In this document: positions 1 through 64,000 of the stretch, piece by piece
Layout of the letters: every line of letters begins with the position of its first letter
Position numbering within the stretch: position 1 is the first letter of the stretch
Virus record (IMG/VR): IMGVR_UViG_3300019776_000194
Coordinates: 20,395-84,394 of that record
Length of the DNA: 64,000 nt
Reading direction: 5' to 3' (one strand)
Source: a virus
Made by a program: the position numbers and the translations under genes
The notes under the pieces: model-generated
Seen by the model: the letters and a program-made list of their open reading frames with translations, nothing else
Told to the model about the DNA's origin: nothing
The model's database searches: none

Positions 1-600
1 GACGCTGATTATGTTGTAAGTGTCGTGGAAGCTATATCAAATAAAGGGGAGAAACAGGTACAAAGAGTGGTATGGAAGTGTCCTTATTACCAAAGGTGGA
101 TGAATATGTTAATGAGGTGCTATAGTCCAAAATATCAGGCGAGACAAACCTCTTATGTTGGCTGTTCAGTATGTGACGAATGGCTTTTATTTAGTAATTT
201 TAAAAATTGGATGATGACTCAGCAGTGGGAGGGTAAAGCCCTAGATAAAGATATCCTCTGCAAGGGTAATAGAGTATACTCTCCAGACTTTTGTGTCTTT
301 GTTGATCAAAACGTAAATAGCCTTCTAGCAGATAGTGCAAAGAAACGAGGAGAGTTCCCAATCGGTGTAAGCCTCCACAAAGAGAGCCAAAGATTGTTAG
401 CCACTTGCCTAGATGGACGGAGAAAGAAGGTGCATTTAGGTTTCTTCGATAATGCAGATGACGCACATGAAGCTTGGAGAAAATATAAACACGAATTAGC
501 TTGCAAACTTGCAGAAACTCAAGTTGATGTCAGGGTCAAGAACGCATTAAAAACAAGAGACTTGGCCTCGGAGTATCAGGAGGTGTTGAATGGAAAGTAA
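1..600 (+). CDS. HNH/AP2-type homing endonuclease, 5'-truncated by the window edge
   Basis: The frame is open from base 1 to the stop at 598-600, so the true start lies outside the window; a GTG at 25 is only the first internal start-like codon. The visible 199 residues show an RCY...GCSVCDEW segment, then LDKDIL and NSLL, an HNH-like core, and a C-terminal AP2-like DNA-binding part (GVSLHKES...HLGFFDNADDAHEAWRKYK). The same order occurs in the gene at 40509-41306, so the two are paralogues. Such proteins are usually free-standing or intron-associated homing endonucleases that nick or cut phage DNA to spread themselves. No intron core is visible beside it here. The family call is good; the target is unknown. 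Confidence 0.75.
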   Translation, partial: DADYVVSVVEAISNKGEKQVQRVVWKCPYYQRWMNMLMRCYSPKYQARQTSYVGCSVCDEWLLFSNFKNWMMTQQWEGKALDKDILCKGNRVYSPDFCVFVDQNVNSLLADSAKKRGEFPIGVSLHKESQRLLATCLDGRRKKVHLGFFDNADDAHEAWRKYKHELACKLAETQVDVRVKNALKTRDLASEYQEVLNGK

Positions 601-730
601 CCAGCTATATTATTGTAACTCAGGAGTATTAGTTGCAAATATTATAAAGACACTCCATAATGTGTTAGAGCAATATCCAGAAGCAACATTGCATATTACG
701 CAAGATGGGTATATTGTTGTTTGTAAATAG
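590..730 (+). CDS. Small hypothetical protein (46 aa)
   Basis: A 46-codon frame starts inside the tail of the endonuclease gene, with a strong AGGAGGTG site seven bases upstream of ATG 590, and stops at TAG 728-730. It is the only gene between the endonuclease and the nrdJ promoter. I recognise no domain. It is rich in aromatic and aliphatic residues but has no clear membrane span. The overlap and strong ribosome-binding site are the evidence that it is real. Confidence 0.55.
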   Translation: MESNQLYYCNSGVLVANIIKTLHNVLEQYPEATLHITQDGYIVVCK

Positions 731-733
731 GAG

Positions 734-762
734 TTGAAATACTGAAGAGTGAGTGGTATAAT
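734..762 (+). promoter_or_regulatory. Sigma70-type promoter for nrdJ
   Basis: TTGAAA at 734-739 and TATAAT at 757-762 are separated by 17 bases and lie 54 bases upstream of the nrdJ ATG. The transcript would carry a short leader of about 50 bases, too short for a cobalamin riboswitch. Confidence 0.7.
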
Positions 763-815
763 AGTCGTTCCCTCTTCAGAAAAGAGAATTTAAAAATAAT
801 TATTGAAAGGTTAAC

Positions 816-2669
816 ATGGATAAAAAAGCATTAGCAGATATTACAGTATTTAACAAATATGCAAAATTTGTGCCTGAGCTAAATCGACGCGAATTGTGGG
901 GTGAAATCGTAGATCGTAATGCAGCTATGCATAAAGAAAAATACCCACACATGGCTGAAAAGATTGATGATGTGTACAGTAAATTTGTGAAGACAAAACG
1001 TGTACTACCTTCCATGCGATCACTACAATTCGGAGGTCGTCCCATTCTTTTAAATGAAGCTCGTATTTTTAACTGCGCATACGCTCCAGCAGAAAGTCCA
1101 AAATTCTTCTCTGAGTTGATGTTCTTGTTGCTTGGTGGAACCGGAATGGGGTATAGTGTACAGCAGCGACACGTTGGTAAGCTCCCCAAGATTAAGCAAC
1201 CAGAAAGTGATGGAGAGTATAAGTTTCAGATTCAAGATTCGATTGTAGGCTGGAGTGACGCAATCAAAGTAGTGTGCAAAGCTTTCTTTAATGCTGGAAC
1301 ACTTCCTGTATTTGATTACCGTGATATTCGGGAAAAAGGAGCAGACTTAGTAACAACAGGAGGACAAGCTCCGGGTCATGCGCCTTTGAAGGCATGCGTG
1401 GAACAGTTAGTGGCTTTATTGCGAGGAGCTATCGGGCGTAAGTTGAAGCCTATTGAAGTACATGATATGGCTTGTATTATTGCAGATGCTGTCTTAGCTG
1501 GAGGTATTCGTAGAGCTGCTATGATTTCTTTGTTTGACCGTGACGATGAAGAGATGCTGACAGCGAAAGCTGGTGAATGGTACTTGACTCATCCGTATCG
1601 TGCTCGTTCTAACAATTCTGCAGTGTTGCCTCGTGGTGATGTAACTGAAGAAGAGTTTACAAACTTGATGAAGCGGGTTGAAGAATCTGGCTGCGGTGAG
1701 CCGGGTGTGTATTGGACTAATAACGAAGATTGGGGAACCAATCCATGTTGTGAGATTGCACTACGTCCTTATCAGATGTGTAACTTAACAGAGCTAAATG
1801 CTGGTAAGATTTATACTCAAGAAGAGTTTAATGAAGTAGCAAGTGCAGGAGCTTTCATCGGCACATTACAAGCAGGCTATACAGACTTCCACTACTTGAA
1901 TCCCAAATGGAAGATTGCTTGTGAGAAGGATGCTTTGCTGGGTGTGTCAATGACAGGAATTGCATCTGGTACTGTTGAGAAGCTTGACATGAAAGAAGCT
2001 GTAAAACATGCGAAAGAAACTAATGCTGAAATCTCTAAGATGATTGGCATCAAGAAAGCAGCACGAGTCACCGCAGTAAAACCTGCAGGAACAACTTCTC
2101 TTGTCTTAGGTACATCTTCTGGTATTCACGCATGGCACAACGATTACTACATTCGACGTATGCGGGCAGGTAAAGACGAAGCATTGGCAATGTATATGAT
2201 GACAGTAGCACCTGACTTGGTAGAGCAAGATGTGTTTGTACCACACCAAGTAGTTTTGAGCTTCCCACAGAAGGCTCCTGAAGGTGCAGCATTACGTACA
2301 GAGTCTATGTTGTCTTTACTAGAGCGTGTGAAGAATGTGTCTTTGAATTGGGTTGCACAAGGACATCGTAGTGGTACTAATAAGCACAATGTGTCTTGTA
2401 CTATCTCGGTTAAAGATGGAGAATGGAAAGAGTTGACTTCGTGGATGTGGGATAACCGTGAGCACTATAATGGTATTTCTGTTTTACCTTACTTTGGTGC
2501 AGAAGCTTATCCGCAACTGCCATTCGAGGATATTACAAAAGCGCGTTATGAAGAAATGTTGCCGCTATTAGAAACACTTGACATTAGTCAAGTGTATGAA
2601 ACAAATGGTAAGTCAATTAATTTATCATCTGAAATTGCATGTTCAGGTGGTGGTTGCGATATTATTTAA
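816..2669 (+). CDS. nrdJ: Class II (adenosylcobalamin-dependent) ribonucleotide reductase
   Basis: Reduces ribonucleotides to deoxyribonucleotides for phage DNA synthesis, using coenzyme B12 to make the active-site thiyl radical. Seen: redox cysteine C87 in FNCAYAP; the radical site NPCCE with C311 and E313; the partner cysteine C322 exactly 11 residues after C311, the spacing known for the Lactobacillus monomeric enzyme; and a C-terminal C609-x4-C614 pair typical of the swinging redox tail. VKPAGTTS and GVSMTGI are also family-like. At 617 residues it is shorter than the roughly 740-residue Lactobacillus enzyme. No radical-generating small subunit gene is seen nearby, consistent with class II. 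ATG 816 follows GAAAGGT. The glutaredoxin-like gene nine bases downstream probably re-reduces it. It should work only where the host makes or imports cobalamin. Confidence 0.92.
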   Translation: MDKKALADITVFNKYAKFVPELNRRELWGEIVDRNAAMHKEKYPHMAEKIDDVYSKFVKTKRVLPSMRSLQFGGRPILLNEARIFNCAYAPAESPKFFSELMFLLLGGTGMGYSVQQRHVGKLPKIKQPESDGEYKFQIQDSIVGWSDAIKVVCKAFFNAGTLPVFDYRDIREKGADLVTTGGQAPGHAPLKACVEQLVALLRGAIGRKLKPIEVHDMACIIADAVLAGGIRRAAMISLFDRDDEEMLTAKAGEWYLTHPYRARSNNSAVLPRGDVTEEEFTNLMKRVEESGCGEPGVYWTNNEDWGTNPCCEIALRPYQMCNLTELNAGKIYTQEEFNEVASAGAFIGTLQAGYTDFHYLNPKWKIACEKDALLGVSMTGIASGTVEKLDMKEAVKHAKETNAEISKMIGIKKAARVTAVKPAGTTSLVLGTSSGIHAWHNDYYIRRMRAGKDEALAMYMMTVAPDLVEQDVFVPHQVVLSFPQKAPEGAALRTESMLSLLERVKNVSLNWVAQGHRSGTNKHNVSCTISVKDGEWKELTSWMWDNREHYNGISVLPYFGAEAYPQLPFEDITKARYEEMLPLLETLDISQVYETNGKSINLSSEIACSGGGCDII

Positions 2670-2678
2670 GGAGAATAA

Positions 2679-2930
2679 ATGTTAACAGTGTACTCAAAAA
2701 CAAACTGCCCTGCGTGTATCAATGTTAAAGTTCTTTTAGATAAATACGGCATTAGTTACGAAGAAATTAATATGGATGAAAATAAGGAAGCTAAAGAGTT
2801 TATTATCTCTGAAGGACACAGACAAGCTCCTCAGATTTATAAAGGTAAAGATGTGTTTGTACAAGGTGGTTATCTTGGGCTTATTAAGATGACTGAAACA
2901 GAAGTTAAGAAGTTACTTTATGGTACATGA
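2679..2930 (+). CDS. Glutaredoxin/NrdH-like redoxin
   Basis: An 83-residue thioredoxin-fold protein with the redox motif CPAC at residues 11-14 near the N-terminus and a cis-proline-like APQIY segment followed by GGY, as in NrdH and glutaredoxins. It starts after AAGGAGAATAA, nine bases behind nrdJ, so the two are co-transcribed. The likely job is electron delivery to the C-terminal cysteine pair of the reductase. NrdH versus glutaredoxin cannot be settled by eye. Confidence 0.88.
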   Translation: MLTVYSKTNCPACINVKVLLDKYGISYEEINMDENKEAKEFIISEGHRQAPQIYKGKDVFVQGGYLGLIKMTETEVKKLLYGT

Positions 2931-2993
2931 ATACAATGGGAGGATTTAAAACTTCCTCCTATAAATTTGTGGAATGCTCCTAGAAAATAGTTC

Positions 2994-3022
2994 TTGACAA
3001 AGGAAAGCTCTTAATCCATAAT
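2994..3022 (+). promoter_or_regulatory. Sigma70-type promoter for the 3.0-6.7 kb early cluster
   Basis: TTGACA at 2994-2999 and CATAAT at 3017-3022 with a 17-base spacer, 31 bases upstream of the ATG at 3054. It drives the run of small genes with AAGGAGAA ribosome-binding sites. Confidence 0.8.
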
Positions 3023-3053
3023 AGAGCTTTCCAAACAAACTAAGGAGAATAAT

Positions 3054-3260
3054 ATGTGGACATTGATATTTGTTTATAGCTTGTATGGAAGTTATATTCC
3101 GCACACAACAGGCAATAAAGCAGAGATATCGCACCCTGTCACTGTCACCAAAGACTTCAAGACAAAGCAAGGCTGTGAGTTTGTGCAGAAGTGGCTTGAA
3201 CAGAATACTGTAAATAATCGTAAACGTATTGATGTATCTATTTGCATTAAAGGAGAATAA
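3054..3260 (+). CDS. Small hypothetical protein (68 aa), possible signal-anchored
   Basis: First gene after the promoter, with AAGGAGAATAAT before its ATG. The N-terminus (MWTLIFVYSLYGSYI) is hydrophobic and could be a short signal or anchor; the rest is basic and hydrophilic with two cysteines. No family recognised. Confidence 0.6.
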   Translation: MWTLIFVYSLYGSYIPHTTGNKAEISHPVTVTKDFKTKQGCEFVQKWLEQNTVNNRKRIDVSICIKGE

Positions 3261-3261
3261 C

Positions 3262-3438
3262 ATGAGTAAATGGAAATTTACAGACTTTGGTGGTGAACTG
3301 TACGAGGCAGAATATTTAGAAAAGTTTGATTTCTTTGTTATCCAAAGAATTGATCGAGTTACAGACGTAACTTTTGAATTTGATGTTGAAGAAGTTGAAG
3401 ATTACCTCAACAGAGGCATTTGGAGACGACTTTCATGA
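3262..3438 (+). CDS. Small hypothetical acidic protein (58 aa)
   Basis: ATG 3262 follows AAGGAGAATAAC. The protein is acidic and aromatic-rich (FTDFGGELYEAEYLEKFDFF). Its stop overlaps the next start as ATGA at 3435-3438, so the two are translationally coupled. Function unknown. Confidence 0.65.
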   Translation: MSKWKFTDFGGELYEAEYLEKFDFFVIQRIDRVTDVTFEFDVEEVEDYLNRGIWRRLS

Positions 3439-3842
3439 GCCTCAAAGAATTATGGCAACAACCTGAATACAAGGAAAGACTGAAAGAATCTCACAGGCTT
3501 GCAAGAGAACGTATTGCTAAAGTGTTTGATTCAGAATACGACTCCTTAGAGTCGTTAATTCTTGAGATGGCTGATAATCCTCACTATCCGCATAAATTTA
3601 AGTTCAAAGTGCTTAATGAGAGACGCGCTAAGAGTAAGAACAATAGGATTGGGAGTGGAAAGTATTACACCAAGTTTTGTGCGGAAGTGTCTCACTGTGG
3701 GAAGTATTTTCTAATATCTCCTGAGAGTAGTGAACACGCTAAGGTTGTAATGTCTATGTCAGAGTTAAAGCGTTTGGAAGTTGTAAAGCGGGTGGTAGTC
3801 TTTATCAAGAACACCTATCGTAAATTCAAGAAGGAGGAATGA
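3435..3842 (+). CDS. Hypothetical protein (135 aa)
   Basis: Starts at the ATGA overlap with the preceding gene. The N-terminal half is charged and helical (LKELWQQPEYKERLKESHRLARERI); the C-terminal half is basic. It has a weak basic, nucleic-acid-binding look but no motif I can name. Confidence 0.65.
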   Translation: MSLKELWQQPEYKERLKESHRLARERIAKVFDSEYDSLESLILEMADNPHYPHKFKFKVLNERRAKSKNNRIGSGKYYTKFCAEVSHCGKYFLISPESSEHAKVVMSMSELKRLEVVKRVVVFIKNTYRKFKKEE

Positions 3843-3843
3843 A

Positions 3844-4083
3844 ATGGATTTTATTAAAGTATGGTGTGAATATGATATGTCTGGACAGTTTGGGGGCAAC
3901 AGTAATGAGGAAGTATTTATTGTGTCGGATTCACTGACAGATGCTGAAATTGATAGTCTAGTGTGTAAAGAACTCCAGTGGATTTGGAAGGATGTAATGG
4001 AGGAAGATGCACAAGCTGAGAATATCATTGAAGCAAGGTTAGCTGGATGGGAATATATCACAATACAAAATTTGGGGAGTTAG
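3844..4083 (+). CDS. Small hypothetical protein (79 aa)
   Basis: ATG 3844 follows AAGGAGGAATGAA, directly behind the preceding stop. Acidic, with residues 25-60 predicted helical. Stop TAG 4081-4083 lies two bases before the next ATG, so it is part of the same tightly packed operon. No family recognised. Confidence 0.6.
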   Translation: MDFIKVWCEYDMSGQFGGNSNEEVFIVSDSLTDAEIDSLVCKELQWIWKDVMEEDAQAENIIEARLAGWEYITIQNLGS

Positions 4084-4085
4084 TG

Positions 4086-4265
4086 ATGAGTTTTATTGAG
4101 ATGGTCTTTGCCGTAATGGTAGGTGGATTACTTGTAGTAAGCACAGTAGGTTATTGTCTGTACATTGGCTGGAAATGGGTTTGGAAAGACGTTATGAAGG
4201 ATTTGACTATAGCTTATGACGTATATTTGAAACGTAGTTATGAGACATTTGAGGAGAATAGATAA
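4086..4265 (+). CDS. Small single-pass membrane protein (59 aa)
   Basis: I take ATG 4086 (MSFIEMVFAVMVGG...) as the start; the longer upstream extension would overlap the preceding gene. One clear transmembrane span occupies about residues 5-25, followed by an aromatic WKWVWK interface and a charged tail. The stop overlaps the next ATG at 4265. Function unknown. Confidence 0.6.
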   Translation: MSFIEMVFAVMVGGLLVVSTVGYCLYIGWKWVWKDVMKDLTIAYDVYLKRSYETFEENR

Positions 4266-4549
4266 TGGCAATCAAAAAGGAAACACTCACATCACTTCGT
4301 AAGGATGTTAAAGAGTTGAAAGAGCAGTTGGAGAAAACTAATAAAGAACTTGAGTCTGTGAAGTCAAGTAAGGAGTATTACAATAAACGTGCTGAGAAAG
4401 CAGAAGCTGAGACGGAGAGCATCCACAGTTTATTAGATGTCTTACCAAATGCATTAGCTCGTAAAACTGTACCAGACCCTGAACAAACTTGGAAAGTGAT
4501 TGAACATAATTTGATGACTCGATTTGCATCATATTTAGCTTTGCGTTAG
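4265..4549 (+). CDS. Coiled-coil protein (94 aa)
   Basis: ATG 4265 overlaps the previous stop. Residues about 8-52 form a heptad-patterned, E/K-rich coiled coil (LRKDVKELKEQLEKTNKELESVK), then a shorter C-terminal domain. Probably a homo-oligomer. No family recognised. Confidence 0.65.
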   Translation: MAIKKETLTSLRKDVKELKEQLEKTNKELESVKSSKEYYNKRAEKAEAETESIHSLLDVLPNALARKTVPDPEQTWKVIEHNLMTRFASYLALR

Positions 4550-4557
4550 GAGAAGAA

Positions 4558-4761
4558 ATGAATATTACAAAAGATACAGTCGTGACATTGACAGTAGGAC
4601 AAATTCAAGCAGCATTCACAGAATGGGATAGACGTTATCGTGAAGACCCTGATGAGTTTATGAATGAAGCCTATCGTTTATTGTTTGAAGATGAGAATGA
4701 CTATGGTGCAGAAGCTACTCCATATTTCTTGTCTGTTGTCGAAGATTTGAAAGGAGAATAA
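4558..4761 (+). CDS. Small acidic hypothetical protein (67 aa)
   Basis: Preceded by AGGAGAAGAA and followed one base later by the next gene. Acidic (DRRYREDPDEFMNEAYRLLFEDEND). Function unknown. Confidence 0.65.
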   Translation: MNITKDTVVTLTVGQIQAAFTEWDRRYREDPDEFMNEAYRLLFEDENDYGAEATPYFLSVVEDLKGE

Positions 4762-4762
4762 A

Positions 4763-5074
4763 GTGAATGACAAAGATTTTATCAAGGAATTGATATCAAG
4801 AGGAGCCAATGCATATGACGGGTACTTTCATTATGCACATTTGGTCGCGGTATTGCTTCCGAAGAACTTACATGGCTCGTTAGAACAGTTATTAACTAAT
4901 CCTACTTGGGACGGAGATGTAATTAGTAAGACGTATAGAGATGGGTTATTGCAGTACGGTCTAGCAGTAAGAGTATGTGTAAATAATCAGCAAGGATTTA
5001 CAGCAGCAACATACTTTGCGTACACAGTTATGAAAATAATTAACGATATTAAAATGGGCAAGATTGGTGCTTAA
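4763..5074 (+). CDS. Hypothetical protein (103 aa), GTG start
   Basis: GTG 4763 follows AAGGAGAATAAA. Mixed alpha/beta composition with an ARG-like FIKELISRGANAYDG N-terminus. I recognise no domain. The position in an unbroken early operon and the ribosome-binding site support it. Confidence 0.65.
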   Translation: MNDKDFIKELISRGANAYDGYFHYAHLVAVLLPKNLHGSLEQLLTNPTWDGDVISKTYRDGLLQYGLAVRVCVNNQQGFTAATYFAYTVMKIINDIKMGKIGA

Positions 5075-5087
5075 CTAAGGAGAATAG

Positions 5088-5402
5088 ATGACTAACAATA
5101 AAGGTAAATATCCTGTAGATGATTCAGGGGATATGATTGACTACCCTTGTAATTGGAATAAACCTGATAACTGGTTTGAAATGAAACCATTCTTTGCTAC
5201 ATTAGAATACAAAGGATTTCAACAAGGACGCAGCAGTGTACGATTTATTTTACAAGACGTACAAACTGGTGTAACATACTCCTTAATGCGAAATAGCTTT
5301 GACACATTCATTACAAAAGCTAAGAACGGCATTCTTGGAGCAGAGTATATTGTAGTAAAACGTGGAGCCAATTATGGCTTGGTATTAACAGAGGATTTAT
5401 AA
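5088..5402 (+). CDS. Hypothetical protein (104 aa)
   Basis: ATG 5088 follows AAGGAGAATAG. The segment FATLEYKGFQQGRSSVRFILQDVQTG looks like beta strands, and the protein ends two to three bases before the next AAGGAGAA. It may be a small beta-barrel protein; that is inference only. Confidence 0.65.
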   Translation: MTNNKGKYPVDDSGDMIDYPCNWNKPDNWFEMKPFFATLEYKGFQQGRSSVRFILQDVQTGVTYSLMRNSFDTFITKAKNGILGAEYIVVKRGANYGLVLTEDL

Positions 5403-5412
5403 GGAGAATATA

Positions 5413-5601
5413 ATGACAAAGTATTACAAAATCGAGGAACAAGAGTTGTTAAGTTTATTATCAGATAGTCGTGAACTAACAGCACTACAAGGAGCTGGTG
5501 TGGACAATTGGTGTGGTTATGATGATCGTTGGGAAGGTATGGATGAGTGGGAAGAAACCACAGCAGAAGATTTACCAAGTATGTATGAAGAAGCTAACTA
5601 G
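5413..5601 (+). CDS. Small acidic hypothetical protein (62 aa)
   Basis: ATG 5413 follows AAGGAGAATATA. Strongly acidic C-terminal half (DDRWEGMDEWEETTAEDL), as in many phage host-takeover or DNA-mimic proteins, but nothing more specific can be said. Confidence 0.6.
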   Translation: MTKYYKIEEQELLSLLSDSRELTALQGAGVDNWCGYDDRWEGMDEWEETTAEDLPSMYEEAN

Positions 5602-5625
5602 AAATAATGGACAAAGGAGAACGAA

Positions 5626-5898
5626 GTGAAAGATCAACACAAACAAATTAAAGGCTATCGAGACTTATCACAAGAGGAAATCGACTTGATGAATAAGATT
5701 AAAGCTTTAGCAGAGCAAGTTGGAGAGCTTGTGTCGGAAGTAGCTTCTAAGAATGATTGGCTTAATCAGAAGGATGTCTCAATTGCAGATAAACAAGTCT
5801 ATGATGATGCAGTAGATTGGGCAAACAATGCAAAGACAAACTTGCAAGTCGGATTCATGCAGCTCACTCGTGCAGTAGCTAAACCAACAACATTTTAA
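5626..5898 (+). CDS. Helical hypothetical protein (90 aa), GTG start
   Basis: GTG 5626 follows AAAGGAGAACGAA. Almost entirely predicted alpha helix, with LMNKIKALAEQVGELVSEV giving a heptad pattern; probably oligomeric. Residues 8-20 (YRDLSQEEIDLMNKIK) resemble a short motif in phage and prophage small proteins (from memory, not verified). Confidence 0.65.
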   Translation: MKDQHKQIKGYRDLSQEEIDLMNKIKALAEQVGELVSEVASKNDWLNQKDVSIADKQVYDDAVDWANNAKTNLQVGFMQLTRAVAKPTTF

Positions 5899-5911
5899 GG
5901 AGAACTAAACA

Positions 5912-6274
5912 ATGAGTAACGTATTTGATGATTTAAAACAACGAGCATTAGAAATTAACAAGAAGCAAGAATTACTGAAAGATTACATTGCGCAATTAGA
6001 AGCTGTACAAGCAATTGATGCAGAGATTAAAGAATTGCAAGAGAAGCGTAAAGCTGTCATTGCTGCTGATACAGAAATCTTTGCTTTGACAAATGAGATT
6101 AAAGAGTTGTCTAAAGAGTTTGGTAAGGCTGCTAAAACTGTGTCTAAAGGTTTCTCATTTAAACCTGCTGTCACGAAACAGTATGTTAAGGCTGCAATCA
6201 AGAGTGATGCTGCTGTCGCAGTAGTAAAAGAGAAGGGGAATGCTTTTGCTTTCCTTGATAGTAAATTCAACTAA
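5912..6274 (+). CDS. Coiled-coil protein (120 aa)
   Basis: ATG 5912 follows AAGGAGAACTAAAC. Residues about 5-75 form a long coiled coil (ELLKDYIAQLEAVQAIDAE), followed by a basic segment (GKAAKTVSKGFSFKP). Function unknown; the preceding gene is also helical and they may interact. Confidence 0.65.
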   Translation: MSNVFDDLKQRALEINKKQELLKDYIAQLEAVQAIDAEIKELQEKRKAVIAADTEIFALTNEIKELSKEFGKAAKTVSKGFSFKPAVTKQYVKAAIKSDAAVAVVKEKGNAFAFLDSKFN

Positions 6275-6283
6275 GGAGAAAAT

Positions 6284-6454
6284 ATGAAGACAGCTTGGTT
6301 TTTAATCCTCTTATGGATTACAGTGATTGTAGGTTGGTGCATGAATATTTATCAACTTACTCAAATGGGCGGAGAGGTTACAAGTAAATTTATATTGAAA
6401 GTTGTAGGTATATTTGTAGTACCTCTTGGCAGTATTTTAGGTTTATTTAATTAA
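6284..6454 (+). CDS. Small two-span membrane protein (56 aa)
   Basis: ATG 6284 follows AAGGAGAAAAT; stop TAA 6452-6454. Hydrophobic spans at about residues 4-22 and 37-55 flank a polar turn (NIYQLTQMGGEVTSK). It lies next to the terminal gene of the cluster. A holin-like or superinfection-exclusion role is possible but unsupported. Confidence 0.55.
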   Translation: MKTAWFLILLWITVIVGWCMNIYQLTQMGGEVTSKFILKVVGIFVVPLGSILGLFN

Positions 6455-6466
6455 AGGAGAATTATT

Positions 6467-6718
6467 ATGGGTTTCTTGCAAATATTAAAATTAGTACTAC
6501 AATTGCTTCCATTAATTTTAGAAGCAATTAAGACAGTAGAAGCAGCTTCCAATGTTTCTGGTAATGGTTCTGCCAAACTTGAGTTGGTTAAAGGATTGCT
6601 GACAAGCACAGTTGACATTGGCAACGATGTTGATAAGAGTCAGTATGGTGCAGCAATCGAGAAAGCCATTGCATTGAGTGTTAGCTTCTTCAATACTGTA
6701 GGTGTGTTTAAGAAGTAA
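6467..6718 (+). CDS. Hypothetical phage protein (83 aa)
   Basis: ATG 6467 follows AAAGGAGAATTATT. A hydrophobic N-terminus (LQILKLVLQLLPLILEAIKTV) is followed by a helical body ending in ALSVSFFNTVGVFKK. That ending resembles a family of small phage proteins whose function I do not know (from memory). It is the last rightward gene before the convergent late block. Confidence 0.6.
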   Translation: MGFLQILKLVLQLLPLILEAIKTVEAASNVSGNGSAKLELVKGLLTSTVDIGNDVDKSQYGAAIEKAIALSVSFFNTVGVFKK

Positions 6719-6725
6719 TAGACGT

Positions 6726-6758
6726 AAAAAGAGGCGGTGTCCCTTTCAGGAGCCGCCT
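6726..6758 (-). terminator. Intrinsic terminator of the late operon
   Basis: A GC-rich stem AGGCGG/CCGCCT (6732-6737 with 6753-6758) is followed, reading leftward, by TCTTTTTAC. It ends the long leftward late transcript. In the rightward direction there is no U tract. Confidence 0.75.
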
Positions 6759-6774
6759 AAGTAGTCCTCTCAGA

Positions 6775-7125
6775 CTAGTAAACACATTGTATTGTAAAGC
6801 GGATTCCTTCGACAGACTCGCTTAACACTACTGTAACATCTTCTACCCTCTTTTGCTCATAGGCTTCTAACAAAGGCTTTAAAGTAATCGAGGGTATTAT
6901 TTTATATACGCAATTACTTGTTCGGGGAGTGATCTTCAATCGGAGCAAGCTCTCTTGGTACGTTGATGGTGTCTGCTTCTGCCAATTCTGGTAAAGCTTC
7001 ACCTGTTGGTTTGGCTGGTAATACACCTGCTTTCTTTGAGGTGACGATATGCATAACTGTGGCTGCAAGAGTAAGCACAGCACCAGAGAAAGCTTCAACA
7101 GATGCTTCATCCAATGGAACTTCAT
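6775..7125 (-). CDS. Overlapping gene nested in the holin gene, secreted-type protein (116 aa)
   Basis: This frame begins inside the holin gene in another frame and continues about 140 bases past its stop. ATG 7125 has a good AAGGGA site seven bases upstream. A hydrophobic stretch (LLKLSLVLCLLLQ) near residues 8-21 looks like a signal sequence, with a cysteine just after it but no proper lipobox. The next segment is Q/P-rich (YYQPNQQVKLYQNWQKQTP). Embedded o-spanins such as Rz1 look similar, so an outer spanin-like lysis protein is a possible reading. It also accounts for the otherwise empty 6775-6913. It may still be a chance frame. Confidence 0.45.
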   Translation of the reverse strand: MKFHWMKHLLKLSLVLCLLLQPQLCISSPQRKQVYYQPNQQVKLYQNWQKQTPSTYQESLLRLKITPRTSNCVYKIIPSITLKPLLEAYEQKRVEDVTVVLSESVEGIRFTIQCVY

Positions 7126-7273
7126 ATTGTGTTCCCTTAGTTAGTTTTACGATTGCATACAAGAAAGCTGAAAGAGCTGATACAGAGATAGTACCTTTCT
7201 TCCAAGCTTCTGCGTTGCTGATTTCTTGACCTTTGCGGAATAAATCCCAAAAAGTTGATAATTTACTAAACAT
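6914..7273 (-). CDS. Putative holin (119 aa)
   Basis: Two hydrophobic helices (about residues 28-44, ISVSALSAFLYAIVKL, and 62-80, AFSGAVLTLAATVMHIV) sit between a charged amphipathic N-terminus and a polar C-terminal tail. The gene lies one base behind the endolysin at the distal end of the late operon. Phage holins of this layout make the inner-membrane hole that releases the endolysin. ATG 7273 follows AAAAGGAATGTAAT. Fold and position support the role; sequence alone does not prove it. Confidence 0.65.
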   Translation of the reverse strand: MFSKLSTFWDLFRKGQEISNAEAWKKGTISVSALSAFLYAIVKLTKGTQYEVPLDEASVEAFSGAVLTLAATVMHIVTSKKAGVLPAKPTGEALPELAEADTINVPRELAPIEDHSPNK

Positions 7274-7274
7274 A

Positions 7275-7712
7275 TTACATTCCTTTTAAAAACAATGCTC
7301 TTTCCATGTGCCTGCGATTGTCAAGCCCTTTAACCACTTTTCCACCAGCCTTATTCCACATTAGGAAGGCTTCTGCAGCTTCCTTCAAGCTTCCCTCACG
7401 AATCTTCCTAGCCACTGTAGACTTAGCAAAAGCTCCAACACCAATGTTGTATGCAAGTGATGTACAAGCTGCTTGTTGATTAGGAGATAGCTCACAGACT
7501 CTAGGACAGGCTCTATAGACGTTATTTAAGAACTCCTGAGCACGTATAGCCAATTCACTATCAGCCTTCTCCTGAGTCCATTTAAGACCTTTAACAACAC
7601 CTTTAGTTTCTCCATATCCTATAGTCCAGATTCCTACAATGTCTTGATAAGCTTCTAGCTTACAACCTTCAAATTGCTTTAGGAGTGGGATTAGTATTTG
7701 TAGTGCTGTCAT
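7275..7712 (-). CDS. Endolysin, GH24 (T4-type) lysozyme
   Basis: Hydrolyses the MurNAc-GlcNAc bond of peptidoglycan to lyse the host. The GH24 catalytic triad is visible: E15, D24 and T30 in the E-x8-D-x5-T arrangement, followed by IGYGET. At 145 residues it matches the family length. SAR-type or signal sequences are not evident (N-terminus MTALQILIPLLKQFEG), so release should need the adjacent holin. The start ATGA-overlaps the stop of the upstream membrane coiled-coil gene. Confidence 0.93.
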   Translation of the reverse strand: MTALQILIPLLKQFEGCKLEAYQDIVGIWTIGYGETKGVVKGLKWTQEKADSELAIRAQEFLNNVYRACPRVCELSPNQQAACTSLAYNIGVGAFAKSTVARKIREGSLKEAAEAFLMWNKAGGKVVKGLDNRRHMERALFLKGM

Positions 7713-8044
7713 GGTCTGTCCTTCTTCAGTATCTCTAGAATCAAATCAATCTTCTCGCCAAGTCTGTTCTCCATTGCAGCAAGCTCTTTCTCAAAACGAT
7801 TTTCTACGCGATCAATAACTTTGTCATGCTCGAAACGAATCCTATCCATTTCCTTATCCCATCGTCTCTCATTATCTTCCACGACAGTTTTATCTGCTTT
7901 AACTTGTTTTACATGTTCAATAGCAGCATCTTGAGCTTCTTTTTCTTTACGTGTCATACTCCATAACGTACCTAGGAGAATACTAACTACACCAAACAAA
8001 CCCCCTAGAATCCAGAAAATTGCACTTATCATATCTTGAGACAT
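7709..8044 (-). CDS. Membrane-anchored coiled-coil lysis-cassette protein, i-spanin-like (111 aa)
   Basis: One N-terminal membrane span (about residues 8-30, IFWILGGLFGVVSILLGTLW) is followed by a long charged coiled coil to the C-terminus. This is the architecture of an inner-membrane spanin subunit, and it lies directly upstream of the endolysin with a four-base overlap. DUF2730-type phage proteins have the same shape, so the alternative is a tail- or holin-associated protein. ATG 8044 follows AAGGAAATATAG. Confidence 0.55.
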   Translation of the reverse strand: MSQDMISAIFWILGGLFGVVSILLGTLWSMTRKEKEAQDAAIEHVKQVKADKTVVEDNERRWDKEMDRIRFEHDKVIDRVENRFEKELAAMENRLGEKIDLILEILKKDRP

Positions 8045-8460
8045 CTATATTTCCTTTTTAAATAAATTAATGATGGTACTGAAAACAGAGCGCAAGATAT
8101 GATTTCAAGATGCTCTAAAGCTGGTACGATAATTGTATGGGGTTGCCAGTTGACAGTGGCAAGTAAAGACAAGTGGCATAGTAACATTAGTCCATTGATG
8201 AATATTAGAGGGTAGCTTACTCTAACATTAATGCATATAGCCATAGTAATTTTTATAAGTTCAAACCCCATACAAATAGCAAACCAAATATAGTATTGAG
8301 ATAGTTCATGCCCCATAGAGACACTGAAGTTGTGAATACTCTCTAGTGCTATTTGCATAGGTATTAAACTAGAAAAACCCACTACTAGAGTTAGTAGCAG
8401 GCTTCTCTTGCAATCCATATTTAATGCAATAGCAACAATTAATAAGATTGCATATAACAT
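8029..8460 (-). CDS. Polytopic membrane protein (143 aa)
   Basis: I place the start at ATG 8460 (MLYAILLIVAIALNM...), just after the stop of the upstream fibre gene at 8465; the longer frame would run into that gene. About four hydrophobic spans are seen. No ribosome-binding site is obvious, so expression probably depends on coupling. The location between fibres and lysis genes suggests an accessory holin or exclusion protein; function unproven. Confidence 0.5.
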   Translation of the reverse strand: MLYAILLIVAIALNMDCKRSLLLTLVVGFSSLIPMQIALESIHNFSVSMGHELSQYYIWFAICMGFELIKITMAICINVRVSYPLIFINGLMLLCHLSLLATVNWQPHTIIVPALEHLEIISCALFSVPSLIYLKRKYRCLKI

Positions 8461-8464
8461 AATG

Positions 8465-9031
8465 TTATGGGTTCTTAGGAGGTAAGCTTCCCCCTCCGGT
8501 TGAAGGGTCTGGTTCAGGTATTGTGTAGAACACTTCCAACTCAATCTTGTCTAATGACATCTTTTGGGCTGTTGTGTTACCATTACGGAACAGAGCATAC
8601 AAACCAAATGCATCGTCATTAACTTCTGCAGGAGTGATAGAAGTAGCACCCCACAAGTCAGCATCACCACCAACAACTTTAGTTACCAAGGAGTTCAATG
8701 TGAAAGCTGTCATACCCCGCCCAACTGCTCCTGTCACACCGCGCAGTTGTAGTCCACCACTATTACCATTTCCTGCACCTGCTGCCAAGAAGCCTGTGCT
8801 ATATGTAAACTCATTCTTACCTTTGATACGGGCTACTACACCTACTACAGTCGCATCAAGAGGGATGTCAAAGCCAAAAGCACTCAACTTTAAATATGGT
8901 GCATTTGTGTTTTGTGCTGTAGTTTGTGAGACAGCTAACACACCGTCATCTGCCATAACATTAGCTAGGTTAGTCCAGCCAGCCAAAGAGCCTGCTGTAG
9001 ATGTTGCGAGCTTTACTTGTGAATAAATCAT
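8465..9031 (-). CDS. Tail-tip/fibre-associated protein (188 aa), paralogue of the next gene upstream
   Basis: The protein has a beta-rich body ending in FRNGNTTAQKMSLDKIELEVFY and then a P/G-rich tail (PDPSTGGGSLPPKNP). The NGNTT-Q-SL-I-V-Y-T pattern and the GKN...GTGF segment recur in the neighbour at 9070-9624, so the two arose by duplication. Probably a small virion decoration at the tail tip. ATG 9031 follows GAAGGAAACAATTA. Confidence 0.6.
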   Translation of the reverse strand: MIYSQVKLATSTAGSLAGWTNLANVMADDGVLAVSQTTAQNTNAPYLKLSAFGFDIPLDATVVGVVARIKGKNEFTYSTGFLAAGAGNGNSGGLQLRGVTGAVGRGMTAFTLNSLVTKVVGGDADLWGATSITPAEVNDDAFGLYALFRNGNTTAQKMSLDKIELEVFYTIPEPDPSTGGGSLPPKNP

Positions 9032-9069
9032 TAATTGTTTCCTTCATTGTTATATCTCTTGCGAGACGT

Positions 9070-9624
9070 TTAAAATTCATACATAAAAAATTGTTGTTGG
9101 GAGCCTGACACACCTGCAACTGTGTAATACACTGTTATTGATACGTATTTGAGTGAAAATGTTTGTGTTGTTGTATTCCCGTTCCTCATCTGGATATGTA
9201 CACCAAAAGTCGAGTCATTTAAGTCTGCACCCGTTACCCCTGAGAGACCCCATAAAAATGTGCTTCCGTTGGTTGAAGGTATCGTCTTAGTTTGATCGGT
9301 AGTCCCTACAAAATTTGCTGACCCTGTATTTGATGACCCAGTGTACTGTGTACCGCCCTTCCTAAGAGTGCATTGGTAAGCAAAAAAACCCGTGCCACTT
9401 ACACCGTTTTTACCTGTAATTGATATCTCAATACCATCAATAGTTGCGGAGGATGGTAAAGGGTTTGATCCAAATGGGTTAAACCCCCTCCAAGGTGTTG
9501 AAATAGTGTTCTGCGCCACACTTGCGGATACTGCGTAATCAGCATCGTTTGTAAGAGCATTATTAGGGTTAGTCCAACTAACTGTCCCAGTGGTGTTTGC
9601 AAAAGGTTGAGTGGAAGTGGTCAT
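9070..9624 (-). CDS. Tail-tip/fibre-associated protein (184 aa), paralogue
   Basis: Beta-rich protein sharing an order of motifs with 8465-9031 (GTVSWTNPNNAL..., IDGIEISITGKNGVSGTGFF, RNGNTTTQTFSLKYVSITVYYT). It overlaps the end of the large fibre gene by four bases. A jelly-roll fold is likely from its alternating strands. Likely involved in receptor contact, by position. Confidence 0.6.
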   Translation of the reverse strand: MTTSTQPFANTTGTVSWTNPNNALTNDADYAVSASVAQNTISTPWRGFNPFGSNPLPSSATIDGIEISITGKNGVSGTGFFAYQCTLRKGGTQYTGSSNTGSANFVGTTDQTKTIPSTNGSTFLWGLSGVTGADLNDSTFGVHIQMRNGNTTTQTFSLKYVSITVYYTVAGVSGSQQQFFMYEF

Positions 9625-12062
9625 TTCTCATCCGTTCCAAATATATGATAATTAGTGCCATCATAGAAAGCATTAATCATAGCCCCTTTATTAGCAGTAG
9701 TAGTAGTGAATGGTGTTGAATACCACTTTACATTAGCTGGGTATGTTATAGTAAATGCACTGCTCGTACCATCGCTGAGAATAAGAATCTGCACCCTAGT
9801 ATTAGCAGGAGGGGCTGTAAAGGTATAGGTAATATTGCCTGTCAACTCATTTTGAATCTTTAAGCTTCCTGTGGAGAAATCTAAAGTAATCGCACCAGTA
9901 GTAGTTGTGATCGTCTCAGGGGTATCCATCACAATGTTCTTCACACCGCTGATTGAATTACTTCCAAAGTTAGCATTAGTAGTAGTAATCACAGTACCAC
10001 TTGTAGGAAACGTAACACTTGTAGTTCCTGTAAATGTGAACGTACTAGCGAAAGCACCAGAGTTAGTGTGATTACCACCCAATGTAAGAGTGCTGCTACC
10101 ATTATTTACTCCAGTACCACCATACGTGCTTCCAATAATACCCGCATTCCAAGTGCCTGTAGTCACTGTGCCAAGAGTTGTGACACTAGCACTACCAGCA
10201 GCAGGAGCATACGATGCGGAAGCTGTGTAAGCTGCTGTACCTAATGTACCACCTGTACCAACATTCAATGTACTGCCATCTGTACCAGACAGTGTTAATG
10301 TATTGCTAGATGTAAATGTCTTTCCATCTGCTATTGTTAATGTGCTACCTGTTGCTGGGGATGTAATAGCCACCTTATTAACACTTGTAGCACTAGCCAC
10401 ACCGAGGACAGGGGTAGTCAATGTTGGAGTGTTACTTAGTACAACACTACCAGAGCCTGTAGAGGTTGTAACCCCCGTACCACCATTTGCTACAGCCACT
10501 GTACCAGTTACGTTAGCAGCAGTTCCTGTTGTGTTTTGGTTTAGAGTAGGAAAGTCTCCTGCCACAGCAATACTCAAAGCACCTGTAGTAGTTGTGCTCT
10601 TCAGAATGCCCGTTGCTAAAGCTGATGTACCTGCGCTATAATCTGTACCAGAAGTAGCTGCACTGATTGCTGTACCATTACCTTTGACTAATCCATTAAC
10701 TGTCGTAGATAGAGTAATAGCTGGAGTTGTTGTTGCTGTAGCTACAGAACCTGCAAATCCATTCGCACTAACAACAGAAGCACTTGTCACAGTACCGCCA
10801 CTGCCCCCACCTCCTGTAATTGTCACAGTGACAGCACCACCTGTATTAGAAGCTGAAACACCAGCTCCTACAAAGTCTAAGCTTGTCAAGCTACTTGTTA
10901 ATGTTGTGCCTTCATCTTTAACAGTGATAGCACTACCACCTGCTGCAGGACTACTAACCCATGTTGTTCCATTGCTTGTAAGAACATTGCCAGATGTACT
11001 AGGAGCTACCAATGTGGGAGAGCTTGTACCATTACCAACCAATACACTACCAGAAGTTAATGTGGTCAGTCCAGTGCCACCTTGAGCTACTGTTACCGCT
11101 GCTGCTGTAGAGAGTAGAGTTCCACTTGTAGGGAATGTGACACTTGTAATTCCTGTGAATGTGAACGTAGAAGTGAATGCACCAGACAACACATGACTAC
11201 CAGCCATTGTCAATGTACTAGAGCCATTATTAACTCCTGTACCTCCATTAGCACTAGCAACTACACCTGTAACATTCCCCGCTGTTGTAGCTGTGGAAGC
11301 ATTCCCTGTCAAAGCTCCTACGAACGTAGTAGATGTTACAGAGGACAGTCCTGCAAATGTTGTCACTGTAGAGCCAAGCGAAATACTTGTACTACCGATT
11401 GTGACAGAGCTATTTGTTAAGGCTCCATTAGGAATACTTGTAAGGGAAGCACCACTACCAGCAAATCCTGTCGCTGTCAATATACCTGTACTTGGAATGA
11501 ATGAAAGCTTTGTGCTAGATGTCTTAACTCCGTTGTTACCGCTGTTAGCACTAGACCATAAGGGATATACAGGGGTTGCTGTAGCTACATCATTTGTAGT
11601 TGTGGCTGTTGTAGCAATGGCTGCTGTACCAGTGGTGTTCTGATTAAGGGTTGGTACATCTGCAGCTTGAATAGCTGACATAACAACATTAGTGCCATTC
11701 CCTCGTAAGTAAGAACCTGTCGTAACAGCAGCAGCTAAAGCATTCATTGCGGCTTGTTGTGTAGTCTGTCCTGTACCACCTTTGTCAAATCCTACAGTTC
11801 CTGTGAGATTAGTAACAGTAATATCAGATATACTGGCCTTACCATTGAATGTATTCCAATTGGTACTAGTTAAATAACCATTGACAGATGTAGTTGCAGC
11901 AGGCATACTAATCACTGGAGTAGTGCCACCAGAGGATACTACAGGAGATGTAGCTGTTACAGAAGTAACTGCACTGCCTCCTCCACCAATCTCATCTACT
12001 GTAAGGTTGAGCTTATCAATGTAGTCTTGTTGTCCTGCATAAAATCTTGTTGATGTTGGCAT
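9621..12062 (-). CDS. Repetitive tail fibre (813 aa)
   Basis: Nearly the whole chain is S/T/G/V/A with recurrent blocks built on ANGGTGVNNGSSTLT, FDKGGTGQTT and TFTGTTSVTFPTSGT. Such GGTG-repeat proteins are phage tail fibres forming elongated trimeric beta structures. The N-terminal part (FYAGQQDYIDKLNLTVDEIGGG) probably attaches to the tail; the C-terminal 100 residues (FTAPPANTRVQILILSDG...) form a separate globular end domain that is the likely receptor-binding tip. The start ATG 12062 overlaps the preceding stop. Confidence 0.8.
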   Translation of the reverse strand: MPTSTRFYAGQQDYIDKLNLTVDEIGGGGSAVTSVTATSPVVSSGGTTPVISMPAATTSVNGYLTSTNWNTFNGKASISDITVTNLTGTVGFDKGGTGQTTQQAAMNALAAAVTTGSYLRGNGTNVVMSAIQAADVPTLNQNTTGTAAIATTATTTNDVATATPVYPLWSSANSGNNGVKTSSTKLSFIPSTGILTATGFAGSGASLTSIPNGALTNSSVTIGSTSISLGSTVTTFAGLSSVTSTTFVGALTGNASTATTAGNVTGVVASANGGTGVNNGSSTLTMAGSHVLSGAFTSTFTFTGITSVTFPTSGTLLSTAAAVTVAQGGTGLTTLTSGSVLVGNGTSSPTLVAPSTSGNVLTSNGTTWVSSPAAGGSAITVKDEGTTLTSSLTSLDFVGAGVSASNTGGAVTVTITGGGGSGGTVTSASVVSANGFAGSVATATTTPAITLSTTVNGLVKGNGTAISAATSGTDYSAGTSALATGILKSTTTTGALSIAVAGDFPTLNQNTTGTAANVTGTVAVANGGTGVTTSTGSGSVVLSNTPTLTTPVLGVASATSVNKVAITSPATGSTLTIADGKTFTSSNTLTLSGTDGSTLNVGTGGTLGTAAYTASASYAPAAGSASVTTLGTVTTGTWNAGIIGSTYGGTGVNNGSSTLTLGGNHTNSGAFASTFTFTGTTSVTFPTSGTVITTTNANFGSNSISGVKNIVMDTPETITTTTGAITLDFSTGSLKIQNELTGNITYTFTAPPANTRVQILILSDGTSSAFTITYPANVKWYSTPFTTTTANKGAMINAFYDGTNYHIFGTDEK

Positions 12063-12895
12063 TAAGCCTCCTCTATTTCAATTGTTGTGCTGTACAAATT
12101 CCAATTAGGAAGGGTCAATGCTGGTTGACTTGCAAGCTTTCCATAAATCTGATATGCTTGTTCAGCAGAGCTGTCACTATCTTGTGGGAATAAGCTTAAG
12201 AATATTGGTCTTGACATGCCGTTACCACGTAAGACATTCATCATTGAGTTTCTATCTGATGGAGTCATAACAGGGAGTGTCAATTGAAGCTTCTTGTTCA
12301 ATGTGCCAATATCTGAGACTAAATCACTAGCATCATTGCGAGTGCTTGTAGTGGTTTCTATAGGCTGCCACACAGGAGATAGTTCAGCATCATTCTCAGG
12401 ACTCCAATAAGCTCCCATCACAAGACGAGAAGCTTCTATATATCCTGCAGCATTAGATGTATCTAAGATGATGATTTCAACCTTCTTCACAGACTGTGTT
12501 GCAAACCAAACAACTCCGTATGAAGCCCCCCCATAACTATATGAATTAACTCCAAGAGGAACATTACCCCAATCCCACATACCGAGGGGTGTTGGAGCTG
12601 CTGCTAGAACAGCTCCTGTATCTAAAACAGCACTAACATCACCAGAGTTTGTGTAACACTTGACTTGGATTGTGGCAGAGGGTGTAAAGTTGCAGAAAGG
12701 GAAAGCAACCATAGACACCATTTCACTGCTGGAAAAGATAACAGTAATTGTTGCAGATGTTCCTGTTGCTCTCCATGTATCAGCTTTACTATCAGTCAAC
12801 AAGTTACTTGCAACTAAAGTTCCTGCTGTGCTAGAGGCTGTCAATATACCTCTATTAGCAGCATTATTATATACTACTCGTAACTTATTGCTCAT
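12062..12895 (-). CDS. Tail-tip protein with a lectin-like beta-sandwich (277 aa)
   Basis: Residues about 15-150 (LVASNLLTDSKADTWRATG...ATIQVKCYTNSGD) resemble the discoidin or F5/8-like beta-sandwich found in phage tail proteins that contact sugars. The C-terminal half resembles a tail-tip family. It lies between the large tail-tip protein and the fibre, has its own upstream promoter and starts after AAGGAGTATT. Virion component by position; carbohydrate binding is inference. Confidence 0.55.
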   Translation of the reverse strand: MSNKLRVVYNNAANRGILTASSTAGTLVASNLLTDSKADTWRATGTSATITVIFSSSEMVSMVAFPFCNFTPSATIQVKCYTNSGDVSAVLDTGAVLAAAPTPLGMWDWGNVPLGVNSYSYGGASYGVVWFATQSVKKVEIIILDTSNAAGYIEASRLVMGAYWSPENDAELSPVWQPIETTTSTRNDASDLVSDIGTLNKKLQLTLPVMTPSDRNSMMNVLRGNGMSRPIFLSLFPQDSDSSAEQAYQIYGKLASQPALTLPNWNLYSTTIEIEEA

Positions 12896-12919
12896 AATAC
12901 TCCTTCTTATTTTCGTATG

Positions 12920-12948
12920 ATTATATCATGTTTATAGTGAAATGTCAA
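12920..12948 (-). promoter_or_regulatory. Sigma70-type promoter for the distal fibre/lysis genes
   Basis: Reading leftward, TTGACA (12943-12948), 17 bases, TATAAT (12920-12925), 25 bases before the start at 12895. It gives the fibre and lysis genes an independent boost. Confidence 0.85.
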
Positions 12949-12954
12949 TCTAAA

Positions 12955-15648
12955 TTAGCCTATAGCTGTCCATCTAAATCCTACAGTTGCTGCTGCTGCT
13001 CCCGTGCTAGATGTCTGTGATTGTACAACTACGTCATAGTTACTACCACCTGTGTTTGTTACAGATGTAACAGTGATAATCTTTCCTGATGTAGCGCAAG
13101 CACTAAACCCAAAGTTAGAGTTAGGCATAGTTACAGAGATTGTTGCATTACCACTACCATCTGTTGTAGCAGCTCCACCAGCTAATGTCTTACCCCATGT
13201 TGGTGTAGAAGAACTACCTGCACTTGTGAGAACTTGTCCAGTTGTTCCTGTACTACCATTTAGGTTAAAAGGAATAGCAGAACCTGTTTCAAACTTACCT
13301 GTGAATAATTTTAGAGCATACGTAGAAGATGGAGCTGATAGTCCTAATGCACCGCCTGCAGAAGAAGTAAAACCAACTAGTTCAGTACCTGTGAAGCTTG
13401 CTGTATTAGTCACAGAGAACGCCTGAGTTGCTGCAGAGCTGCTGTCATAGACTGCAAATGCAGGTTGAAGTCCACCTCCTGTCGAAGTTCTCTCAACAAT
13501 AGCTACTCTATCATTAGTCGAATTACCTATGGTCATACTACCAACGTTTGAACTAATTACTAGAGTTGTACCGTTGTACAAAAATTTAGTACTAGCATTA
13601 CCAATCGAGAACTTATAAGAGCCTCCGTCATATCCAAGCCAAAAACCTGTGCCTGTGTTATATGCTGTTTGTCCACCTTTTACGTAACCTGCTGAGTCTA
13701 CTTCCAGTCCTCCTGTATAGACTACTAACGTTGAAAGACTTCCAACCTTGAGGTTACTCAGATAAGGAACAACCCACACTGTCTGATTTAATGTAGAATC
13801 AAATAGTGCCGTGGATTGAAACTGTGATTCACCTGTAGCCAGAGTAAACGGAGTTGTCTGCCAGTTAGCAAGCTGTGTTCCCCAATATCCGTTAGTGGGG
13901 AGATTGTCACCACTTACTGTAAGGGATGAATTAGGACTAGGAACAAATCCATTACTCACTTTTACGTAAGCAATTCTCGCCTGAGCACCTGTGGCTCCTG
14001 TTGTGCCTGTGCTACCTGTATTACTCTTAGACAAAGAGAAAATCTTATCCACTGTAAACACAGTACCAAAAGCATTTGTGTATGTTGCTCTGTATGTTAC
14101 ATTAGAGTTAGTAACACTGCTCATACCACTTGTCACACTATACTGACCTGCACTTGCACCACTTCCTACGATAGTTGTAGATAAACTGTCAGGATTAGCT
14201 TGAACAGAAAACGTACAAGATGTTGTAACATTAGCACTGCCATAATAGACGATAAAACTACCTGTTGCACTTGAGTAACTAGAAACAACGCCTGCAGAAC
14301 TAGCAGGAACTGTCACACTATCGTTTGTCAGAATACCTGATAAACTGTCAACACCCTCTCTTACTTTAATCACAGTGATTGTGTCTGCATATGTATTTGT
14401 GTTGTCAGCAACACGAATTGTTGCAGTATCTGTAGTAAGGTTAGCATATGTCAATGTAGCGTTATTACCTGCCACAGATGTAAGAGTTGCTGTACCACTT
14501 GTGACAGTGTAGTTTGCACCTGTAACATTATTAGGTTTAGCAGTGAACGTAATACTACTTGGTGTTACTGTATTGCTCTTACTAATCTGAAACACTTGAC
14601 TACTTGCAGACATTGACATTAGCAATGCATTTGAACCGTTCGTTCCATTAGTGCCATTGGTTCCAGCGTTAGACTTAGCAATAGTAAATGTTTTATCTAT
14701 CGTATATGTATTACCTAGAGGACTTGTGTAAGATGCTCTGTAAGTAACTGTAACCACAGGAGTGCCATTAGGAATACCTGCTGTGACAGAATACACACCT
14801 GTCGTTGAGCCAATTGTTGTTGTGACAGCACTGGCATTCGTCTGAACAGAGAACGTACAAGAAGTTGTTACGTCTGCAGCACCATAATACACTTTAAATG
14901 TGCCACTAGCTCCTGTGTAACTTGACACAACACCAGTGTCAGATGCTGGAAGAGTGTGAGCCTCATTGGTTAGATAACCAACAACAGCATCAATACCTTC
15001 TCTTACCTTAACAACAGTGATGCTATCTGATATACCACTACCACCACTGTCAAGTGCTCTCACTGTCACTGTGTCAGATGTCATGTTAGCAAATGTTAGT
15101 GTGGCACTATCTCCCGCAACTGATGTGAGTGTGCCTGTACCAGAAGTGATAGACCACGTTGGATTGATTGGTAGATTCTCACGTTGAGCTGTGAATGTGA
15201 CACTAGAAGGACTATTCACACCAGCTTTGCTTATCTGGAACAACTGAGATGAAGCTGTCACAACAATACTCTTTGTGGTTGGAACAGCAGTGACACCAGC
15301 ATAAATAGCTGCTTTAGCTGTAGCCACATCTGTAAACTTTTGACGGAATGTAACACCACCATTACTACCTGCTGAGAGAACAGTAATGTTAGTGAGATTA
15401 TTCCAAGCTACAGGTGTTGTCAGTGTCGCTAGATATGTGGTAAGTGCTGTGACAGCATTATCATATGTTGTTTTCTGTGTTGTCAATCCCCACTTAGTTG
15501 CTTCAGCATCAACAGATGCTTGCTCTGAAATGATATTAGCGTATGCTGTAATCCAACTAGGTTTTTCTTCAATTGACAATATGTTGTCAGAGATGAGCCG
15601 TGTTGAGGCTTGAAGAAGTACATCTCTTGCATTTACAATTGTAGCCAT
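12955..15648 (-). CDS. Central tail-tip/receptor-binding protein with duplicated Ig-like modules (897 aa)
   Basis: Residues about 133-350 and 350-560 are two diverged copies of one unit, each running from SQ(L/V)FQISK through VTFTA, VKVREG(I/V)D, VTTSCTFSVQ and VTYRA to a (T)FTIAKSN-like end. Each looks like Ig-like or Big-type beta domains, as in the C-terminal parts of lambda J-like proteins. G-T-N collagen-like stretches (GTNGTNGTNGSN and GSTGTTGATGA) separate the parts. A beta-rich region with WLGYDGGSYKFSIGN follows, typical of siphophage host-specificity proteins. Likely host range determinant. Confidence 0.75.
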   Translation of the reverse strand: MATIVNARDVLLQASTRLISDNILSIEEKPSWITAYANIISEQASVDAEATKWGLTTQKTTYDNAVTALTTYLATLTTPVAWNNLTNITVLSAGSNGGVTFRQKFTDVATAKAAIYAGVTAVPTTKSIVVTASSQLFQISKAGVNSPSSVTFTAQRENLPINPTWSITSGTGTLTSVAGDSATLTFANMTSDTVTVRALDSGGSGISDSITVVKVREGIDAVVGYLTNEAHTLPASDTGVVSSYTGASGTFKVYYGAADVTTSCTFSVQTNASAVTTTIGSTTGVYSVTAGIPNGTPVVTVTYRASYTSPLGNTYTIDKTFTIAKSNAGTNGTNGTNGSNALLMSMSASSQVFQISKSNTVTPSSITFTAKPNNVTGANYTVTSGTATLTSVAGNNATLTYANLTTDTATIRVADNTNTYADTITVIKVREGVDSLSGILTNDSVTVPASSAGVVSSYSSATGSFIVYYGSANVTTSCTFSVQANPDSLSTTIVGSGASAGQYSVTSGMSSVTNSNVTYRATYTNAFGTVFTVDKIFSLSKSNTGSTGTTGATGAQARIAYVKVSNGFVPSPNSSLTVSGDNLPTNGYWGTQLANWQTTPFTLATGESQFQSTALFDSTLNQTVWVVPYLSNLKVGSLSTLVVYTGGLEVDSAGYVKGGQTAYNTGTGFWLGYDGGSYKFSIGNASTKFLYNGTTLVISSNVGSMTIGNSTNDRVAIVERTSTGGGLQPAFAVYDSSSAATQAFSVTNTASFTGTELVGFTSSAGGALGLSAPSSTYALKLFTGKFETGSAIPFNLNGSTGTTGQVLTSAGSSSTPTWGKTLAGGAATTDGSGNATISVTMPNSNFGFSACATSGKIITVTSVTNTGGSNYDVVVQSQTSSTGAAAATVGFRWTAIG

Positions 15649-17123
15649 TAAATCATAACCTTTACATTAACTCTCACTTCATTTCCCCACTGAGGCTCTA
15701 ACCCTACAATCACACCAAGCTTGCCTGCACTCAAACCAAATCGACTATGTTTCAATGTGACAGCTTGACCAAGTGTAAGCTCTAGGCTCTTTGCAAAACC
15801 TACAAATTCATACACAGTTCTCTGCGTCTTCACAACACCCAACAAGCGAGTAGCCTCTGCTGTAGCGTCTGCTGCTGTTAGTAGTAGAGTATCTTTCTGA
15901 GTAGGTTCTGTCTGTAATTTATATTTTGTGTTGACAGCACTATCAGTTGATTTGACAGTGAGCCATTCCCTAGCATACAATTCCTTGTGTTCGTCTGGAA
16001 TGATTGTGTCTAAGTTGTCTTGAACTGTGTAATTCTTACAATAACCGATTTGCACTGTCGATTGTACAGGTTCTCTACTAGACACTTTCAAACTTCTCTC
16101 AACCATGTCAGAAGCTGTGATAAGCTTAGGAGTGCCACTAGGAGGAAAGTCAATCCGTAAGAGCTGTAAAAGCCCTGTACGAGACATTGTAATCTGAGCA
16201 CCAACAGAGTTAGCTAATTGCTGACATACTTCTAGGACATTAGCTTTGTTGTCTAAGTAAATACCAACAGGCGCTGTGTTAGCTGCTGCAAATGCTGTGA
16301 AGTTAGCTGAGTCAATATCAGCATCTACTAAACGCTTATCAGCTTGCCCCCAATTCTTGACAATGTTTTTAATAATGTCAGTAATTTGATTAGAATATGT
16401 TGAAGGCTTACTTCCTTGAATAGAAGCTGTGATGTTTCCTTTCGGACTGGCTGTAAGACGAACAACACCTGTACCGAGAGTGGGAGTCACTGTGATAGGA
16501 ACTCCTTCATCTTTAAACTCAATTACACTTTCAATAGCCCCGTTATGAACTTTGTAATCGTGCAATGTCGCATCAATAAGCAATGGTGTGATATTATGTA
16601 CTTCACCAAAAACTAACGGAAGAAGCTTATCTTTGTTGACAGAACTACCTCCAAGTTTAGCATCTGTAATAGGTGTGTTCAAACGTTGCAAGCTATCACG
16701 AATAAAGAGAGTTATTTCATTTCTGCTTTGACTCCCTATTCCTGAAATCATTCCTTTGACAATCAATCTGAAATCACTTCTATCCCACTTCATATCACCA
16801 AAGTAGATTGAAATGTCTCTGCTTTCCCAGACATCATCAAGCCAGCCATCCAACTCGCCATTAGCATTTGTAATAGTCACATCACCTACAGAGATTGTAG
16901 GTTCTGAGTCGATAGATAAACTCTCTGTGAGCTTAACACCTCCTGCAATAACACTCCTATAAGAAGTGTTAGCAGGAGTAGCTGAAGGGCTGGTGACATA
17001 TCCACGATTAGACATATATCTAATAGTTTCTGTGCCACCAACGTTTGCTGTTGCTTCAACTAGAATACACCTCATCGCGGAGGGTGTTGAAAGCCATGTT
17101 GTGTATTCTGCGTCTGAAATCAT
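15648..17123 (-). CDS. Distal tail / tail-hub protein (491 aa)
   Basis: Sits directly behind the tape measure with a four-base overlap and before the receptor-binding protein. It has a beta-rich N-terminus (SIDSEPTISVGDVTITNANGE) and a hub-like C-terminal part (SLELTLGQAVTLKHSRFG...VIVGLEPQWGNEVRVNVKVM). This matches the distal tail plus hub proteins that initiate tail assembly in siphophages. Call is from position and fold pattern. Confidence 0.65.
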   Translation of the reverse strand: MISDAEYTTWLSTPSAMRCILVEATANVGGTETIRYMSNRGYVTSPSATPANTSYRSVIAGGVKLTESLSIDSEPTISVGDVTITNANGELDGWLDDVWESRDISIYFGDMKWDRSDFRLIVKGMISGIGSQSRNEITLFIRDSLQRLNTPITDAKLGGSSVNKDKLLPLVFGEVHNITPLLIDATLHDYKVHNGAIESVIEFKDEGVPITVTPTLGTGVVRLTASPKGNITASIQGSKPSTYSNQITDIIKNIVKNWGQADKRLVDADIDSANFTAFAAANTAPVGIYLDNKANVLEVCQQLANSVGAQITMSRTGLLQLLRIDFPPSGTPKLITASDMVERSLKVSSREPVQSTVQIGYCKNYTVQDNLDTIIPDEHKELYAREWLTVKSTDSAVNTKYKLQTEPTQKDTLLLTAADATAEATRLLGVVKTQRTVYEFVGFAKSLELTLGQAVTLKHSRFGLSAGKLGVIVGLEPQWGNEVRVNVKVMI

Positions 17124-20100
17124 TCCATTGTCACCTTATTCCAATTTGGGTTATTTTTATCTAAGCCCTCTTGAGTACCTTCTACAATTGTTTCAGCATT
17201 AGTTCTGCTAGTCTCAATCAAGGTATTCATTAAAGCCACTGTTTGTGCTTGTGCATCTTGACGCATCATTGCAATCTCGTTCTTCAAATCTTCCACTTGT
17301 AGCTTGTACTCGTTAGAAGCTGTAGTAGTAGCTGCAGGAGGTGGAGCCATCGAAGCTGCTTTGGCATTCACTTTCTCTACAGAGTCTTGGAAGGATTTGA
17401 GAACATATTCTCTTCCATAGATTTCAAACTCACGAGTCCAATATGCCATACCTTCAGCATCAATTTGATTGCCAGTTTTATTAGCAAACTTACTGTACAA
17501 TGCTGTGACATAATCTGCACCAGAAGCTCGTCCAAATGTACCGGACAATGCTGCTGCTAATTCAGCAGGAAGTCCTGCTACATCTACAGCAATACCATCA
17601 AACACACCCATCTTAGTGTACAAATTATTCAACACTGTGAGCTGGCTACTCATTGTGTTAACAGTAGTTGTGTAATAACTTTCCGCTACAGACTCAATAG
17701 TGTTCATCTGAATAACGAGCTTGATGAGTTCTTGCTTCTGAGCTTCATTGATTGCTACAAGCTTTTCTTCGGCTGAACGACTATCAATGTTCATCGCATC
17801 TAGAGAATTTGTAATGCTGTTGAAGATTGCTTGATATGCATCACTAGAAGCGTAAGCTGTTCTAGCCAGTTCTAGGTATGTGTTAGCACTACCTGTCAAT
17901 GCACCTTGAGCTATTGTATCACCTGCCTGAGCTTTTGTCAATGTTGCTTCATACTGCTTACGTGCTTCTGCAAGCTTCTGTGTCATTGTTAAAGGAGACA
18001 AGCTACCAAGTTTTAAGCCATCAACATAAGTACGTAATTGTTTCGTAAAGTCAATCATCTTAGTGATAGAATCACGTTCAATTTGGTACTTAGAAATGAT
18101 ACTATCCTTCAACTCACCAGCAATACTCAATTTCTGTTCAACAGTGATGTCACTAGCCATCATCTTCCATAGCTTCTCTGACTTCTTAACAGCAGCTTCA
18201 CGAGTAGCTTCACTACCCCAAAGAACTGTATTGATTTGAGCACGAATGTCACTAGCTTGCTTACTAACACTCAACCACTTCTGAGCTGTCTGAGACAAGT
18301 CATTGATTGTCTCTTTCAAGTTATCTCTTAGAGTAGTCCAATCAGGGAACATTTGGTCAGTGTTTGTGTAGTCCATCTTTTCTACTACTGCTGTCGTAGC
18401 TTCTGCAGCTTTTTCAGCCCATTGCACCACTTCAGCAAATGCACTAGAAACTTTCATCAAGCCAACAAACAATTCATTGTTACCAGCCTTTTGAGCTGTT
18501 TCAACCATAGCTCTGAAAGCCTCTCTAGATGTAGGCATTTCTTTACCTAAATCCTTCATAGCTTTTGCCACAGCATCGACTTTGACTTTAGTTTTCTCTT
18601 CTTCTTTGTAGAAGTTTTCATAGTAACTACCTGCTGTTGCTTGGAATTTATCTAGTCCACCAAACAACGTTACAATAGCGTCAGAAGCTTTGATACCTGC
18701 TGTGTTTAAGTCAAATAGAGTATACCCTAAAGCTTTAAACATACCATTCGTAACTGTGATGTTTGTGGCAAGTCTTCCCATTGTGGCAGCAGAAGATTCG
18801 TTTTGTAACGCTAGTTCTTTCAAATTACCTAACAAGTCTTTTGCAATCGAGTTGGTAATCTCTTCAAATGCTTTAGCTACATTTGCAGATGTTTCTTCTG
18901 CTGTTTTACCAAATGTGAAGTTAATAGCATCTGTACGAGACTTAATACTATCTGCATTCATTCCGAGAGCTTTAGCATATTCACTGGTAGTTACCTTGAT
19001 AGCAGTGTACATGGAGTTAAGCTGATTTAGCAAAGCTTTGTCAGCCTCTAAATTAGGATTATCTACGTATGATTTACCATCAGATGTAGTTGCTGTACTA
19101 TTGCTCAACAGATATTTCCAAGTGTCGGCTCTATCACTTCTCAGTAAACCACCTTCTTGAGTCCAAGCTTGGTTTCTAGTCAAATTATTAGTGCCTAGAT
19201 TACCTGTCACAGTTTGTGGAGCAAACTTCTTATCTTCCATACCAATCAATCTTGGCAATACTCCTAGCAGCGCACCAGCATCTGCAGACAGTCCACCAAT
19301 TCGGAATCCTCCATTAATAGCCTTAACACCTTGGAATGCTGCAACAGCCGCTGCAACGTAAGGAGCCATAGAAGCTACAGATGCCCCCATTGAACCTGCT
19401 GCTGTAAGACCTGTAGTAGCACCAGCTCCTATTGTGCTTCCTGTGAGGGCTGCTGTTTCTGCTGCCATTGCTGCAGCAGATGAGCTTAACCCGATTGCTT
19501 CACCAAAAGCACTTGTTGCAAATGATGTGAAGGCTTCTGCTGAAGCTGCAGATGCTGCTGCAAAACCAGTGGTAATAGAGTTATAAAGCGTAGAACCAAG
19601 CTGTGCTATATTACCAATACCGCCTTGAGCACTTGCTGCATTAGGTGATATGATACTTGCTCCGAAGTTAGAAATAGGGTTGATGATTGGACTCAGTACT
19701 AGACGAGCAAACCAAGACTTGATATCTTGAATTAGTTTCTTGACAGCACTCTCACCACTTTTACCAATTGCATTGTACAATCCGTCAGCAATTTTCTTAT
19801 TAGCAGCTTGATAGTCTGATTCATATTTATCAGCTAAGTCTTTTAAATTTTTCCTAGCACCTAATTCATCCCTAGCCTCTGATTCTCTTTTTAAATTATC
19901 TACAATTTTTTGTTGTTGTGTTAGAAGTTCATCATTCAGACCTCTTTGAGCCATATCAGTTAGTTTGTTCTCTTCCTTGACCATCTTCAATCTAAACAAC
20001 TCACCTTCGGTCTTACCGTATGCTTCAAGTAACATCTCTTGCTGTTCGGCAGATTTCCCTGTGGCATCAGCTTCCTTAGTTAGAGCATCTAAGTTCTCTT

Positions 20101-22600
20101 GAAAGTTTTTCTGCTTCTTGATTTCAGCATTAATCAAATCTTCTTGGATTACTTTATTTTTAGCAATGACAAGTTGTTTTGCTTTTTCTGCCTTCACCAC
20201 ACCATCTACAGCTTGCTTATACTCTAGTTGAAGTTTTGTATACTCTTTTTCGGATTGAGTTCGTTTATCATCAACGCCATATTTTTGAAGTTCCTCATAT
20301 CTTTGCTTTAGTTCTTGTAAAGTGTTTGAGTACGCAACAGTAGAGTCTCTTAAAGATTTATATACATCGTCCCCTTTGTATTTGTCTTTTATTCCAGCAA
20401 TAATTGTATTGTACTCCGATTGCAGTATTATAAGTTTTTTTACTCCGTTTTCTTCCCGATAATACTTTTCATCAATTGCCTTAATTTCTTCCTTCATTTG
20501 ATTAGTTTTATCTAGAGACCACTTCTTTAAATCAAGAGCAAGATTTTTCTGCACTTCTGCATTTTCTACCATCATCTGAGTTCCAACACGTAGTCCATTT
20601 TGCTTAGCAGCTTCCTCTTGGATTTTGTTGTATTCAGAAGTAACTTTGGCTAGTCCAATCAATCCGTTCTTGTAGTTCTCAGACTCAGACCCTTCTCTTT
20701 TTAAAGTAGCTGCAACTTCTTGAGATTTACGAATTAGCGCATCATTAGCTTGTTCGAGTTTTGATAAGTCACTAAAATCACGAACTGTTTTTGGAATAGG
20801 TGATTCTTTAATTAGACCATTCTTCTTAGCTATGAGCATGTATTGTTGCTCTAATTCGGCTGTCTCTTGCTCCATTGACTTGACTAAAGCAGGAATTCCT
20901 TCTTTTTGTCTCTCAGCTAATTTAATAGCTTCTTCCTGTGACTCGTTGTATTTATCGTAAGCCCACTTACCAGCCATAATCACAGCAGCTAGTCCAGTCA
21001 GTACAACTCCGAGAGGTGTTGAAGCTAGAGCAATTGCAGCCTTGGCAATACCGCCTATACCATCAGCTACTTTAATTAATACATTACTTTTTACTACTAA
21101 TGAAATTCCCTCGAATAAATTTGTCAAATATGATATCAAACCACCTGCTACCAGACCTCCAGCAACAATTGAGATAGTGCCTAAATTTTGAGCAACAAAA
21201 TTAAATGCTATACCTAATGTTCTGGCAATTTTTGGAACCATATCTTCTAAGTTCCTAAGAGATTTTACCATTTCTTTAGTAAAACCTTCTTCCTTTGCCA
21301 TTTCCCCAACAGCTTTTTCCCAAGCATTTTTTAGTCGAGTCAAGGCACTGTCAAAGGTGATAGGTAGTGATTCAAAATCTTTTCTCATTTGAGGTAGAGC
21401 ATTAGCTAAAGAACGTTGTAATAATTCTCCTGTAATTTTTCCCTCCGAACCCATCTTCTTCAATGTTTCAGTTGTGTTGGCTCCCCACTGTCCTGTCCTT
21501 CTTAATTCAACTTCAATTGCCCTTAGAATGTTAGGAGAAGCTTCTGCTATAGAATTGAACTCGCCGCCATTCAACCTGCCAGCATTCATAGACTGTGAGA
21601 ATTGCAACATAGCAGAAGCTGCCTCTTGTCCTGTTGCACCAGATAACTTCAATGCAGTTCCTAGGGATTCTACCATATCTTTTGTATCTTTACTACTCTT
21701 ACCCATCATCATTAAAGGATGAGATAATCTTGTGTAAAGTTTAAGAGAATCTTCTAATGGAATTCTAATCTTCTGAGACAAGTCAAATAACTCTGATTGA
21801 GCTTTTACTGCAGATTCCTGAGAGCCTGTAGCAATTTTTAACTTAGCTTCCATCATACTCCAAGCATCTGCTTGTTTTACAATACTGCTTACAAAATTAA
21901 CACCTACATAAGCTAAAGCTGCAGTAGCCATAGAGCGCAGAGTATTAACGTAAACATTTCCTCTGGTATTAACTTCTTCTAACAGTTTTTTCTTCTTGTC
22001 AAAAGCATCATTCATCTTTAAAGCTTGCTCATGTGCTTTTACCATAGCTAACTGTTGATCTGTGACTCCTCTTGCATTTATTTTCAATGCGTTAGAAGAA
22101 CTGTCAAGAGCCTTGATACGTTCTTTTTCAGCAGCTACAGCATCTTTAGTTCTCTGAATATGCATTTCATAATCACGCTTCTCCTGTATAGCTTTTTGTC
22201 TTGACAGCTCATCTGATAGTTTTTTCTCGGCAGAAATCCTAGCATTAACTGCTTCTAAGTAAGCTTCAGTATCTCGTTTCTGTTGCACAAGTTTCCGAGC
22301 ATTTTCAGCCATAGCTAATTGCTTATTTATAGACACAGCTTCTCTGAATGATTCTACATACTGCTTTGTTGCAGCATTGTAGTTCATCATATCTAGTTTT
22401 TGCTCTTGAAGCTTGCGCTTCTTTTCTTCGTCAACAACTGCCTTAGTCGATACAGCGAGCTTCTGTTGGGCAATGACAAAAGCTTTAGTCTCAGCATCCA
22501 CAGAGGAAGCTGCTTTGGCTAAATTGATAAGGTCTGTAGTAGCATCTTTAATACCTTGCGACTTTACTACGATTGATAATTCACTTGTTGTCATTGCCAT
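17120..22600 (-). CDS. Tape measure protein with a C-terminal DUF4214-like module (1826 aa)
   Basis: Sets tail length and is threaded in the tail tube before DNA ejection. Seen: a coiled-coil N-terminal 250 residues; a tape-measure-type segment (LYTRLSHPLMMMGKSSKDTKDMVESL) near residues 280-400; hydrophobic stretches near 470-560 (VAGGLVAGGLISYL, LGVVLTGLAAVIMAG) fit for membrane insertion; and a long helical body. At about residues 1690-1740 a DUF4214-like repeat (YVTALYSKFANKTGNQ, then GMAYWTREF) appears, the same module as in the early protein at 57453-57839. At about 3 residues per nanometre-scale step the length implies a long tail. ATG 22600 follows AAAGGAAGCCTAAT. Confidence 0.92.
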   Translation of the reverse strand: MAMTTSELSIVVKSQGIKDATTDLINLAKAASSVDAETKAFVIAQQKLAVSTKAVVDEEKKRKLQEQKLDMMNYNAATKQYVESFREAVSINKQLAMAENARKLVQQKRDTEAYLEAVNARISAEKKLSDELSRQKAIQEKRDYEMHIQRTKDAVAAEKERIKALDSSSNALKINARGVTDQQLAMVKAHEQALKMNDAFDKKKKLLEEVNTRGNVYVNTLRSMATAALAYVGVNFVSSIVKQADAWSMMEAKLKIATGSQESAVKAQSELFDLSQKIRIPLEDSLKLYTRLSHPLMMMGKSSKDTKDMVESLGTALKLSGATGQEAASAMLQFSQSMNAGRLNGGEFNSIAEASPNILRAIEVELRRTGQWGANTTETLKKMGSEGKITGELLQRSLANALPQMRKDFESLPITFDSALTRLKNAWEKAVGEMAKEEGFTKEMVKSLRNLEDMVPKIARTLGIAFNFVAQNLGTISIVAGGLVAGGLISYLTNLFEGISLVVKSNVLIKVADGIGGIAKAAIALASTPLGVVLTGLAAVIMAGKWAYDKYNESQEEAIKLAERQKEGIPALVKSMEQETAELEQQYMLIAKKNGLIKESPIPKTVRDFSDLSKLEQANDALIRKSQEVAATLKREGSESENYKNGLIGLAKVTSEYNKIQEEAAKQNGLRVGTQMMVENAEVQKNLALDLKKWSLDKTNQMKEEIKAIDEKYYREENGVKKLIILQSEYNTIIAGIKDKYKGDDVYKSLRDSTVAYSNTLQELKQRYEELQKYGVDDKRTQSEKEYTKLQLEYKQAVDGVVKAEKAKQLVIAKNKVIQEDLINAEIKKQKNFQENLDALTKEADATGKSAEQQEMLLEAYGKTEGELFRLKMVKEENKLTDMAQRGLNDELLTQQQKIVDNLKRESEARDELGARKNLKDLADKYESDYQAANKKIADGLYNAIGKSGESAVKKLIQDIKSWFARLVLSPIINPISNFGASIISPNAASAQGGIGNIAQLGSTLYNSITTGFAAASAASAEAFTSFATSAFGEAIGLSSSAAAMAAETAALTGSTIGAGATTGLTAAGSMGASVASMAPYVAAAVAAFQGVKAINGGFRIGGLSADAGALLGVLPRLIGMEDKKFAPQTVTGNLGTNNLTRNQAWTQEGGLLRSDRADTWKYLLSNSTATTSDGKSYVDNPNLEADKALLNQLNSMYTAIKVTTSEYAKALGMNADSIKSRTDAINFTFGKTAEETSANVAKAFEEITNSIAKDLLGNLKELALQNESSAATMGRLATNITVTNGMFKALGYTLFDLNTAGIKASDAIVTLFGGLDKFQATAGSYYENFYKEEEKTKVKVDAVAKAMKDLGKEMPTSREAFRAMVETAQKAGNNELFVGLMKVSSAFAEVVQWAEKAAEATTAVVEKMDYTNTDQMFPDWTTLRDNLKETINDLSQTAQKWLSVSKQASDIRAQINTVLWGSEATREAAVKKSEKLWKMMASDITVEQKLSIAGELKDSIISKYQIERDSITKMIDFTKQLRTYVDGLKLGSLSPLTMTQKLAEARKQYEATLTKAQAGDTIAQGALTGSANTYLELARTAYASSDAYQAIFNSITNSLDAMNIDSRSAEEKLVAINEAQKQELIKLVIQMNTIESVAESYYTTTVNTMSSQLTVLNNLYTKMGVFDGIAVDVAGLPAELAAALSGTFGRASGADYVTALYSKFANKTGNQIDAEGMAYWTREFEIYGREYVLKSFQDSVEKVNAKAASMAPPPAATTTASNEYKLQVEDLKNEIAMMRQDAQAQTVALMNTLIETSRTNAETIVEGTQEGLDKNNPNWNKVTME

Positions 22601-22612
22601 ATTAGGCTTCCT

Positions 22613-23454
22613 TTATCTACTTTGTTTTGCAGCCTCAATTGAAGCCCTAAATTTACTTGCTACTGATTTTCTACGTTCTACAGTCATATCTATTTCAGAG
22701 TACGGAGCGGGTCTGCCCATATCTGTTCCTGCATGAACCTCTGAGACGTAAGCACAACTCATCTCGTACAACATATTTGCTTCCCAAGGAGTTAATCGCT
22801 TATCAGCAATCTCATTCCATGAATATAATTCTTGCCACGTTATCGGAGTAGCCCCATTCATACCCTGCCCACAAAGCCCCATCTCATAAAACAAAAGGAC
22901 TAGAAACTCGGCTGTGCATTGCGGCAAAGAGAGTTCTAGTCCTAATTCTTGTTCTAACAGTTTTGCAGCTCTAGTCTTCTTTTCTTTCTCTGGTACGCTG
23001 TGATACCATCCTAATTGTTTTGCAAAGAGTAGAAGCTCTTCAGACAGGGTTAGAAGAAATTTGCGTTATCTTCCAGAGCTGATTCAGCAAATTCTAACAA
23101 CCAATGGTACTCTGGATTGCCGTATAATTCTTCCAGTGCTGCTGTGTTATCATACTTGCTACCATCATCTGCTTCGAGATGTTCAATCTTAGCTGTCATA
23201 GCTGCGATGAACTTTACACGGTCTGCCAACAATTGCTTGCCAGTGGTTTTAGATTTTACTTTTGCTTGCTGTTTTGCAATGAAGCTATCTGTCTGTGCTT
23301 CAGTGAAATCACGATATTGCTTAGAGGCTTTACCGTAGATGTGAAGAGTGACTTTATTACCTTTATCATCTACTAATTCACCTACGGATGGATGCAATAC
23401 AGTAACTGCGACAGCAGATGTTTTAGCTTTGAGGCTTGAGAGTTTAAATGACAT
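22613..23454 (-). CDS. Tail assembly chaperone G-T frameshift product (280 aa)
   Basis: Made when ribosomes translating the G gene slip -1 at AAATTTC (23062-23056). The zero-frame 133 residues (to NF) are then joined to 147 residues reading LLTLSEELLLFAKQLGWYHSV... to the stop at 22613. The -1 frame is open from the slip site to that stop and reads as a sensible helical chaperone. The position between the tail tube and tape measure genes is the standard one for lambda G/GT-type chaperones. No independent start with a good ribosome-binding site exists for the T part. Confidence 0.85.
23050..23454 (-). CDS. Tail assembly chaperone G (134 aa)
   Basis: The unshifted product of the chaperone gene, ending NFF at TAA 23050-23052 right after the slippery site. 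It contains VTVLHPSVGELVDDKGNKVTLHIYGKASK, a beta-rich N-terminal domain common in this family. It binds the tape measure during tail assembly together with the minor G-T form. ATG 23454 follows AAGGATATAAATAAC. Confidence 0.85.
   Translation of the reverse strand: MSFKLSSLKAKTSAVAVTVLHPSVGELVDDKGNKVTLHIYGKASKQYRDFTEAQTDSFIAKQQAKVKSKTTGKQLLADRVKFIAAMTAKIEHLEADDGSKYDNTAALEELYGNPEYHWLLEFAESALEDNANFF
23056..23062 (-). other. Programmed -1 ribosomal frameshift site AAATTTC
   Basis: In the zero frame the codons read GCA AAT TTC TTC TAA, so A AAT TTC is a canonical X XXY YYZ heptamer. Slipping back gives AAA TTT CTT CTA, which opens the T frame. The G stop lies one codon later, so non-slipping ribosomes terminate at once. 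Confidence 0.88.
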
Positions 23455-23502
23455 GTTATTTATATCCTTATAGTTTGAGAGAATTTTAATTTATGTTGTA
23501 AG

Positions 23503-23522
23503 AGGGGAATCTATGTTCCCCT
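23503..23522 (-). terminator. Attenuator-type hairpin after the tail tube gene
   Basis: A perfect 7-bp stem AGGGGAA/TTCCCCT with a 6-base loop lies between the tail tube gene and the chaperone gene. The 3' side reads CTTACAAC, so it is a weak terminator or 3'-end stabiliser. This would give much more tail tube message than downstream message. Confidence 0.55.
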
Positions 23523-23537
23523 TCTTGTTGCTAGTTA

Positions 23538-23990
23538 TTAAACAGGTACTTCAACGATCACAGAAGTAATCTCGTAGTTTGCACTACCAGCTACAACGTT
23601 ATCAATCGTACCAATTTTCTTAACGAATGATGTAAACAAGCACATGAAGTATGTTACAGCACCATCTTGTTCTTCTACTTTAACTGCAAATGGCAAGTCT
23701 GATACAGAAGCTGCTTTAACGAGAATCTGACCTGCATCAGAAGCTTTAGAAGCAAACTCGTAAGAGCCTGAACCATTGTTAATACTACCTTTAAATTTCT
23801 TAATAACACGATTGCTCAATGGGCTATGGTTAATAACGTTAACTGTTGCACCAAAGTCACCTACGTTAGTGATTTCACCAACTTCAACGTATGTTTTAGC
23901 TGCAAAACCAGCTTGGTCAAATGTTGCTGGATCACCACCTACTGTTGCAATAGAGAGCTTCGTACCTGCTGCGCTGTGAATTTCTGACAT
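23538..23990 (-). CDS. Major tail tube protein (150 aa)
   Basis: Polymerises into the tail tube. The sequence has the tail-tube pattern: GTKLSIATVGG at the N-terminus, YVEVGEITNVGDFGATVNVINHSPL as a beta-hairpin region, and a beta-rich C-terminus (NYEITSVIVEVPV). It is followed by the G/GT chaperones and tape measure, the canonical order. ATG 23990 follows AAAAGGAAACAAC. Confidence 0.82.
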   Translation of the reverse strand: MSEIHSAAGTKLSIATVGGDPATFDQAGFAAKTYVEVGEITNVGDFGATVNVINHSPLSNRVIKKFKGSINNGSGSYEFASKASDAGQILVKAASVSDLPFAVKVEEQDGAVTYFMCLFTSFVKKIGTIDNVVAGSANYEITSVIVEVPV

Positions 23991-24010
23991 GTTGTTTCCT
24001 TTTAATTATA

Positions 24011-24370
24011 TTAAGCGTATACTGTGATTTTTAATGTTGCTGCGCCTGAAAGGGTAACAACGCCTGTTGTGCCTGCTAAATAAGCTTTAATCTTATCTAA
24101 GTTGATAATTTTCTTTGCACCTGCTGCGATAGTCACGTTGTAGCCTGCTGACAAGTCAATCGTAGTAGAGGTATTCGGTACAGGGTATGTTGCTGATGGA
24201 GACGTACCTTTGATGTTCAATGTCAAACTACCGCCTGTAGTATTATCCATCTCTACCAATTGACCACTACCCGCAACGTATGTTAATGTGTCAGAAGCAG
24301 ATGCTGTATTGACAGTAGCTGTTGCCACACCTGTTGCACTTTGTAACACTGTGCTTGTTAATGCTGCCAT
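24011..24370 (-). CDS. Small beta-rich virion protein (119 aa)
   Basis: S/T/A/G-rich, beta-patterned protein (TLTYVAGSGQLVEMDNTTGGSLTLNIKG) between the tail terminator and the tail tube. It is probably a structural component, for instance a tube or capsid decoration. No specific family recognised. ATG 24370 follows AAAGGAAATAAA. Confidence 0.6.
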   Translation of the reverse strand: MAALTSTVLQSATGVATATVNTASASDTLTYVAGSGQLVEMDNTTGGSLTLNIKGTSPSATYPVPNTSTTIDLSAGYNVTIAAGAKKIINLDKIKAYLAGTTGVVTLSGAATLKITVYA

Positions 24371-24385
24371 TTTATTTCCTTTATT

Positions 24386-24428
24386 AAATTTGCCTTACGG
24401 CTAGATAAAGCCCTTGAGGGGCAAATTT
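24386..24428 (-). other. 5'-UTR inverted repeat upstream of the 24370 gene
   Basis: AAATTTGCC (24386-24394) and GGCAAATTT (24420-24428) form a 9-bp stem with a 25-base loop, ending just before the ribosome-binding site of the next gene. It may stabilise or insulate that message. Confidence 0.45.
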
Positions 24429-24433
24429 TGCTG

Positions 24434-24835
24434 CTAATAATTTTCTTGCCTGTATCTGAAGCGTACAGGTGTTACGAGCCACTGTGCTTCATAAAGTGTG
24501 TTCATAATGCTACCTGTTTGTTCTATAGAGACTGTTCCAGTCTTGGGAACGACAGGGAAGAGGTCTATGAGAGCTTGTGCGAGTTCTTCTGACTTCTTTG
24601 TACCAACACCTTCTTTTGTGTATATGTTAAACTGTATCAATCCTGTCAGAGTTTTTCTTGCTGCGCTTACAGTTTGGTTGACAGTTGTAGCAGGAATGAT
24701 GTATAGTTCTATGAATGTTGTGTCAGGTTTTGTGAAAGCTACATTCTCGTAAGCAATTGGAATTGCAGGAGATTGAGCTGCTGCCCAAGCTTTCACTTTA
24801 GCTTCTACTTCTAAGCGTATTGTTCTTTGTGTCAT
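24434..24835 (-). CDS. Tail terminator protein (133 aa)
   Basis: The layout (N-terminal helix, VAFTKPDTTFIELYIIP strand region, GLIQFNIYTKEGVGTKKSEELAQAL, then IEQTGSIMNTLYEAQWLVTPVRFRYR) matches the lambda gpU-like/DUF4128 tail terminators that cap the tail tube. It lies immediately after the HK97 gp10-like gene, as expected. Confidence 0.72.
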   Translation of the reverse strand: MTQRTIRLEVEAKVKAWAAAQSPAIPIAYENVAFTKPDTTFIELYIIPATTVNQTVSAARKTLTGLIQFNIYTKEGVGTKKSEELAQALIDLFPVVPKTGTVSIEQTGSIMNTLYEAQWLVTPVRFRYRQENY

Positions 24836-24837
24836 GT

Positions 24838-25335
24838 TTAGCCTATCTTAGCCTTGATCTTAGCAATACTTGTGTCTATCATTGCATATGGCTTGCTGTG
24901 AGAACCGTTCCAATAAGACCAATCACCATAACCCTCAATAACAACAGCCTCACCCTTAGGATACCCTATAGAATCTACACGATAAGCATACGGCACATTA
25001 TTTGTTAGTGATAGATATCCATCTTTGGCAACAAATGTCTTAGCTGATTTCATTGCCTCAATTCTTGTTATGCTGTCACCACCGTTGTCAGATTTATCAG
25101 AAGTCTCTTCTTGAGAGATTTTATTCTCTGCAGGATACCATTGATTTGCTAACAAACCATCTGTGTATTCAGGACTGCTAGGAGAAGCTCCTCTAGTTTG
25201 TCCTTTCCAAGAAGGACTTGGTGTGAGGTGAACAACAGACAATGAAGTTTCTACAAACACATCGACTATCTTATCATTAACTTCCTGTTGAAGCTCTTTG
25301 ATGTTTGCTTTAATGCTGTCTGCAAAGCTTCCCAT
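24838..25335 (-). CDS. Head-tail/tail completion protein, HK97 gp10-like (165 aa)
   Basis: N-terminal helix (FADSIKANIKELQQEVNDKIVDVFVETSLSVV), then a tryptophan-rich beta region (SPSWKGQTRG, NQWYPAENK) and NVPYAYRV...GYPKGEAVV, a pattern of gp10/gpZ-type neck proteins. Located between connector-type genes and the tail terminator. It has its own promoter at 25350-25378. Confidence 0.68.
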   Translation of the reverse strand: MGSFADSIKANIKELQQEVNDKIVDVFVETSLSVVHLTPSPSWKGQTRGASPSSPEYTDGLLANQWYPAENKISQEETSDKSDNGGDSITRIEAMKSAKTFVAKDGYLSLTNNVPYAYRVDSIGYPKGEAVVIEGYGDWSYWNGSHSKPYAMIDTSIAKIKAKIG

Positions 25336-25349
25336 TTGTTTGTCCTATG

Positions 25350-25378
25350 ATTATACTATGATAGTGGTTAAAAGTCAA
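25350..25378 (-). promoter_or_regulatory. Sigma70-type promoter for the tail genes
   Basis: Leftward: TTGACT (25373-25378), 17 bases, TATAAT (25350-25355), 15 bases from the start at 25335. It would raise tail gene expression independently of the head promoter. Confidence 0.82.
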
Positions 25379-25385
25379 TAGCTGC

Positions 25386-25664
25386 CTATCGTTGCTTGCA
25401 AAATAAAAATATAGTTCTAGAATCTTTTCTTCCAACAGATGTGGTAATTGAATTTATTAGTTTATACCTAGACTTATCAATCCCGCCTTCTACTAAAATA
25501 GAAGTAATTGTCCCTGAGTTCTGAGGAGAGGAAGCTGATAAACTCCCCACATCCCATGTACTCTCTACAATTGTTTCACCGTCCTCAAGCCAACCTTCTA
25601 TCTGCCAGTTAAGCCCATAATCTAGCTTTGCTCCAACAGAATGTTCAAACTCTTTATCCATCAT
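25386..25664 (-). CDS. Phage fibre-tail adaptor-like protein (92 aa)
   Basis: LDYGLNWQIEGWLEDGETIVESTWDV followed by ITTSVGRKDSRTI matches a small widespread family annotated as fibre-tail adaptor (recalled, not searched). It overlaps the preceding repeat-protein gene by four bases, start ATG 25664 or 25661. Confidence 0.6.
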   Translation of the reverse strand: MMDKEFEHSVGAKLDYGLNWQIEGWLEDGETIVESTWDVGSLSASSPQNSGTITSILVEGGIDKSRYKLINSITTSVGRKDSRTIFLFCKQR

Positions 25665-26725
25665 TTCACCCTTAATATTCTAATTTCTTTTTTAACATTA
25701 TCTATCCTGTTTTCAGCAGTTACGTTAGAGAATCTATTTTGTCTCTTAACATTCAATGTTCTTAGAACATCAAGTACATAAGTGATTGGGGTTTCTACAG
25801 TTGCATCAGCTACCAACGTATCAGTATCTTCAGAAGCATTTAAAGATGCACCAATACTAGAAGAAACTTCAGAAATACAAGTGTCTCCATCATCGTACAC
25901 ATTAGCATTAGCAGCTACAACATTCATAGCATATGATGCTAATGTGTCTGCAACTTCTCCAACTGCAAACGATGCTTGAATTAATGTCGCAGCAGAGGAC
26001 GTTACACTGTCACTGCTTTCTGTTATATTTGCACTACCAGATATGGGTGCGAATCCTGCAGTGGCTGAAATAGTGTCAGCAAGCTCTTGAGCATTTGCTG
26101 TGGCAACTATTGCAACAGTACCTCCACTTACAACAGAATCAGAAGCTTCAGTTCTGGATACATTTCCAGAAATAGCCACCGTACCAGCAGACGTTACAGT
26201 TGTAGCAGACTCTGTTATTGATGCTGCACAAGAAACTAAAACTCCACCACTACTTGTTGCGCTTGTTGCGTCTTCTGTCATCGAAGAACTTGCAACAATG
26301 GCTACAGTGGAGCTACTTGAAACATTGTCAGCAGATTCTGTGATGTTAGCGTCTCCAGTTATAGGAGTGCTACCAACCGATCCACTACTTGTAACAGTAT
26401 CTGATCCTTCTGTAGTACTTGAAGTGCCGACAACAGCCACACTAGAAGTAGAAGACAAGCTTGTAGCTGATTCAGTTATTGTAGCTGTTCCAGATATACT
26501 AACAACTGTTGCGTTAGTTAGCGAGTCTGCCGATTCAGAAATACTTGCATTACCTGAGACATTCACACTGGAAGTGTTTACAAGAACATCAGCACTCTCT
26601 GTTATGTTCGCAGAAGAGCTTACAGAAATACCGGAGCTTGATGTCAGATTGTCTGGAGACTCTGGGATATTTGCATTAGCAGATATCCCAGAGCCGCTAT
26701 CTAATAGAGCTAGTAATAACGACAT
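25661..26725 (-). CDS. Tandem-repeat virion protein, about 14 ITESADS units (354 aa)
   Basis: From residue 18 to about 300 the chain repeats a roughly 22-25-residue unit built on A-x-I-T-E-S-A-D-S-x-T-S-S (variants SMTEDATSA, STTEGSDTV, AVGEVADTL). I count about 14 copies. A C-terminal basic tail (LRTLNVKRQNRFSNV...KKEIRILRVK) follows. Similar repeat proteins occur next to fibre-tail adaptor genes in other phages (memory only). It is probably an extended fibre or head decoration. Repeat number can vary by recombination. Confidence 0.68.
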   Translation of the reverse strand: MSLLLALLDSGSGISANANIPESPDNLTSSSGISVSSSANITESADVLVNTSSVNVSGNASISESADSLTNATVVSISGTATITESATSLSSTSSVAVVGTSSTTEGSDTVTSSGSVGSTPITGDANITESADNVSSSSTVAIVASSSMTEDATSATSSGGVLVSCAASITESATTVTSAGTVAISGNVSRTEASDSVVSGGTVAIVATANAQELADTISATAGFAPISGSANITESSDSVTSSAATLIQASFAVGEVADTLASYAMNVVAANANVYDDGDTCISEVSSSIGASLNASEDTDTLVADATVETPITYVLDVLRTLNVKRQNRFSNVTAENRIDNVKKEIRILRVK

Positions 26726-26742
26726 CTAAAGCTCCTATTAAA

Positions 26743-28215
26743 TTACTCCCAACCGTACACAAACGTTACCGTATGAGCGATTGTTCCCGATGTACCAACT
26801 GTCCCAACGTGCTTTGTTACCAATTGAATAAACTCGCCTGCATTGACAAAGATAGGTGCATCACCTAGGTCACAGAATGTTGTGGCTTGTTGCACTGCTG
26901 TACTGACTGCTTGGTTAGCTGTCACTACTTGAGTGAAAGGAAGTGCAATACGCCTTGGTGCTTTTGCTGCGACACCTTCTACTGTTGCTAAAGAAACGTT
27001 TGTATGCCCCCAAGCTAAAGAGTATTGAGCGATATATGGAGCACCAACAATTACTGTTTGTACATAACTTGTCAGATACAGCCCACGCACTATAAGTCTA
27101 CGAGAAGTACCATTTAGTGTAATAGAAGGAACTTGATACGAACAAATAATACCGTCTGTATTCACTGCAAGAGATACTGTCTCCCAGAATTGTCCTCCTA
27201 AACCAGAACCTAAAGCCGCTGTGGTATTTGTTGGAACTGCTGCTGTTGGGTTGGCACTATTAGCATAGTTTGCCAAGCTACCCATTGTACCACCAGACTG
27301 ACCTTGATAACCACCGTAAATTCTATTGCCTTGTGTGGACAATGTTGTGGAAACATTAGAGCCACCTAGACGTACATTGTAAGACCCTAGTTGTGCTTGT
27401 AATACAGACCCTGCACCACCACCTGTAATTCTGTGCTTAAAGCCAAACTGCACACCAGTTGCCATTACGAGACGACCTTGACCTAAAGGCAGGGGTATGC
27501 TGCCTAATAATTGAGTAGAGATACCGTCATTAACCCAGAAGTATGCTGCCACACCACCTAAGTAACAAATAAACTGATACTTTTTATTATTCGTATAAGT
27601 CCAAGTACCAGCACCATCTGCTAACGGAAACACTCCTGTCAAAGTTTCAGTTCCGCTATTAGACAATACACCCATTAGTCCTGCTGAGGTAAGCCTAAAG
27701 AAGCATCCATCTGTAGGTGCTGCAGTAGTTGAAGATGATTGCATTAACCCAAATTCTACAAAAGTGTTGGCACTAGGTTGAGCACTAAAACCAACAGTCA
27801 TATCAGCACTCAATGTCTGAGTTCCTGTGTTCGGGAACGTAGCATAAGTTAGCAGTTGTACGCCTGTAGTTGTTGTGGTGATACTAGCAGAGTTCGTAGT
27901 AAACTGCCCTGCTGTCCACGTACTAGCCATTGTAGTGACGTTATGAGAATGCTTACCTGTGTTTTGTGCTGTGTAGTTAAATACTTCTTCGTCAAGAATC
28001 AAGTCTTGAGATACTCGAAGACGGAAATCTGTGTCCACTTCAGAAGAATACAACCAAGGAGTACCTGTTATATCTCCAGTGTCATTCTCATTAAACTGCC
28101 TCTGTCCACCCATATACAACGGATCAAGAGATGATGTGGTTTTTAAGTGCCCACCAGCATCTACTTCAGCTCCGTTGTTGCTTGTGCTGCCAAAAATTTT
28201 GCTATCCAGCGCCAT
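26743..28215 (-). CDS. Virion structural protein, possible head fibre (490 aa)
   Basis: Beta-rich with GGHLKTTSSLDPLYMGGQRQFNE at the N-terminus and long S/T/G-rich strands; the C-terminal third has a VCSYQVPSITLNGTSRRLIV-like core. Position after the connector genes and before the repeat protein suggests a head-surface or fibre-type component. ATG 28215 follows AAAGGAATAAAT. Confidence 0.58.
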   Translation of the reverse strand: MALDSKIFGSTSNNGAEVDAGGHLKTTSSLDPLYMGGQRQFNENDTGDITGTPWLYSSEVDTDFRLRVSQDLILDEEVFNYTAQNTGKHSHNVTTMASTWTAGQFTTNSASITTTTTGVQLLTYATFPNTGTQTLSADMTVGFSAQPSANTFVEFGLMQSSSTTAAPTDGCFFRLTSAGLMGVLSNSGTETLTGVFPLADGAGTWTYTNNKKYQFICYLGGVAAYFWVNDGISTQLLGSIPLPLGQGRLVMATGVQFGFKHRITGGGAGSVLQAQLGSYNVRLGGSNVSTTLSTQGNRIYGGYQGQSGGTMGSLANYANSANPTAAVPTNTTAALGSGLGGQFWETVSLAVNTDGIICSYQVPSITLNGTSRRLIVRGLYLTSYVQTVIVGAPYIAQYSLAWGHTNVSLATVEGVAAKAPRRIALPFTQVVTANQAVSTAVQQATTFCDLGDAPIFVNAGEFIQLVTKHVGTVGTSGTIAHTVTFVYGWE

Positions 28216-28230
28216 ATTTATTCCTTTTAA

Positions 28231-28521
28231 TTAAGCCCACACCCACCGAACTTTTACCTTGCCAGTAATCTTCTCTGTGGACGTACCATATATTGTAAAA
28301 CCAACACCGTCAGTAGGTACTCCACAAGTTATACTCGTAAAGACTGCTATATAGGCTTGATCGTTTGCTGTGTGATTTGTGGAATCTTCTCTCATTATCC
28401 AAGCCTCAGCAGCACTTGTAGAGAGGATGGCAGATTGACCTGTTACAGCAACAGAAGCTTCATTTGCTCCGTTACTACCAAGTACTCCAAAATCCAGTTC
28501 TGCATTTCCAGTAGCTGACAT
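28231..28521 (-). CDS. Small virion-module protein (96 aa)
   Basis: Beta-rich, S/T/A-rich (GNAELDFGVLGSNGANEASVAVTGQSA), ends KVRWVWA. Spacing is tight with its neighbours (9 and 15 bases). No family recognised; presumed structural from context. Confidence 0.6.
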   Translation of the reverse strand: MSATGNAELDFGVLGSNGANEASVAVTGQSAILSTSAAEAWIMREDSTNHTANDQAYIAVFTSITCGVPTDGVGFTIYGTSTEKITGKVKVRWVWA

Positions 28522-28531
28522 AGTTTACCTA

Positions 28532-28930
28532 TCAGGTGTTGGCTGAGTTCAGTGTAAAGGAATTTACTGTAACTACCTGAGATGTTGCGATTGAACTATT
28601 ATCTAAGATGAGGTCTGTACCAGACATACCTGCAGTACCTTGTAACCCTGTTGTGCTTCCAGCGCTATCTACGATACGGAAGTAGCCTGCGGTTCCGGTT
28701 CCAGACGCAGTTCCCGACCAAGTTCCAGATTTAGCTTTAGAAGCACTAGAAGCTGCTGCCATCCAATCTGAAGGGAGTGCCATTTCTACTAGCAAAGTCC
28801 CTGTAGCCGCTGCTGCACAGTTAGCAGGAGCACTACCAGTATAGATACGAAGCTTTGCAGATGTGCTGATTGTAGTTTCGATTGCGTCAAGACGCGCATT
28901 GTTTACAGCGATAGAATATTGTAAAGCCAT
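28532..28930 (-). CDS. Phage structural protein of a conserved neck-region family (132 aa)
   Basis: VNNARLDAIETTI...KLRIYTGSAPANCAAAATG, then AASSASKAKSGTW and AGYFRI, is a pattern I recall from many siphophage head-neck operons, annotated as structural of unknown role. It lies two bases after the preceding neck gene. Confidence 0.65.
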   Translation of the reverse strand: MALQYSIAVNNARLDAIETTISTSAKLRIYTGSAPANCAAAATGTLLVEMALPSDWMAAASSASKAKSGTWSGTASGTGTAGYFRIVDSAGSTTGLQGTAGMSGTDLILDNSSIATSQVVTVNSFTLNSANT

Positions 28931-28932
28931 TA

Positions 28933-29349
28933 TTATTTCCTAAGATGAAATTCAAATAAAAAATCATTCCCATTCACACCACTAGGATTGACTGTCTTTA
29001 GTGCAAAGATTTTCCACTCTACACCGTCTATTGTTATTGTGTCACGGTTAGCTTTAATCACAGGAGGTGTTGCATCAGGGTCTGTTTGATTGACAGGACG
29101 CATCATACAATATTTATCACCGTCACCAATCATCGTATTGAACTTAGAAGATAGGCCAGCATTACTCTGTGGGAAATCGAACATCCCTTGTTCTACTTGG
29201 TACGTAGTTTTTGTTCTTACCACTTCACCGTCAACGTATTCGTCAGTGTCTGAGTAGATATTCAATACACCAACACCACTGAAAGCACCTAGCATATCTC
29301 GTACCACATTATGAAATAAATTTAAGTTTATTCTCATACAGGAATCCAT
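28933..29349 (-). CDS. Head-tail connector/neck protein (138 aa)
   Basis: Overlaps the upstream connector gene by 16 bases. Beta-rich, with VRDMLGAFSGVGVLNIYSDT, DGDKYCMMRPVN and TIDGVEWKIFALKTVNPSGVNGNDFLFEFHLRK, resembling head-closure proteins of siphophages. Function from position. Confidence 0.58.
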   Translation of the reverse strand: MDSCMRINLNLFHNVVRDMLGAFSGVGVLNIYSDTDEYVDGEVVRTKTTYQVEQGMFDFPQSNAGLSSKFNTMIGDGDKYCMMRPVNQTDPDATPPVIKANRDTITIDGVEWKIFALKTVNPSGVNGNDFLFEFHLRK

Positions 29350-29768
29350 GCATCTGTTTTAGCAGCATTGTCAAGTTCCATCTGTTCACTTTGAGTTCCT
29401 GCAACAAAACCCTCATACCAGTCGTCTTGAAATTGCACAAGAGGGTGCGTTGTGTTATTGCTTGCAGAGTATGGGATTGGACAGGTTTGAGAGATGCTTG
29501 GGTTGAGAACTACTTTCGTTAAGAACGTCATGTAGTTGTTAAAAGCTTCGCTCCCCCAGATTTCTATATTAACAAGGCGTTGATGAGTGTTCTGTGATAG
29601 TAGAGCTAAAATGTACTGAGCACATGTTGCTGTAGCTCGTGATAAGCTGTTGTTGCAGTCTGTATAAGTAGTTTCATATACAGAATCAGAAAGCATTGGC
29701 AAATCAGAGGTGTCACCACAACGCAATCTTAGCTTTCCGACAACTGTGGTTGGATCAATTATTGCCAT
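29334..29768 (-). CDS. Head-tail connector, gp6-like adaptor (144 aa)
   Basis: DPTTVVGKLRLRCGDTSDLPMLSDSVYETTYTD is the N-terminal pattern of gp6-type DNA-packaging adaptors that bind under the portal, followed by mostly helical sequence. It is the first gene after the capsid and hairpin. ATG 29768 follows AAAGGAAAACAA. Confidence 0.65.
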   Translation of the reverse strand: MAIIDPTTVVGKLRLRCGDTSDLPMLSDSVYETTYTDCNNSLSRATATCAQYILALLSQNTHQRLVNIEIWGSEAFNNYMTFLTKVVLNPSISQTCPIPYSASNNTTHPLVQFQDDWYEGFVAGTQSEQMELDNAAKTDAWIPV

Positions 29769-29798
29769 TTGTTTTCCTTTAGATTAGTTTACTAACTG

Positions 29799-29828
29799 AA
29801 ATACCCTCCCATTTCTGAGAAGGTATTT
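29799..29828 (-). terminator. Hairpin after the capsid gene
   Basis: AAATACC and GGTATTT (29799-29805 and 29822-29828) make a 7-bp stem just past the capsid stop, with no long U tract. It is probably a partial attenuator or RNA stabiliser, so capsid message exceeds connector message. Confidence 0.5.
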
Positions 29829-29846
29829 TATTAGTAGACTAAGTTA

Positions 29847-30878
29847 TTAGTTACTTGTGTAAACACGAACTACTGCTTGTGGACGGAGCAATGCTGAAAT
29901 GTGATTTGACTCAGTCTCAATATTGATCTTAGTGCCGTCTTGTGATGCTTGTTGGAATGCATACATCTTTTCACCAGCAGTGTTAACGAGTCCAAAACGT
30001 TCTGCAGGAGCAAAGTAGGTCTTAAACATATCAGAACCAGTTGGAACTGCAACACCTTCAGAAGCTGTCACAATCTTAGTGCCATTGTAACTATCACGAA
30101 CTTCTTTGAAAGTCAAACCACCGAAGAAGAATTCACGACCATTTGGCAATGGGCTACCACCTGCTGCTAAACGGCTACGCATTGGGTCTAAACCAGCTTG
30201 AATAGATGTGAATGAGCGATAAGCATCTTTAACCAGTGGATGAATAATCAAAGCATTGAAGAATGCTGTGTCACATGGTACAACAATACCATTATAATTT
30301 TCACCAGCCATACCGTCATAGATAGCAGCGATTACTAACTCAATTTTTGCCAAGATTTCTGTAGTAGTTGTACCTAATACAAAGTCAACAGCAGTACGAG
30401 AAACACCAAACTCAGTATTCCAGTTTTGAGAGATTGTGCCATTTGGAGCATATGCGGTTGCAGAGAACAACGCCTGAGCACGGGCTTTATTCAATGTCCA
30501 ATCATGATTCTGACGCAAACGTTCCAACTTGCGCATTTGAACTTTTTGCAATTGTTCAACTTCATTGAAGTTGTCGTAAGCAGACTTGTTTTGCAAGTCT
30601 TTTGGTGTAATGTAGTCATCTTGTGGGAAGTGACCTACATTAAAAGAATGCAACTTACGAGTTCCATCTTTACTTACAGTGTTTTTCTCACCACGTACAC
30701 GGTCAACAATTAATGCGCCGTTTTGAGTGGTTTCTTCAAATACAACAACGTCAGAAGCAACACCTTCTTCTGCAAAAATACCCATGGTATTGAAAGTACC
30801 ATACTGGATAGGGAGGTTACGAACAGCAGACGTTAAATCAACTACGTCAAAGTTATTTAATGGGCTACGAATTAGCAT
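29847..30878 (-). CDS. Major capsid protein, lambda gpE-like (343 aa)
   Basis: Forms the icosahedral shell. The pattern SPLNNFDVVDLTSAVRNLP, VVFEETTQNGALI, HFPQDDYITPKDLQNKSAY and the C-terminal YFAPAERFGLVNTAGEKMYAF...ESNHISALLRPQAVVRV matches the phage capsid E family. Length agrees with lambda gpE (341). It follows the decoration gene, as in lambda. ATG 30878 follows AAAGGAAATATATA. Confidence 0.9.
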   Translation of the reverse strand: MLIRSPLNNFDVVDLTSAVRNLPIQYGTFNTMGIFAEEGVASDVVVFEETTQNGALIVDRVRGEKNTVSKDGTRKLHSFNVGHFPQDDYITPKDLQNKSAYDNFNEVEQLQKVQMRKLERLRQNHDWTLNKARAQALFSATAYAPNGTISQNWNTEFGVSRTAVDFVLGTTTTEILAKIELVIAAIYDGMAGENYNGIVVPCDTAFFNALIIHPLVKDAYRSFTSIQAGLDPMRSRLAAGGSPLPNGREFFFGGLTFKEVRDSYNGTKIVTASEGVAVPTGSDMFKTYFAPAERFGLVNTAGEKMYAFQQASQDGTKINIETESNHISALLRPQAVVRVYTSN

Positions 30879-30902
30879 TATATATTTCCTTTATTATTTA
30901 AA

Positions 30903-31598
30903 TTAGTATTGAGCCAAAACGTCAATTCGTTGAGCTTCCAATTGTGCTTTGATATCTGCACGTTCAGCGTCTGTATCAACAGATGCACCATATGTCAGAG
31001 CAGAGTCTGCAACTGCACAATCACGATACAATACGAGAGCTTTAACGTCAGTGTTAGCTGCTGCAACAACAGAAACTGGAGCGCCTGTAGCATCACCTAC
31101 CAAAACAACTTTAGCAACTTCAGTGCCATCTGTAGCAGTAGCTTCTACCAATTTGTACTTAACAGTACCAGTAACTGTAATTGGAATTGAATCACCAGCA
31201 ACGAAATCTGTAGCACCGTCAGCTAATGTAAATGCGAAACCAGCTTGGTTGAATGCTGTAGCAACTTGACCTACACCAACAACTTTACCTTGTGGGTCGA
31301 GCAATGCGAAATCACCTGCATTAGCAACTGTTTTAGTAATTTTTACAGTGTACTTACCTAATTGCATATTAGCATTAGAAGTCAGAGTAATAGTACCCAT
31401 AACACCATTACCAGTACCTACTGTTGCACCTGCTGTACCTACTGGAGATGCGATGAAAGAGCCTAATACAGAGCCAATTGGCAATGTAGCTGCTGCTTGG
31501 TTAATTGTTACAACTTTCTTAGCTTTACCCCAAGAGATACCTTCTTCTTGTTTTACTACGTTTGAGTAGTGTTGTGTTTCCTGTGCTATAATAGCCAT
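30903..31598 (-). CDS. Head decoration protein, gpD-like (231 aa)
   Basis: Stabilises the expanded capsid. Small beta-rich N-terminal domain (ITIN...ATLPIGSVLGSF), and the ending LVLYRDCAVADSALTYG matches the C-terminal core of gpD-type proteins. At 231 residues it is roughly twice lambda gpD; the middle (about residues 55-165) is an extra G/V/T-rich beta insert. ATG 31598 follows AAAAGGAAATAAAT. Confidence 0.78.
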   Translation of the reverse strand: MAIIAQETQHYSNVVKQEEGISWGKAKKVVTINQAAATLPIGSVLGSFIASPVGTAGATVGTGNGVMGTITLTSNANMQLGKYTVKITKTVANAGDFALLDPQGKVVGVGQVATAFNQAGFAFTLADGATDFVAGDSIPITVTGTVKYKLVEATATDGTEVAKVVLVGDATGAPVSVVAAANTDVKALVLYRDCAVADSALTYGASVDTDAERADIKAQLEAQRIDVLAQY

Positions 31599-31666
31599 AT
31601 TTATTTCCTTTTAATTAGTTGTGGCAGATTGCCATTTTATTGAAGGCTTATATCCAGATGTTCTGG

Positions 31667-32392
31667 TCAAAGCTTACTGCTGAATACAAGCCAATCTTCA
31701 TCCTCAAGAGGATTCCAACCTGCTTTGATATTTTTATAAATCACAGCTAACTTAGAGTAAGTTGTATCAAACTCTTTTGCTAGTTTTCTGCTTCCAATCG
31801 TGTTATCTTGGGTGATTCTGTTAAATACTTTGTCAGCAATCTTCCAAACTTCGATTGATGCATTGGGTTTATTCCAAGGCTTTATTAGTCTATTAGCTTC
31901 TGAAGCTTTTGAAATGTTTATTGAATTATCCCTCTTCTTAGCTAGATTACTCATCAACTTTAAAGTTTCCTCTGAGTGCTTGTAATTTCTAGCAAGGGAT
32001 GCTACACTCATGCGAATCTTTGTCTCTTCAGATGCAACCCTACCTTTTTGAGACTTAGACATTTTCGCCCTAGACTCGGCAGAGAAAACTCTACCTCTGT
32101 TTATCTCAGTCCCACCAATAGATACGTTATATCCAATACTAGGAGTTGGTCTAAGTTTATACTCTAGCTCTAGACAATACTCATAATCAGCTTGAACAAT
32201 AGTGTCACAAACAATGTCGTCACCGTACTTTCTCATTGCATTATGTACTGGAAGATTGCTACCGCTTCTAACTGCATGTAAGTGTTGGGTAAATCGAGTA
32301 CGTGCTCCTTTACAGGAAATACCGATGTACCCTTCATTAAACATATCTGTTTGCGTCTTAGAGTGAATCCAATAAACACAGCTTTTATTCAT
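31667..32392 (-). CDS. GIY-YIG homing endonuclease with NUMOD-like repeats (241 aa)
   Basis: Start taken as ATG 32392 (MNKSCVYWIHS), just past the scaffold stop; the nine-codon upstream extension overlaps it. Seen: VYWIHS...EGYIGISCKG (GIY-YIG core), R/H catalytic region (RTRFTQHLHAVRSGS), NUMOD3-like SAESRAKMSKSQKGR and SEETKIRMSVASLARNY, and a C-terminal helix-turn-helix region (IGSRKLAKEFDTTYSKL). It parts the scaffold and decoration genes, which are normally adjacent, so it is an insertion. Shares its ending (IKAGWNPLEDED) with the endonuclease at 33760. Confidence 0.85.
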   Translation of the reverse strand: MNKSCVYWIHSKTQTDMFNEGYIGISCKGARTRFTQHLHAVRSGSNLPVHNAMRKYGDDIVCDTIVQADYEYCLELEYKLRPTPSIGYNVSIGGTEINRGRVFSAESRAKMSKSQKGRVASEETKIRMSVASLARNYKHSEETLKLMSNLAKKRDNSINISKASEANRLIKPWNKPNASIEVWKIADKVFNRITQDNTIGSRKLAKEFDTTYSKLAVIYKNIKAGWNPLEDEDWLVFSSKL

Positions 32393-32393
32393 A

Positions 32394-32909
32394 TTACTTA
32401 GCAGAGTATTTCTCTGCAAATGCTTTTTCTAAGGACTGAACTTGATCTAACTCAACAACGTTCGCTTCTGCTGCCACGCCAGTTTCTTGAAACAGGGGGC
32501 TAGAAGCCTCTGTCGCTAATGCTGTTGCTTTCGCATCAACAATAAGGTTGAATGTAGCGTCATCTAAAGACTCTGTAGCAGCCATTAAAGCTTCTGCTTT
32601 TTCGTCCCCTACAAATGCTACAATACGTTCTTTACGTGCTGTCATTTTTGCAGTATGAGCATCTACTTCCAATTGTTTCTTAGCTGCGTCTGCTGCTGTT
32701 AAAGCTGCTTGAGCTACTTCTAATTGGGATGTCAGTTCTGCAAAAGAAGCTTCCAAAGAAGCATACTTAGTTGACAGTTCTGAGAATTGAGCTACTTGAG
32801 CTTCAAGAGTTGTTTTGGTAGTAGTGAGTTCAGTAGCAAGCTCTGCTGCAGACATCTCCACATCACCTTCTTTTTCTTTGTTCATGAGTTTTTGAATACC
32901 TTTTAGCAT
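32394..32909 (-). CDS. Capsid scaffolding protein (171 aa)
   Basis: Coiled-coil-rich (LEAQVAQFSELSTKYASLEASFAELTSQLEVAQAAL) with an A-rich C-terminus, positioned directly after the S49 protease and before the decoration and capsid genes. It guides procapsid assembly and is probably removed by the protease. ATG 32909 follows AAAGGAACC and overlaps the protease stop. Confidence 0.78.
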   Translation of the reverse strand: MLKGIQKLMNKEKEGDVEMSAAELATELTTTKTTLEAQVAQFSELSTKYASLEASFAELTSQLEVAQAALTAADAAKKQLEVDAHTAKMTARKERIVAFVGDEKAEALMAATESLDDATFNLIVDAKATALATEASSPLFQETGVAAEANVVELDQVQSLEKAFAEKYSAK

Positions 32910-33781
32910 TACATGGTTCCTTTTTGTTTATCTACTACATATTTGACAAATTCTTTATTTGTCATAATTCCTGTTACTAATCCGTTTGATAACGAGTCTT
33001 CTGCATCAAACACCTCTGCTTCAAAACCTTTAATATCAGATATTGAAAGTCCTGTATACTTTGCTACGTGGTCTGTAAACTCATTGTTAAGTTTGTCTAC
33101 TGATTTCTGCAAACTTTCCAAGAAGCTCTTCTTAAATGCCCCTGTCTCATCGAATGGGACTTTGTTTTCGCCAGAAGTAATATAAATACGTTTATATCCT
33201 TCCATCTCCATTGCCTTAGAAGTATCAAGCAGGGAAATTACGCAACCAATTGAACCACTAGAAGCCGAAGGATTAATGTAAAGCTCATCACAAACAGCAG
33301 CAATCGCATACGCAGCAGAACAAGCCATTGTGTCAATGTACCCAAGTAAAGTCACACCTTCTTCGTCACACATCTTGCGAATTTCTTCTACCGTTTCAAA
33401 TACATGTGAAGCTTCCCCACCTCCTGAGGAGAAATTCATGATGATTGTTGTAGCACCATCTTCAATCGCACTTTCAACATCGTCTTGGAGTGATTGATAA
33501 CTTGTACCAACCTCTCCACATATTGTCTCTACTGGTTTGTAAGTTAAAGTCCCACAAACATCAATCACCACAATAGGAAGTGGACTTTCATCAAAATCAT
33601 CCATATCATCAGGTGTATCTTCCTCTTCTGGAGAATCATCTCCCATAGGAATTAGCATCTGTATACCCTTAGAATTACGAGCCTCTAAGTAATCTAAAAT
33701 AACATCAAACGCCTGAGTTGTGATAAGATGGGGTGTATTATGTATTTTTGTCGAGAGCCTTAAGAGGCTATGTTTTGGCAT
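32909..33781 (-). CDS. Prohead protease, S49/SppA-like (290 aa)
   Basis: Cleaves scaffold and capsid subunits during maturation. S49 features: oxyanion segment NFSSGGGEAS near residues 116-125, catalytic serine S155 in TMACSAAYAI, and the signature SGENKVPF with lysine K207 as probable general base. The N-terminal 65 residues are an acidic linker (DDSPEEEDTPDDMDDFDE). ATG 33781 has AAGGAGG upstream; this lies inside the end of the GIY-YIG gene, so the two overlap by 22 bases. Confidence 0.87.
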   Translation of the reverse strand: MPKHSLLRLSTKIHNTPHLITTQAFDVILDYLEARNSKGIQMLIPMGDDSPEEEDTPDDMDDFDESPLPIVVIDVCGTLTYKPVETICGEVGTSYQSLQDDVESAIEDGATTIIMNFSSGGGEASHVFETVEEIRKMCDEEGVTLLGYIDTMACSAAYAIAAVCDELYINPSASSGSIGCVISLLDTSKAMEMEGYKRIYITSGENKVPFDETGAFKKSFLESLQKSVDKLNNEFTDHVAKYTGLSISDIKGFEAEVFDAEDSLSNGLVTGIMTNKEFVKYVVDKQKGTM

Positions 33782-34464
33782 GAAGCCTCCTTATAATTAT
33801 CTAACCAAACAGAATAACAGTTATCTTCACTAGGATTCCAACCTGATTTTATTTTGTTTACAACTTTCATAGCAGAGTCGGGCGTTATGCCGAATTCTTT
33901 TGCCACTGAGCGTCTTCCAATAACTTCACCCTTTGAAAACTTTGCGTAAATATCTAAAGCCAAAGACCAACAATATTTATTAGAGTGAGGATGCTCCCAA
34001 GGATTCTCAAAAGTCATGACAGCCTTACCAATTACTCTCATTCTGGCTAAGTGTTCCTCAGCTACTTTTCTTCCAGTTCTTTTACTGGCAGATTTTTGAA
34101 TAGCATCTGCTGACATTTTCTTGCCAGTATTTATAACCCTCAACTTTTCAACAGCTTCTTTAGAAAGTTTCCTTCCCTCATTCCTAGACTCACCTCCAGC
34201 ACATATATTCCATGCAATATTAGGTTTACTTCGATAAGCCCATTCTAATAAGTTACAGAATTCTGAGTCATCCTCTGCTAAAATAGTCACTTTAAAGTCG
34301 GGATGTTTTCTCATAGCATTATAAAGCGTATTTTTACAACCTTTTCTAAGCATGTGCATGTGACCGCTCATCCTTTTATTTAAAGACCTAGTAGTAACAC
34401 CTATATAGCCTTGAGTTTTTGGGTTAGTGTGATCTGGACTATGAATCCAATATAAAATTGCCAT
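33760..34464 (-). CDS. GIY-YIG homing endonuclease (234 aa)
   Basis: LYWIHSPDHTNPKTQGYIGVTTRSL is the GIY-YIG motif; RMSGHMHMLRKG and EWAYRSKPNIAWNICAGG follow. NUMOD-like LSKEAVEKLRVINTGKKMS and a helix-turn-helix tail (IGRRSVAKEFGITPDSAMKVVNKI) complete it. It starts six bases after AAGGGG at the portal stop and ends inside the protease gene. Paralogue of 31667-32392; the two bracket the protease-scaffold pair. Confidence 0.86.
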   Translation of the reverse strand: MAILYWIHSPDHTNPKTQGYIGVTTRSLNKRMSGHMHMLRKGCKNTLYNAMRKHPDFKVTILAEDDSEFCNLLEWAYRSKPNIAWNICAGGESRNEGRKLSKEAVEKLRVINTGKKMSADAIQKSASKRTGRKVAEEHLARMRVIGKAVMTFENPWEHPHSNKYCWSLALDIYAKFSKGEVIGRRSVAKEFGITPDSAMKVVNKIKSGWNPSEDNCYSVWLDNYKEASCQNIAS

Positions 34465-34467
34465 TCA

Positions 34468-35979
34468 TCACCCCTTATTGTTAGCATTTTGTGCCGAATT
34501 GTCTTTTCCACCTTTATTAGATGTACTCGTACCACCATTGACAAGACCTGTCCCAACTGCCATACCCTCTGCGGAACTAGATGATTTACCTGCCAATGTG
34601 GTAGATAGGTTATCAACGTCTACTGGTGCGTTTTCATCTAAAAGTTTGAATCCACCAATTTCACGAATCTTATTCAATACGTCGCGGGTAACTTCTATAC
34701 CACCAACACTGAACACACGTTGCACAAACTTGGAGAACTCTTCTAAACTTGTAGAACTGACATCTTTAAATTTAATTTGTGGAAGCTCTGCTAAGTCCCA
34801 TCCGTTTAATGACCACAACTGCTGTACTAAATCCTTGTTCAATGCATTTGCAATTTCACCTAGTCTGTAACTAACAGCCATTGCTAGTAAATTTGTGTCA
34901 CCATCCTGTAAACTCAACGACCCAGCAGTATCACTACCCATCTTGACAGCATCACATGACAACACAGACAAAATATTTGCTTGCAATGTCTTAATGATTT
35001 CGAGTACATTATAGGCTTTACCGCCTTTGGACTCTAACAGTGATACATTGAATAGTTTGCCTTTAGTATCAGGGTCATAAGCCATTGGGAATACAATTCC
35101 TCGTTGCTGACCACTTGCTAAGTCATCTACTATCTTACGGCAAACCTCGTACATTGCTTTTTGGTCATCGGATGCGTCTGGAGCCATGTACTGCGGAGGA
35201 ATCTCTAATAGCGGGAGTCCTTGTGTATCTTTGGCAACACCTGTCATCATATTATCTGTAAGCAATGTTAGTTGCTTATAAGCTAAATATGCTGCTTTCA
35301 GGATGCTGTTACCTTCTGGATTACCATTCGTAGGGTCTACGTTGAATAGGATGAATTTCTCACGAGGGATTTTAATTAGACCATTCTCGTCCATGAGGTT
35401 AGAGAATCTATACCCATTTTCTAAGTTAGCTAGTGACTGAGATACACCGATAAGTTCTCTACCATCTTCTGAGAAGTTCCACTTTTCAATAGTAGCTTGA
35501 GGTCGTGTGCGTAATGCTTTAATACCTACAAGTCCATCGTTATACTTACTTCCGTTAGAACGTAAACGTCTGCGGTAGATTTTCTCTGAAATATGAAAGC
35601 CATATTCTAATACAGGGAAAGTGTTCTGCAATGTTTGCTGGAAAGTGTCTTCCATATCGTGCAGACAAGAATGTAAGAACTTCGCTCGTTCTCTATGCTT
35701 AGGACTATCATCAAAAGGCTCTACATACATTTCTGCACGATTCATGAGCATTCTGATAGCATTCATCCCGATAGCCACGGGAGGTGACAACCTCATTTCA
35801 TCTACTACTTTGATCCTTGCTGGCATACGAAAAGCTTGATTAGCTTCTTCGTAAATTCTGCCATTAGAAGTTTTTATTACGTTAAATCCTTGCGCACCTA
35901 ACTTAATACGTGGTATAATAGTGCCACTGTCAGGTTGCAGAGCTGTTGAAACGCCATCAGGCGAGTTCGCTTCTGGCAT
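34468..35979 (-). CDS. Portal protein, DUF935-like (503 aa)
   Basis: Forms the portal vertex through which DNA is packaged. Family features: VVDEMRLSPPVAIGMNAIRMLMNRAEM, QTLQNTFPVLEYGFHISEKIYRRR, REKFILFNVDPTNGNPEGNSILKAAYLAYK, TQGLPLLEIPP, and a C-terminal disordered G/S/N-rich tail. It follows terL and precedes the protease as usual. Start ATG 35979 follows AAGGAGCAATAAAC. Confidence 0.85.
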   Translation of the reverse strand: MPEANSPDGVSTALQPDSGTIIPRIKLGAQGFNVIKTSNGRIYEEANQAFRMPARIKVVDEMRLSPPVAIGMNAIRMLMNRAEMYVEPFDDSPKHRERAKFLHSCLHDMEDTFQQTLQNTFPVLEYGFHISEKIYRRRLRSNGSKYNDGLVGIKALRTRPQATIEKWNFSEDGRELIGVSQSLANLENGYRFSNLMDENGLIKIPREKFILFNVDPTNGNPEGNSILKAAYLAYKQLTLLTDNMMTGVAKDTQGLPLLEIPPQYMAPDASDDQKAMYEVCRKIVDDLASGQQRGIVFPMAYDPDTKGKLFNVSLLESKGGKAYNVLEIIKTLQANILSVLSCDAVKMGSDTAGSLSLQDGDTNLLAMAVSYRLGEIANALNKDLVQQLWSLNGWDLAELPQIKFKDVSSTSLEEFSKFVQRVFSVGGIEVTRDVLNKIREIGGFKLLDENAPVDVDNLSTTLAGKSSSSAEGMAVGTGLVNGGTSTSNKGGKDNSAQNANNKG

Positions 35980-36020
35980 GTTTATTGCTCCTTGTAATGC
36001 TTATTATGTTTATGGTCGTA

Positions 36021-36049
36021 ATTATACCACAAAAGTGTCTTGTTGTCAA
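36021..36049 (-). promoter_or_regulatory. Sigma70-type promoter for portal and head genes
   Basis: Leftward TTGACA (36044-36049), 17-base spacer, TATAAT (36021-36026), 42 bases before the portal start. Nearly perfect consensus. Confidence 0.88.
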
Positions 36050-36067
36050 GATGTTTCTGTAGTATGA

Positions 36068-37739
36068 TTATATAGTTGGTATTGGGGATGGTCTAGTAAA
36101 GGACGGTAAACTGAAGGTCGGAAGTGTGTGGGTTCGCATCAACGCCTTACATGCCGTACCAGTTGCGTCCCAATAATCGTCCTTCTGCTGTCGCTTTCCA
36201 TCTACAAAATCTTCTAATTCTGATAACAGTGGCTCAGTATCCCAACTTCCATCATCTAGAATTTTGACAAAACCTGCCTCAGCTAATGTCAAGAATGGCT
36301 GCATTCTGTGTAGTTTACTTTTTGTACCGCCAGACTTATCAATTCTTGCATCGACACCAGCTTCAATTAATGTCTTAACAAAAAACATAGTGGCTGCTTT
36401 AGCTGCTACACCTACGTCTTCAGGTAAGTACACTGCAGGTGAATGTCCTATAGCCTTATCTCTACGGTCTGTTTCTGCAATGTGTTCCATTACACCGTTA
36501 ATTAGAGACCTGTATCGTTCTCCGTGATGGATAATGTAATAGCCCGATTTTGTCTTAGACATCATTACAGATGCAGTCCAGTCAGGGTCTGGATAAGCTT
36601 CAGAAGGTAAACTACCTGCAATATCCATACCACGAACTGTTGCTACAATGTCATCAGGAAGTTCTGTAATTACTTCGCACCAATCTCTTTTAAAAAATCC
36701 TCTTGACTCTTCTTTCGCATGCCACGACCCTAAGTAGAGACGTTCACGTTCAGTGCGCTTCAAGTTCTCCAAACGAGCTACGTAGTTTGGATTCAAGATT
36801 TTCATGATGGGGTTATCTTTAACCGTAGCAGAAATATAAGTATATGTTTGAGCTTGGATTTTATCTCCATACTTCTCAATCAACTCTTCTTTTGTATCTG
36901 CTGTTACTGTCACACCGCCATAAGTAGCGTAGTATCTCTCTTTACCAGACAATTCAGGAATGGGAATACCTGTTTCCATATCTAAATACGGCTGTACGAA
37001 TTGGTAAAGGTAGGAGGCTCTTGATGGGTTAGCTGTACAGATAAGTTGGTGAGGAGCTTGTGCTTTAGAGCGAATACGAGACTCTAGGTATTTGATTTGA
37101 GTTTCACTATGCCATTGAGCTTCATCGAAACAAACTAGTGAGAATTGCCCACCGTCAAAGTTGTTAATATCCCTATCTGCTTGACACACTTTAAACTGCA
37201 CTTGTGCTCCACTTGGGAATGTGGCTGTCATCTGTGGATGTGTCTTAAACTTTGCTCCGTAATCTTTCCACATATCTTGTGCTTCCATGAACAAACCACC
37301 AGCTTGTGAAAGCTGTGTGGATGTCTCACGAATGAATACACCTCTAAAATATGGGTCGTGAATGTATTTTAGAATTAACATTAACGCTTGGTGCGATTTG
37401 CCAGAACCTGCCATCTGACGTATTCAAAAGGGGTCGTTACACCCTTCCCGCTTTATTCAAGCTGCTGAAAGTCGCCTTTCAGATTAGACTATATCTTCTG
37501 ACTCCCCTGTTTCCACTCACTTGAGTGTACGGCTTTCGCCTAGTCGTTGAACCTTCCTGCAAACAGGCTTGGCTGCGGATTGTCTCTGTGAGAGTTTCCC
37601 GCAATTGAAGGGATGTTTTTAACGTGGAGGCACAGGATTATCTACCACCACCGAATATCACGAAATTAGACTTGCAATTCAGAAACTTCCTGTGAGCTTC
37701 TGAAGCAGGTGCTAATACTTTACGTTCTTTTTTGCTCAT
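36068..37739 (-). CDS. terL: Large terminase subunit (480 aa), split by a group I intron
   Basis: Packaging ATPase-nuclease. Exon 1 is 37739-37644 (32 codons, MSKKERKVLAP...FVIFGGG); exon 2 is 37414-36068 (448 codons). Splicing joins GGG to MAGSGKSHQ, restoring the Walker A motif GGGMAGSGKS across the junction. Walker B is VCFDEA; nuclease aspartates are in VRGMDIAGS, LPEDVGVAA and KDDYWDATG. The 480-residue total is normal for TerL. The first exon start ATG 37739 follows AAAGGAGTAAA. Without splicing only a 33-residue peptide would be made from exon 1 (stop TAA in the intron). So the two frames are one gene, not a pseudogene. Confidence 0.9.
37415..37643 (-). ncRNA. Group I self-splicing intron (229 nt, no ORF) in the terL P-loop
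   Basis: On the terL strand the conserved core elements occur in order: P AATTGCGGGA (37606-37597), Q AATCCGCAGCC (37581-37571), R GTTCAACGACTA (37552-37541) and S AAGATATAGTC (37497-37487). The 5' exon ends in U, with the U-G pair: exon GUGGUGGU pairs with intron GCCUCCAC in 7 of 8 positions, giving P1. The last intron base is G (omega G). The element resembles the IA-type introns of T4 genes. It lacks an endonuclease, so homing, if any, would depend on an enzyme encoded elsewhere. Confidence 0.92.
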
Positions 37740-37757
37740 TTTACTCCTTTAAATTCT

Positions 37758-37810
37758 GATAGCACACCACACTAACCTTGCTGCTATCTTAGGAGAACAT
37801 ATCTTCTCCT
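37758..37810 (-). other. Two hairpins in the terL leader
   Basis: GATAGCA/TGCTATC (37758-37764 with 37782-37788) and AGGAGAA/TTCTCCT (37791-37797 with 37804-37810) form strong 7-bp stems. The second one contains both an SD-like and an anti-SD-like arm. Both lie between the tri-loop element and the terL start and could gate it. Confidence 0.5.
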
Positions 37811-37837
37811 CTCACCTCAAAACAAAATTGCAAACAG

Positions 37838-37909
37838 AACGGCTCTACAACGTCACAGGAGAAAGCACGAAGGAGGAGAACGTGCCAAGGAGAATGACGG
37901 AGAGCCGTT
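37838..37909 (-). ncRNA. Symmetric three-tier stem-loop with repeated UUCUCC loops
   Basis: Seen in the DNA (coordinates on +): a 9-bp stem AACGGCTCT/AGAGCCGTT (37838-37846, 37901-37909); a 5-bp stem CGTCA/TGACG (37851-37855, 37895-37899); a 9-by-9 internal loop (37856-37864 CAGGAGAAA, 37886-37894 CAAGGAGAA); a 5-bp stem GCACG/CGTGC (37865-37869, 37881-37885); and an 11-base apical loop AAGGAGGAGAA. All three loops carry GGAGAA or GGAGGAGAA. As transcribed with the late genes (minus strand) they read UUCUCC, complementary to the early Shine-Dalgarno AAGGAGAA. On the plus strand they would be GGA loops like CsrA sponges. Only the late (minus) direction has a promoter and operon context. Function is inferred. 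Confidence 0.55.
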
Positions 37910-37978
37910 GTATTTACAATCTAAAGAGGTTTATAAGGAACTCCTCAATCCTACACGATGGCTGCAACCTACGAATAT

Positions 37979-38051
37979 TGGATGCGGTCGCCTGACTTGA
38001 ACAGGACTGAAAGCTTATGAGACTTTCGTGCAACCTTTACACTACCCCGCA
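37979..38051 (-). tRNA. tRNA-Met-like (anticodon CAU), CCA encoded, divergent arms
   Basis: Reading leftward: acceptor TGCGGGG, D arm GTGT-AAAGGTT-GCAC, anticodon arm AAAGT-CTCATAA-GCTTT (CAU at positions 34-36), a three-base variable loop, T arm around TTCAAGT, acceptor 3' strand GACCGCA, then T and CCA. The D and anticodon stems are clean. The acceptor has two mismatches at positions 6 and 7, and the T stem has only four good pairs plus one mismatch, so it may be weakened or degenerating. Lies between terS and terL in the late transcript. Confidence 0.62.
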
Positions 38052-38142
38052 ATTGTTCTTGCAGACCTCTCATCTACTCGTATGTTTTAATCTAAACATA
38101 TAAAATCAAGGGTTGGCTGATTCCATCCCATATTCTTTACAA

Positions 38143-38517
38143 TTAATCAACTTCAGCGATATTCTCAAAATCTAAAAGTGGTTGACTTTCATCATCTTCA
38201 TCATTATCATCTACAATAATACCGCCATTACGTTGAATACTTAAAAGCAACTCATGATGTTTTGCTGCAAACTCTTTATTCCTAGCTTTCTCAGCAGACT
38301 CAACTTTAATAGACTCCATGTGCATAGTCATAAGAAACTTTGCTGCTTCCATCCTATCTTTCCTACTTGCTGTAGGGTCATCTCTTACAGATACCAAGTA
38401 TGCCATAGATGGTTTATTTTCCTTGTTTAGCAATCGCTTCTGTATAGTAATCGAGTTCTTCTTGCTCTGAACACCTGTCCTTACTATCTCTCCTACTGAA
38501 TTATCTACATCACTCAT
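38143..38517 (-). CDS. Putative small terminase subunit (124 aa)
   Basis: Placed immediately upstream of terL with its own promoter, the usual terS position. It is basic and helical (SVGEIVRTGVQSKKNSITIQKRLLNKENKPSMAYLVSVRDD...RKDRMEAAKFLM), with an acidic C-terminus. The central segment resembles TerS DNA-binding helices, but I cannot name the family. ATG 38517 follows AGGAGATGT. A gap of 403 bases with a tRNA and structured RNA separates it from terL. Confidence 0.6.
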   Translation of the reverse strand: MSDVDNSVGEIVRTGVQSKKNSITIQKRLLNKENKPSMAYLVSVRDDPTASRKDRMEAAKFLMTMHMESIKVESAEKARNKEFAAKHHELLLSIQRNGGIIVDDNDEDDESQPLLDFENIAEVD

Positions 38518-38549
38518 ACATCTCCTGCTATTATTGTTCTGTTACGCTC

Positions 38550-38578
38550 ATTATACATACAAGATAGTCGTTTGTCAA
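38550..38578 (-). promoter_or_regulatory. Sigma70-type promoter of terS and the late block
   Basis: Leftward TTGACA (38573-38578), 17-base spacer, TATAAT (38550-38555), 33 bases before the terS start. This is the first promoter of the leftward late block. Confidence 0.88.
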
Positions 38579-38620
38579 GCCCCTTGCAAGAATATTAACA
38601 AATTTCTTAGAAGAAAGCAC

Positions 38621-38649
38621 TTGATTTTATTCACTTTGGGTGCTATAGT
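38621..38649 (+). promoter_or_regulatory. Rightward sigma70-type promoter of the 38.7-42 kb operon
   Basis: TTGATT (38621-38626), 17-base spacer, TATAGT (38644-38649), 33 bases before ATG 38682. It lies back-to-back with the terS promoter, 43 bases apart from the -35 boxes, so the two late/middle operons are divergent. Confidence 0.65.
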
Positions 38650-38681
38650 TTAATTTCTAGAAATGCTGACAAGGAAATTTA

Positions 38682-38891
38682 ATGGATAACACTATTGAAA
38701 TTACAAAACATGGAGATTGGGAAGTAGCAACAAAGAAATGTAAACTTGGGTATACTTCATGGGCAAAGAGGGGTAAAATTCAAGGAACAAATGCCGTAAA
38801 TGAAACAGGACAACATGTATGGTTCAATTTTGGTAATACTCGTGAAGAAGCTCGTAAAGCAATAACAAAAGAACTCAATATAGGAGAATAA
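38682..38891 (+). CDS. Small hypothetical protein (69 aa)
   Basis: First gene after the promoter; the upstream site is AAGGAAATTTA. Mixed alpha/beta with a NTREEARKAITKEL helix at the end. No family recognised. Confidence 0.62.
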   Translation: MDNTIEITKHGDWEVATKKCKLGYTSWAKRGKIQGTNAVNETGQHVWFNFGNTREEARKAITKELNIGE

Positions 38892-38892
38892 T

Positions 38893-38976
38893 ATGGAAGA
38901 ATACACAGAATTAGAATACCTAGATGTAAACGACTTTGTAGAGCACATGCTCGAAGAAGATGAATTTGATAATTAA
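38893..38976 (+). CDS. Very small acidic peptide (27 aa)
   Basis: ATG 38893 follows AGGAGAATA; stop TAA 38974-38976. Sequence is mostly acidic (LEYLDVNDFVEHMLEEDEF). Small but properly spaced between neighbours; could be chance. Confidence 0.4.
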   Translation: MEEYTELEYLDVNDFVEHMLEEDEFDN

Positions 38977-38991
38977 TAGAAAGGAAACACA

Positions 38992-39300
38992 ATGCAAGAA
39001 AAAACAATCACAGGAATGAACTTTGTACGCTTCATGCACGAAGTAGTATCAGCAGTAGAATCTGGCTATACACTCACACTGGAACCTCAACACGCTCCTG
39101 TAGGATACCCAAATTACAGTGTTACACTCGTACAATTGCAAGAGGATGAAAGCCTGTCAGTACAAGAGAAAGCAATTCTACAGGAGGTGGTAAATGAAAC
39201 TAAAGAGGAAGTTCCTGCTAAAGAAGTTCCAAATACTACTAAAGAATCTCCTGTCGAAGAAGCTCCGAAGAAACAGCAAGGACGACCTGCAAGGAAATAA
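38992..39300 (+). CDS. Hypothetical protein with a charged disordered tail (102 aa)
   Basis: ATG 38992 follows AAAGGAAACACA. Globular N-terminal 60 residues, then a P/E/K-rich low-complexity tail (EEVPAKEVPNTTKES) ending PARK. No family recognised. Confidence 0.62.
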   Translation: MQEKTITGMNFVRFMHEVVSAVESGYTLTLEPQHAPVGYPNYSVTLVQLQEDESLSVQEKAILQEVVNETKEEVPAKEVPNTTKESPVEEAPKKQQGRPARK

Positions 39301-39301
39301 A

Positions 39302-39466
39302 ATGAAACGTGTAACGTATCGTCTTGATAACGATGTCTATGACGTTGTAGAAACTACATCAGAATGGCTACTTATCGAATACACAGACGATGATTTTAAT
39401 ACAACTCTGAAACTAGAGTCTCACAAATATAGAAAGGAAGATGACGATGGGGGCGACAGCCGTTAA
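39302..39466 (+). CDS. Small hypothetical acidic protein (54 aa)
   Basis: Start at ATG 39302 (MKRVTYRLDNDVYDVVET), one base after the preceding stop, rather than the long frame beginning inside that gene. Ends in DDDGGDSR. Beta-type pattern; function unknown. Confidence 0.5.
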   Translation: MKRVTYRLDNDVYDVVETTSEWLLIEYTDDDFNTTLKLESHKYRKEDDDGGDSR

Positions 39467-39698
39467 TGAAATCACTGGTAAGATTATTAAAAGTGGTGTA
39501 GACAATTACAAAGACTATTGTGCTAATTTTGATTTGATTGGCAGTGGTGTACAGTATAAGCAACCTGAGACATTGTTTCCAGTAACTGTGCGAATTCCTA
39601 AAGATGTGTATAAAGCTTTCACAGAATTAGCAATTGAAACTGGAACAACTTTAGAGAAGTTGTTAGAGAAACAAGTTCTTAGTAATTTTAATAAATAG
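39441..39698 (+). CDS. Ribbon-helix-helix-like protein (85 aa)
   Basis: The C-terminal part VTVRIPKDVYKAFTELAIETGTTLEKLLEKQVLSNF has a beta strand then two helices, like a CopG/ParG-type DNA-binding domain. It may be a small transcription factor. Overlaps the preceding gene's end. ATG 39441 or 39447. Confidence 0.55.
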   Translation: MTMGATAVNEITGKIIKSGVDNYKDYCANFDLIGSGVQYKQPETLFPVTVRIPKDVYKAFTELAIETGTTLEKLLEKQVLSNFNK

Positions 39699-39713
39699 TA
39701 TTTTGTAGTAATA

Positions 39714-39738
39714 GCCAAGTATGCATCAAGTGCTTGGC
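39714..39738 (+). terminator. Hairpin between the RHH and PhoH genes
   Basis: GCCAAGTA/TGCTTGGC (39714-39721 with 39731-39738) forms an 8-bp stem (one wobble) with nine loop bases. The following AGTTTAAC is only a weak U tract. A partial terminator or RNA-processing site. Confidence 0.4.
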
Positions 39739-39766
39739 AGTTTAACTTTAATGTGGAGGTATCTAC

Positions 39767-40507
39767 ATGGCTCGCGTAATTAGCAAAAAAACTAAAAAAT
39801 CCCCTGAAACTGCACCTGTAATCAAAGAGAAATTCTTGGAACAGCGTAAACTTGAAATTGAAAGTAAACCAATTGTTCCGATGAACGAACGGCAAGCCGA
39901 ATACTTCAAAGCTATCAAAGACTATGATTTGATTGTTGCAACAGGTTTCGCAGGTTCCTCGAAGACATTTATTGCAACTTGTATGGCTGCAGACGCATGG
40001 CGAACAGGGGTTTGTAATAAGATTGTACTTACTAGACCCTCTGTGTCAGACTCTAAGAGTCTTGGTTATTTTGGTGGTGATAAGGACATGAAAGTGAAGA
40101 ACTGGATTATGCCAATGTTATCTGTGTTGTATCAACGCATGGGTAAAGATGTAGTTGATGAAGCAATTGCAGATGGTAATATTCAACTACAGCCTTTAGA
40201 GACAATCAAAGGGATGAGTTATGGAAGAGGTACATGGGTTATAGCGGATGAAGTCCAAGACTGCAAGATTTCTGAAATTAAGTCTATTATCACTCGTGGT
40301 GGTGGTTGCAAGATGATTTTATGTGGAGATGTTGCACAATCTGCTTTAAACAGTGATAGCGGGCTTGCCATTTTTTCAAGAATTATTGAAAAGAATCCTC
40401 GCTTAAAAGAGTCTGTGGCACGTATTGACTTTGACTCTTACGAGCATATTGTACGCAGTAAGACATGTAAAGATTTGATTATTGCATTTGATAAATCAGG
40501 GTACTAA
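39767..40507 (+). CDS. PhoH-like ATPase (246 aa)
   Basis: P-loop ATPase of the PhoH family, common in phage genomes and often thought to act on RNA or under phosphate stress; its role in infection is not established. Walker A is GFAGSSKT (residues 60-67, S where most have G) and Walker B is VIADEVQD (D161-E162). VLTRPSVSD and CGDVAQSALN are family-like. The N-terminus is basic. ATG 39767 follows GGAGGTATCTAC. Confidence 0.85.
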   Translation: MARVISKKTKKSPETAPVIKEKFLEQRKLEIESKPIVPMNERQAEYFKAIKDYDLIVATGFAGSSKTFIATCMAADAWRTGVCNKIVLTRPSVSDSKSLGYFGGDKDMKVKNWIMPMLSVLYQRMGKDVVDEAIADGNIQLQPLETIKGMSYGRGTWVIADEVQDCKISEIKSIITRGGGCKMILCGDVAQSALNSDSGLAIFSRIIEKNPRLKESVARIDFDSYEHIVRSKTCKDLIIAFDKSGY

Positions 40508-40508
40508 C

Positions 40509-41306
40509 ATGAAGATGTCCTCCGCACAACAGAAATCTATCAAAACAAAAGCTACCTTTCTTGGAAAAACTTTTAAAAGTAAAGACTGTGGGGATTTTAC
40601 AGTATTAGACTATTTAAATTCTAAACAGGTACTCATACAATTTAATAAAACAAAGTCTCAAAAATGGTGTGAATTGAAAGCAGTCAGAAGTGGCGGTGTT
40701 AAAGACCCTAATTTCCCATCTATATACGGAGTTGGATTTATAGGAGAGGGTGAATTCTCTTCTAGATTTGTGGGCGGTGCAAATACACCGTGTTATGACT
40801 CATGGAGAGGGATGCTCAGACGTTGCTACTCTGAAGAAAGTCTTATTAAAAGTCCTACTTATGCAGGATGCTCTGTGGCAGAAGAATGGCACAACTTTCA
40901 AAACTTTGCTGCATGGTATTATGAAAACTTAAAAGGTGTATCTGGAAAAGTTCACCTAGATAAAGACATTCTCAAGAAAGGGAACAAGATTTACTGCAAA
41001 GAAAATTGCTGCCTTGTTAACGTCCAAATCAATTCATTATTTACTGGAGCTAGTATAGTAAATAGGGGTAAGTACCCACTAGGGGTGTTTCTAAGGAAAA
41101 GAAATGGAATGTTTGTTGCGCAAGTAACTAAAGGAAATGGTGCGCAGGAATTTTTAGGTGAGTATAATACACCTGAACAAGCTTTTTATGTCTATAAAAA
41201 GCACAAAGAAGATTTTGTAAAGCAAGTCGCAAACAAGTACAAAGACAGTATTAGAGAAGATGTTTATTTAGCTCTAATGAACTACACTGTCTCAATCGAA
41301 GATTAA
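40509..41306 (+). CDS. HNH/AP2-type homing endonuclease (265 aa)
   Basis: I take ATG 40509; upstream codons overlap the PhoH gene. N-terminal 65 residues form a small module (FKSKDCGDFTVLDYLNSKQVLIQF...GVKDPN) also seen in the endonuclease at 48525. The middle has CYDSWRGMLRRCYSEES, GCSVAEEW, HLDKDIL and NCCLVNVQINSLF, an HNH-like region, then the AP2-like GVFLRKRNGMFVAQVTKGNG...EFLGEYNTPEQAFYVYK. Paralogue of the gene at 1-600. Inserted between the PhoH-like and ClpP-like genes. Confidence 0.82.
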   Translation: MKMSSAQQKSIKTKATFLGKTFKSKDCGDFTVLDYLNSKQVLIQFNKTKSQKWCELKAVRSGGVKDPNFPSIYGVGFIGEGEFSSRFVGGANTPCYDSWRGMLRRCYSEESLIKSPTYAGCSVAEEWHNFQNFAAWYYENLKGVSGKVHLDKDILKKGNKIYCKENCCLVNVQINSLFTGASIVNRGKYPLGVFLRKRNGMFVAQVTKGNGAQEFLGEYNTPEQAFYVYKKHKEDFVKQVANKYKDSIREDVYLALMNYTVSIED

Positions 41307-41315
41307 GGAGAACCC

Positions 41316-42089
41316 ATGAAAGAAAAATTCAACAAACAATTAGCTAAGAACCCATTCTTTGACGATAACAAAGTCCCTGTTAGCTATTCTCCAAGCAAAT
41401 GTGGGCGTTTCACTGTAGACATCTATGACTATATCGAATCTCCTTCACAGTTCTCCGACATGATAGATGCCCTAGGTATGATGGAGCAAGATGATGAAAT
41501 GGTAGTTAATTTACAATCAGGTGGAGGTTGTCTTAACACTACTGATACACTTCTACATGCTCTACGTAAGACAAAGGGACAAGTTCACTTTATTGCTACA
41601 GGATTCAATGCCTCTGCTGCAACAATTCTCTTGCTGGACGCACCATCCTTTGAACTCAGTGAAGACTTCACAGCTCTGATACACTGTGGGTCGCTTGGAG
41701 ACGCTGGCAACTTAAATGAGATGCGCCAGAGTGCAGCTTTCCACATCTCACGTATGGAGAAATTGTTACGTAATACTTACGCTGGATTTATGTCTGAGAA
41801 AGAAATTGAAGACATGCTGAATGGCAAGGATTTGTTACTTGATAGTGAACAGTGGTGTGAACGACACGAACAGCGCAACAAGTGGATGCAAGAGCAAGTA
41901 GAGAAGTTCGAGAAGGCTGCTCAGAAGGCGTTAAAAGCCCCTAAGAAACCACGTAAGAAGAAAGTTGATAGTGAGGTAGCCAAAACTGATACGAAGGCTT
42001 CTGAGAGCTTTAAAGGCTTGGAAACAGGCTTTGATATGCCAGAAGAAGAGTTGATGTTTTTGGAGAAAGCTGTAAATACTAAGAAGTAA
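41316..42089 (+). CDS. ClpP-like serine protease (257 aa)
   Basis: ClpP fold: NLQSGGG around residues 65-71, catalytic serine S100 in GFNASAATILLLDAP, histidine H123 in LIHCGS, and aspartate D172 in GKDLLLD. S-to-H spacing of 23 is close to ClpP. The C-terminal 60 residues are a K/A/E-rich tail not found in ClpP. It differs from the S49 prohead protease at 32909. A virion or regulatory protease is possible. ATG 41316 follows AAGGAGAACCC. Confidence 0.8.
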   Translation: MKEKFNKQLAKNPFFDDNKVPVSYSPSKCGRFTVDIYDYIESPSQFSDMIDALGMMEQDDEMVVNLQSGGGCLNTTDTLLHALRKTKGQVHFIATGFNASAATILLLDAPSFELSEDFTALIHCGSLGDAGNLNEMRQSAAFHISRMEKLLRNTYAGFMSEKEIEDMLNGKDLLLDSEQWCERHEQRNKWMQEQVEKFEKAAQKALKAPKKPRKKKVDSEVAKTDTKASESFKGLETGFDMPEEELMFLEKAVNTKK

Positions 42090-42096
42090 TTTAGAA

Positions 42097-42130
42097 GCCT
42101 GCTACTTAACTGTAGCGGGCTTTTATTTTA
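42097..42130 (+). terminator. Strong intrinsic terminator after the ClpP-like gene
   Basis: GCCTGCTAC/GTAGCGGGC (42097-42105 with 42112-42120) plus TTTTATTTTA. Ends the 38.7-42 kb operon. Confidence 0.9.
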
Positions 42131-42142
42131 TGGAGAATTATG

Positions 42143-42171
42143 TTGACAAGGATAATTGAGTTGTGTAATAT
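42143..42171 (+). promoter_or_regulatory. Sigma70-type promoter for the 42-46 kb genes
   Basis: TTGACA (42143-42148), 17-base spacer, TAATAT (42166-42171), immediately after the terminator and 40 bases before ATG 42211. Confidence 0.82.
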
Positions 42172-42210
42172 ACGTGCTGTCGCTGTGACAAACAGTTTAA
42201 AGGGGGAAAT

Positions 42211-42408
42211 ATGATTTGGATTGTCTTATACTTAGTGTCTAGCTTAATAACATTAATTCTAATTATAAAAGAGGAATATGATAGAGGTATTGATTTGAAA
42301 TTAGGTTGGTTACTGCTGTTTATTATAGTCTGCCTTGTTCCAATTGTAAATTTAGCTTGGTTGAGTAGTGTCAGAGAAATAACTATTTTGAAAGGAAAGA
42401 AACAATGA
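42211..42408 (+). CDS. Two-span membrane protein (65 aa)
   Basis: Hydrophobic spans about 2-20 and 31-50 (WLLLFIIVCLVPIVNLAW). ATG 42211 follows AAAGGGGGAAAT. Stop overlaps the next start (ATGA). Confidence 0.6.
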   Translation: MIWIVLYLVSSLITLILIIKEEYDRGIDLKLGWLLLFIIVCLVPIVNLAWLSSVREITILKGKKQ

Positions 42409-42566
42409 ACGTGTATTACTATTACAGGAAACAAGACGGAACACTAGGTAAATTACTGGATGAATCTCCAGAGGCTATCGAGAATATTGATGATACATTA
42501 GCATTTGCTAAAGAGGAGTGGAAGTCTACTCGTGTGTTGGCTGTTATTGAAGGGGGTAAAGAGTGA
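42405..42566 (+). CDS. Small hypothetical protein (53 aa)
   Basis: Starts at ATGA (42405-42408) and stops at TGA 42564-42566 overlapping the next GTG. Sequence YYYYRKQDGTLGKLLDESPEAI suggests a small beta plus helix fold. Function unknown; coupling to both neighbours supports it. Confidence 0.55.
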   Translation: MNVYYYYRKQDGTLGKLLDESPEAIENIDDTLAFAKEEWKSTRVLAVIEGGKE

Positions 42567-42859
42567 GTAAAACATTACAGGAGCGTGCTATAAATAAACT
42601 TAACTCTATGACTTCAGATGAATTAGTAGAATCAATGAGAAAGCACGGATTTAAATTTGAAGGAGATGAAATGACTCGAAAACTAGCGACTGTCAGAGAT
42701 TTACACAAACTCTGTACCTCGTTAATTGAAGATGGATTTATAGAGGCTGAATTATCATTTAATGATGAATATGGAATAGACTTAGGAGATTTTGGTTACA
42801 TAGACTATGAAGTATTCAAATCTGTAAATGGTAAGACATATATTGATATTCAACCTTAA
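42563..42859 (+). CDS. Hypothetical protein (98 aa), GTG start
   Basis: GTG 42563 overlaps the preceding stop; AAGGGGGTAAAGAG is the ribosome-binding site. Helical N-terminus (LQERAINKLNSMTSDELVESM), then a beta C-terminus. No family recognised. Confidence 0.62.
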   Translation: MSKTLQERAINKLNSMTSDELVESMRKHGFKFEGDEMTRKLATVRDLHKLCTSLIEDGFIEAELSFNDEYGIDLGDFGYIDYEVFKSVNGKTYIDIQP

Positions 42860-42868
42860 GGAGAGCGT

Positions 42869-43171
42869 ATGAGTTACAAGCACGTAAAACTATTAACAGA
42901 AGCTGTGAAGCTTCCTCGTACAAAAGCTAATAACGACCAGCTCTGCACAAAGATTGAAGAGATCATTGCTTCTGTGCAATACACTACTAAAGAATACACA
43001 TATACACAAGGACGACAGCTCAAGAATATGATATGCTTGTGGATTACTGATAATATGACGACAGTAGGTATGACTTTTGAAGCTACTAAGCAATTTAAAC
43101 AAGGCACGACTCGCGTTAAGTGGGTTGAGAGTGTACTAAAACCGTTAGCATTACAATTGGAGGATTTATGA
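42869..43171 (+). CDS. Hypothetical protein (100 aa), paralogue of 46046-46381
   Basis: Begins YKHVKLLTEAVKLPRTK and ends KWVESVLKPLALQLEDL; the 46046 protein begins KKHVELLMEAVNIPESE and ends EWAETILAPLALELPDE. The two share the same frame architecture, with different middles. Coupled to the NADAR gene by a four-base overlap (ATGA). Function unknown. Confidence 0.7.
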   Translation: MSYKHVKLLTEAVKLPRTKANNDQLCTKIEEIIASVQYTTKEYTYTQGRQLKNMICLWITDNMTTVGMTFEATKQFKQGTTRVKWVESVLKPLALQLEDL

Positions 43172-43596
43172 TTAAAGAGTTTCAAGGGGAGTTCCGCTGG
43201 TTGAGTAACTTCACACAAGTTGCTATTGAGCTAGACGGTAGAATGTTTCATTCTGTAGAACATGCCTATATGTCTGCTAAAAGTGATGATGAAGAGTGGA
43301 AAGACTTTTGTGAGAATACTTTCTCAGCAGGGCAAGTGAAGAAAGCCAGTAGAAGCATTACTTTGGTAGATAATTGGGAAGATATTAAAGTAGATATCAT
43401 GCGGGAATGTATAAATCAAAAGTTTAACCAGCCATTCTTTAAAGCCAAACTACTAGCAACTGGAGATACCATCATTCAGGAAGGTAACATGTGGAATGAT
43501 AAATTCTGGGGAGTTTGCCTTAAAACAGGTAAAGGACAGAATATCTTAGGAAAGCTCATAATGGAGAAACGAGAGTCTTTGAAAGGTAATAAATGA
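43168..43596 (+). CDS. NADAR-family protein (YbiA/DUF1768-like, 142 aa)
   Basis: Conserved NADAR features: FQGEFRWLSNF near residues 5-15, glutamate E31 in SVEHAYMSAK, and the C-terminal block GNMWNDKFWGVCLKTGKGQ with NILGKLIMEKR. NADAR enzymes act on ADP-ribose-type substrates: YbiA-like members hydrolyse riboflavin-pathway N-glycosides, and others reverse guanine ADP-ribosylation (DarT1-type toxins). A phage copy may repair ADP-ribosylated DNA or protect against such host defences (inference). ATG 43168 overlaps the preceding stop. Confidence 0.85.
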   Translation: MIKEFQGEFRWLSNFTQVAIELDGRMFHSVEHAYMSAKSDDEEWKDFCENTFSAGQVKKASRSITLVDNWEDIKVDIMRECINQKFNQPFFKAKLLATGDTIIQEGNMWNDKFWGVCLKTGKGQNILGKLIMEKRESLKGNK

Positions 43597-43811
43597 AACC
43601 AGAATCAGAAACAATTGTAGCAAACCTCTTGCATGAAGTGGCAATGGCACGTAACTTATTTCATAGCTCACTTATCAGAACTATTACTTGTGAGCAACCA
43701 TACACTTTGGATGATGTAATTAGTTTACTAATTGTAGAGAATATTTGGACAGAGTATAAACGAGCTGGAAATGGTAAGTGGATATTGAAAATGGAGTGGT
43801 CGGATTATTAG
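43593..43811 (+). CDS. Small hypothetical protein (72 aa)
   Basis: Start overlaps the NADAR stop (ATGA). Mostly helical, with ENIWTEYKRAGNGKWILKMEW at the end. Function unknown; because it is coupled to the NADAR gene it may act with it. Confidence 0.62.
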   Translation: MKPESETIVANLLHEVAMARNLFHSSLIRTITCEQPYTLDDVISLLIVENIWTEYKRAGNGKWILKMEWSDY

Positions 43812-43826
43812 AATATTGAAACAAGC

Positions 43827-43870
43827 AAAACCTCGGAGAGCTAATACTGGCGCAGCTTTCCAGAGGTTTT
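43827..43870 (+). terminator. Probable intrinsic terminator downstream of the NADAR cluster
   Basis: AAAACCTC/GAGGTTTT (43827-43834 with 43863-43870) with an inner GGAGAGC/GCTTTCC stem makes a long hairpin; the U tract is only four. Ends the 42-43.8 kb operon, or attenuates into the next gene. Confidence 0.55.
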
Positions 43871-43932
43871 ACAGAAAAATTTCAGTTATAACCCCATATA
43901 GAGGATTGAGAGGATATTATAAAGGAGCTTAG

Positions 43933-45213
43933 ATGTCAGATGAAGAAGATGTATTACATGAAGTAAATGAGTATGTAGGTGGTAGGTATCTAGACTTAGA
44001 TATTAAGGTAAACAGAGGGATATCATCCATTGTCCAGAGGATATTCAATAAGAATATAAAAGAAATTGGTGTTATTGTTGTCAATCTACTAGCCTATAGA
44101 GATAAGAGAATGTTCTATCGTAGAAATACAAGTAGTACAACAAATAAAGATAAGAAATACAATCCTAATGAAATAACTAACTACTCAATCATTAAGGCTG
44201 TAGAATTATTAGAGAAAGAAGGATATATTATTAACACAATAGCTGAAGTGCAGTATGGAAAAGGAAGTAAAGGAATTCCTAGCAGCTTTACAGCTACTCC
44301 CTTGCTGTATGAAGTATTTGATGTTAAGAAGAACACAGAACATAGCAAGACAACAGTAGTGGAAGATGTGCAGAGAGTTGTGTTAAAGGATAAGGAGAAG
44401 CGTATGGTTGGATATAGAGAGAATGACCTTACTCGTTATAGTAGAGATTGTTTACGGTATTACAACTCTTATATAAGTGGTAAGGATATTGAATACACAG
44501 ACAATGATGGTGTTATTAATAAAGCTCATTGCTGTCTTACTCGTATTTTCAACAAGGAAATAGGCAATACAGGACGACTATACCATAGTGAGCTGCAGAA
44601 TATACACCAACACTACAGACAATCTGTGTTGATTGACGGAATGAAAACGCTAGAGATAGATTTTAGTTCGTTACACCTGCAGATGCTGATTGATATGTAC
44701 TACAAGCGGGATGTGGTGGATAGCTTAGGAGATTTATACCTTTTACCACTAACAGAACAAGAGAAGCTTGTAGAAGCTAACCGATCTGCCGTGAAGCAAG
44801 CATTCAATACCGTCTTGAATTGTACATCTAGGAATAGTGCTTCTGCTGCTGTGCAGCAATACTTGAATAAGGATGGGAAGTTGTGTACTATACGGAGTGG
44901 GTGGGAGCTTGTAAAGCGAATAGAAGAAGCCTATTCATTCCTGCCATTGAATGTCATTCTCTGGCAGACAATACCTATGTCGTATGTACTTCAACGTAAG
45001 GATAGTGATATTGCTATGGACTTGATATGTTGTGGAGCTGAACAAGACATTCCTGTACTCCCTATACATGATAGTTTTATTACAACAATAGAGAATAAGC
45101 TATGGCTACAAGAGAATATGAAATATTTCTACTGTAAGTATGTGAACAATGTTCCTACATTGAATGTTTCTGTCACAATTGAGGGATTAAAGCCTTTTAG
45201 GGAGATTATATGA
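43933..45213 (+). CDS. Divergent polymerase-palm protein, T7 DNA/RNA polymerase-like motifs (426 aa)
   Basis: Three motifs in order match single-subunit (family A / T7-RNAP superfamily) polymerases: motif A D243-F-S-S-L-H with neighbouring QM, motif B RSAVK (R284, K288) followed by QAFNTVLNCTSRNSA, and motif C PIHDSF with H379-D380-S381. T7-type enzymes have HDSF at motif C and an R-x3-K in motif B. No 3'-5' exonuclease domain and no full fingers can be seen; the N-terminal 230 residues are unrecognised. It may be a primase-like or specialised polymerase. Four-base overlap with the phosphoesterase gene. Confidence 0.6.
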   Translation: MSDEEDVLHEVNEYVGGRYLDLDIKVNRGISSIVQRIFNKNIKEIGVIVVNLLAYRDKRMFYRRNTSSTTNKDKKYNPNEITNYSIIKAVELLEKEGYIINTIAEVQYGKGSKGIPSSFTATPLLYEVFDVKKNTEHSKTTVVEDVQRVVLKDKEKRMVGYRENDLTRYSRDCLRYYNSYISGKDIEYTDNDGVINKAHCCLTRIFNKEIGNTGRLYHSELQNIHQHYRQSVLIDGMKTLEIDFSSLHLQMLIDMYYKRDVVDSLGDLYLLPLTEQEKLVEANRSAVKQAFNTVLNCTSRNSASAAVQQYLNKDGKLCTIRSGWELVKRIEEAYSFLPLNVILWQTIPMSYVLQRKDSDIAMDLICCGAEQDIPVLPIHDSFITTIENKLWLQENMKYFYCKYVNNVPTLNVSVTIEGLKPFREII

Positions 45214-46010
45214 AAATTAGATATTTATCAGACTTACACTTAGATTGGGACAACACATTCCGTGTACCTTCACAACAAGACGACTTACAAACAACCCTTG
45301 TTATAGCAGGTGACTTATGGAAAGATTGTAAGCACTTAACAACCATCCTACAACCTGAGAACAAGAGTTGGATGGCTATCACAGCCTCTCAGTTCAAATA
45401 TGTTGTGTATGTACTCGGCAATCACGACTACTGGAACACACGTCTTGACAGCCTTCCAGAAAAGTGTAACCAACTCCACAAGGAACAAGGATTGGACAAT
45501 GTGTTCCTACTAGAAAATAGTGTTATCACTCTAGATAGTGTAAAATTCGCTGGAGGAACATTGTGGACTGACTACGGCAGACGTGACACTATCAGTATGA
45601 TGGAAGCTACTAACTACATGAATGATTATAGACTTACAAGAGTTGGTAACGAATACAGAAAGATGAAACCTGTTGATTGTTTGCATATCTTTGACGCTAC
45701 AAAGAAAACTATATTTAGTTCTGGAGCTGATGTAGTTGTAACACACATGGCTCCTAGTTATCAATCTGTGAATGCCAAGTATAAAAACTCAAGAGATGAA
45801 CTTTCAAACACTTGGTATTACTCTGAATTGTCTTCGTATATCCTTGACAGTGGTGTTAAGTTGTGGTTACATGGACACATGCATGATGCTGTAGAATATA
45901 ATATAGGAGAAACAACAGTTGTGTGTAATCCTAGAGGATATACAGGAGAAACTACAGGATTTGATGTTAATGCTTATAAAAAGCTTGACACAAGCAATAA
46001 TCTGTCATAA
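45210..46010 (+). CDS. Metallophosphoesterase (266 aa)
   Basis: Calcineurin-like phosphoesterase signature: YLSDLHLDW (D8, H10), AGDLW, LGNHDYW near residue 70, VVTHMAPS and the C-terminal LHGHMHD. Similar proteins include phosphodiesterases and nucleases. The overlap with the polymerase-palm gene suggests joint function in nucleic-acid metabolism (inference). Confidence 0.88.
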   Translation: MKIRYLSDLHLDWDNTFRVPSQQDDLQTTLVIAGDLWKDCKHLTTILQPENKSWMAITASQFKYVVYVLGNHDYWNTRLDSLPEKCNQLHKEQGLDNVFLLENSVITLDSVKFAGGTLWTDYGRRDTISMMEATNYMNDYRLTRVGNEYRKMKPVDCLHIFDATKKTIFSSGADVVVTHMAPSYQSVNAKYKNSRDELSNTWYYSELSSYILDSGVKLWLHGHMHDAVEYNIGETTVVCNPRGYTGETTGFDVNAYKKLDTSNNLS

Positions 46011-46013
46011 CAT
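45985..46013 (+). promoter_or_regulatory. Sigma70-type promoter for the 46-49.5 kb genes
   Basis: TTGACA (45985-45990), 17 bases, TAACAT (46008-46013), lies in the end of the phosphoesterase gene and 33 bases before ATG 46046. Confidence 0.65.
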
Positions 46014-46045
46014 ACGCTTGTCTTAACAAATTAAAGGAGAAAACA

Positions 46046-46381
46046 ATGAGCAAGAAACACGTAGAGCTGTTAATGGAGGCTGTAAACATTCCAGAATCTG
46101 AGAGTGAATATTTATGCGACAGAATTAGGTTTATTACAGGGTTCTTTAATTGTGGTGCTTACGATGAATATCTGAATAGTAATTACACAGTGAAGCAAGG
46201 AGAAGCCTTAGTACGAATGATTCAAGACTGGCTTGATGCTAATGATGGCTATGAACATGATTTAGACAGTTGGGTAGGTTATTCCTTTGAGTTGACGCCT
46301 TTGTATAAGGACGGATGCACACGTAAAGAATGGGCTGAGACAATTTTAGCTCCGTTGGCTTTAGAGCTGCCTGATGAGTAA
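46046..46381 (+). CDS. Hypothetical protein (111 aa), paralogue of 42869-43171
   Basis: First gene of its operon; ATG 46046 follows AAAGGAGAAAACA. Shares the N-terminal KHVELLMEAVNI and C-terminal ETILAPLALELPD blocks with the 42869 protein. The middle is acidic (GYEHDLDSWVGYSF). Function unknown. Confidence 0.68.
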   Translation: MSKKHVELLMEAVNIPESESEYLCDRIRFITGFFNCGAYDEYLNSNYTVKQGEALVRMIQDWLDANDGYEHDLDSWVGYSFELTPLYKDGCTRKEWAETILAPLALELPDE

Positions 46382-46442
46382 TGTAAAGCAAACTTGCTCT
46401 TATGCCGTTTAAGGTAAATTATAATTAACAAGGAGAAATAAC

Positions 46443-47258
46443 ATGGAACAAAAGTTTTTATCAGATGGACGTAAAGTGGTTGTTGTAGGGCAACTCAATA
46501 ATACAGAATGGATTGTGCAAGAAGTGTTCGTTAGCTCCGCAGGAGATGAGCTTCCTAGTGGTGAACGTTTTGTCACAAAAAGCTTACACGATGCTCCTGT
46601 AGAGACATGGAAGAACAAGGAAGAGAAGAAACTAGAAGAAAGCTTAAAATCTCTCAAACAAAAACAAGAAGAAATTCAAAACTCTATCGGTAGACTAGGA
46701 CGTGAACGTGAAGCCTATGAGAAAGCTTTCAAGTCTACAAAGCGATTGTACGATACATTGTCTACACAAATGGATGAAGGAGCTTTTGAGCTTATGTGTG
46801 ATGTCATGTCTGGTAATATCAAGTATGTGGTAGATGCTAGTGATTACAGTATTCCTGAACCTAAATTATTTATGGAACAGTTAAAATACCCAGATGGTTA
46901 CAATATGGAAATTAAACTCATTTCATTGTTTGGTAGAAGTGATGGTAGTTTAACATATAAACTAGGACAGGATTATGATGGCTCTGGAGGCAATCGAGAT
47001 GTTATATTTATTAAGACAGATGAAGAGCTTGCCAAATACTACACAGATAAAGTGAAAGCTATCTATGAGAAAAATCCCCAATATATGCACTACCATTACA
47101 TTGAAACAGCTTTGCGTTGGGGAGCCACAATTGATGACAGCATTATTGAAGCTGCTCGTAAAGTGAAGGCTGATAATATTAAAGAACAAATTGAGAAACA
47201 AAAGAAAGACTTAGAAGCTAAGATGAAAGAACTTGACAATTTTGTGGGAGGGAAATAA
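46443..47258 (+). CDS. Hypothetical protein with coiled coil (271 aa)
   Basis: ATG 46443 follows AAGGAGAAATAAC. A coiled coil spans about residues 55-100 (KNKEEKKLEESLKSLKQKQEEI), then a mixed alpha/beta region, and a second charged helix at the C-terminus. No family recognised; it is the largest unknown in this operon. Confidence 0.65.
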   Translation: MEQKFLSDGRKVVVVGQLNNTEWIVQEVFVSSAGDELPSGERFVTKSLHDAPVETWKNKEEKKLEESLKSLKQKQEEIQNSIGRLGREREAYEKAFKSTKRLYDTLSTQMDEGAFELMCDVMSGNIKYVVDASDYSIPEPKLFMEQLKYPDGYNMEIKLISLFGRSDGSLTYKLGQDYDGSGGNRDVIFIKTDEELAKYYTDKVKAIYEKNPQYMHYHYIETALRWGATIDDSIIEAARKVKADNIKEQIEKQKKDLEAKMKELDNFVGGK

Positions 47259-47260
47259 AC

Positions 47261-47470
47261 ATGGCAATAACCGTTATTATATTAGCAATTATGATTTGGA
47301 TAGGATATATGATGATACATACACAAGGAAGGGAGATAGCTACCTTGCAGCGTCAGCTTAGTGACTTACAACAATCTTCACTAAGGTCTAACACAAACAT
47401 TAAGGAATATATGAAGAATCAAAACTATATTAACGATATAGTTATATGTCGTCTCTCGAAAGGAGAATAA
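47261..47470 (+). CDS. Small membrane-anchored protein (69 aa)
   Basis: One hydrophobic N-terminal span (TVIILAIMIWIGYMMI) then a coiled-coil-prone polar region with REIATLQRQLSDLQQ. ATG 47261 lies two bases after the preceding stop. Function unknown. Confidence 0.6.
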   Translation: MAITVIILAIMIWIGYMMIHTQGREIATLQRQLSDLQQSSLRSNTNIKEYMKNQNYINDIVICRLSKGE

Positions 47471-47471
47471 C

Positions 47472-47696
47472 ATGATAGAAATCATCACAGGACTACTTAT
47501 CCTAATTTGCCTAGTTTTGATAGGTATACAAGGGCAGCAGCTCATAAAGCAACAAGACCAAATAGACCAGCTACGAGCCACTATCACAGAATACATGTAT
47601 AACATGAACAGGTTTGTACAAGCACAAGATGAAGCTAATAGAGCTATGATGGCATATATAATATCCATAGAAGATAGTAATAATGAGAAACTATAG
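47472..47696 (+). CDS. Small membrane-anchored coiled-coil protein (74 aa)
   Basis: ATG 47472 follows AAAGGAGAATAAC. N-terminal span LLILICLVLIGI and then helical LIKQQDQIDQLRATITEYMY. It resembles the 47261 protein in layout and may be its paralogue. Confidence 0.6.
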   Translation: MIEIITGLLILICLVLIGIQGQQLIKQQDQIDQLRATITEYMYNMNRFVQAQDEANRAMMAYIISIEDSNNEKL

Positions 47697-48066
47697 CGCT
47701 ATCTCCAGAAGCCCTCTCCCAATATTGGTAGTGTGTCTTGTCTTAGTGTTCTTTCCACAAATAGCTATTGCTGTATTTGCTATATACATTCTCTCACTAA
47801 TACCCTTCTGGGTGGCTATGTTGAGTGCTCTCTTGTTAGCCTCTTATTGTATTTGCAAGCTGTATGATATGTTGTACATACAAGAAATGAAATGGGAGAA
47901 AGCTTATAAGCACATTGGGAAGTCTGTCATTGTGAATATGTCTCATGGAGAAGAGGAAGGAACATTAATAGCTGTTGACAGGAAGGCTGTGTTCTGCTAT
48001 TCTGTGCAAATGGCTGATGGGAGTGTGTTTTTGTTTAGCTGTGTTAAATATGAGGAGGATGTATGA
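47683..48066 (+). CDS. Two-to-three-span membrane protein (127 aa)
   Basis: ATG 47683 overlaps the preceding gene's end by 14 bases. Spans about residues 13-28, 32-60 (FAIYILSLIPFWVAMLSALLLASYCI) are followed by a soluble beta-rich C-terminal domain (SVIVNMSHGEEEGTLIAVDRKAVF). Ends ATGA with the next gene. Function unknown. Confidence 0.6.
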   Translation: MRNYSAISRSPLPILVVCLVLVFFPQIAIAVFAIYILSLIPFWVAMLSALLLASYCICKLYDMLYIQEMKWEKAYKHIGKSVIVNMSHGEEEGTLIAVDRKAVFCYSVQMADGSVFLFSCVKYEEDV

Positions 48067-48386
48067 GCAATATAGTACTTTTTATTTCCATAATTATTTT
48101 TGTTGTGTTACTAAGGTTGTACGCATACAAACAAGATATTGATGGGTATATCCCTGAAGATGAAGAAGATGTTGCACAGTCAATTATGCAAGAATTTACA
48201 TACCCAGATTCTTGGGGCATTAGTCCCAGTAATTTATATCACAAAGAGAAGCCTATTGTAATAAATAGAGATTCATATTACGTAGCAAACACTAACATTA
48301 GAATCCCTAAGAAGAAAGTAGAGCAACTCGAACATTTAGTGTTGGCTAGTTCAAGAGTTAAAATTAAGGAGGAAATACTGAAATGA
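48063..48386 (+). CDS. Membrane-anchored hypothetical protein (107 aa)
   Basis: Overlaps the preceding stop (ATGA). N-terminal span VLFISIIIFVVLLRLY, then an acidic polar domain (DIDGYIPEDEEDVAQSI). Function unknown. Confidence 0.6.
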   Translation: MSNIVLFISIIIFVVLLRLYAYKQDIDGYIPEDEEDVAQSIMQEFTYPDSWGISPSNLYHKEKPIVINRDSYYVANTNIRIPKKKVEQLEHLVLASSRVKIKEEILK

Positions 48387-48532
48387 CAAACATAAGTAAA
48401 TTAACAATTCAGATTAAAGTCAAATGGTGGCTGAAGTGGTACATTATGTTGTGCTATGCTCTAAGGTTTGAGCCTTCTAAGAAAGTTGTAGAGAAGGGAT
48501 TTATTTTTAAGGGAGGGAAGGTGGATGGCTAG
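48383..48532 (+). CDS. Small basic amphipathic protein (49 aa)
   Basis: ATG 48383 overlaps the preceding stop; AAGGAGGAAATACTGA upstream. KVKWWLKWYIMLCYALR is a tryptophan-rich amphipathic region, ending KGFIFKGGKVDG. The KWW..WY..... pattern recurs in small phage proteins of unknown function (memory only). Its end overlaps the endonuclease start. Confidence 0.55.
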   Translation: MTNISKLTIQIKVKWWLKWYIMLCYALRFEPSKKVVEKGFIFKGGKVDG

Positions 48533-49535
48533 AAAGGAAACACCAAAGATTCAGGAAGTAGTTCTTGAAGTAGGAAATAGGTATAAGACAAATCTTGATG
48601 GAGATGTAGAAATAATAGACTTCAAGAACAGTAAGAAAATCATTATTCGGTTTTTGAACTCTGGAAATGTCACATCAGTACAGAAAGATGCTTTAGCAAA
48701 AGGTTTAGTCAAAGATACAGAGTACAGAAAAACAACTTCAGATGCTTTAAAGCAGGAGGAAGCTCTACGTAAGCAACGAGAGTTAGAATCTTATAAGAAA
48801 CAGAGGGAGTTAGAACAATCAGCGAAACTTAAAGAACGACTCGCAGAGAAAGCTAAAATAGAAGCTATGGCACTTGCCTTAGAGAAAGCCAAAGTTGAAA
48901 GAGCTACCAAAGAGAAGCTAAAGTTTTTACACAAGTCATTCAATCATCCTGTATATGGAGAATATGTTGTAATTGATTCATGTACAGAAGAGCCTCTTAA
49001 ATATAGACTCAGAATTAAATTTACTAAGACAGGGTATGAAACAGGGTCTGACATGTCCTCTGTAAAGTCTGGTAGAGTTGCTGATAAGTCTGAGGAAGGG
49101 AAGTTAGCTTTACAAGCTCATAAGAGTATTTCTAAGGCAGAGCGGTATCAACAGAATAGAGAGCATTTATTAGCAAGAGCTAAAGAGTGGCAGAAGAACA
49201 ATCCTGAGAAATCTCAGGCTAGGAATAAGAAGAGACGTGCAAGGAAGAGTGCTCTTGAGGGTAAAGCCACTTATGAGGAAGTACAACAGTTGTTAATATC
49301 ACAAGACTGTAAGTGTGCTGTATGTAAAGACCCTCTCGATGATACAAAACATCTAGATCACATTATCCCGATCACTCTTAAAGGTGGTACTGGGTACATC
49401 TCAAATCTCCAATGGTTGTGCCAATACTGTAGTATCTCTAAGAATGCTAAGACACCTGAGTTATGGGCTGCAGTATTAGCCAACGATAAGTGGTGGGAAG
49501 TTAAAGCTTCAAGAGCCAATAAAACGTCTTTATAG
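48525..49535 (+). CDS. HNH endonuclease with duplicated N-terminal module (336 aa)
   Basis: The C-terminal HNH domain has CKCAVCKDPL, the core LDHIIPITLKGG, and LCQYC for the second zinc pair. The N-terminal module (YKTNLDGDVEIIDFKNSKKIIIRFLNSG...GLVKD) also occurs in the endonuclease at 40509, and a second copy appears at about residues 135-190 (GEYVVIDSC...LRIKFTKTGYETGSDMSSVKSGRVADK). Between is a K/E/R-rich coiled coil. Likely a homing or defence-type nuclease. ATG 48525. Confidence 0.82.
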   Translation: MARKETPKIQEVVLEVGNRYKTNLDGDVEIIDFKNSKKIIIRFLNSGNVTSVQKDALAKGLVKDTEYRKTTSDALKQEEALRKQRELESYKKQRELEQSAKLKERLAEKAKIEAMALALEKAKVERATKEKLKFLHKSFNHPVYGEYVVIDSCTEEPLKYRLRIKFTKTGYETGSDMSSVKSGRVADKSEEGKLALQAHKSISKAERYQQNREHLLARAKEWQKNNPEKSQARNKKRRARKSALEGKATYEEVQQLLISQDCKCAVCKDPLDDTKHLDHIIPITLKGGTGYISNLQWLCQYCSISKNAKTPELWAAVLANDKWWEVKASRANKTSL

Positions 49536-49579
49536 CCTTCGTAAGATATCAGGCTGCTCACATATTACTCTTCAAAATA

Positions 49580-49618
49580 AATGTCTTATAGGGTGCTTAA
49601 AACGCTCTGTAAGACATT
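49580..49618 (+). repeat. Long perfect-to-wobble hairpin
   Basis: AATGTCTTA/TAAGACATT (49580-49588, 49610-49618) continues inward as TAGGGTG/CGCTCTG with three G-U pairs, giving a 16-bp stem with a seven-base loop. No U tract follows, so it is more like an RNase III-type or structural element than a terminator. Confidence 0.55.
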
Positions 49619-49839
49619 CCCGTTTGTGCATAATATTCATGTATTATCACACCTCATATTTCCTGATAAATTCCCCTATTTGATAAAATCTAAAAATTTA
49701 ATTTTATATGTTGTTTCAATACACATATTGTTGTTATTTTATACAGTAAATATCTGGAACGGCTAAATTTAATAAAAATTTTTCTGGAGTGACACTTGTT
49801 TGGCAGGATAACTTTCCCGATTCTTGAAATATATCTAGT

Positions 49840-49980
49840 AGTTTAACATGGGCGAGAGTGCATGTTGGAAATTGCTCAGAGGCACAAGTCCCATTAAGCA
49901 GGGGGTGGAACCCTCTCCGTGGAACATGCCGTGGAACATAAAATATCTACACATCCCTCGAAACCCGCGCCACGTGTAGT
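49840..49980. other. Structured, locally GC-rich segment of unknown type
   Basis: From 49850 the sequence switches to a much more GC-rich run. It includes GTGC/GCAC and TGGG/CCCA nested pairs (49849-49894), AGGG/CCCT, a CTACAC/GTGTAG stem (49947-49952 with 49974-49979), and two direct repeats of CCGTGGAACAT. I could not match it to tRNA, tmRNA, riboswitch or ribozyme consensus. Confidence 0.4.
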
Positions 49981-50173
49981 AACCACCTGTTTACTTCCTT
50001 CAATACAAGCGATTAGGGACGCTTAAATCATCGGATACAGTAAGACATAGGACAGCTATAGAACGTGCCTTGTGAGTGCTTCTAATGCCTTGTAATGAGT
50101 ATTGTAAGCTATGCTAGGATAGGTTAGCTCATGAGGATATAGGAAGGGAATAGGTAGGACGACTGGTACATGA

Positions 50174-50377
50174 TAGCATTTCGCTATGTTATGCACCAAT
50201 TGGTGCATGTGTTGTGGTATTAGTAATACGTCGATCTAGTACCTTAGTACAGTGTCTTTCGGTGAAATGTGAGTGGTCACTCACTTCTATACTGGAAAGC
50301 TTGCATTTGACCATCAATAGTGTATCAGTCCACTACTACATATAGATAGAATGCAAGAAAGGACACTAGATATAGTG
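50174..50377. repeat. Array of five or more palindromes and inverted repeats
   Basis: ATAGC/GCTAT (50174-50188); perfect 18-base palindrome ATGCACCAATTGGTGCAT (50191-50208); GTATTA-G-TAATAC (50217-50229); GTGAGTG/CACTCAC (50269-50284); CTTGCATT/AATGCAAG 42 bases apart (50300-50307 and 50350-50357); CACTA-gata-TAGTG (50364-50377). Candidate origin, partition, resolution or operator cluster. Confidence 0.65.
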
Positions 50378-50400
50378 CTTTACAGGTGTATTGCCAGCAC

Positions 50401-50426
50401 ATAAAAGAAAGCCGCTGAGAAGCGGC
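50401..50426 (-). terminator. Terminator of the leftward 50.5-51.0 kb genes
   Basis: GCCGCT/AGCGGC (50411-50416, 50421-50426) then TTTCTTTTAT reading leftward; it lies 35 bases past the 50461 stop. Confidence 0.7.
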
Positions 50427-50460
50427 TTAAATGGTCTTACTGCATCAATCTACCAACATG

Positions 50461-50697
50461 CTATCGAATACCTCGTAATACCCCATACAAGCATATGCCG
50501 AATACAGTAAGCACTAACAATAAGAACGTACACAATAGAAAGCCTCGCACAATAGGATACTTATACGCTATACCAGACCGACCATTAGCATACTTAAAAT
50601 CAACAGTAAGCATAGTAAATGGTATCAACAATAAAGCTACCATCGTAGCAACAACTAACAGGAATACACCTAAGTCCAAAATACTTACTTCTAACAT
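50461..50697 (-). CDS. Two-span membrane protein (78 aa)
   Basis: I take ATG 50697 because AAGGTG lies six bases upstream; a GTG at 50706 is within that site. Two hydrophobic spans (LGVFLLVVATMVALLLIPF and FLLCTFLLLVLTVFGICLYG). Read leftward and followed by a terminator. The overlapping rightward frame is its antisense shadow. Function unknown. Confidence 0.6.
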   Translation of the reverse strand: MLEVSILDLGVFLLVVATMVALLLIPFTMLTVDFKYANGRSGIAYKYPIVRGFLLCTFLLLVLTVFGICLYGVLRGIR

Positions 50698-50757
50698 GAT
50701 ATGCACCTTATGAAATGAATTGGTAATACAGCCCGCTCTGCGCGGGCTTCTCTTTAA

Positions 50758-50958
50758 TTATACTACTGTCAAATGACTACTATGGAAAGCCTTAGATACC
50801 TCTTTGCGCTTGCCTTTAGGTACCCAGTTGATATAGATCAAACCTTCCACACCTAATGTCGGTGCACATTGAAAGTCTACTGTACCTACTACACCGACGA
50901 ATTTATCTTCATAATGTGATGTAACTTGAACTTTTGTACCGGATGTGAATGTAGTCAT
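50758..50958 (-). CDS. Small hypothetical beta-rich protein (66 aa)
   Basis: ATG 50958 follows AAGGGGAAATAAA. A beta-strand pattern (TKVQVTSHYEDKFVGVVGTVDF) similar to small SH3-like barrels; KGKRKEVSKAF is basic. Own upstream promoter at 51007-51034. Confidence 0.58.
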   Translation of the reverse strand: MTTFTSGTKVQVTSHYEDKFVGVVGTVDFQCAPTLGVEGLIYINWVPKGKRKEVSKAFHSSHLTVV

Positions 50959-51006
50959 TTTATTTCCCCTTACTAGGCTTTGCGGAATTGCTTGCCCGAT
51001 GTAGTT

Positions 51007-51034
51007 ATTATAGACTACTGAAAAAGAATTGCAA
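51007..51034 (-). promoter_or_regulatory. Sigma70-type promoter for the 50.5-51.0 kb genes
   Basis: Leftward TTGCAA (51029-51034), 16-base spacer, TATAAT (51007-51012), 48 bases before ATG 50958. Confidence 0.72.
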
Positions 51035-51052
51035 GCACTTTGTGAAAATAAA

Positions 51053-51084
51053 CGACAAAAAGCGCAATAACTTAATATTGCGCT
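51053..51084 (-). terminator. Intrinsic terminator of the small-gene leftward operon
   Basis: AGCGCAATA/TATTGCGCT (51061-51069, 51076-51084) followed leftward by TTTTTG. Ends transcription of the genes above 51.1 kb. Confidence 0.85.
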
Positions 51085-51107
51085 GGAATGTCTAAAAAGT
51101 AGTTTAG

Positions 51108-51392
51108 TTATATAAGTTTATAAACAAGCCTTGTATAGCCTAAACTATTGCACGTTTCAGAGAGCTTATACCGCTTTCCTGTCATTTTCTTAAACTTTGC
51201 TGATATTGATCTAAACTTTCTCTTGCTTGTACCATGATAATGCTTCAAACTTTCTGAAAGAATGCCAAAATCAGCATGCAAATTCGTATAAATGGAATAG
51301 CTTTCTTGGAGTGTTTTGTCGTTTATAATGTGATAACAATACACTTCCAAAGCATTACTATTCTTTTTAATTAATTCGTCATATGTGCTCAC
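51108..51392 (-). CDS. Hypothetical protein (94 aa), GTG start
   Basis: GTG 51392 overlaps the preceding TGA. K/S/T-rich with a basic middle (HYHGTSKRKFRSISAKFKKMTGKRYKL), suggesting nucleic-acid contact. No family recognised. Confidence 0.58.
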   Translation of the reverse strand: MSTYDELIKKNSNALEVYCYHIINDKTLQESYSIYTNLHADFGILSESLKHYHGTSKRKFRSISAKFKKMTGKRYKLSETCNSLGYTRLVYKLI

Positions 51393-51550
51393 GATACTCG
51401 CCTAATCTCTATTGATCTGTGTTTATACTTGATTGCACTAATACACTTCGGTCTTACAATAAGCGCTTCCTTGAATGTCATAGGGTCAAAGCTTGATCGT
51501 GTCACTCTGTCCTTAGTCTTGTAGTAGATTGTATATAGTCTATTGTCCAT
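51389..51550 (-). CDS. Small basic hypothetical protein (53 aa)
   Basis: ATG 51550, stop TGA 51389-51391 overlapping the next GTG. Basic and aromatic (LYTIYYKTKDRVTRSSFD...KYKHRSIEIRR). A weak ribosome-binding site (TAGGTTATAAC) precedes it; it overlaps neither neighbour otherwise. Confidence 0.5.
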   Translation of the reverse strand: MDNRLYTIYYKTKDRVTRSSFDPMTFKEALIVRPKCISAIKYKHRSIEIRRVS

Positions 51551-51551
51551 G

Positions 51552-51755
51552 TTATAACCTAGTCATATTAAGTTTAACCATCAAAGCCAAGTTAGCCTTA
51601 GTCAAATCCACTTGCTTACACTTCATTTCCTTGAAGCCTGTTGAATAGTCTCCAGTCTGGAAACAATAGAATCCATTATCAAAGCCTGTATAAGACCAGC
51701 CAATAGGGGCAATTGCTTTGCAAATTTCTTTATGGTTAGTAATTGGTGTTTTCAT
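51552..51755 (-). CDS. Small hypothetical protein (67 aa)
   Basis: Closely spaced with the next gene (two bases). Contains KAIAPIGWSYTGFDNGFYCFQTGDY. Function unknown. ATG 51755 lies next to the end of the 51760 gene. Confidence 0.55.
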   Translation of the reverse strand: MKTPITNHKEICKAIAPIGWSYTGFDNGFYCFQTGDYSTGFKEMKCKQVDLTKANLALMVKLNMTRL

Positions 51756-51759
51756 AATC

Positions 51760-51927
51760 CTACCATCTCAACTGTACCAGCAACGATTTAATAAACAACT
51801 TCTTAGTATTCCCACTAAATGACACACCTTGCCGTGTAGCATATTGTTTTGCCTCTGCTAGTGTAATGTGATTTAAGTCAAGCTTTTCCACTATTGACAA
51901 AATACTCTGTCTTTTCCATGTGTCCAT
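51760..51927 (-). CDS. Small hypothetical protein (55 aa)
   Basis: ATG 51927 after AAGGGGTTTAAATA; it follows a 17-codon frame (51980-51927) in tight overlap. Mostly helical (SIVEKLDLNHITLAEAKQYATRQG). Below the usual gene-size cutoff but with good spacing. Confidence 0.5.
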   Translation of the reverse strand: MDTWKRQSILSIVEKLDLNHITLAEAKQYATRQGVSFSGNTKKLFIKSLLVQLRW

Positions 51928-51982
51928 TATTTAAACCCCTTCATAGCTTCCATGTTTTCCATCATGTCTCTTTCAAACATAA

Positions 51983-52165
51983 TCAATTTCTTTCTAATAA
52001 AGTTAATAACTCATCAACTGAATATTGCCAAGTATTGCCCCGAATTAAGCTTTGCATTGTAACATAACTCCCGCAATCAGACAATGATACAGGTTTTGAA
52101 TTGCAGTATTTTCTTCTGGAAAGCTTAACAGCGTACTTCCAAGCAATTGACTTTGATTTTAACAT
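51983..52165 (-). CDS. Small basic hypothetical protein (60 aa)
   Basis: Basic N-terminus (LKSKSIAWKYAVKLSRRKYCNSK). Stop of the upstream gene at 52169 is next to its ATG 52165. Function unknown. Confidence 0.5.
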   Translation of the reverse strand: MLKSKSIAWKYAVKLSRRKYCNSKPVSLSDCGSYVTMQSLIRGNTWQYSVDELLTLLERN

Positions 52166-52168
52166 AAT

Positions 52169-52366
52169 TTAAGCCTCGCAAATAACTAGTAAATCAGATT
52201 GAAATCGTAAATCGACTTGTTTAATTGCATTCTTTAAACTATCCATTTTATGCAATGACCAGACAGAAAACCAACGTTCTATGCCATCTTTAAAAACTAA
52301 TTGCCAGTCTGTCCCGTGGTAATAAATTTTAATCATACCAACTGATGAATTATAGAAAGCATACAT
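52169..52366 (-). CDS. Small hypothetical protein (65 aa)
   Basis: Begins MYAFYNSSVGMIKIYYHGTDWQ and is mixed alpha/beta. The only nearby ribosome-binding candidate is AAGAGGTTTTATA. Function unknown. Confidence 0.5.
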   Translation of the reverse strand: MYAFYNSSVGMIKIYYHGTDWQLVFKDGIERWFSVWSLHKMDSLKNAIKQVDLRFQSDLLVICEA

Positions 52367-52392
52367 TATAAAACCTCTTCAAAAGTAAATAG

Positions 52393-52521
52393 TCACCCAT
52401 TAATTGTAAGAATTTCCCCACTATCTAAGCACAATGCCTTGAATGTAGAATCAAAATCAACTTCAGTAAAAACATGAATAAACAAATCGTATTGTGGACA
52501 GCTTGCAATGTATTTTTTCAT
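52393..52521 (-). CDS. Very small hypothetical protein (42 aa)
   Basis: ATG 52521, stop TGA 52393-52395. KKYIASCPQYDLFIHVFTEVDFD. It fills the gap between the terminator at 52540 and the 52366 gene. May be chance. Confidence 0.4.
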   Translation of the reverse strand: MKKYIASCPQYDLFIHVFTEVDFDSTFKALCLDSGEILTING

Positions 52522-52539
52522 AGAATAAGCCTATAAAGA

Positions 52540-52569
52540 AAATTAAGAGAATAGCCCGCTTGAGCGGGC
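52540..52569 (-). terminator. Intrinsic terminator
   Basis: GCCCGC/GCGGGC (52554-52559, 52564-52569) and leftward TATTCTCTTAATTTT. Stops the transcript from the 52712 gene. Confidence 0.72.
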
Positions 52570-52577
52570 GTTAAATG

Positions 52578-52712
52578 TTAGCAATAAGTTTCAATTGCAA
52601 ATGAATTACCAGTCTGAATAAAGTTTGTCAACATGTTGTGACGTTCCCAAAATGCAGCGTATTCGATAGCTTCATTTTTATCGTTGAACCAAACTGTATT
52701 GATTAAAGTCAT
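52578..52712 (-). CDS. Small hypothetical protein (44 aa)
   Basis: ATG 52712 follows AGGAAGAAATATC, stop TAA 52578-52580, nine bases before the terminator stem. Contains WFNDKNEAIEYAAFWERHN. A short aromatic-rich protein of unknown function, well placed with regulatory signals on both sides. Confidence 0.58.
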   Translation of the reverse strand: MTLINTVWFNDKNEAIEYAAFWERHNMLTNFIQTGNSFAIETYC

Positions 52713-52736
52713 GATATTTCTTCCTATTTAATTATG

Positions 52737-52748
52737 CGCAAATTTGCG
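52737..52748. promoter_or_regulatory. Perfect 12-base palindrome, possible operator
   Basis: CGCAAATTTGCG lies 25 bases upstream of the 52712 start; flanking bases are AT-rich. The symmetric design suggests a small dimeric regulator site; no promoter boxes are clear. Confidence 0.4.
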
Positions 52749-52790
52749 ACAAACAAATCATCTCATGAATTACTTTTAGCTGTCAACCAC

Positions 52791-53027
52791 TTATTTCAAA
52801 ATACTTTTAAATTCATTTTCGCAGTATTTAGACCATTTAGGAATTTTACCCTGAGTTATCAAATTATGCTGAACATCGAAAAATTCTCTTAACTCCTCGA
52901 AGTTATTGAACACGTCTATAAAACCATTGTTTGATATTGTGACGGTCTTCGATACCTTGCAAACATCTAGTTTCAGATTGTAATATTGTGCAAATCTCTT
53001 GCAATAGGTTTTGTTCAGTAAATTCAT
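52791..53027 (-). CDS. Hypothetical protein (78 aa)
   Basis: ATG 53027 is embedded in the ATGA overlap with the upstream gene; AAGGGGCGTTAAA precedes it. Mixed alpha/beta with a basic N-terminus (KTYCKRFAQYYNLKLDVCKV). Function unknown. Confidence 0.58.
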   Translation of the reverse strand: MNLLNKTYCKRFAQYYNLKLDVCKVSKTVTISNNGFIDVFNNFEELREFFDVQHNLITQGKIPKWSKYCENEFKSILK

Positions 53028-53194
53028 TTTAACGCCCCTTGTAAAGCATAATTGTACATTTCTCGCTTATCCGTTCCCCGCTTCCATTGTTTGCCTTTGT
53101 AAGCCGTTTTAACGTGCTTCTCGCTTGTTTCTTGTTGCTTAGGCTTATTCGTACTTGTACGAATTATTTTATTAGTGTAAATGTTGCTTTGCAT
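53024..53194 (-). CDS. Small basic hypothetical protein (56 aa)
   Basis: ATG 53194, stop TGA overlapping ATG 53027. Highly basic (KPKQQETSEKHVKTAYKGKQWKRGTDKREMYNY), suggesting DNA or RNA contact. Confidence 0.52.
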   Translation of the reverse strand: MQSNIYTNKIIRTSTNKPKQQETSEKHVKTAYKGKQWKRGTDKREMYNYALQGALK

Positions 53195-53195
53195 T

Positions 53196-53528
53196 TTAGT
53201 CTTTCAGTAAGTTGGTAATGTTCTCTTTTGCTTCTCTAATTACGTGATCTATCATATCCGAACAATAATCCTCTTTGATATTCCAAAATTCTTCAAAAGT
53301 ATTATAAATGCAACTACCAAGATAATAGTCAGCTAGTTCTATACCGTTTTTACTTGCTGTGATTTTAGCAAGAAAATGTACGTATTCACCAGAATTAATT
53401 TTATCTTGTGTTTCTTTCGCATCTTCATATTCGCTGAAACTGTCAAAAATGTTATCATCAGCGGGGAGAGCATAAAACGATATTAAAAAGCCTTGAATAG
53501 TTTGTTGTTTAATTAACATTTTATTCAC
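53196..53528 (-). CDS. Hypothetical acidic protein (110 aa)
   Basis: ATG 53528 after AAGGTGAATAAA. D/E-rich (ADDNIFDSFSEYEDAKETQD), mixed alpha/beta; the C-terminus is helical (AKENITNLLKD). Function unknown. Confidence 0.6.
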   Translation of the reverse strand: MNKMLIKQQTIQGFLISFYALPADDNIFDSFSEYEDAKETQDKINSGEYVHFLAKITASKNGIELADYYLGSCIYNTFEEFWNIKEDYCSDMIDHVIREAKENITNLLKD

Positions 53529-53545
53529 CTTATAAATAATTTAAA

Positions 53546-53716
53546 TTAATCTTGCTTTGTTGGAGCTGTACCACATTGCGCAGATATCCAGTCGATAATA
53601 CCACGTTTATAAATGTGACTTTTCCACACTTTGCCTGAGCTGTCTACAGCTTGCCATTTTGCAAGGCTACAAGGGCTATATTGAATTGTGAATTGTAATT
53701 TAGGTAAATGCATCAT
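53546..53716 (-). CDS. Small hypothetical protein (56 aa)
   Basis: ATG 53716 lies seven bases from the preceding stop; AAAGACTAAC is a weak ribosome-binding site. Sequence LQFTIQYSPCSLAKWQAVDSSGKVW ends APTKQD. Function unknown. Confidence 0.5.
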   Translation of the reverse strand: MMHLPKLQFTIQYSPCSLAKWQAVDSSGKVWKSHIYKRGIIDWISAQCGTAPTKQD

Positions 53717-53720
53717 GTGG

Positions 53721-54089
53721 TTAGTCTTTCGAGTATTTTAAAATCAATTCATCGAGCTTGCTTTGATGTTCTGCTATAAGCTTTTCACATTGTGAGATTC
53801 GTTCTGGTTGCTCATTTTTAGCCTTATATCGTGCAATCGCATCTTGATAAAGCTTTATATTCCTATCGTGCTTTTCTCGCAACTGTATCAATATTTCTTT
53901 ATTAGTCATAGGTATATCATAGATAAGCCTAGATACTATATCACAGCCGTGTGTATCACCGTCAATGTAACAATCTAGGCGCTTATCTTGATCTAGGGTT
54001 TTAAGATATTCGATAGCATTAGTAACTGTCAAGCCATCAATTTTATCTATCCAATTGATATTAACCGCTTTTAATTTAGTGTAAGACAT
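53721..54089 (-). CDS. Hypothetical coiled-coil protein (122 aa)
   Basis: I take ATG 54089 (MSYTKLKAVNIN...); the upstream extension overlaps the previous gene. C-terminal half is a coiled coil (RISQCEKLIAEHQSKLDEL). Function unknown. Confidence 0.58.
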   Translation of the reverse strand: MSYTKLKAVNINWIDKIDGLTVTNAIEYLKTLDQDKRLDCYIDGDTHGCDIVSRLIYDIPMTNKEILIQLREKHDRNIKLYQDAIARYKAKNEQPERISQCEKLIAEHQSKLDELILKYSKD

Positions 54090-54097
54090 AGTTAGCC

Positions 54098-54442
54098 TTA
54101 GAATGAAGAACAATAAACAAAATAAGTTACACCGTCATTTTCGTACTCACCACAAACAATCGTATTATCTTGCAAGTAATCCCTCACGGCATCGACAATT
54201 TCCTCGTCTGTCATGCTGTCATCAATATCTATACGATAATCTGAAGCGATATCTGCTACACGAGATTCTGAGTAGTCACAAGCGATTGCAACTAGATCAA
54301 ATTCCAATTCCGTCTCGCAACCGCTTTCCATTTCTTCCAAGTAGTCGAAAAGAATTTCTAGGCCGTCATAACTGAAATTGTCGCGGTATGACGAAGTTAA
54401 GAATGCATCAATAAAATGTTGTTTAGATACTGTAGTTTTCAT
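54098..54442 (-). CDS. Hypothetical acidic protein (114 aa), widespread anonymous family
   Basis: Start taken at ATG 54442; a TTG two codons earlier is an unlikely start. FSYDGLEILFDYLEEMESGCETELEFDLVAIACDYSES is a pattern I recall in many phage and plasmid genomes as an uncharacterised protein (not searched). Very acidic (DDSMTDEEIVDAVRDYL), as for DNA-mimic or anti-restriction proteins, but that is only a possibility. Confidence 0.62.
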   Translation of the reverse strand: MKTTVSKQHFIDAFLTSSYRDNFSYDGLEILFDYLEEMESGCETELEFDLVAIACDYSESRVADIASDYRIDIDDSMTDEEIVDAVRDYLQDNTIVCGEYENDGVTYFVYCSSF

Positions 54443-54444
54443 AA

Positions 54445-54537
54445 TCAAATTCTTTCAATAAAATTTAAGAGGGGTAATACAACAAAGAAAACGACAAACA
54501 AAATAATGCTAGCTTGACGTGTTGAAAGGTTTTTCAT
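54445..54537 (-). CDS. Very small single-span membrane peptide (30 aa)
   Basis: ATG 54537 in the ATGA overlap with the upstream gene. Hydrophobic span IILFVVFFVVLPLLNF. The frame starting further upstream overlaps the better-supported 54534 gene. Confidence 0.45.
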   Translation of the reverse strand: MKNLSTRQASIILFVVFFVVLPLLNFIERI

Positions 54538-54683
54538 AATGAGTTTAATTCTTTCGCTTTTGCTTCGCAGAATTTGAAGCCTGTACCAATAAAATAGTAT
54601 ACATACGTTTTTGTGTCTAATACTGCCCACTTGTTTTTATACTTACATGCACGATAAACATTCATTTTATAAGATGGTAGCAT
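54534..54683 (-). CDS. Small hypothetical protein (49 aa)
   Basis: ATG 54683 follows AAGGATTTTATT; stop TGA 54534-54536 overlapping the next ATG. Basic N-terminus then VLDTKTYVYYFIGTGFKFCEAKAKEL. Function unknown. Confidence 0.55.
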   Translation of the reverse strand: MLPSYKMNVYRACKYKNKWAVLDTKTYVYYFIGTGFKFCEAKAKELNSL

Positions 54684-54749
54684 AATAAAATCCTTAAAAA
54701 TTCAATATAAAATAAGACAATTTGAAGCAATTCCATGATTCACCTGTAA

Positions 54750-54902
54750 TTATAAAACGTAAACAGTAAAATCATTTACAACAGTTTTATGCTTTCCACA
54801 GTAATGTGTTGAATAATCGTTAGAATAATATTTTGTATACCATTCACCCATAAAGTAAAATCTTGAGTGTGGTGCAAGCTCTGAGAATAAAATAGGCTTC
54901 AT
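54750..54902 (-). CDS. Small hypothetical protein (50 aa)
   Basis: ATG 54902 after AAAGGTATATT, stop TAA 54750-54752. Aromatic-rich (RFYFMGEWYTKYYSNDYSTHYCGKH). First gene of the leftward 50-55 kb block; I do not see a clear promoter. Confidence 0.55.
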   Translation of the reverse strand: MKPILFSELAPHSRFYFMGEWYTKYYSNDYSTHYCGKHKTVVNDFTVYVL

Positions 54903-55139
54903 AATATACCTTTAACTAATTGATTAAATTCCTACATTCTAGCACATAACATCATAATAAAATAAATGGGATTTTTAACGTGTTTTTACCAGTTCCCCAC
55001 ATGCTGCATTTATTCTATTACTTTGTCCAAAGTTTCGTAAAACTTGTTTAGTGCCAGTGGTTGAACTATAGCGAAACAAAAAGAATCTGTCAAGCTAATT
55101 CTTAAAATAAATTTGAAATAGTTCTTTTGTTGAAATAGC

Positions 55140-55196
55140 TTGCATTCTGATTTTAGATGGTCTACATTATCACTTGTGCGATTTGCACTAATAACA
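55140..55196 (+). promoter_or_regulatory. Possible promoter with an operator-like dyad for the 55213 gene
   Basis: TTGCAT (55140-55145), 17-base spacer, TACATT (55163-55168). The dyad GTGC-GATTT-GCAC follows at about 55176-55188 and could be an operator between promoter and start. Confidence 0.5.
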
Positions 55197-55212
55197 AACG
55201 AAGGTGGAAATT

Positions 55213-55407
55213 ATGAAAGCATGGAATATCAAACAACTATATGAAGCACTTCAAAACGACTTACTTACATGCAATACTGATTTCGAGAAAAGCATGTGCA
55301 AAGCAATTGGCGGCAAACAAATAAGAGAATCAGCAATTGAATTTGCTAAAACTCGCAAGTTGACCCCGATTGAAGTTGCAATTGCTCAAGAATTCGGTTA
55401 TAAATAA
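55213..55407 (+). CDS. Small hypothetical protein (64 aa), helix-turn-helix-like
   Basis: ATG 55213 follows AAGGTGGAAATT. The part KSMCKAIGGKQIRESAIEFAKTRKLTPIEVAIAQEFG has short helices in a turn arrangement, a possible DNA-binding fold. Isolated gene with its own promoter and terminator, as for a regulator. The family is not recognised. Confidence 0.52.
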   Translation: MKAWNIKQLYEALQNDLLTCNTDFEKSMCKAIGGKQIRESAIEFAKTRKLTPIEVAIAQEFGYK

Positions 55408-55416
55408 TTTCAAACA

Positions 55417-55444
55417 CGGGCTAAAGTTTCCTCTCTTTAGTCCG
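55417..55444 (+). terminator. Intrinsic-type terminator hairpin
   Basis: CGGGCTAAAG/CTTTAGTCCG (55417-55426 and 55435-55444, one G-U) followed by TTATAGTTGTT, ten bases beyond the 55407 stop. Confidence 0.6.
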
Positions 55445-55587
55445 TTATAGTTGTTCCCTTCGCTGTCCGTCTCATTGACAGCACACAATAATCTATCATC
55501 GTATTCCGAAGCCGATTATTGCCTCGTTTCGCCTTCCTTTGGAATAGCGCTATTAATCCGGTTTTGCACGATTACTTTATAACGTGA

Positions 55588-55670
55588 TTTAAGCCGCTCT
55601 GAGCCGTTTAAATGATTTAGGCTAGTAAGTATCCAACCTAATGTTTTAAATTGATTCTGAGCGGTTTAAA
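55588..55670. repeat. Three copies of GAGCSGYTTAAA
   Basis: Copy 1 is inverted: TTTAAGCCGCTC (55588-55599). Copies 2 and 3 are GAGCCGTTTAAA (55601-55612) and GAGCGGTTTAAA (55659-55670). Short, precise, spaced; iteron-like. Confidence 0.6.
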
Positions 55671-55730
55671 CCAAGCTATAACGGTATTCTATAACATCCT
55701 TTGAGCTGTCCGAGCTTGCCAGAGCAATTC

Positions 55731-55797
55731 CTTGCAAGAAACATTGCAGCCAGGGAATGTTACATCCTAGTAATATTACTTGCAGGAAATGTTGCAA
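55731..55797. repeat. Direct repeat CTTGCARGAAAYRTTGCAR
   Basis: CTTGCAAGAAACATTGCAG (55731-55749) and CTTGCAGGAAATGTTGCAA (55779-55797), 48 bases apart. Each has an internal dyad (TGCAA/TTGCA), so each copy could bind a dimer. A degenerate third copy follows at about 55813-55830. Confidence 0.6.
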
Positions 55798-55977
55798 ATC
55801 AGAAAGTTTCCCACAAGAAACATGACATTTCAACAAGATTGGCACGGAAAACGAGGAATTCATGGGGAGGGGAAATGATTATATAACTGCAAAGGTTGGC
55901 TTTAAAATTTTTAAATTTTATAAATTTATTTTATAGAATATTCCACAGATATTTCCAAGCCTTGAGTGGCAACTCCA

Positions 55978-56019
55978 CATACAACAAAACCCTGCTTCCA
56001 GTAAAGGAGTGACAGGGTT
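55978..56019 (-). terminator. Intrinsic terminator of the 56-58 kb operon
   Basis: AACCCTG/CAGGGTT (55988-55994, 56013-56019) followed leftward by TTTGTTGTATG, nine bases past the 56028 stop. Confidence 0.72.
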
Positions 56020-56027
56020 ATAAATCT

Positions 56028-56249
56028 TTACAAATAGTATTTCAAACAAAAATTAACATTGCTAAAGCCAGCAATTAAGCTATCCAAGTTGCGCATATTG
56101 ATATGTTTGCTGCCTGTTATCATATCTGAGTAATGTCCGTTAGCAAGAAAATGTCTGATAGCAGCATTTAAGAACTCCACTTCACATTTCTCAGTGAGCT
56201 TTATAACCACAGGAGAATTTTCATCCAACCTGTTAACTGAAATACTCAT
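56028..56249 (-). CDS. Small hypothetical protein (73 aa)
   Basis: ATG 56249 overlaps the preceding stop (ATGA). Contains VVIKLTEKCEVEFLNAAIRHFLANGHY. Last gene of the operon. Function unknown. Confidence 0.58.
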   Translation of the reverse strand: MSISVNRLDENSPVVIKLTEKCEVEFLNAAIRHFLANGHYSDMITGSKHINMRNLDSLIAGFSNVNFCLKYYL

Positions 56250-56482
56250 AATGTCTCCTTGACTTTATTGTGAAACTTATTCAGTTCCTGATGTACATAG
56301 TTATAGTCAATAGCAGGATTATAAAGATAACCAACTCCTAAATGTTCCATACCATCTCTTACCCTTTTGCTTGTAGACTCTCCCAATACACCTAACAAAC
56401 TGAAATACTCCTCTGCTGTCTCCAATGTAATTGTAATAGGGACATACTTAGGCTTCTCTACTCCTTGTTGTGTCACTTTCAT
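56246..56482 (-). CDS. Small hypothetical protein (78 aa)
   Basis: ATG 56482 overlaps the upstream stop. ITLETAEEYFSLLGVLGESTSKRVRDGMEHLG suggests helices; ends KFHNKVKETL. Function unknown. Confidence 0.58.
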   Translation of the reverse strand: MKVTQQGVEKPKYVPITITLETAEEYFSLLGVLGESTSKRVRDGMEHLGVGYLYNPAIDYNYVHQELNKFHNKVKETL

Positions 56483-56706
56483 TATACTACCTCCTTATTA
56501 AGCTCGTCTTGAGCAAATTTAAACACATAAAACTTCCCACTATCCTTTGGGCAACAAACTCTGTTGTTCTGTCTAGGTGTGATAGCTCTAATACAACTAG
56601 CCTCAACATCTAGTACACAGCCTCTGCAAAGGAAGTTGTCAAGCTTGTTCTCATAATTATTCTCTACAAGAACAATCTCCCTACCCTTGTAATACATTCT
56701 TTCCAT
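56482..56706 (-). CDS. Small cysteine-rich protein (74 aa)
   Basis: I take ATG 56706 (MERMYYKGREIVL...), with GGAGGGAAC six bases upstream, rather than the longer frame. Contains CRGC, C and CC (FLCRGCVLDVEASC...RVCCPKD), four to five cysteines that could bind zinc. It has a promoter upstream with a dyad. Function unknown. Confidence 0.58.
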   Translation of the reverse strand: MERMYYKGREIVLVENNYENKLDNFLCRGCVLDVEASCIRAITPRQNNRVCCPKDSGKFYVFKFAQDELNKEVV

Positions 56707-56778
56707 GTTCCCTCCTATATTCGTGCAGATAAATGTGTAGCATGCCACTAATTAAGCGCAGAAAACTGTATAAAACGC

Positions 56779-56806
56779 TATATACTACACATTTTGTGTT
56801 ATTCAA
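56779..56806 (-). promoter_or_regulatory. Promoter with a dyad between -35 and -10 for the 56.7 kb genes
   Basis: Leftward TTGAAT (56801-56806), 16-base spacer, TATATA (56779-56784). The spacer holds ACACA-TTT-TGTGT (56787-56799), an operator-like palindrome that would block RNA polymerase. Confidence 0.48.
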
Positions 56807-56889
56807 ATTACATTTTCCAAGGCAAATCGTATTTTCCTAGGTCAAATGATTTTGAAAAAGTTCGATGAATTCCTATTCAATCGGTTTTC

Positions 56890-57441
56890 CTATACCACAG
56901 GCTTCAATCCTCGCAAAGCATCTTCCAATTCCTTCTTAGAGTACTTCTGTCCCATTAGCTCTACGGTTTCATCATATTCAACATTAATAACTACTTGTTC
57001 TACGACAGGAATGAGTTCATACGACTTTGTAGTTTTGATGGTGTATTCTTCTGATGACTTTACTCTACTGTAGCCATCCTGACCAATCCGTACAAAACCG
57101 TCCTCTGTTGTGTATATCCAAGGCATCAAGCTCGCATCCTCAGTAAACATAACAACGCTTCCATAACTCTTCCATCCATACCCAATAGAAAACAAAGCTT
57201 CCTGAACCTCTTTAGACTGCTCTGGAGATGTCACTTTAAACTTCATGGCTTTGAATGTTGGCTTTACAAGTTCAAAGTAACTTCCAGAATAATATCTATC
57301 TCCTCCCTCTAACGCAACAGTACCGTCCTTAAATATGTTCTGTATCACATAAGTGTTACCTTCTTGCATAAACCCACTATCATAGGTTGCTACGTAAGGT
57401 GTTGTACGCACCACTTTATCACCTGCTTTAAATTTATTCAT
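56890..57441 (-). CDS. Hypothetical protein (183 aa), KOW/SH3-like N-terminus
   Basis: Start ATG 57441 follows GAGGAGAACATAT; an earlier start would overlap the DUF4214 gene end. N-terminal FKAGDKVVRTTPYVA...EGNTYVIQNIFKDGTVALEGG is a small barrel pattern. The middle has FKVTSPEQSKEVQEALFSIGYGW, and the C-terminus is helical. Function unknown. Confidence 0.62.
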   Translation of the reverse strand: MNKFKAGDKVVRTTPYVATYDSGFMQEGNTYVIQNIFKDGTVALEGGDRYYSGSYFELVKPTFKAMKFKVTSPEQSKEVQEALFSIGYGWKSYGSVVMFTEDASLMPWIYTTEDGFVRIGQDGYSRVKSSEEYTIKTTKSYELIPVVEQVVINVEYDETVELMGQKYSKKELEDALRGLKPVV

Positions 57442-57452
57442 ATATGTTCTCC

Positions 57453-57839
57453 TCAAGCATAAACGTCATAGAACGAAGCATATTCATTATGCTGTCCTAC
57501 AAGCTTCACACTCATGTCATACAGCAGCTCATAGCTAGGCACAGCAGATAATGCCAAGCTTCCCCAATGGTTTTGCACATCCTGAGAGGCGTCTTTGTTA
57601 TATCCATTGTTGCTGAACATGTCAATAACAAGCTCTGTATTAGCCATATTGCCAAACACAGGAATGTAGCTCTGCCAAATTTTAGCAATGTCATGGCTAG
57701 TCTTGCCATTAGCCATTTCATTCATCCAATATTGAAAGCCTTCTGCGTCTGGTACTTTGTTGAATGCTACGTCATACATTGCTGTAAGAATGGCTGCATT
57801 CTTGGCTGTAATATCATTGATTGTTTGTGTGTTGTTCAT
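57453..57839 (-). CDS. DUF4214-like protein (128 aa)
   Basis: Residues about 17-95 (AMYDVAFNKVPDAEGFQYWMNEM and IDMFSNNGYNKDASQDVQNHWGSL) fit the DUF4214 module: LY-x-AFN-R-x-PD-x-x-G-F-x-YW. This module is known in surface proteins and phage tail proteins. The tape measure of this phage carries a second copy at its C-terminus. ATG 57839 follows AAAGGAGAATTACA. A role in tail assembly or host-surface interaction is possible. Confidence 0.75.
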   Translation of the reverse strand: MNNTQTINDITAKNAAILTAMYDVAFNKVPDAEGFQYWMNEMANGKTSHDIAKIWQSYIPVFGNMANTELVIDMFSNNGYNKDASQDVQNHWGSLALSAVPSYELLYDMSVKLVGQHNEYASFYDVYA

Positions 57840-57863
57840 TGTAATTCTCCTTTAATTAAATTG

Positions 57864-58016
57864 TTAAAACAAAGCTTCTTCACATAAGTCTGTGTCAAAT
57901 ACCACTTCTTTGACAACATCGTAAGTGTAGCTATTATCACTAGGCTTGTCAAGAGAAATTTTGAGTAATTCTCCGAAGTCATCATATATTTTGTATGTGG
58001 TCTTAAATATCTTCAC
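57864..58016 (-). CDS. Small acidic hypothetical protein (50 aa), GTG start
   Basis: GTG 58016 overlaps the upstream stop TGA and follows AGGAGAAATATC; stop TAA 57864-57866. Sequence IFKTTYKIYDDFGELLKISLDKP...EVVFDTDLCEEALF is beta then acidic. Function unknown. Confidence 0.55.
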   Translation of the reverse strand: MKIFKTTYKIYDDFGELLKISLDKPSDNSYTYDVVKEVVFDTDLCEEALF

Positions 58017-58252
58017 GATATTTCTCCTGTGTTTTGTAGAGCTTCATACTTCAGGTTGTTATATTTATCAAATGCTTCTTGTTGAGATATGGTGATTAAC
58101 ACTTGCTTACCGTTGTACTTCACCGTATATACATCTGAATATGGATTGTACCATAAAACTATACTGTTTGGTAAATCTATTGGCGAGCATCTAATGTTAA
58201 TCTCCTTATCTAAAGATAGAATAAAATCTCTTTCTGTAACAACATCTTTCAC
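58013..58252 (-). CDS. Small hypothetical protein (79 aa), GTG start
   Basis: GTG 58252 lies four to five bases after AAGGAGGATGT. First gene of the leftward operon, 34 bases from the promoter -10. Mixed alpha/beta (DKEINIRCSPIDLPNSIVLWYNPYS). Function unknown. Confidence 0.58.
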   Translation of the reverse strand: MKDVVTERDFILSLDKEINIRCSPIDLPNSIVLWYNPYSDVYTVKYNGKQVLITISQQEAFDKYNNLKYEALQNTGEIS

Positions 58253-58285
58253 ACATCCTCCTTGTATTTGTTAGCGAATGTGAGC

Positions 58286-58314
58286 ATATTAGCTCATCTA
58301 ATTTTGTATGTCAA
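58286..58314 (-). promoter_or_regulatory. Sigma70-type promoter for the 56-58 kb operon
   Basis: Leftward TTGACA (58309-58314), 17 bases, TAATAT (58286-58291). Very close to consensus. Confidence 0.85.
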
Positions 58315-58767
58315 CATTTATGTTATGTTACGTTTCCATTCCCCATAAAGCAAAAGAGCCATAATCCAACTAAGGACTACAGCTCTATATTCTTTATTTA
58401 TCATTTTGTTCTGGTATAACGTACTTGAAGTAAACTAGAAGAAACTGAATGTACTTTATAATAGCACTTTACAGTAGAATACTATCAACCTTGTTCAAAC
58501 TTTTTACTCGCTACTCATAAGCCCCCAAACCCCCATTACACAATTGATGTATAATAGAAGTTTTAGCATTATGGTAGTTTGTAAAGAGAAACAACATAAG
58601 TTGCTATCAACCTCATCCCAAACTATTCCACTCTACTACTCACAAGCCCCGTATGTAAAATTATAGCAAGAAGTGTTCCAAAATACAAGTAGCTCTTATA
58701 TACTCAATAGTTATATAGAACAGAATAATTAGATTTAAGTAATATAAAGTGATTCTCAACAAATCTC
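58315..58767. other. 450-base divergent intergenic region with a direct repeat
   Basis: Lies between the leftward promoter at 58286 and the rightward promoter at 58768. The segment CTATCAACC...ACTACTCA-AAGCCCC occurs at 58482-58525 and, slightly longer, at 58604-58650 (about 120 bases apart). The rest is AT-rich with no ORF over 40 codons. A regulator-binding or origin role is possible. Confidence 0.5.
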
Positions 58768-58796
58768 TTGACAAGCAAATTTAAATACGTAATAAT
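58768..58796 (+). promoter_or_regulatory. Sigma70-type promoter for the 58.9-61.6 kb genes
   Basis: TTGACA (58768-58773), 17 bases, AATAAT (58791-58796), 55 bases before ATG 58851. Confidence 0.8.
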
Positions 58797-58850
58797 GGCT
58801 CCACTGTTCAAGCAATGGCTTGGACGACATTAACCAGACAGGAGAATTAA

Positions 58851-59072
58851 ATGAAAGCCATAGACTTCCTACTTAGCATAAAAGATGCTCTGCCAATGTC
58901 CAACGAAAAGCCTTGCACAAAAGCTTCTAACAGTGAATTAAGACGTTGGATTCAACAAGGCGTAGTGTTATTTAACACAGAACGAGTGGAGATTAACGAA
59001 GAGATAGACTTCCCAATATTTTCGTTAGTTATATTTCCAAATAGCAAGAAAAAACGTTGTACATTAGTTTAA
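58851..59072 (+). CDS. Small hypothetical protein (73 aa)
   Basis: ATG 58851 follows AGGAGAATTAA. Basic (KPCTKASNSELRRWIQQG), a possible small DNA- or RNA-binding protein. No family recognised. Confidence 0.6.
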   Translation: MKAIDFLLSIKDALPMSNEKPCTKASNSELRRWIQQGVVLFNTERVEINEEIDFPIFSLVIFPNSKKKRCTLV

Positions 59073-59087
59073 ATTAAGGAGAACAAA

Positions 59088-59453
59088 ATGAAAGATATGA
59101 GCTACTACACAACAATGACAACCATATACCCTAACAAACATGACTACCAAACAACATATTATTACAAAGCAGGAGTATGTGTTGGAAACTCAAATGATAA
59201 GAGTGTTCCTTCAGACTACTCTATAAAAGAAACTATTGTTGATGAGAAGAATTATAAAGAGCATCTGGCACAATACAATAATGAGAAAGCAAAGCTTCAT
59301 AACGAGTTCAAACTAGATTTATTTGAAGAGCTTGGCATTACAGATCATCCTAAGCGTGAGAAATTGTTTGAGAAAGCTTGGGAGAATTCTCGCAGCGATG
59401 GACTCTATGCTGTACTGAATGAAGCTGAAGAGCTTGTTGATTTGATTAACTGA
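59088..59453 (+). CDS. Hypothetical protein (121 aa)
   Basis: ATG 59088 follows AAGGAGAACAAA. Beta-type N-terminus, then a charged helical C-terminus (KLHNEFKLDLFEELGITDHPKREKLFEKAWENSRSDG) that resembles short phage regions of unknown role. Function unknown. Confidence 0.62.
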   Translation: MKDMSYYTTMTTIYPNKHDYQTTYYYKAGVCVGNSNDKSVPSDYSIKETIVDEKNYKEHLAQYNNEKAKLHNEFKLDLFEELGITDHPKREKLFEKAWENSRSDGLYAVLNEAEELVDLIN

Positions 59454-59463
59454 GGAGAATGTA

Positions 59464-59694
59464 ATGAATACAAACATGCCAGAACTAAAAGCTAATCTAG
59501 GAGAACATATCTCAGACTTCCTAAAACGAGCACTAAAAGAGGTGAGAGAATCTAACTGGAATGGCTTTGTTGCAAAGCATAATGACATTGAAGTTGTTGT
59601 ATATCGAAACAGCAGTTATCTAGATGTTTGTGATAAGTATGATATGCAAGTGAAGATTGTACGTTTAGAACATAAATTGAATAGGGAGAAATAA
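59464..59694 (+). CDS. Small hypothetical protein (76 aa)
   Basis: ATG 59464 follows GAGGAGAATGTA. Helical N-terminus (LKANLGEHISDFLKRALKEVRES). Closely packed, one base between its stop and the next start. Function unknown. Confidence 0.6.
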   Translation: MNTNMPELKANLGEHISDFLKRALKEVRESNWNGFVAKHNDIEVVVYRNSSYLDVCDKYDMQVKIVRLEHKLNREK

Positions 59695-59695
59695 C

Positions 59696-59896
59696 ATGAC
59701 ACGAAAAGATGAATTCCTAGAGAAACTTAAAGCTCTATTACGAGAGTATAATGCTGAGATTTCTATTGAGACAGTTACAAGAGGTTGGTCAGACGATCAC
59801 AACATACAAATTTACGCTGATTCTATTTATAAAGATTATGAGTGCGTTGCAGAGGGATTTGAAATCAATCTAGGTTGTTGGGAGAATGGAAAATGA
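59696..59896 (+). CDS. Small hypothetical protein (66 aa)
   Basis: ATG 59696 follows AGGGAGAAATAAC. Begins TRKDEFLEKLKALLREY, a helix, then beta pattern. Stop overlaps the next ATG. Function unknown. Confidence 0.6.
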   Translation: MTRKDEFLEKLKALLREYNAEISIETVTRGWSDDHNIQIYADSIYKDYECVAEGFEINLGCWENGK

Positions 59897-60099
59897 CACT
59901 ACAAGAATTCCTATCCTTATGCCCTCCAGAAATGAGGTTAGGGCAGCATTTTGTTTGTAGCTATTGGAAAGGTTGTGATGAAGACTCACAGAGGTTATTT
60001 CAATTAGACGGGGATGATGCTGAACGATTCATACTAGAGCTAATGGAAGATTTTCAGTGGACAACATTACCAGAACCTAGACGATATTGGGAGGAATGA
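59893..60099 (+). CDS. Small hypothetical protein (68 aa)
   Basis: ATG 59893 is in the ATGA overlap with the preceding stop; GGGAGAATGGAAA is the ribosome-binding site. Contains CPPEMRLGQHFVCSYWKGCDEDSQRLF. Function unknown. Confidence 0.6.
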   Translation: MTLQEFLSLCPPEMRLGQHFVCSYWKGCDEDSQRLFQLDGDDAERFILELMEDFQWTTLPEPRRYWEE

Positions 60100-60272
60100 T
60101 GACAGAAGAGACAATCTACATAGAAATACCAGACTACATAGTTTCTTGGAGGGATTTAATGGATTTTACAGGTCAGTGTTGGTGTGTTCAAACTAAGCAC
60201 TACTTTGATGGCAGAGAAGAAGTTAGCATTGAGAAGAACACACTGAAAATTAATCTAGAGGACTTTTTATGA
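60099..60272 (+). CDS. Small hypothetical protein (57 aa)
   Basis: ATG 60099 (or 60096) follows GGGAGGA closely. Contains TIYIEIPDYIVSWRDLMDFTGQCWCVQTK. Overlaps both neighbours' boundaries by a few bases. Function unknown. Confidence 0.55.
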   Translation: MTEETIYIEIPDYIVSWRDLMDFTGQCWCVQTKHYFDGREEVSIEKNTLKINLEDFL

Positions 60273-60496
60273 ACGAAGAAGACAAGCTAGACACAGAGCT
60301 AAAAGCTCTATACAATGCATATTGGCAAGGACTACAGATAAGGAACAACTCAGAATACTTAGAGTTTGAAGCTGAAGAAGACATAGCTGTATGGGAAGGC
60401 ATGATGGCTAACAGGGAGAAAATTGCTGAGAAGGCTTTTGCGTTAGAGATTGCTGAGAGTAGGTTGTTTTATTTGGAGAAAGGGAAGAAGCTATGA
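60269..60496 (+). CDS. Small acidic helical protein (75 aa)
   Basis: ATG 60269 overlaps the preceding stop. Helical and acidic throughout (YLEFEAEEDIAVWEGMMANREK). The stop overlaps the oxygenase-like gene (ATGA). Function unknown. Confidence 0.6.
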   Translation: MNEEDKLDTELKALYNAYWQGLQIRNNSEYLEFEAEEDIAVWEGMMANREKIAEKAFALEIAESRLFYLEKGKKL

Positions 60497-61206
60497 ATAA
60501 TATCAAAATGAATCAAGCACTATCCAATAAAGATTTTTCATCTTTTAAGAGTGTCGGGTACAAAGTTACAAATGCCAAAGATAAATTTCCAGAATTCTCT
60601 GGAATCAGAGTTATGATGATGCCATTCTATATCTATAATTTAGATAGTGTTCCTGAGAGTTTAAATAAATACAAACCTCTTATTAAGAAAATGCTAGATA
60701 ACAAGCCAGAGCATGTCAAGAGTTGGGATGAAAATACTGCATATCTCTCAATAGATGAGGGATTTGTGAAAGCGGGAGTTATTCAGCGTAAGTCTGGGCT
60801 ACATGTGGATGGTATGTATAACAATACATTAGCTGGTGCTTGGGGTGGTGGAGGAGGTGACGGTGGTGGATGGGGTAGCTGTACCAATGGGATGCTTCTA
60901 TGTTCAAACACAGATGATTTGTGCGTTATGTACACAGGGCATGTAGAAGGAGTTCCTATCAATGATGGAGATTGTGAGCACTTAAAAGACCAATTAAGTA
61001 ATTTGCAAGCATACTCACTACAAGCAGGTGATGTTGTGTGGGCAGATGGGCTTATGATGCATGAAAGCCTTCCTGCAAAAGAGGATGTTTATCGCCAATT
61101 CATCAGAATTTCCTTGCCAAATAATTCTCCTTGGTTTGAGGGATATACTGAGAATCCTCTAGGAGTGAAGCCCAGTGGTAAGATTTTGAAACAGCGCAGA
61201 ATTTGA
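60493..61206 (+). CDS. Candidate Fe(II)/2-oxoglutarate-dependent oxygenase (237 aa)
   Basis: The residue pattern of the double-stranded beta-helix oxygenases is present: H104-x-D106 in LHVDGMY, a distal histidine H190 in MMHESLP preceded by a GDVVWADG strand, and R201 ten residues on (H-x10-R), the usual 2-oxoglutarate anchor. A glycine-rich loop (GAWGGGGGDGGGWG) at about residues 115-128 is unusual. Fe(II) oxygenases in phages modify nucleic acids or small molecules; this one may do so. Family not confirmed. Confidence 0.58.
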   Translation: MNNIKMNQALSNKDFSSFKSVGYKVTNAKDKFPEFSGIRVMMMPFYIYNLDSVPESLNKYKPLIKKMLDNKPEHVKSWDENTAYLSIDEGFVKAGVIQRKSGLHVDGMYNNTLAGAWGGGGGDGGGWGSCTNGMLLCSNTDDLCVMYTGHVEGVPINDGDCEHLKDQLSNLQAYSLQAGDVVWADGLMMHESLPAKEDVYRQFIRISLPNNSPWFEGYTENPLGVKPSGKILKQRRI

Positions 61207-61222
61207 ATAAGGAGATGAAATT

Positions 61223-61456
61223 ATGAACCATACTGTAAAATTCTCAGATATTGTCAACTTAGTAGCAGACTACAACAGTGCAATGTACGCACCACATAAC
61301 ATGTGTGTTCACTTGGGATGTGACTGCGGGTGTGGAGGCGATAGTTATACACCGGAAAGTTGGGATGATGAGTGTAAAGATGCTGACGAAGCTGTGCAGA
61401 GGGCTATTGATTGGTGTAATCTATATGGTGTTGAATATGATGGGATGGATGTATGA
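61223..61456 (+). CDS. Cysteine-rich small protein (77 aa)
   Basis: ATG 61223 follows AAGGAGATGAAATT. HLGCDCGCGGDSYTPESWDDECKD carries four close cysteines plus a histidine, suggesting a zinc or Fe-S site. Located right behind the oxygenase-like gene; may be its electron partner (inference). Confidence 0.6.
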   Translation: MNHTVKFSDIVNLVADYNSAMYAPHNMCVHLGCDCGCGGDSYTPESWDDECKDADEAVQRAIDWCNLYGVEYDGMDV

Positions 61457-61632
61457 AACCATACATAGAATTTCCTGTTCACTACAAACCTCCTTCACAA
61501 GAAATGTTTGACGAAGCTAAGGCTTATGGAGAAGTGGTTACAACAGAGTCTGAAGGGTGGTCTGTTACAATTAGCTTCTATAAAGGAGTTTTCTATGTTC
61601 TTGATGTGGGAGTGACTGAAAATAATTCTTGA
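61453..61632 (+). CDS. Small hypothetical protein (59 aa)
   Basis: ATG 61453 overlaps the preceding stop (ATGA); stop TGA 61630-61632 lies in the recombinase promoter -35 box. VHYKPPSQEMFDEAKAYGEVV and GWSVTISFYKGVFYVLDVG suggest a small globular fold. Function unknown. Confidence 0.58.
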   Translation: MKPYIEFPVHYKPPSQEMFDEAKAYGEVVTTESEGWSVTISFYKGVFYVLDVGVTENNS

Positions 61633-61657
61633 CAGCTCAAAACATCTCTGCAATAAT
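61629..61657 (+). promoter_or_regulatory. Sigma70-type promoter for the serine recombinase
   Basis: TTGACA (61629-61634), 17 bases, AATAAT (61652-61657), 33 bases before ATG 61690. Confidence 0.8.
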
Positions 61658-61689
61658 GAGCACATATTAACGAATTAGGAGAAATTCAA

Positions 61690-62337
61690 ATGTCAAAACG
61701 TGTACTTTATGCTCGTGTCTCTCGTTCAGATCAATGCCCAGAAAATCAGATTTTTGAGCTTGAGGAATTCATTGGTGGTAAATTTGATGCTTATTATATC
61801 GACCACGGAATTTCAGGAGCTAAGAGCGTGTATGAACGTGCAGGGTTCTCTCGCATGATTCAAGAAGTAGATTCTAACACAACTATTTATAGCACTCGTG
61901 TAGACCGTTGGGGTCGTGGTTCTGGTAATACTATCTCGATTGCTGAAACACTCCTGAAACGTGGAGTAAAGATTAACATCCTCCAAATTGGTAAAGTCTT
62001 ACAAGGAGAAGATGATAAGATTGAGTTTGATATTCATGCTGTGTTAGCAGCTAATGAACTCAAGAGTATTAAGAAGCGTGTAATATCGGGATTGGCACGT
62101 CGAAAAGCTGAAGGGGTTATACTTGGCAAAAGACAAACAAACTCTCCAGACAAAATCAAAGCAATCCTATCAGACTTACAAGCTGGTGTTTCTCGTATGA
62201 ATGTAGCACATCGTCACCAAGTTTCTGAGAAAACTGTCAGCACATACAAGAAGCAATATTCTTGTGCAGAGGCTTTCATGGAGCTTGAAGCTAAGTGGGA
62301 GAAGCTACAACAACAAATCTCTTCTAAAACAATTTAA
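61690..62337 (+). CDS. Serine recombinase, resolvase/invertase type (215 aa)
   Basis: Small serine recombinase: catalytic serine S11 and R9 in YARVSRSDQ; R70, D72, R73 and R76 in TRVDRWGRGS; DHGISGAKSVYERAGFSRM; and the C-terminal helix-turn-helix DNA-binding part (GVSRMNVAHRHQVSEKTVSTYKK). At 215 residues it has the size of resolvases and invertases, not of large serine integrases. It may resolve concatemers or invert DNA. ATG 61690 follows AGGAGAAATTCAA and it has its own promoter. Confidence 0.9.
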   Translation: MSKRVLYARVSRSDQCPENQIFELEEFIGGKFDAYYIDHGISGAKSVYERAGFSRMIQEVDSNTTIYSTRVDRWGRGSGNTISIAETLLKRGVKINILQIGKVLQGEDDKIEFDIHAVLAANELKSIKKRVISGLARRKAEGVILGKRQTNSPDKIKAILSDLQAGVSRMNVAHRHQVSEKTVSTYKKQYSCAEAFMELEAKWEKLQQQISSKTI

Positions 62338-62353
62338 TATGAAAGGAAACATT

Positions 62354-62563
62354 ATGAACATTTACAACCCATTCAAAGAAAAGAACTTGTGCATGGATGA
62401 TATGAAGCACAATATCACAGGTCGTATGCAGGATTTAACACCTTTGGCAGCTCTGCAGCAAGCTAACGCTGAGAAGCTTGAGAAAGCTAAGGAGATACTA
62501 GGTGTTAAGTATATTCTTCACCCTGTTCATTCTGTTACACGTAAGGAGAATACATGTCAATAG
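62354..62563 (+). CDS. Small hypothetical protein (69 aa)
   Basis: Start at ATG 62354 (MNIYNPFKEKNL) after AAAGGAAACATT; a longer upstream frame would run into the recombinase gene. Helical (PLAALQQANAEKLEKAKEIL). Function unknown. Confidence 0.58.
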   Translation: MNIYNPFKEKNLCMDDMKHNITGRMQDLTPLAALQQANAEKLEKAKEILGVKYILHPVHSVTRKENTCQ

Positions 62564-62760
62564 TTCTATATGAGAAATGTCTAGCTGCTCATGATTGGGA
62601 ATTTGACAGAAGTGACGATTTCAGAGTGTATCGCAAAGGACGTGAAGAACTAGTACAACTACAACGTATGCAGAAGCTATATGACGCAGATTACACATTA
62701 TGGAACTATTATGCTCCAGAGGAGTTTAAAAAGAATATTGAGAAAGGGCTTGACACATGA
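62554..62760 (+). CDS. Small hypothetical protein (68 aa)
   Basis: ATG 62554 follows AAGGAGAATAC and overlaps the preceding gene by 10 bases. Contains AHDWEFDRSDDFRVYRKGREEL. Function unknown. Confidence 0.6.
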   Translation: MSIVLYEKCLAAHDWEFDRSDDFRVYRKGREELVQLQRMQKLYDADYTLWNYYAPEEFKKNIEKGLDT

Positions 62761-62879
62761 TTTTAGATGCTCTATTATTCGTTGCATACTTATTGCAATG
62801 TTATGCTGTGACAGCAATTAGTGTTGTATTATTTGTGGCTGTGCAGACAGCTTATACATATTTGAAGGGGAAGATATGA
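62757..62879 (+). CDS. Very small membrane peptide (40 aa)
   Basis: ATG 62757 overlaps the preceding stop, stop TGA 62877-62879 overlaps the next start. One hydrophobic span across most of its length. Function unknown. Confidence 0.5.
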   Translation: MILDALLFVAYLLQCYAVTAISVVLFVAVQTAYTYLKGKI

Positions 62880-63010
62880 GTGACGTAGCCTTAAGAATAA
62901 TACCTGAATTAGCGAATGAGATATTAGAACTTCGTGAACGGGTAAAAGAATTAGAAGCAACTCTTGAAGCAATGAGTAAATTACTTAGCGTTAAGGAGCA
63001 CAAAGAATGA
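62876..63010 (+). CDS. Small coiled-coil protein (44 aa)
   Basis: ATG 62876, stop TGA 63008-63010, each overlapping its neighbour. Heptad-like ANEILELRERVKELEATLEAM; probably dimeric. Function unknown. Confidence 0.5.
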   Translation: MSDVALRIIPELANEILELRERVKELEATLEAMSKLLSVKEHKE

Positions 63011-63510
63011 ACAGTGAATATGAAATGTCTGAAGAGGTTAGGAGCTTAGAGCAACAACTTGATTGTGCTACAGAGTTTTGTAGACAATATCAAATTGAGA
63101 ATAAGCAATTGAAAGAACGTGTTAAAGAATTAGAGAGCCAACCAGCACAAGAGCCAGTGAGTTCTAACGAACGTGTGAAGCAAGAGAGCTGGATTAGCGT
63201 TGAGGAACGATTGCCAGAAGTAAAGCACGAAGATTATGAGTTTGTGCTTGTAGCTGTTGATTCTGCGCACACTGGTAAAACGCATGTCTTTGAGGCCGCA
63301 TATTTAAATCAAGTTGAGGTCATGACAGAGGACGGCAACTACATATCTTTCACTGGATGGCATACAAGAACAGAGCATCCAGATTATGACGGATGGTATG
63401 AGTCGATTGGCAAAAATGGCGATGACCGAGTTGTCACGCATTGGATGGTTAAACCGCTGCCACCAGTGAGTCGTTCTGACGAACAACCAGTTAAAGGGGT
63501 GACGGAATGA
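63007..63510 (+). CDS. DUF551 protein with N-terminal coiled coil (167 aa)
   Basis: C-terminal WISVEERLPE...FVLVAVDSAHTGK...VVTHWMVKPLPP is the DUF551 pattern, common in enterobacterial and gammaproteobacterial phages. The N-terminal 45 residues (SLEQQLDCATEFCRQYQIENKQLKERV) form a coiled coil, as in the short gene just before it. Function of DUF551 is unknown. This supports a gammaproteobacterial host. Confidence 0.8.
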   Translation: MNSEYEMSEEVRSLEQQLDCATEFCRQYQIENKQLKERVKELESQPAQEPVSSNERVKQESWISVEERLPEVKHEDYEFVLVAVDSAHTGKTHVFEAAYLNQVEVMTEDGNYISFTGWHTRTEHPDYDGWYESIGKNGDDRVVTHWMVKPLPPVSRSDEQPVKGVTE

Positions 63511-63770
63511 ACCAAATGAAATATGTCGTACTAAAGCCAAATGACAAAGAATTGATTTTTATATTTCCAAAATCAATCGACCATGACAGATTTGTTGAAA
63601 CGATGGAATCAATGCGCTACGGATCAAGAAGCAATTGGGAAAGGCTGTATCCAAATCCAATATCAGCAGGATTCACGGACGGTAAAACATGCTTTGGTCG
63701 TAGCGAAACATTGAACCTAGATAGCCGAAAAGATGTTGATACGGCCTTGCTTAATGGTGCGCAACCATGA
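63507..63770 (+). CDS. Hypothetical protein (87 aa)
   Basis: ATG 63507 overlaps the DUF551 stop. Mixed alpha/beta with QMKYVVLKPNDKELIFIFPKSIDHD at the N-terminus. Function unknown. Confidence 0.6.
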   Translation: MNQMKYVVLKPNDKELIFIFPKSIDHDRFVETMESMRYGSRSNWERLYPNPISAGFTDGKTCFGRSETLNLDSRKDVDTALLNGAQP

Positions 63771-63798
63771 CAGACAACAGTAAAGAGGGAGGCGACAA

Positions 63799-63912
63799 GT
63801 GAAAGAATTTAAATGTTGGTATTGCAGGCGCGTAATTCACCCGCTAGACGAGTTTCATCATCTTTGGTGCAACAGGTCTTGGGGTGCGTATAAAGAGGTC
63901 AATCATGACTAA
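63799..63912 (+). CDS. Small zinc-finger-like protein (37 aa), GTG start
   Basis: GTG 63799 follows GAGGGAGGCGACAA, after an 11-codon frame (63767-63802). CWYC...HH...WC gives a C-x2-C plus H-x3-C arrangement typical of a zinc ribbon. Function unknown. Confidence 0.5.
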   Translation: MKEFKCWYCRRVIHPLDEFHHLWCNRSWGAYKEVNHD

Positions 63913-64000
63913 CACACGCACACTAAAGAGCCGCAATCAGCGCGAGGGATGGTATGCAGGGAAACACAGGGAAATTAACCCAGATAAAAACTGGTGGGAA
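63905..64000 (+). CDS. Hypothetical protein, truncated by the window edge
   Basis: ATG 63905 overlaps the preceding stop and the frame is open to base 64000 (32 codons visible). Begins TNTRTLKSRNQREGWYAGKH and is basic. Its full extent and role cannot be judged. Confidence 0.5.
   Translation, partial: MTNTRTLKSRNQREGWYAGKHREINPDKNWWE

Follow-up and report, generated by a model that had tools for sequence, protein, structure and literature searches.

What is the looped RNA encoded between the terminase genes of this phage, from which strand is it read, and why would all of its loops be complementary to Shine-Dalgarno (SD) sequences? The window, a stretch of 64,000 nucleotides, is part of an 84,394-base IMG/VR virus record from an uncultured tailed phage, whose large terminase (TerL) is about 40% identical or less to those of cultured myoviruses (Nankokuvirus, Pakpunavirus, Felixounavirus). 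No close TerL relative was found in bacterial genome contigs, and these give hence no clue to the host.

Organization of the locus

The RNA, here called element A, is read from the minus strand and stands between terL and a putative small-terminase gene (terS), with the following neighbours, listed in the direction of transcription:

38550-38578, minus strand: sigma-70 promoter, perfect match (TTGACA-17-TATAAT), preceding the terS-tRNA-A-D-terL unit
38143-38517, minus strand: putative small terminase gene (terS), named from its position only
37983-38050, minus strand: degenerate tRNA-Met-like gene with a CAT anticodon-like triplet (Rfam RF00005, 35.6 bits; missed by ARAGORN)
37929-37955, minus strand: module C, AGGATTGAGGAGTTCCTTATAAACCTC, 27 conserved nucleotides that precede element A
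37825-37922, minus strand: element A, a long hairpin RNA (folding; covariance-model matches in eight other phage loci)
37756-37818, minus strand: module D, a GUGAGAGG leader and two hairpins, with AUG in the first loop; its stems vary among relatives with pairing kept
37640-37739, minus strand: terL exon 1 (3' boundary approximate), with SD AAAGGAGU, continuing the TerL N-terminus of relatives
37465-37666, minus strand: group I intron in terL (RF00028, 74.3 bits; bounds of the Rfam model)
36068-37414, minus strand: terL exon 2 (PHROG 979, E 9e-137)

The putative terS had no PHROG match, and its homologs hold their place upstream of element A in the relatives. The terL intron falls close to the Walker A codons. 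At about this position L002, L006/L008, L009, and L012 likewise have an intron-like insertion, L003 has an apparently different one, and L001, L004, L005, and L010 have none.

The tRNA array of the window is reduced to the single degenerate gene at 37983-38050, a remnant, a Met-like relative of which is found at L005:1598-1665. Locus L005 carries, on the same strand, tRNA-Cys, Trp, Met-like, Tyr, Thr, and Gly, and then element A directly after the CCA end of the Gly gene. Element A also begins directly after a tRNA CCA end in L088 and L001 (the latter tRNA was read by eye and is not called by ARAGORN). Element A is thus a unit of the phage tRNA array, on the late-operon strand. The first-pass annotation had placed it on a late transcript, a statement to be taken with some reserve, since the perfect sigma-70 promoter upstream of terS (38578-38550, minus strand) makes early transcription possible and suggests that element A would not be made only late. 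Perfect 12/12 sigma-70 promoters precede late units at 12948, 36049, and 38578 of the window, all on the minus strand. Early transcription units have similar consensus sigma-70 promoters, so promoter class does not explain early and late timing.

Fold and loops of element A

Element A was predicted to fold into a single long hairpin, consisting of stem P0 (12 bp), a C-C mismatch, P1 (9 bp), P2 (5 bp), two facing CUCC internal loops, and a tip formed by P3 (6 bp) and an apical pyrimidine loop. The part described at first, positions 37838 to 37909, is the inner portion of this longer hairpin, and its three stems (9, 5, and 5-6 bp) and three loops, GGAGAA on the plus strand and UUCUCC on the minus strand, were found as claimed. 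Folding of both strands gave -41.0 kcal/mol (shuffle z -9.96) for the minus strand and -28.2 kcal/mol (z -4.98) for the plus strand, in agreement with a structured minus-strand RNA. All three loops are unpaired by prediction:

37887-37894, minus strand: loop 1, UUCUCCUU, exact complement of AAGGAGAA, with an unpaired probability of about 0.9
37870-37880, minus strand: loop 2 (apical), UUCUCCUCCUU, which includes the 16S anti-SD core CCUCCUU
37856-37863, minus strand: loop 3, UUCUCCUG

The loops consist of pyrimidines only, the 3' edge of the element is U-rich, and this is the sole site in the window where three TTCTCC motifs fall within 40 nt on one strand. No Rfam 15 family matched element A, even at E<5, the only matches nearby being the group I intron and the tRNA; modules C and D of the window had no Rfam identity either.

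Conservation and coding strand

An initial scan for the loop pattern gave 75 matches, mostly chance or coding repeats, from which only those with long stems were retained. With a covariance model trained on three copies, nine distinct copies were then identified, that of the window and those of eight other phage loci, all with E values of 5e-12 or better. They are located upstream of terL in the related phages, and each genome whose whole record was searched has a single one. The remotest copy is that of L005, with a TerL 64% identical. As MAFFT misplaced P3 of L088, pairs were counted on a model-fitted alignment (A6), in which 99.3% of the cells were paired and 17 of the 32 pairs showed changes on both sides among the nine copies; this alignment leans towards structure, and shuffled and slid controls were applied. 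The covariation score was reached in none of 500 shuffles, and sliding the partner by 1-3 columns lowered pairing to 36-49%, with 0-3 compensatory pairs. The stems vary between copies while the loops stay UUCUCCU-like: the apical loop contains CUCC in 9/9 copies, and UCUCCU is found in loop 1 of 8/9 copies (UUCAUUU in L005) and in loop 3 of 8/9 copies (UUUUCCU in L089), so CUCC occupies all three loops in 7/9 copies and at least two in each. The structure proposed at first is therefore borne out by covariation as well as by conserved UUCUCC/CUCC loops.

The same alignment indicates the strand. G-U pairs on the minus strand account for 34 of its 286 cells and would be A-C mismatches on the plus strand, which, together with the strand of the tRNAs, establishes the minus strand as that of element A. 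The alternative raised earlier, a plus-strand sponge for CsrA/RsmA with GGA loops, draws on the fact that the plus-strand loops read AGGAG. It is contradicted by these 34 pairs, by the poorer fold of the plus strand, by model scores of 27-32 bits on that strand versus 61-129 on the minus, and by the tRNAs and terL, whose strand corresponds to the minus in every relative examined; we regard it as hardly credible.

A split in Shine-Dalgarno sequences between gene classes

The loops of element A are complementary to GGAG-type SD sequences, and the first-pass annotation had proposed that these are in excess in early genes, while late genes use AAGGAAA. Genes were predicted by a simple script that scores hexamers and starts, in which the SD contribution is capped and AGGA and GGAG starts score alike, and the same-strand gene run downstream of terL was taken as the late class. 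In the window genome, G000, none of the 30 late genes had GGAGAA in the SD window, compared with 34% of the 98 other genes (p = 6e-5). For GGAG, the values were 17% and 59% (p = 5e-5). AGGA was equal in both classes (63% late, 61% other); the late genes are thus not without SDs, and theirs are of the AAGGAAA type, as had been stated. Among the early sites given as examples, those at 3054, 4763, 5088, 5413, 5912, 41316, 46443, 59088, and 62554 were confirmed, and the gene calls include no start for 47472. The difference in sequence is reflected in the predicted duplexes, with a median loop-to-SD energy in G000 of -4.9 for late and -9.7 for other genes; the gap is narrower for 16S-to-SD duplexes (-5.6 and -8.3).

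This split recurs in all four whole-genome relatives that carry element A, where the frequencies of GGAG in late and other genes were.12/.61 (G001),.12/.66 (G005),.14/.66 (G007), and.10/.59 (G006); across the genomes with element A, GGAGAA had a frequency of 0 in late genes and.22-.34 in the others. Gene length was considered as its cause and rejected, as genes of more than 200 aa alone still split in the A-bearing genomes (GGAG in 15/60 late versus 70/101 other genes, p 5e-8). Relatives with a single-CU-loop hairpin showed a weaker split, significant in G002, G010, G011, and G012 and not significant in G004 and G013. No significant split was detected in G017, a relative in which no hairpin was found, or in T4, PAK_P3, HJ01, AM24, M5.1, Felix O1, rV5, and Barba22A. 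A split was also present in G014, G018, and G015, three relatives assigned to no hairpin class; the terL call of G015 is uncertain. The element-bearing genomes form one clade, so the split may be inherited and is not independent evidence that the RNA causes it.

Neighbouring conserved modules

Module D is a separate conserved RNA, usually placed after element A and before terL, and also found at L002:1155, L088:4749, L012:1651, L003:2601, L005:2099, L010:3683, L009:2624, L004:2798, and L006:199, with stems that differ yet remain paired across distant relatives. Its leader is SD-like (GUGAGAGG/GUGGAGAGG), the AUG (or UUG) in the loop of its first hairpin opens a very short reading frame or none, and the loop of the second hairpin reads RGCARGGUWUAGYGUGGYGU. 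Module C occurs also at L012:1451, at L062:4255, and in L001 and L002, and L088/L089 have a longer variant in which stem pairing is kept (GAGG/CCUC to GAGAAG/CUUCUC). A late promoter in TTCCTTATAAAC was considered and rejected: the motif is unique to this locus and its near-matches are at chance level, which makes module C more likely an RNA.

Other insertions vary among the relatives. A further hairpin after element A, module B (CAACAGTGTTTCGTCCCATATCTGGT..ATCGTGGAACACTGTTG), was seen at L012:1590-1645, at L062:4380-4440, and in L001, L002, and L089, and is absent from the window. In L003, L005, L062/L091, and L088, homing-endonuclease-like ORFs are inserted between module D and terL, carrying a conserved structured leader, GGCATTNGAGAGGAACCC.

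Diverged and analogous hairpins

A broader TerL search added about 40 further loci, among which covariance model R2 gave no significant match (best E 0.08). In L227, L231, L235, L239, and L245, a hairpin with a CCCCUCCUC apical loop lies upstream of terL among tRNAs, with an outer stem, a 1x1 mismatch, and an inner stem in the same order; L251 has a hairpin of that order with the apical loop CCUCUCCUC. These diverged relatives keep CCUCC or CUCC at the apex while the rest is altered. CU-loop hairpins also stand at the same place in L004, L009, and L010 (with a z of only -1.9 in L009). It is plausible that these hairpins are homologous to the three-loop form of element A.

In addition, 123 Pakpunavirus records (HJ01, PaP1, K8, PAK_P4, and others) contain a hairpin with three CU-rich loops just upstream of tRNA-Thr and near terL. 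In Pseudomonas phage HJ01 it is unannotated:

L170:2636-2700: Pakpunavirus hairpin, between a tRNA-like RNA resembling PAK_P3 sRNA2 and tRNA-Thr

This hairpin is an analogue of element A by architecture only. It stops a few bases before the tRNA, as does the diverged hairpin of L231. The leader of PAK_P30161 in PAK_P3 (KC862299.1, about 84,651-84,700) has a hairpin with a UUCCUCCUCCUU loop, immediately before the AAGGAGU SD of this gene.

Proposed function and competing explanations

The best explanation for these results, taken as one joint reading and held tentatively, with somewhat less than even confidence, is that element A is an anti-SD small RNA that would occlude GGAG sites and spare late genes. 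The processing that excises the tRNAs would probably also free element A, and the stem would merely present the loops, with UUCUCCUU, UUCUCCUCCUU, and UUCUCCUG as the presumed seeds for GGAG-type SDs, above all AAGGAGAA. Element A would then most likely act in trans on the SDs of GGAG(AA) mRNAs, those of most early phage genes and probably of many host genes, where pairing may block binding of the 30S subunit. Late sites of the AAGGAAA type would keep 5-6 pairs with 16S rRNA and lose the pairing of GGAG with the loops, and may so escape. With consensus sigma-70 promoters in front of early and late genes alike, such post-transcriptional control would be useful to the phage. The processing, abundance, and timing of element A, its action in trans, and the repression itself are the parts that we infer. 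Several observations count against this explanation: the loops match the generic SD too, so that discrimination would depend on a few pairs; loop 1 of L005 and loop 3 of L089 lack CUCC; terL and the putative terS retain GGAG; and HJ01 has a three-CU-loop hairpin yet shows no SD split.

Among the competing explanations, we consider it unlikely that element A is a tRNA-array RNA with a structural or protein-binding role and no SD pairing, be it a processing signal, a terminator-like structure, an S1-type pyrimidine-tract site, or a packaging RNA. Its position in the array, the long stable stem, the U-rich 3' edge, the pyrimidine-only loops, and the adjoining terminase genes would all suit such a role, and T4 RNA C and D, ROOL, and GOLLD are examples with no known SD role; it predicts, however, neither the exact complementarity to AAGGAGAA nor the SD split, nor why a CCUCC apical loop is kept in diverged relatives while the rest changes. 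Slightly less probable still is a role in cis, in the leader of terL, where the CUCC loops would pair with the GGAGAGG of module D or with the terL SD, AAAGGAGU, and control terminase translation or leader folding, the SD split then having another cause. Elements A and D do usually occur together upstream of terL, also in the diverged L004, L009, and L010; GGAGAGG or GGAGAA of module D complements the loops (7 nt in the window and L010); and GGAG, which late genes avoid, is kept by terL in most relatives. Yet homing endonuclease genes part element A from terL in L003, L005, L062, and L088, the terL of L012 has been replaced (32% identity) beside a conserved element A, three loops exceed the needs of a single cis target, and the match between A and D is weak in L002, their pairing being inconsistent across relatives.

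We judge it quite improbable that the split stems from the removal of early mRNAs by an SD-specific factor, such as a RegB-like endoribonuclease acting as in T4, with element A having another role. Many early SDs here read GGAGAAT/C, comparable to the site of T4 RegB, which cleaves GG*AGRAYARAA in early SDs (PMC3014915). The likeness between the two cases is one of logical effect, namely GGAG in early SDs being targeted and early translation ended; RegB, unlike element A, is a protein nuclease, and a search for PF10715 found no homolog in seven genomes, with the T4 positive control recovered. Moreover, T4 itself is without an SD split, no more than 7 early sites of G000, and 2-6 of the relatives, agree with the extended RegB consensus, and the conservation of the loops would be left unexplained, although a nuclease unrelated to RegB could still act in this way.

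Relation to known RNAs and significance

The anti-SD reading has a bacterial counterpart in NfeR1, whose three redundant anti-SD motifs lie in unpaired regions between variable stems and block translation in reporter assays (PMC10746234). The alpha-r14/NfeR1 and cuckoo sRNAs of alpha-proteobacteria resemble element A in having three unpaired anti-SD motifs, ultraconserved, and variable stems, and occlusion of multiple SD targets was shown there (PMC10746234). Several unpaired SD-complementary loops, the mark of a multi-loop anti-SD RNA, are found in element A as well. The bacterial RNAs, however, consist of three separate hairpins with CCUCCUCCC and are encoded in the bacterial chromosome, whereas element A belongs to a phage tRNA array and is a single long hairpin whose loops read UUCUCCU. 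Membership in the alpha-r14/cuckoo family was rejected on account of the single nested hairpin, of UUCUCCU in place of CCUCCUCCC, and of the missing Rfam match. On paper, element A would act as the NfeR1/cuckoo RNAs do, while standing outside that family.

Among phage RNAs, the PAK_P3 tRNA cluster encodes an abundant sRNA that rises 12-fold late (PMC4933390). This RNA, PAK_P3 sRNA2, shares with element A the location in a tRNA cluster upstream of terL, with a homologous terminase, but is tRNA-like with a T-arm. T4 RNA C and RNA D (species 1 and 2), small stable RNAs that end a phage tRNA operon, have no assigned function. Neither these nor sRNA2 have CUCC loops, and they were rejected as homologs. 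ROOL and GOLLD are also structured phage or prophage RNAs near tRNA islands, but they span hundreds of nucleotides and form ornate oligomers, and element A matched no Rfam family. In T4, according to a review, no trans-acting regulatory RNA had been functionally characterised (PMC3014915).

The loops of element A are exact complements of early and not of virion ribosome-binding sites, which suggests an RNA that may help to switch from early to late synthesis. It is possible, if doubtful on balance, that an anti-SD RNA from the tRNA array divides the genome into GGAG early genes and AAGGAAA late genes and would shut off the former, and perhaps host mRNAs, late SDs having evolved to escape. Post-transcriptional switching in lytic phages is known chiefly from T4 proteins, and the small stable RNAs that phage tRNA arrays encode have gone for decades without, to our knowledge, a function. 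Here, sequence by itself yields a precise hypothesis for one of them: the loops and the SD code are specified, and a genome-wide split accompanies the RNA. The analogous hairpins in more than 100 genomes of Pakpunavirus, whose hosts are laboratory strains of Pseudomonas, offer a cultured entry point.
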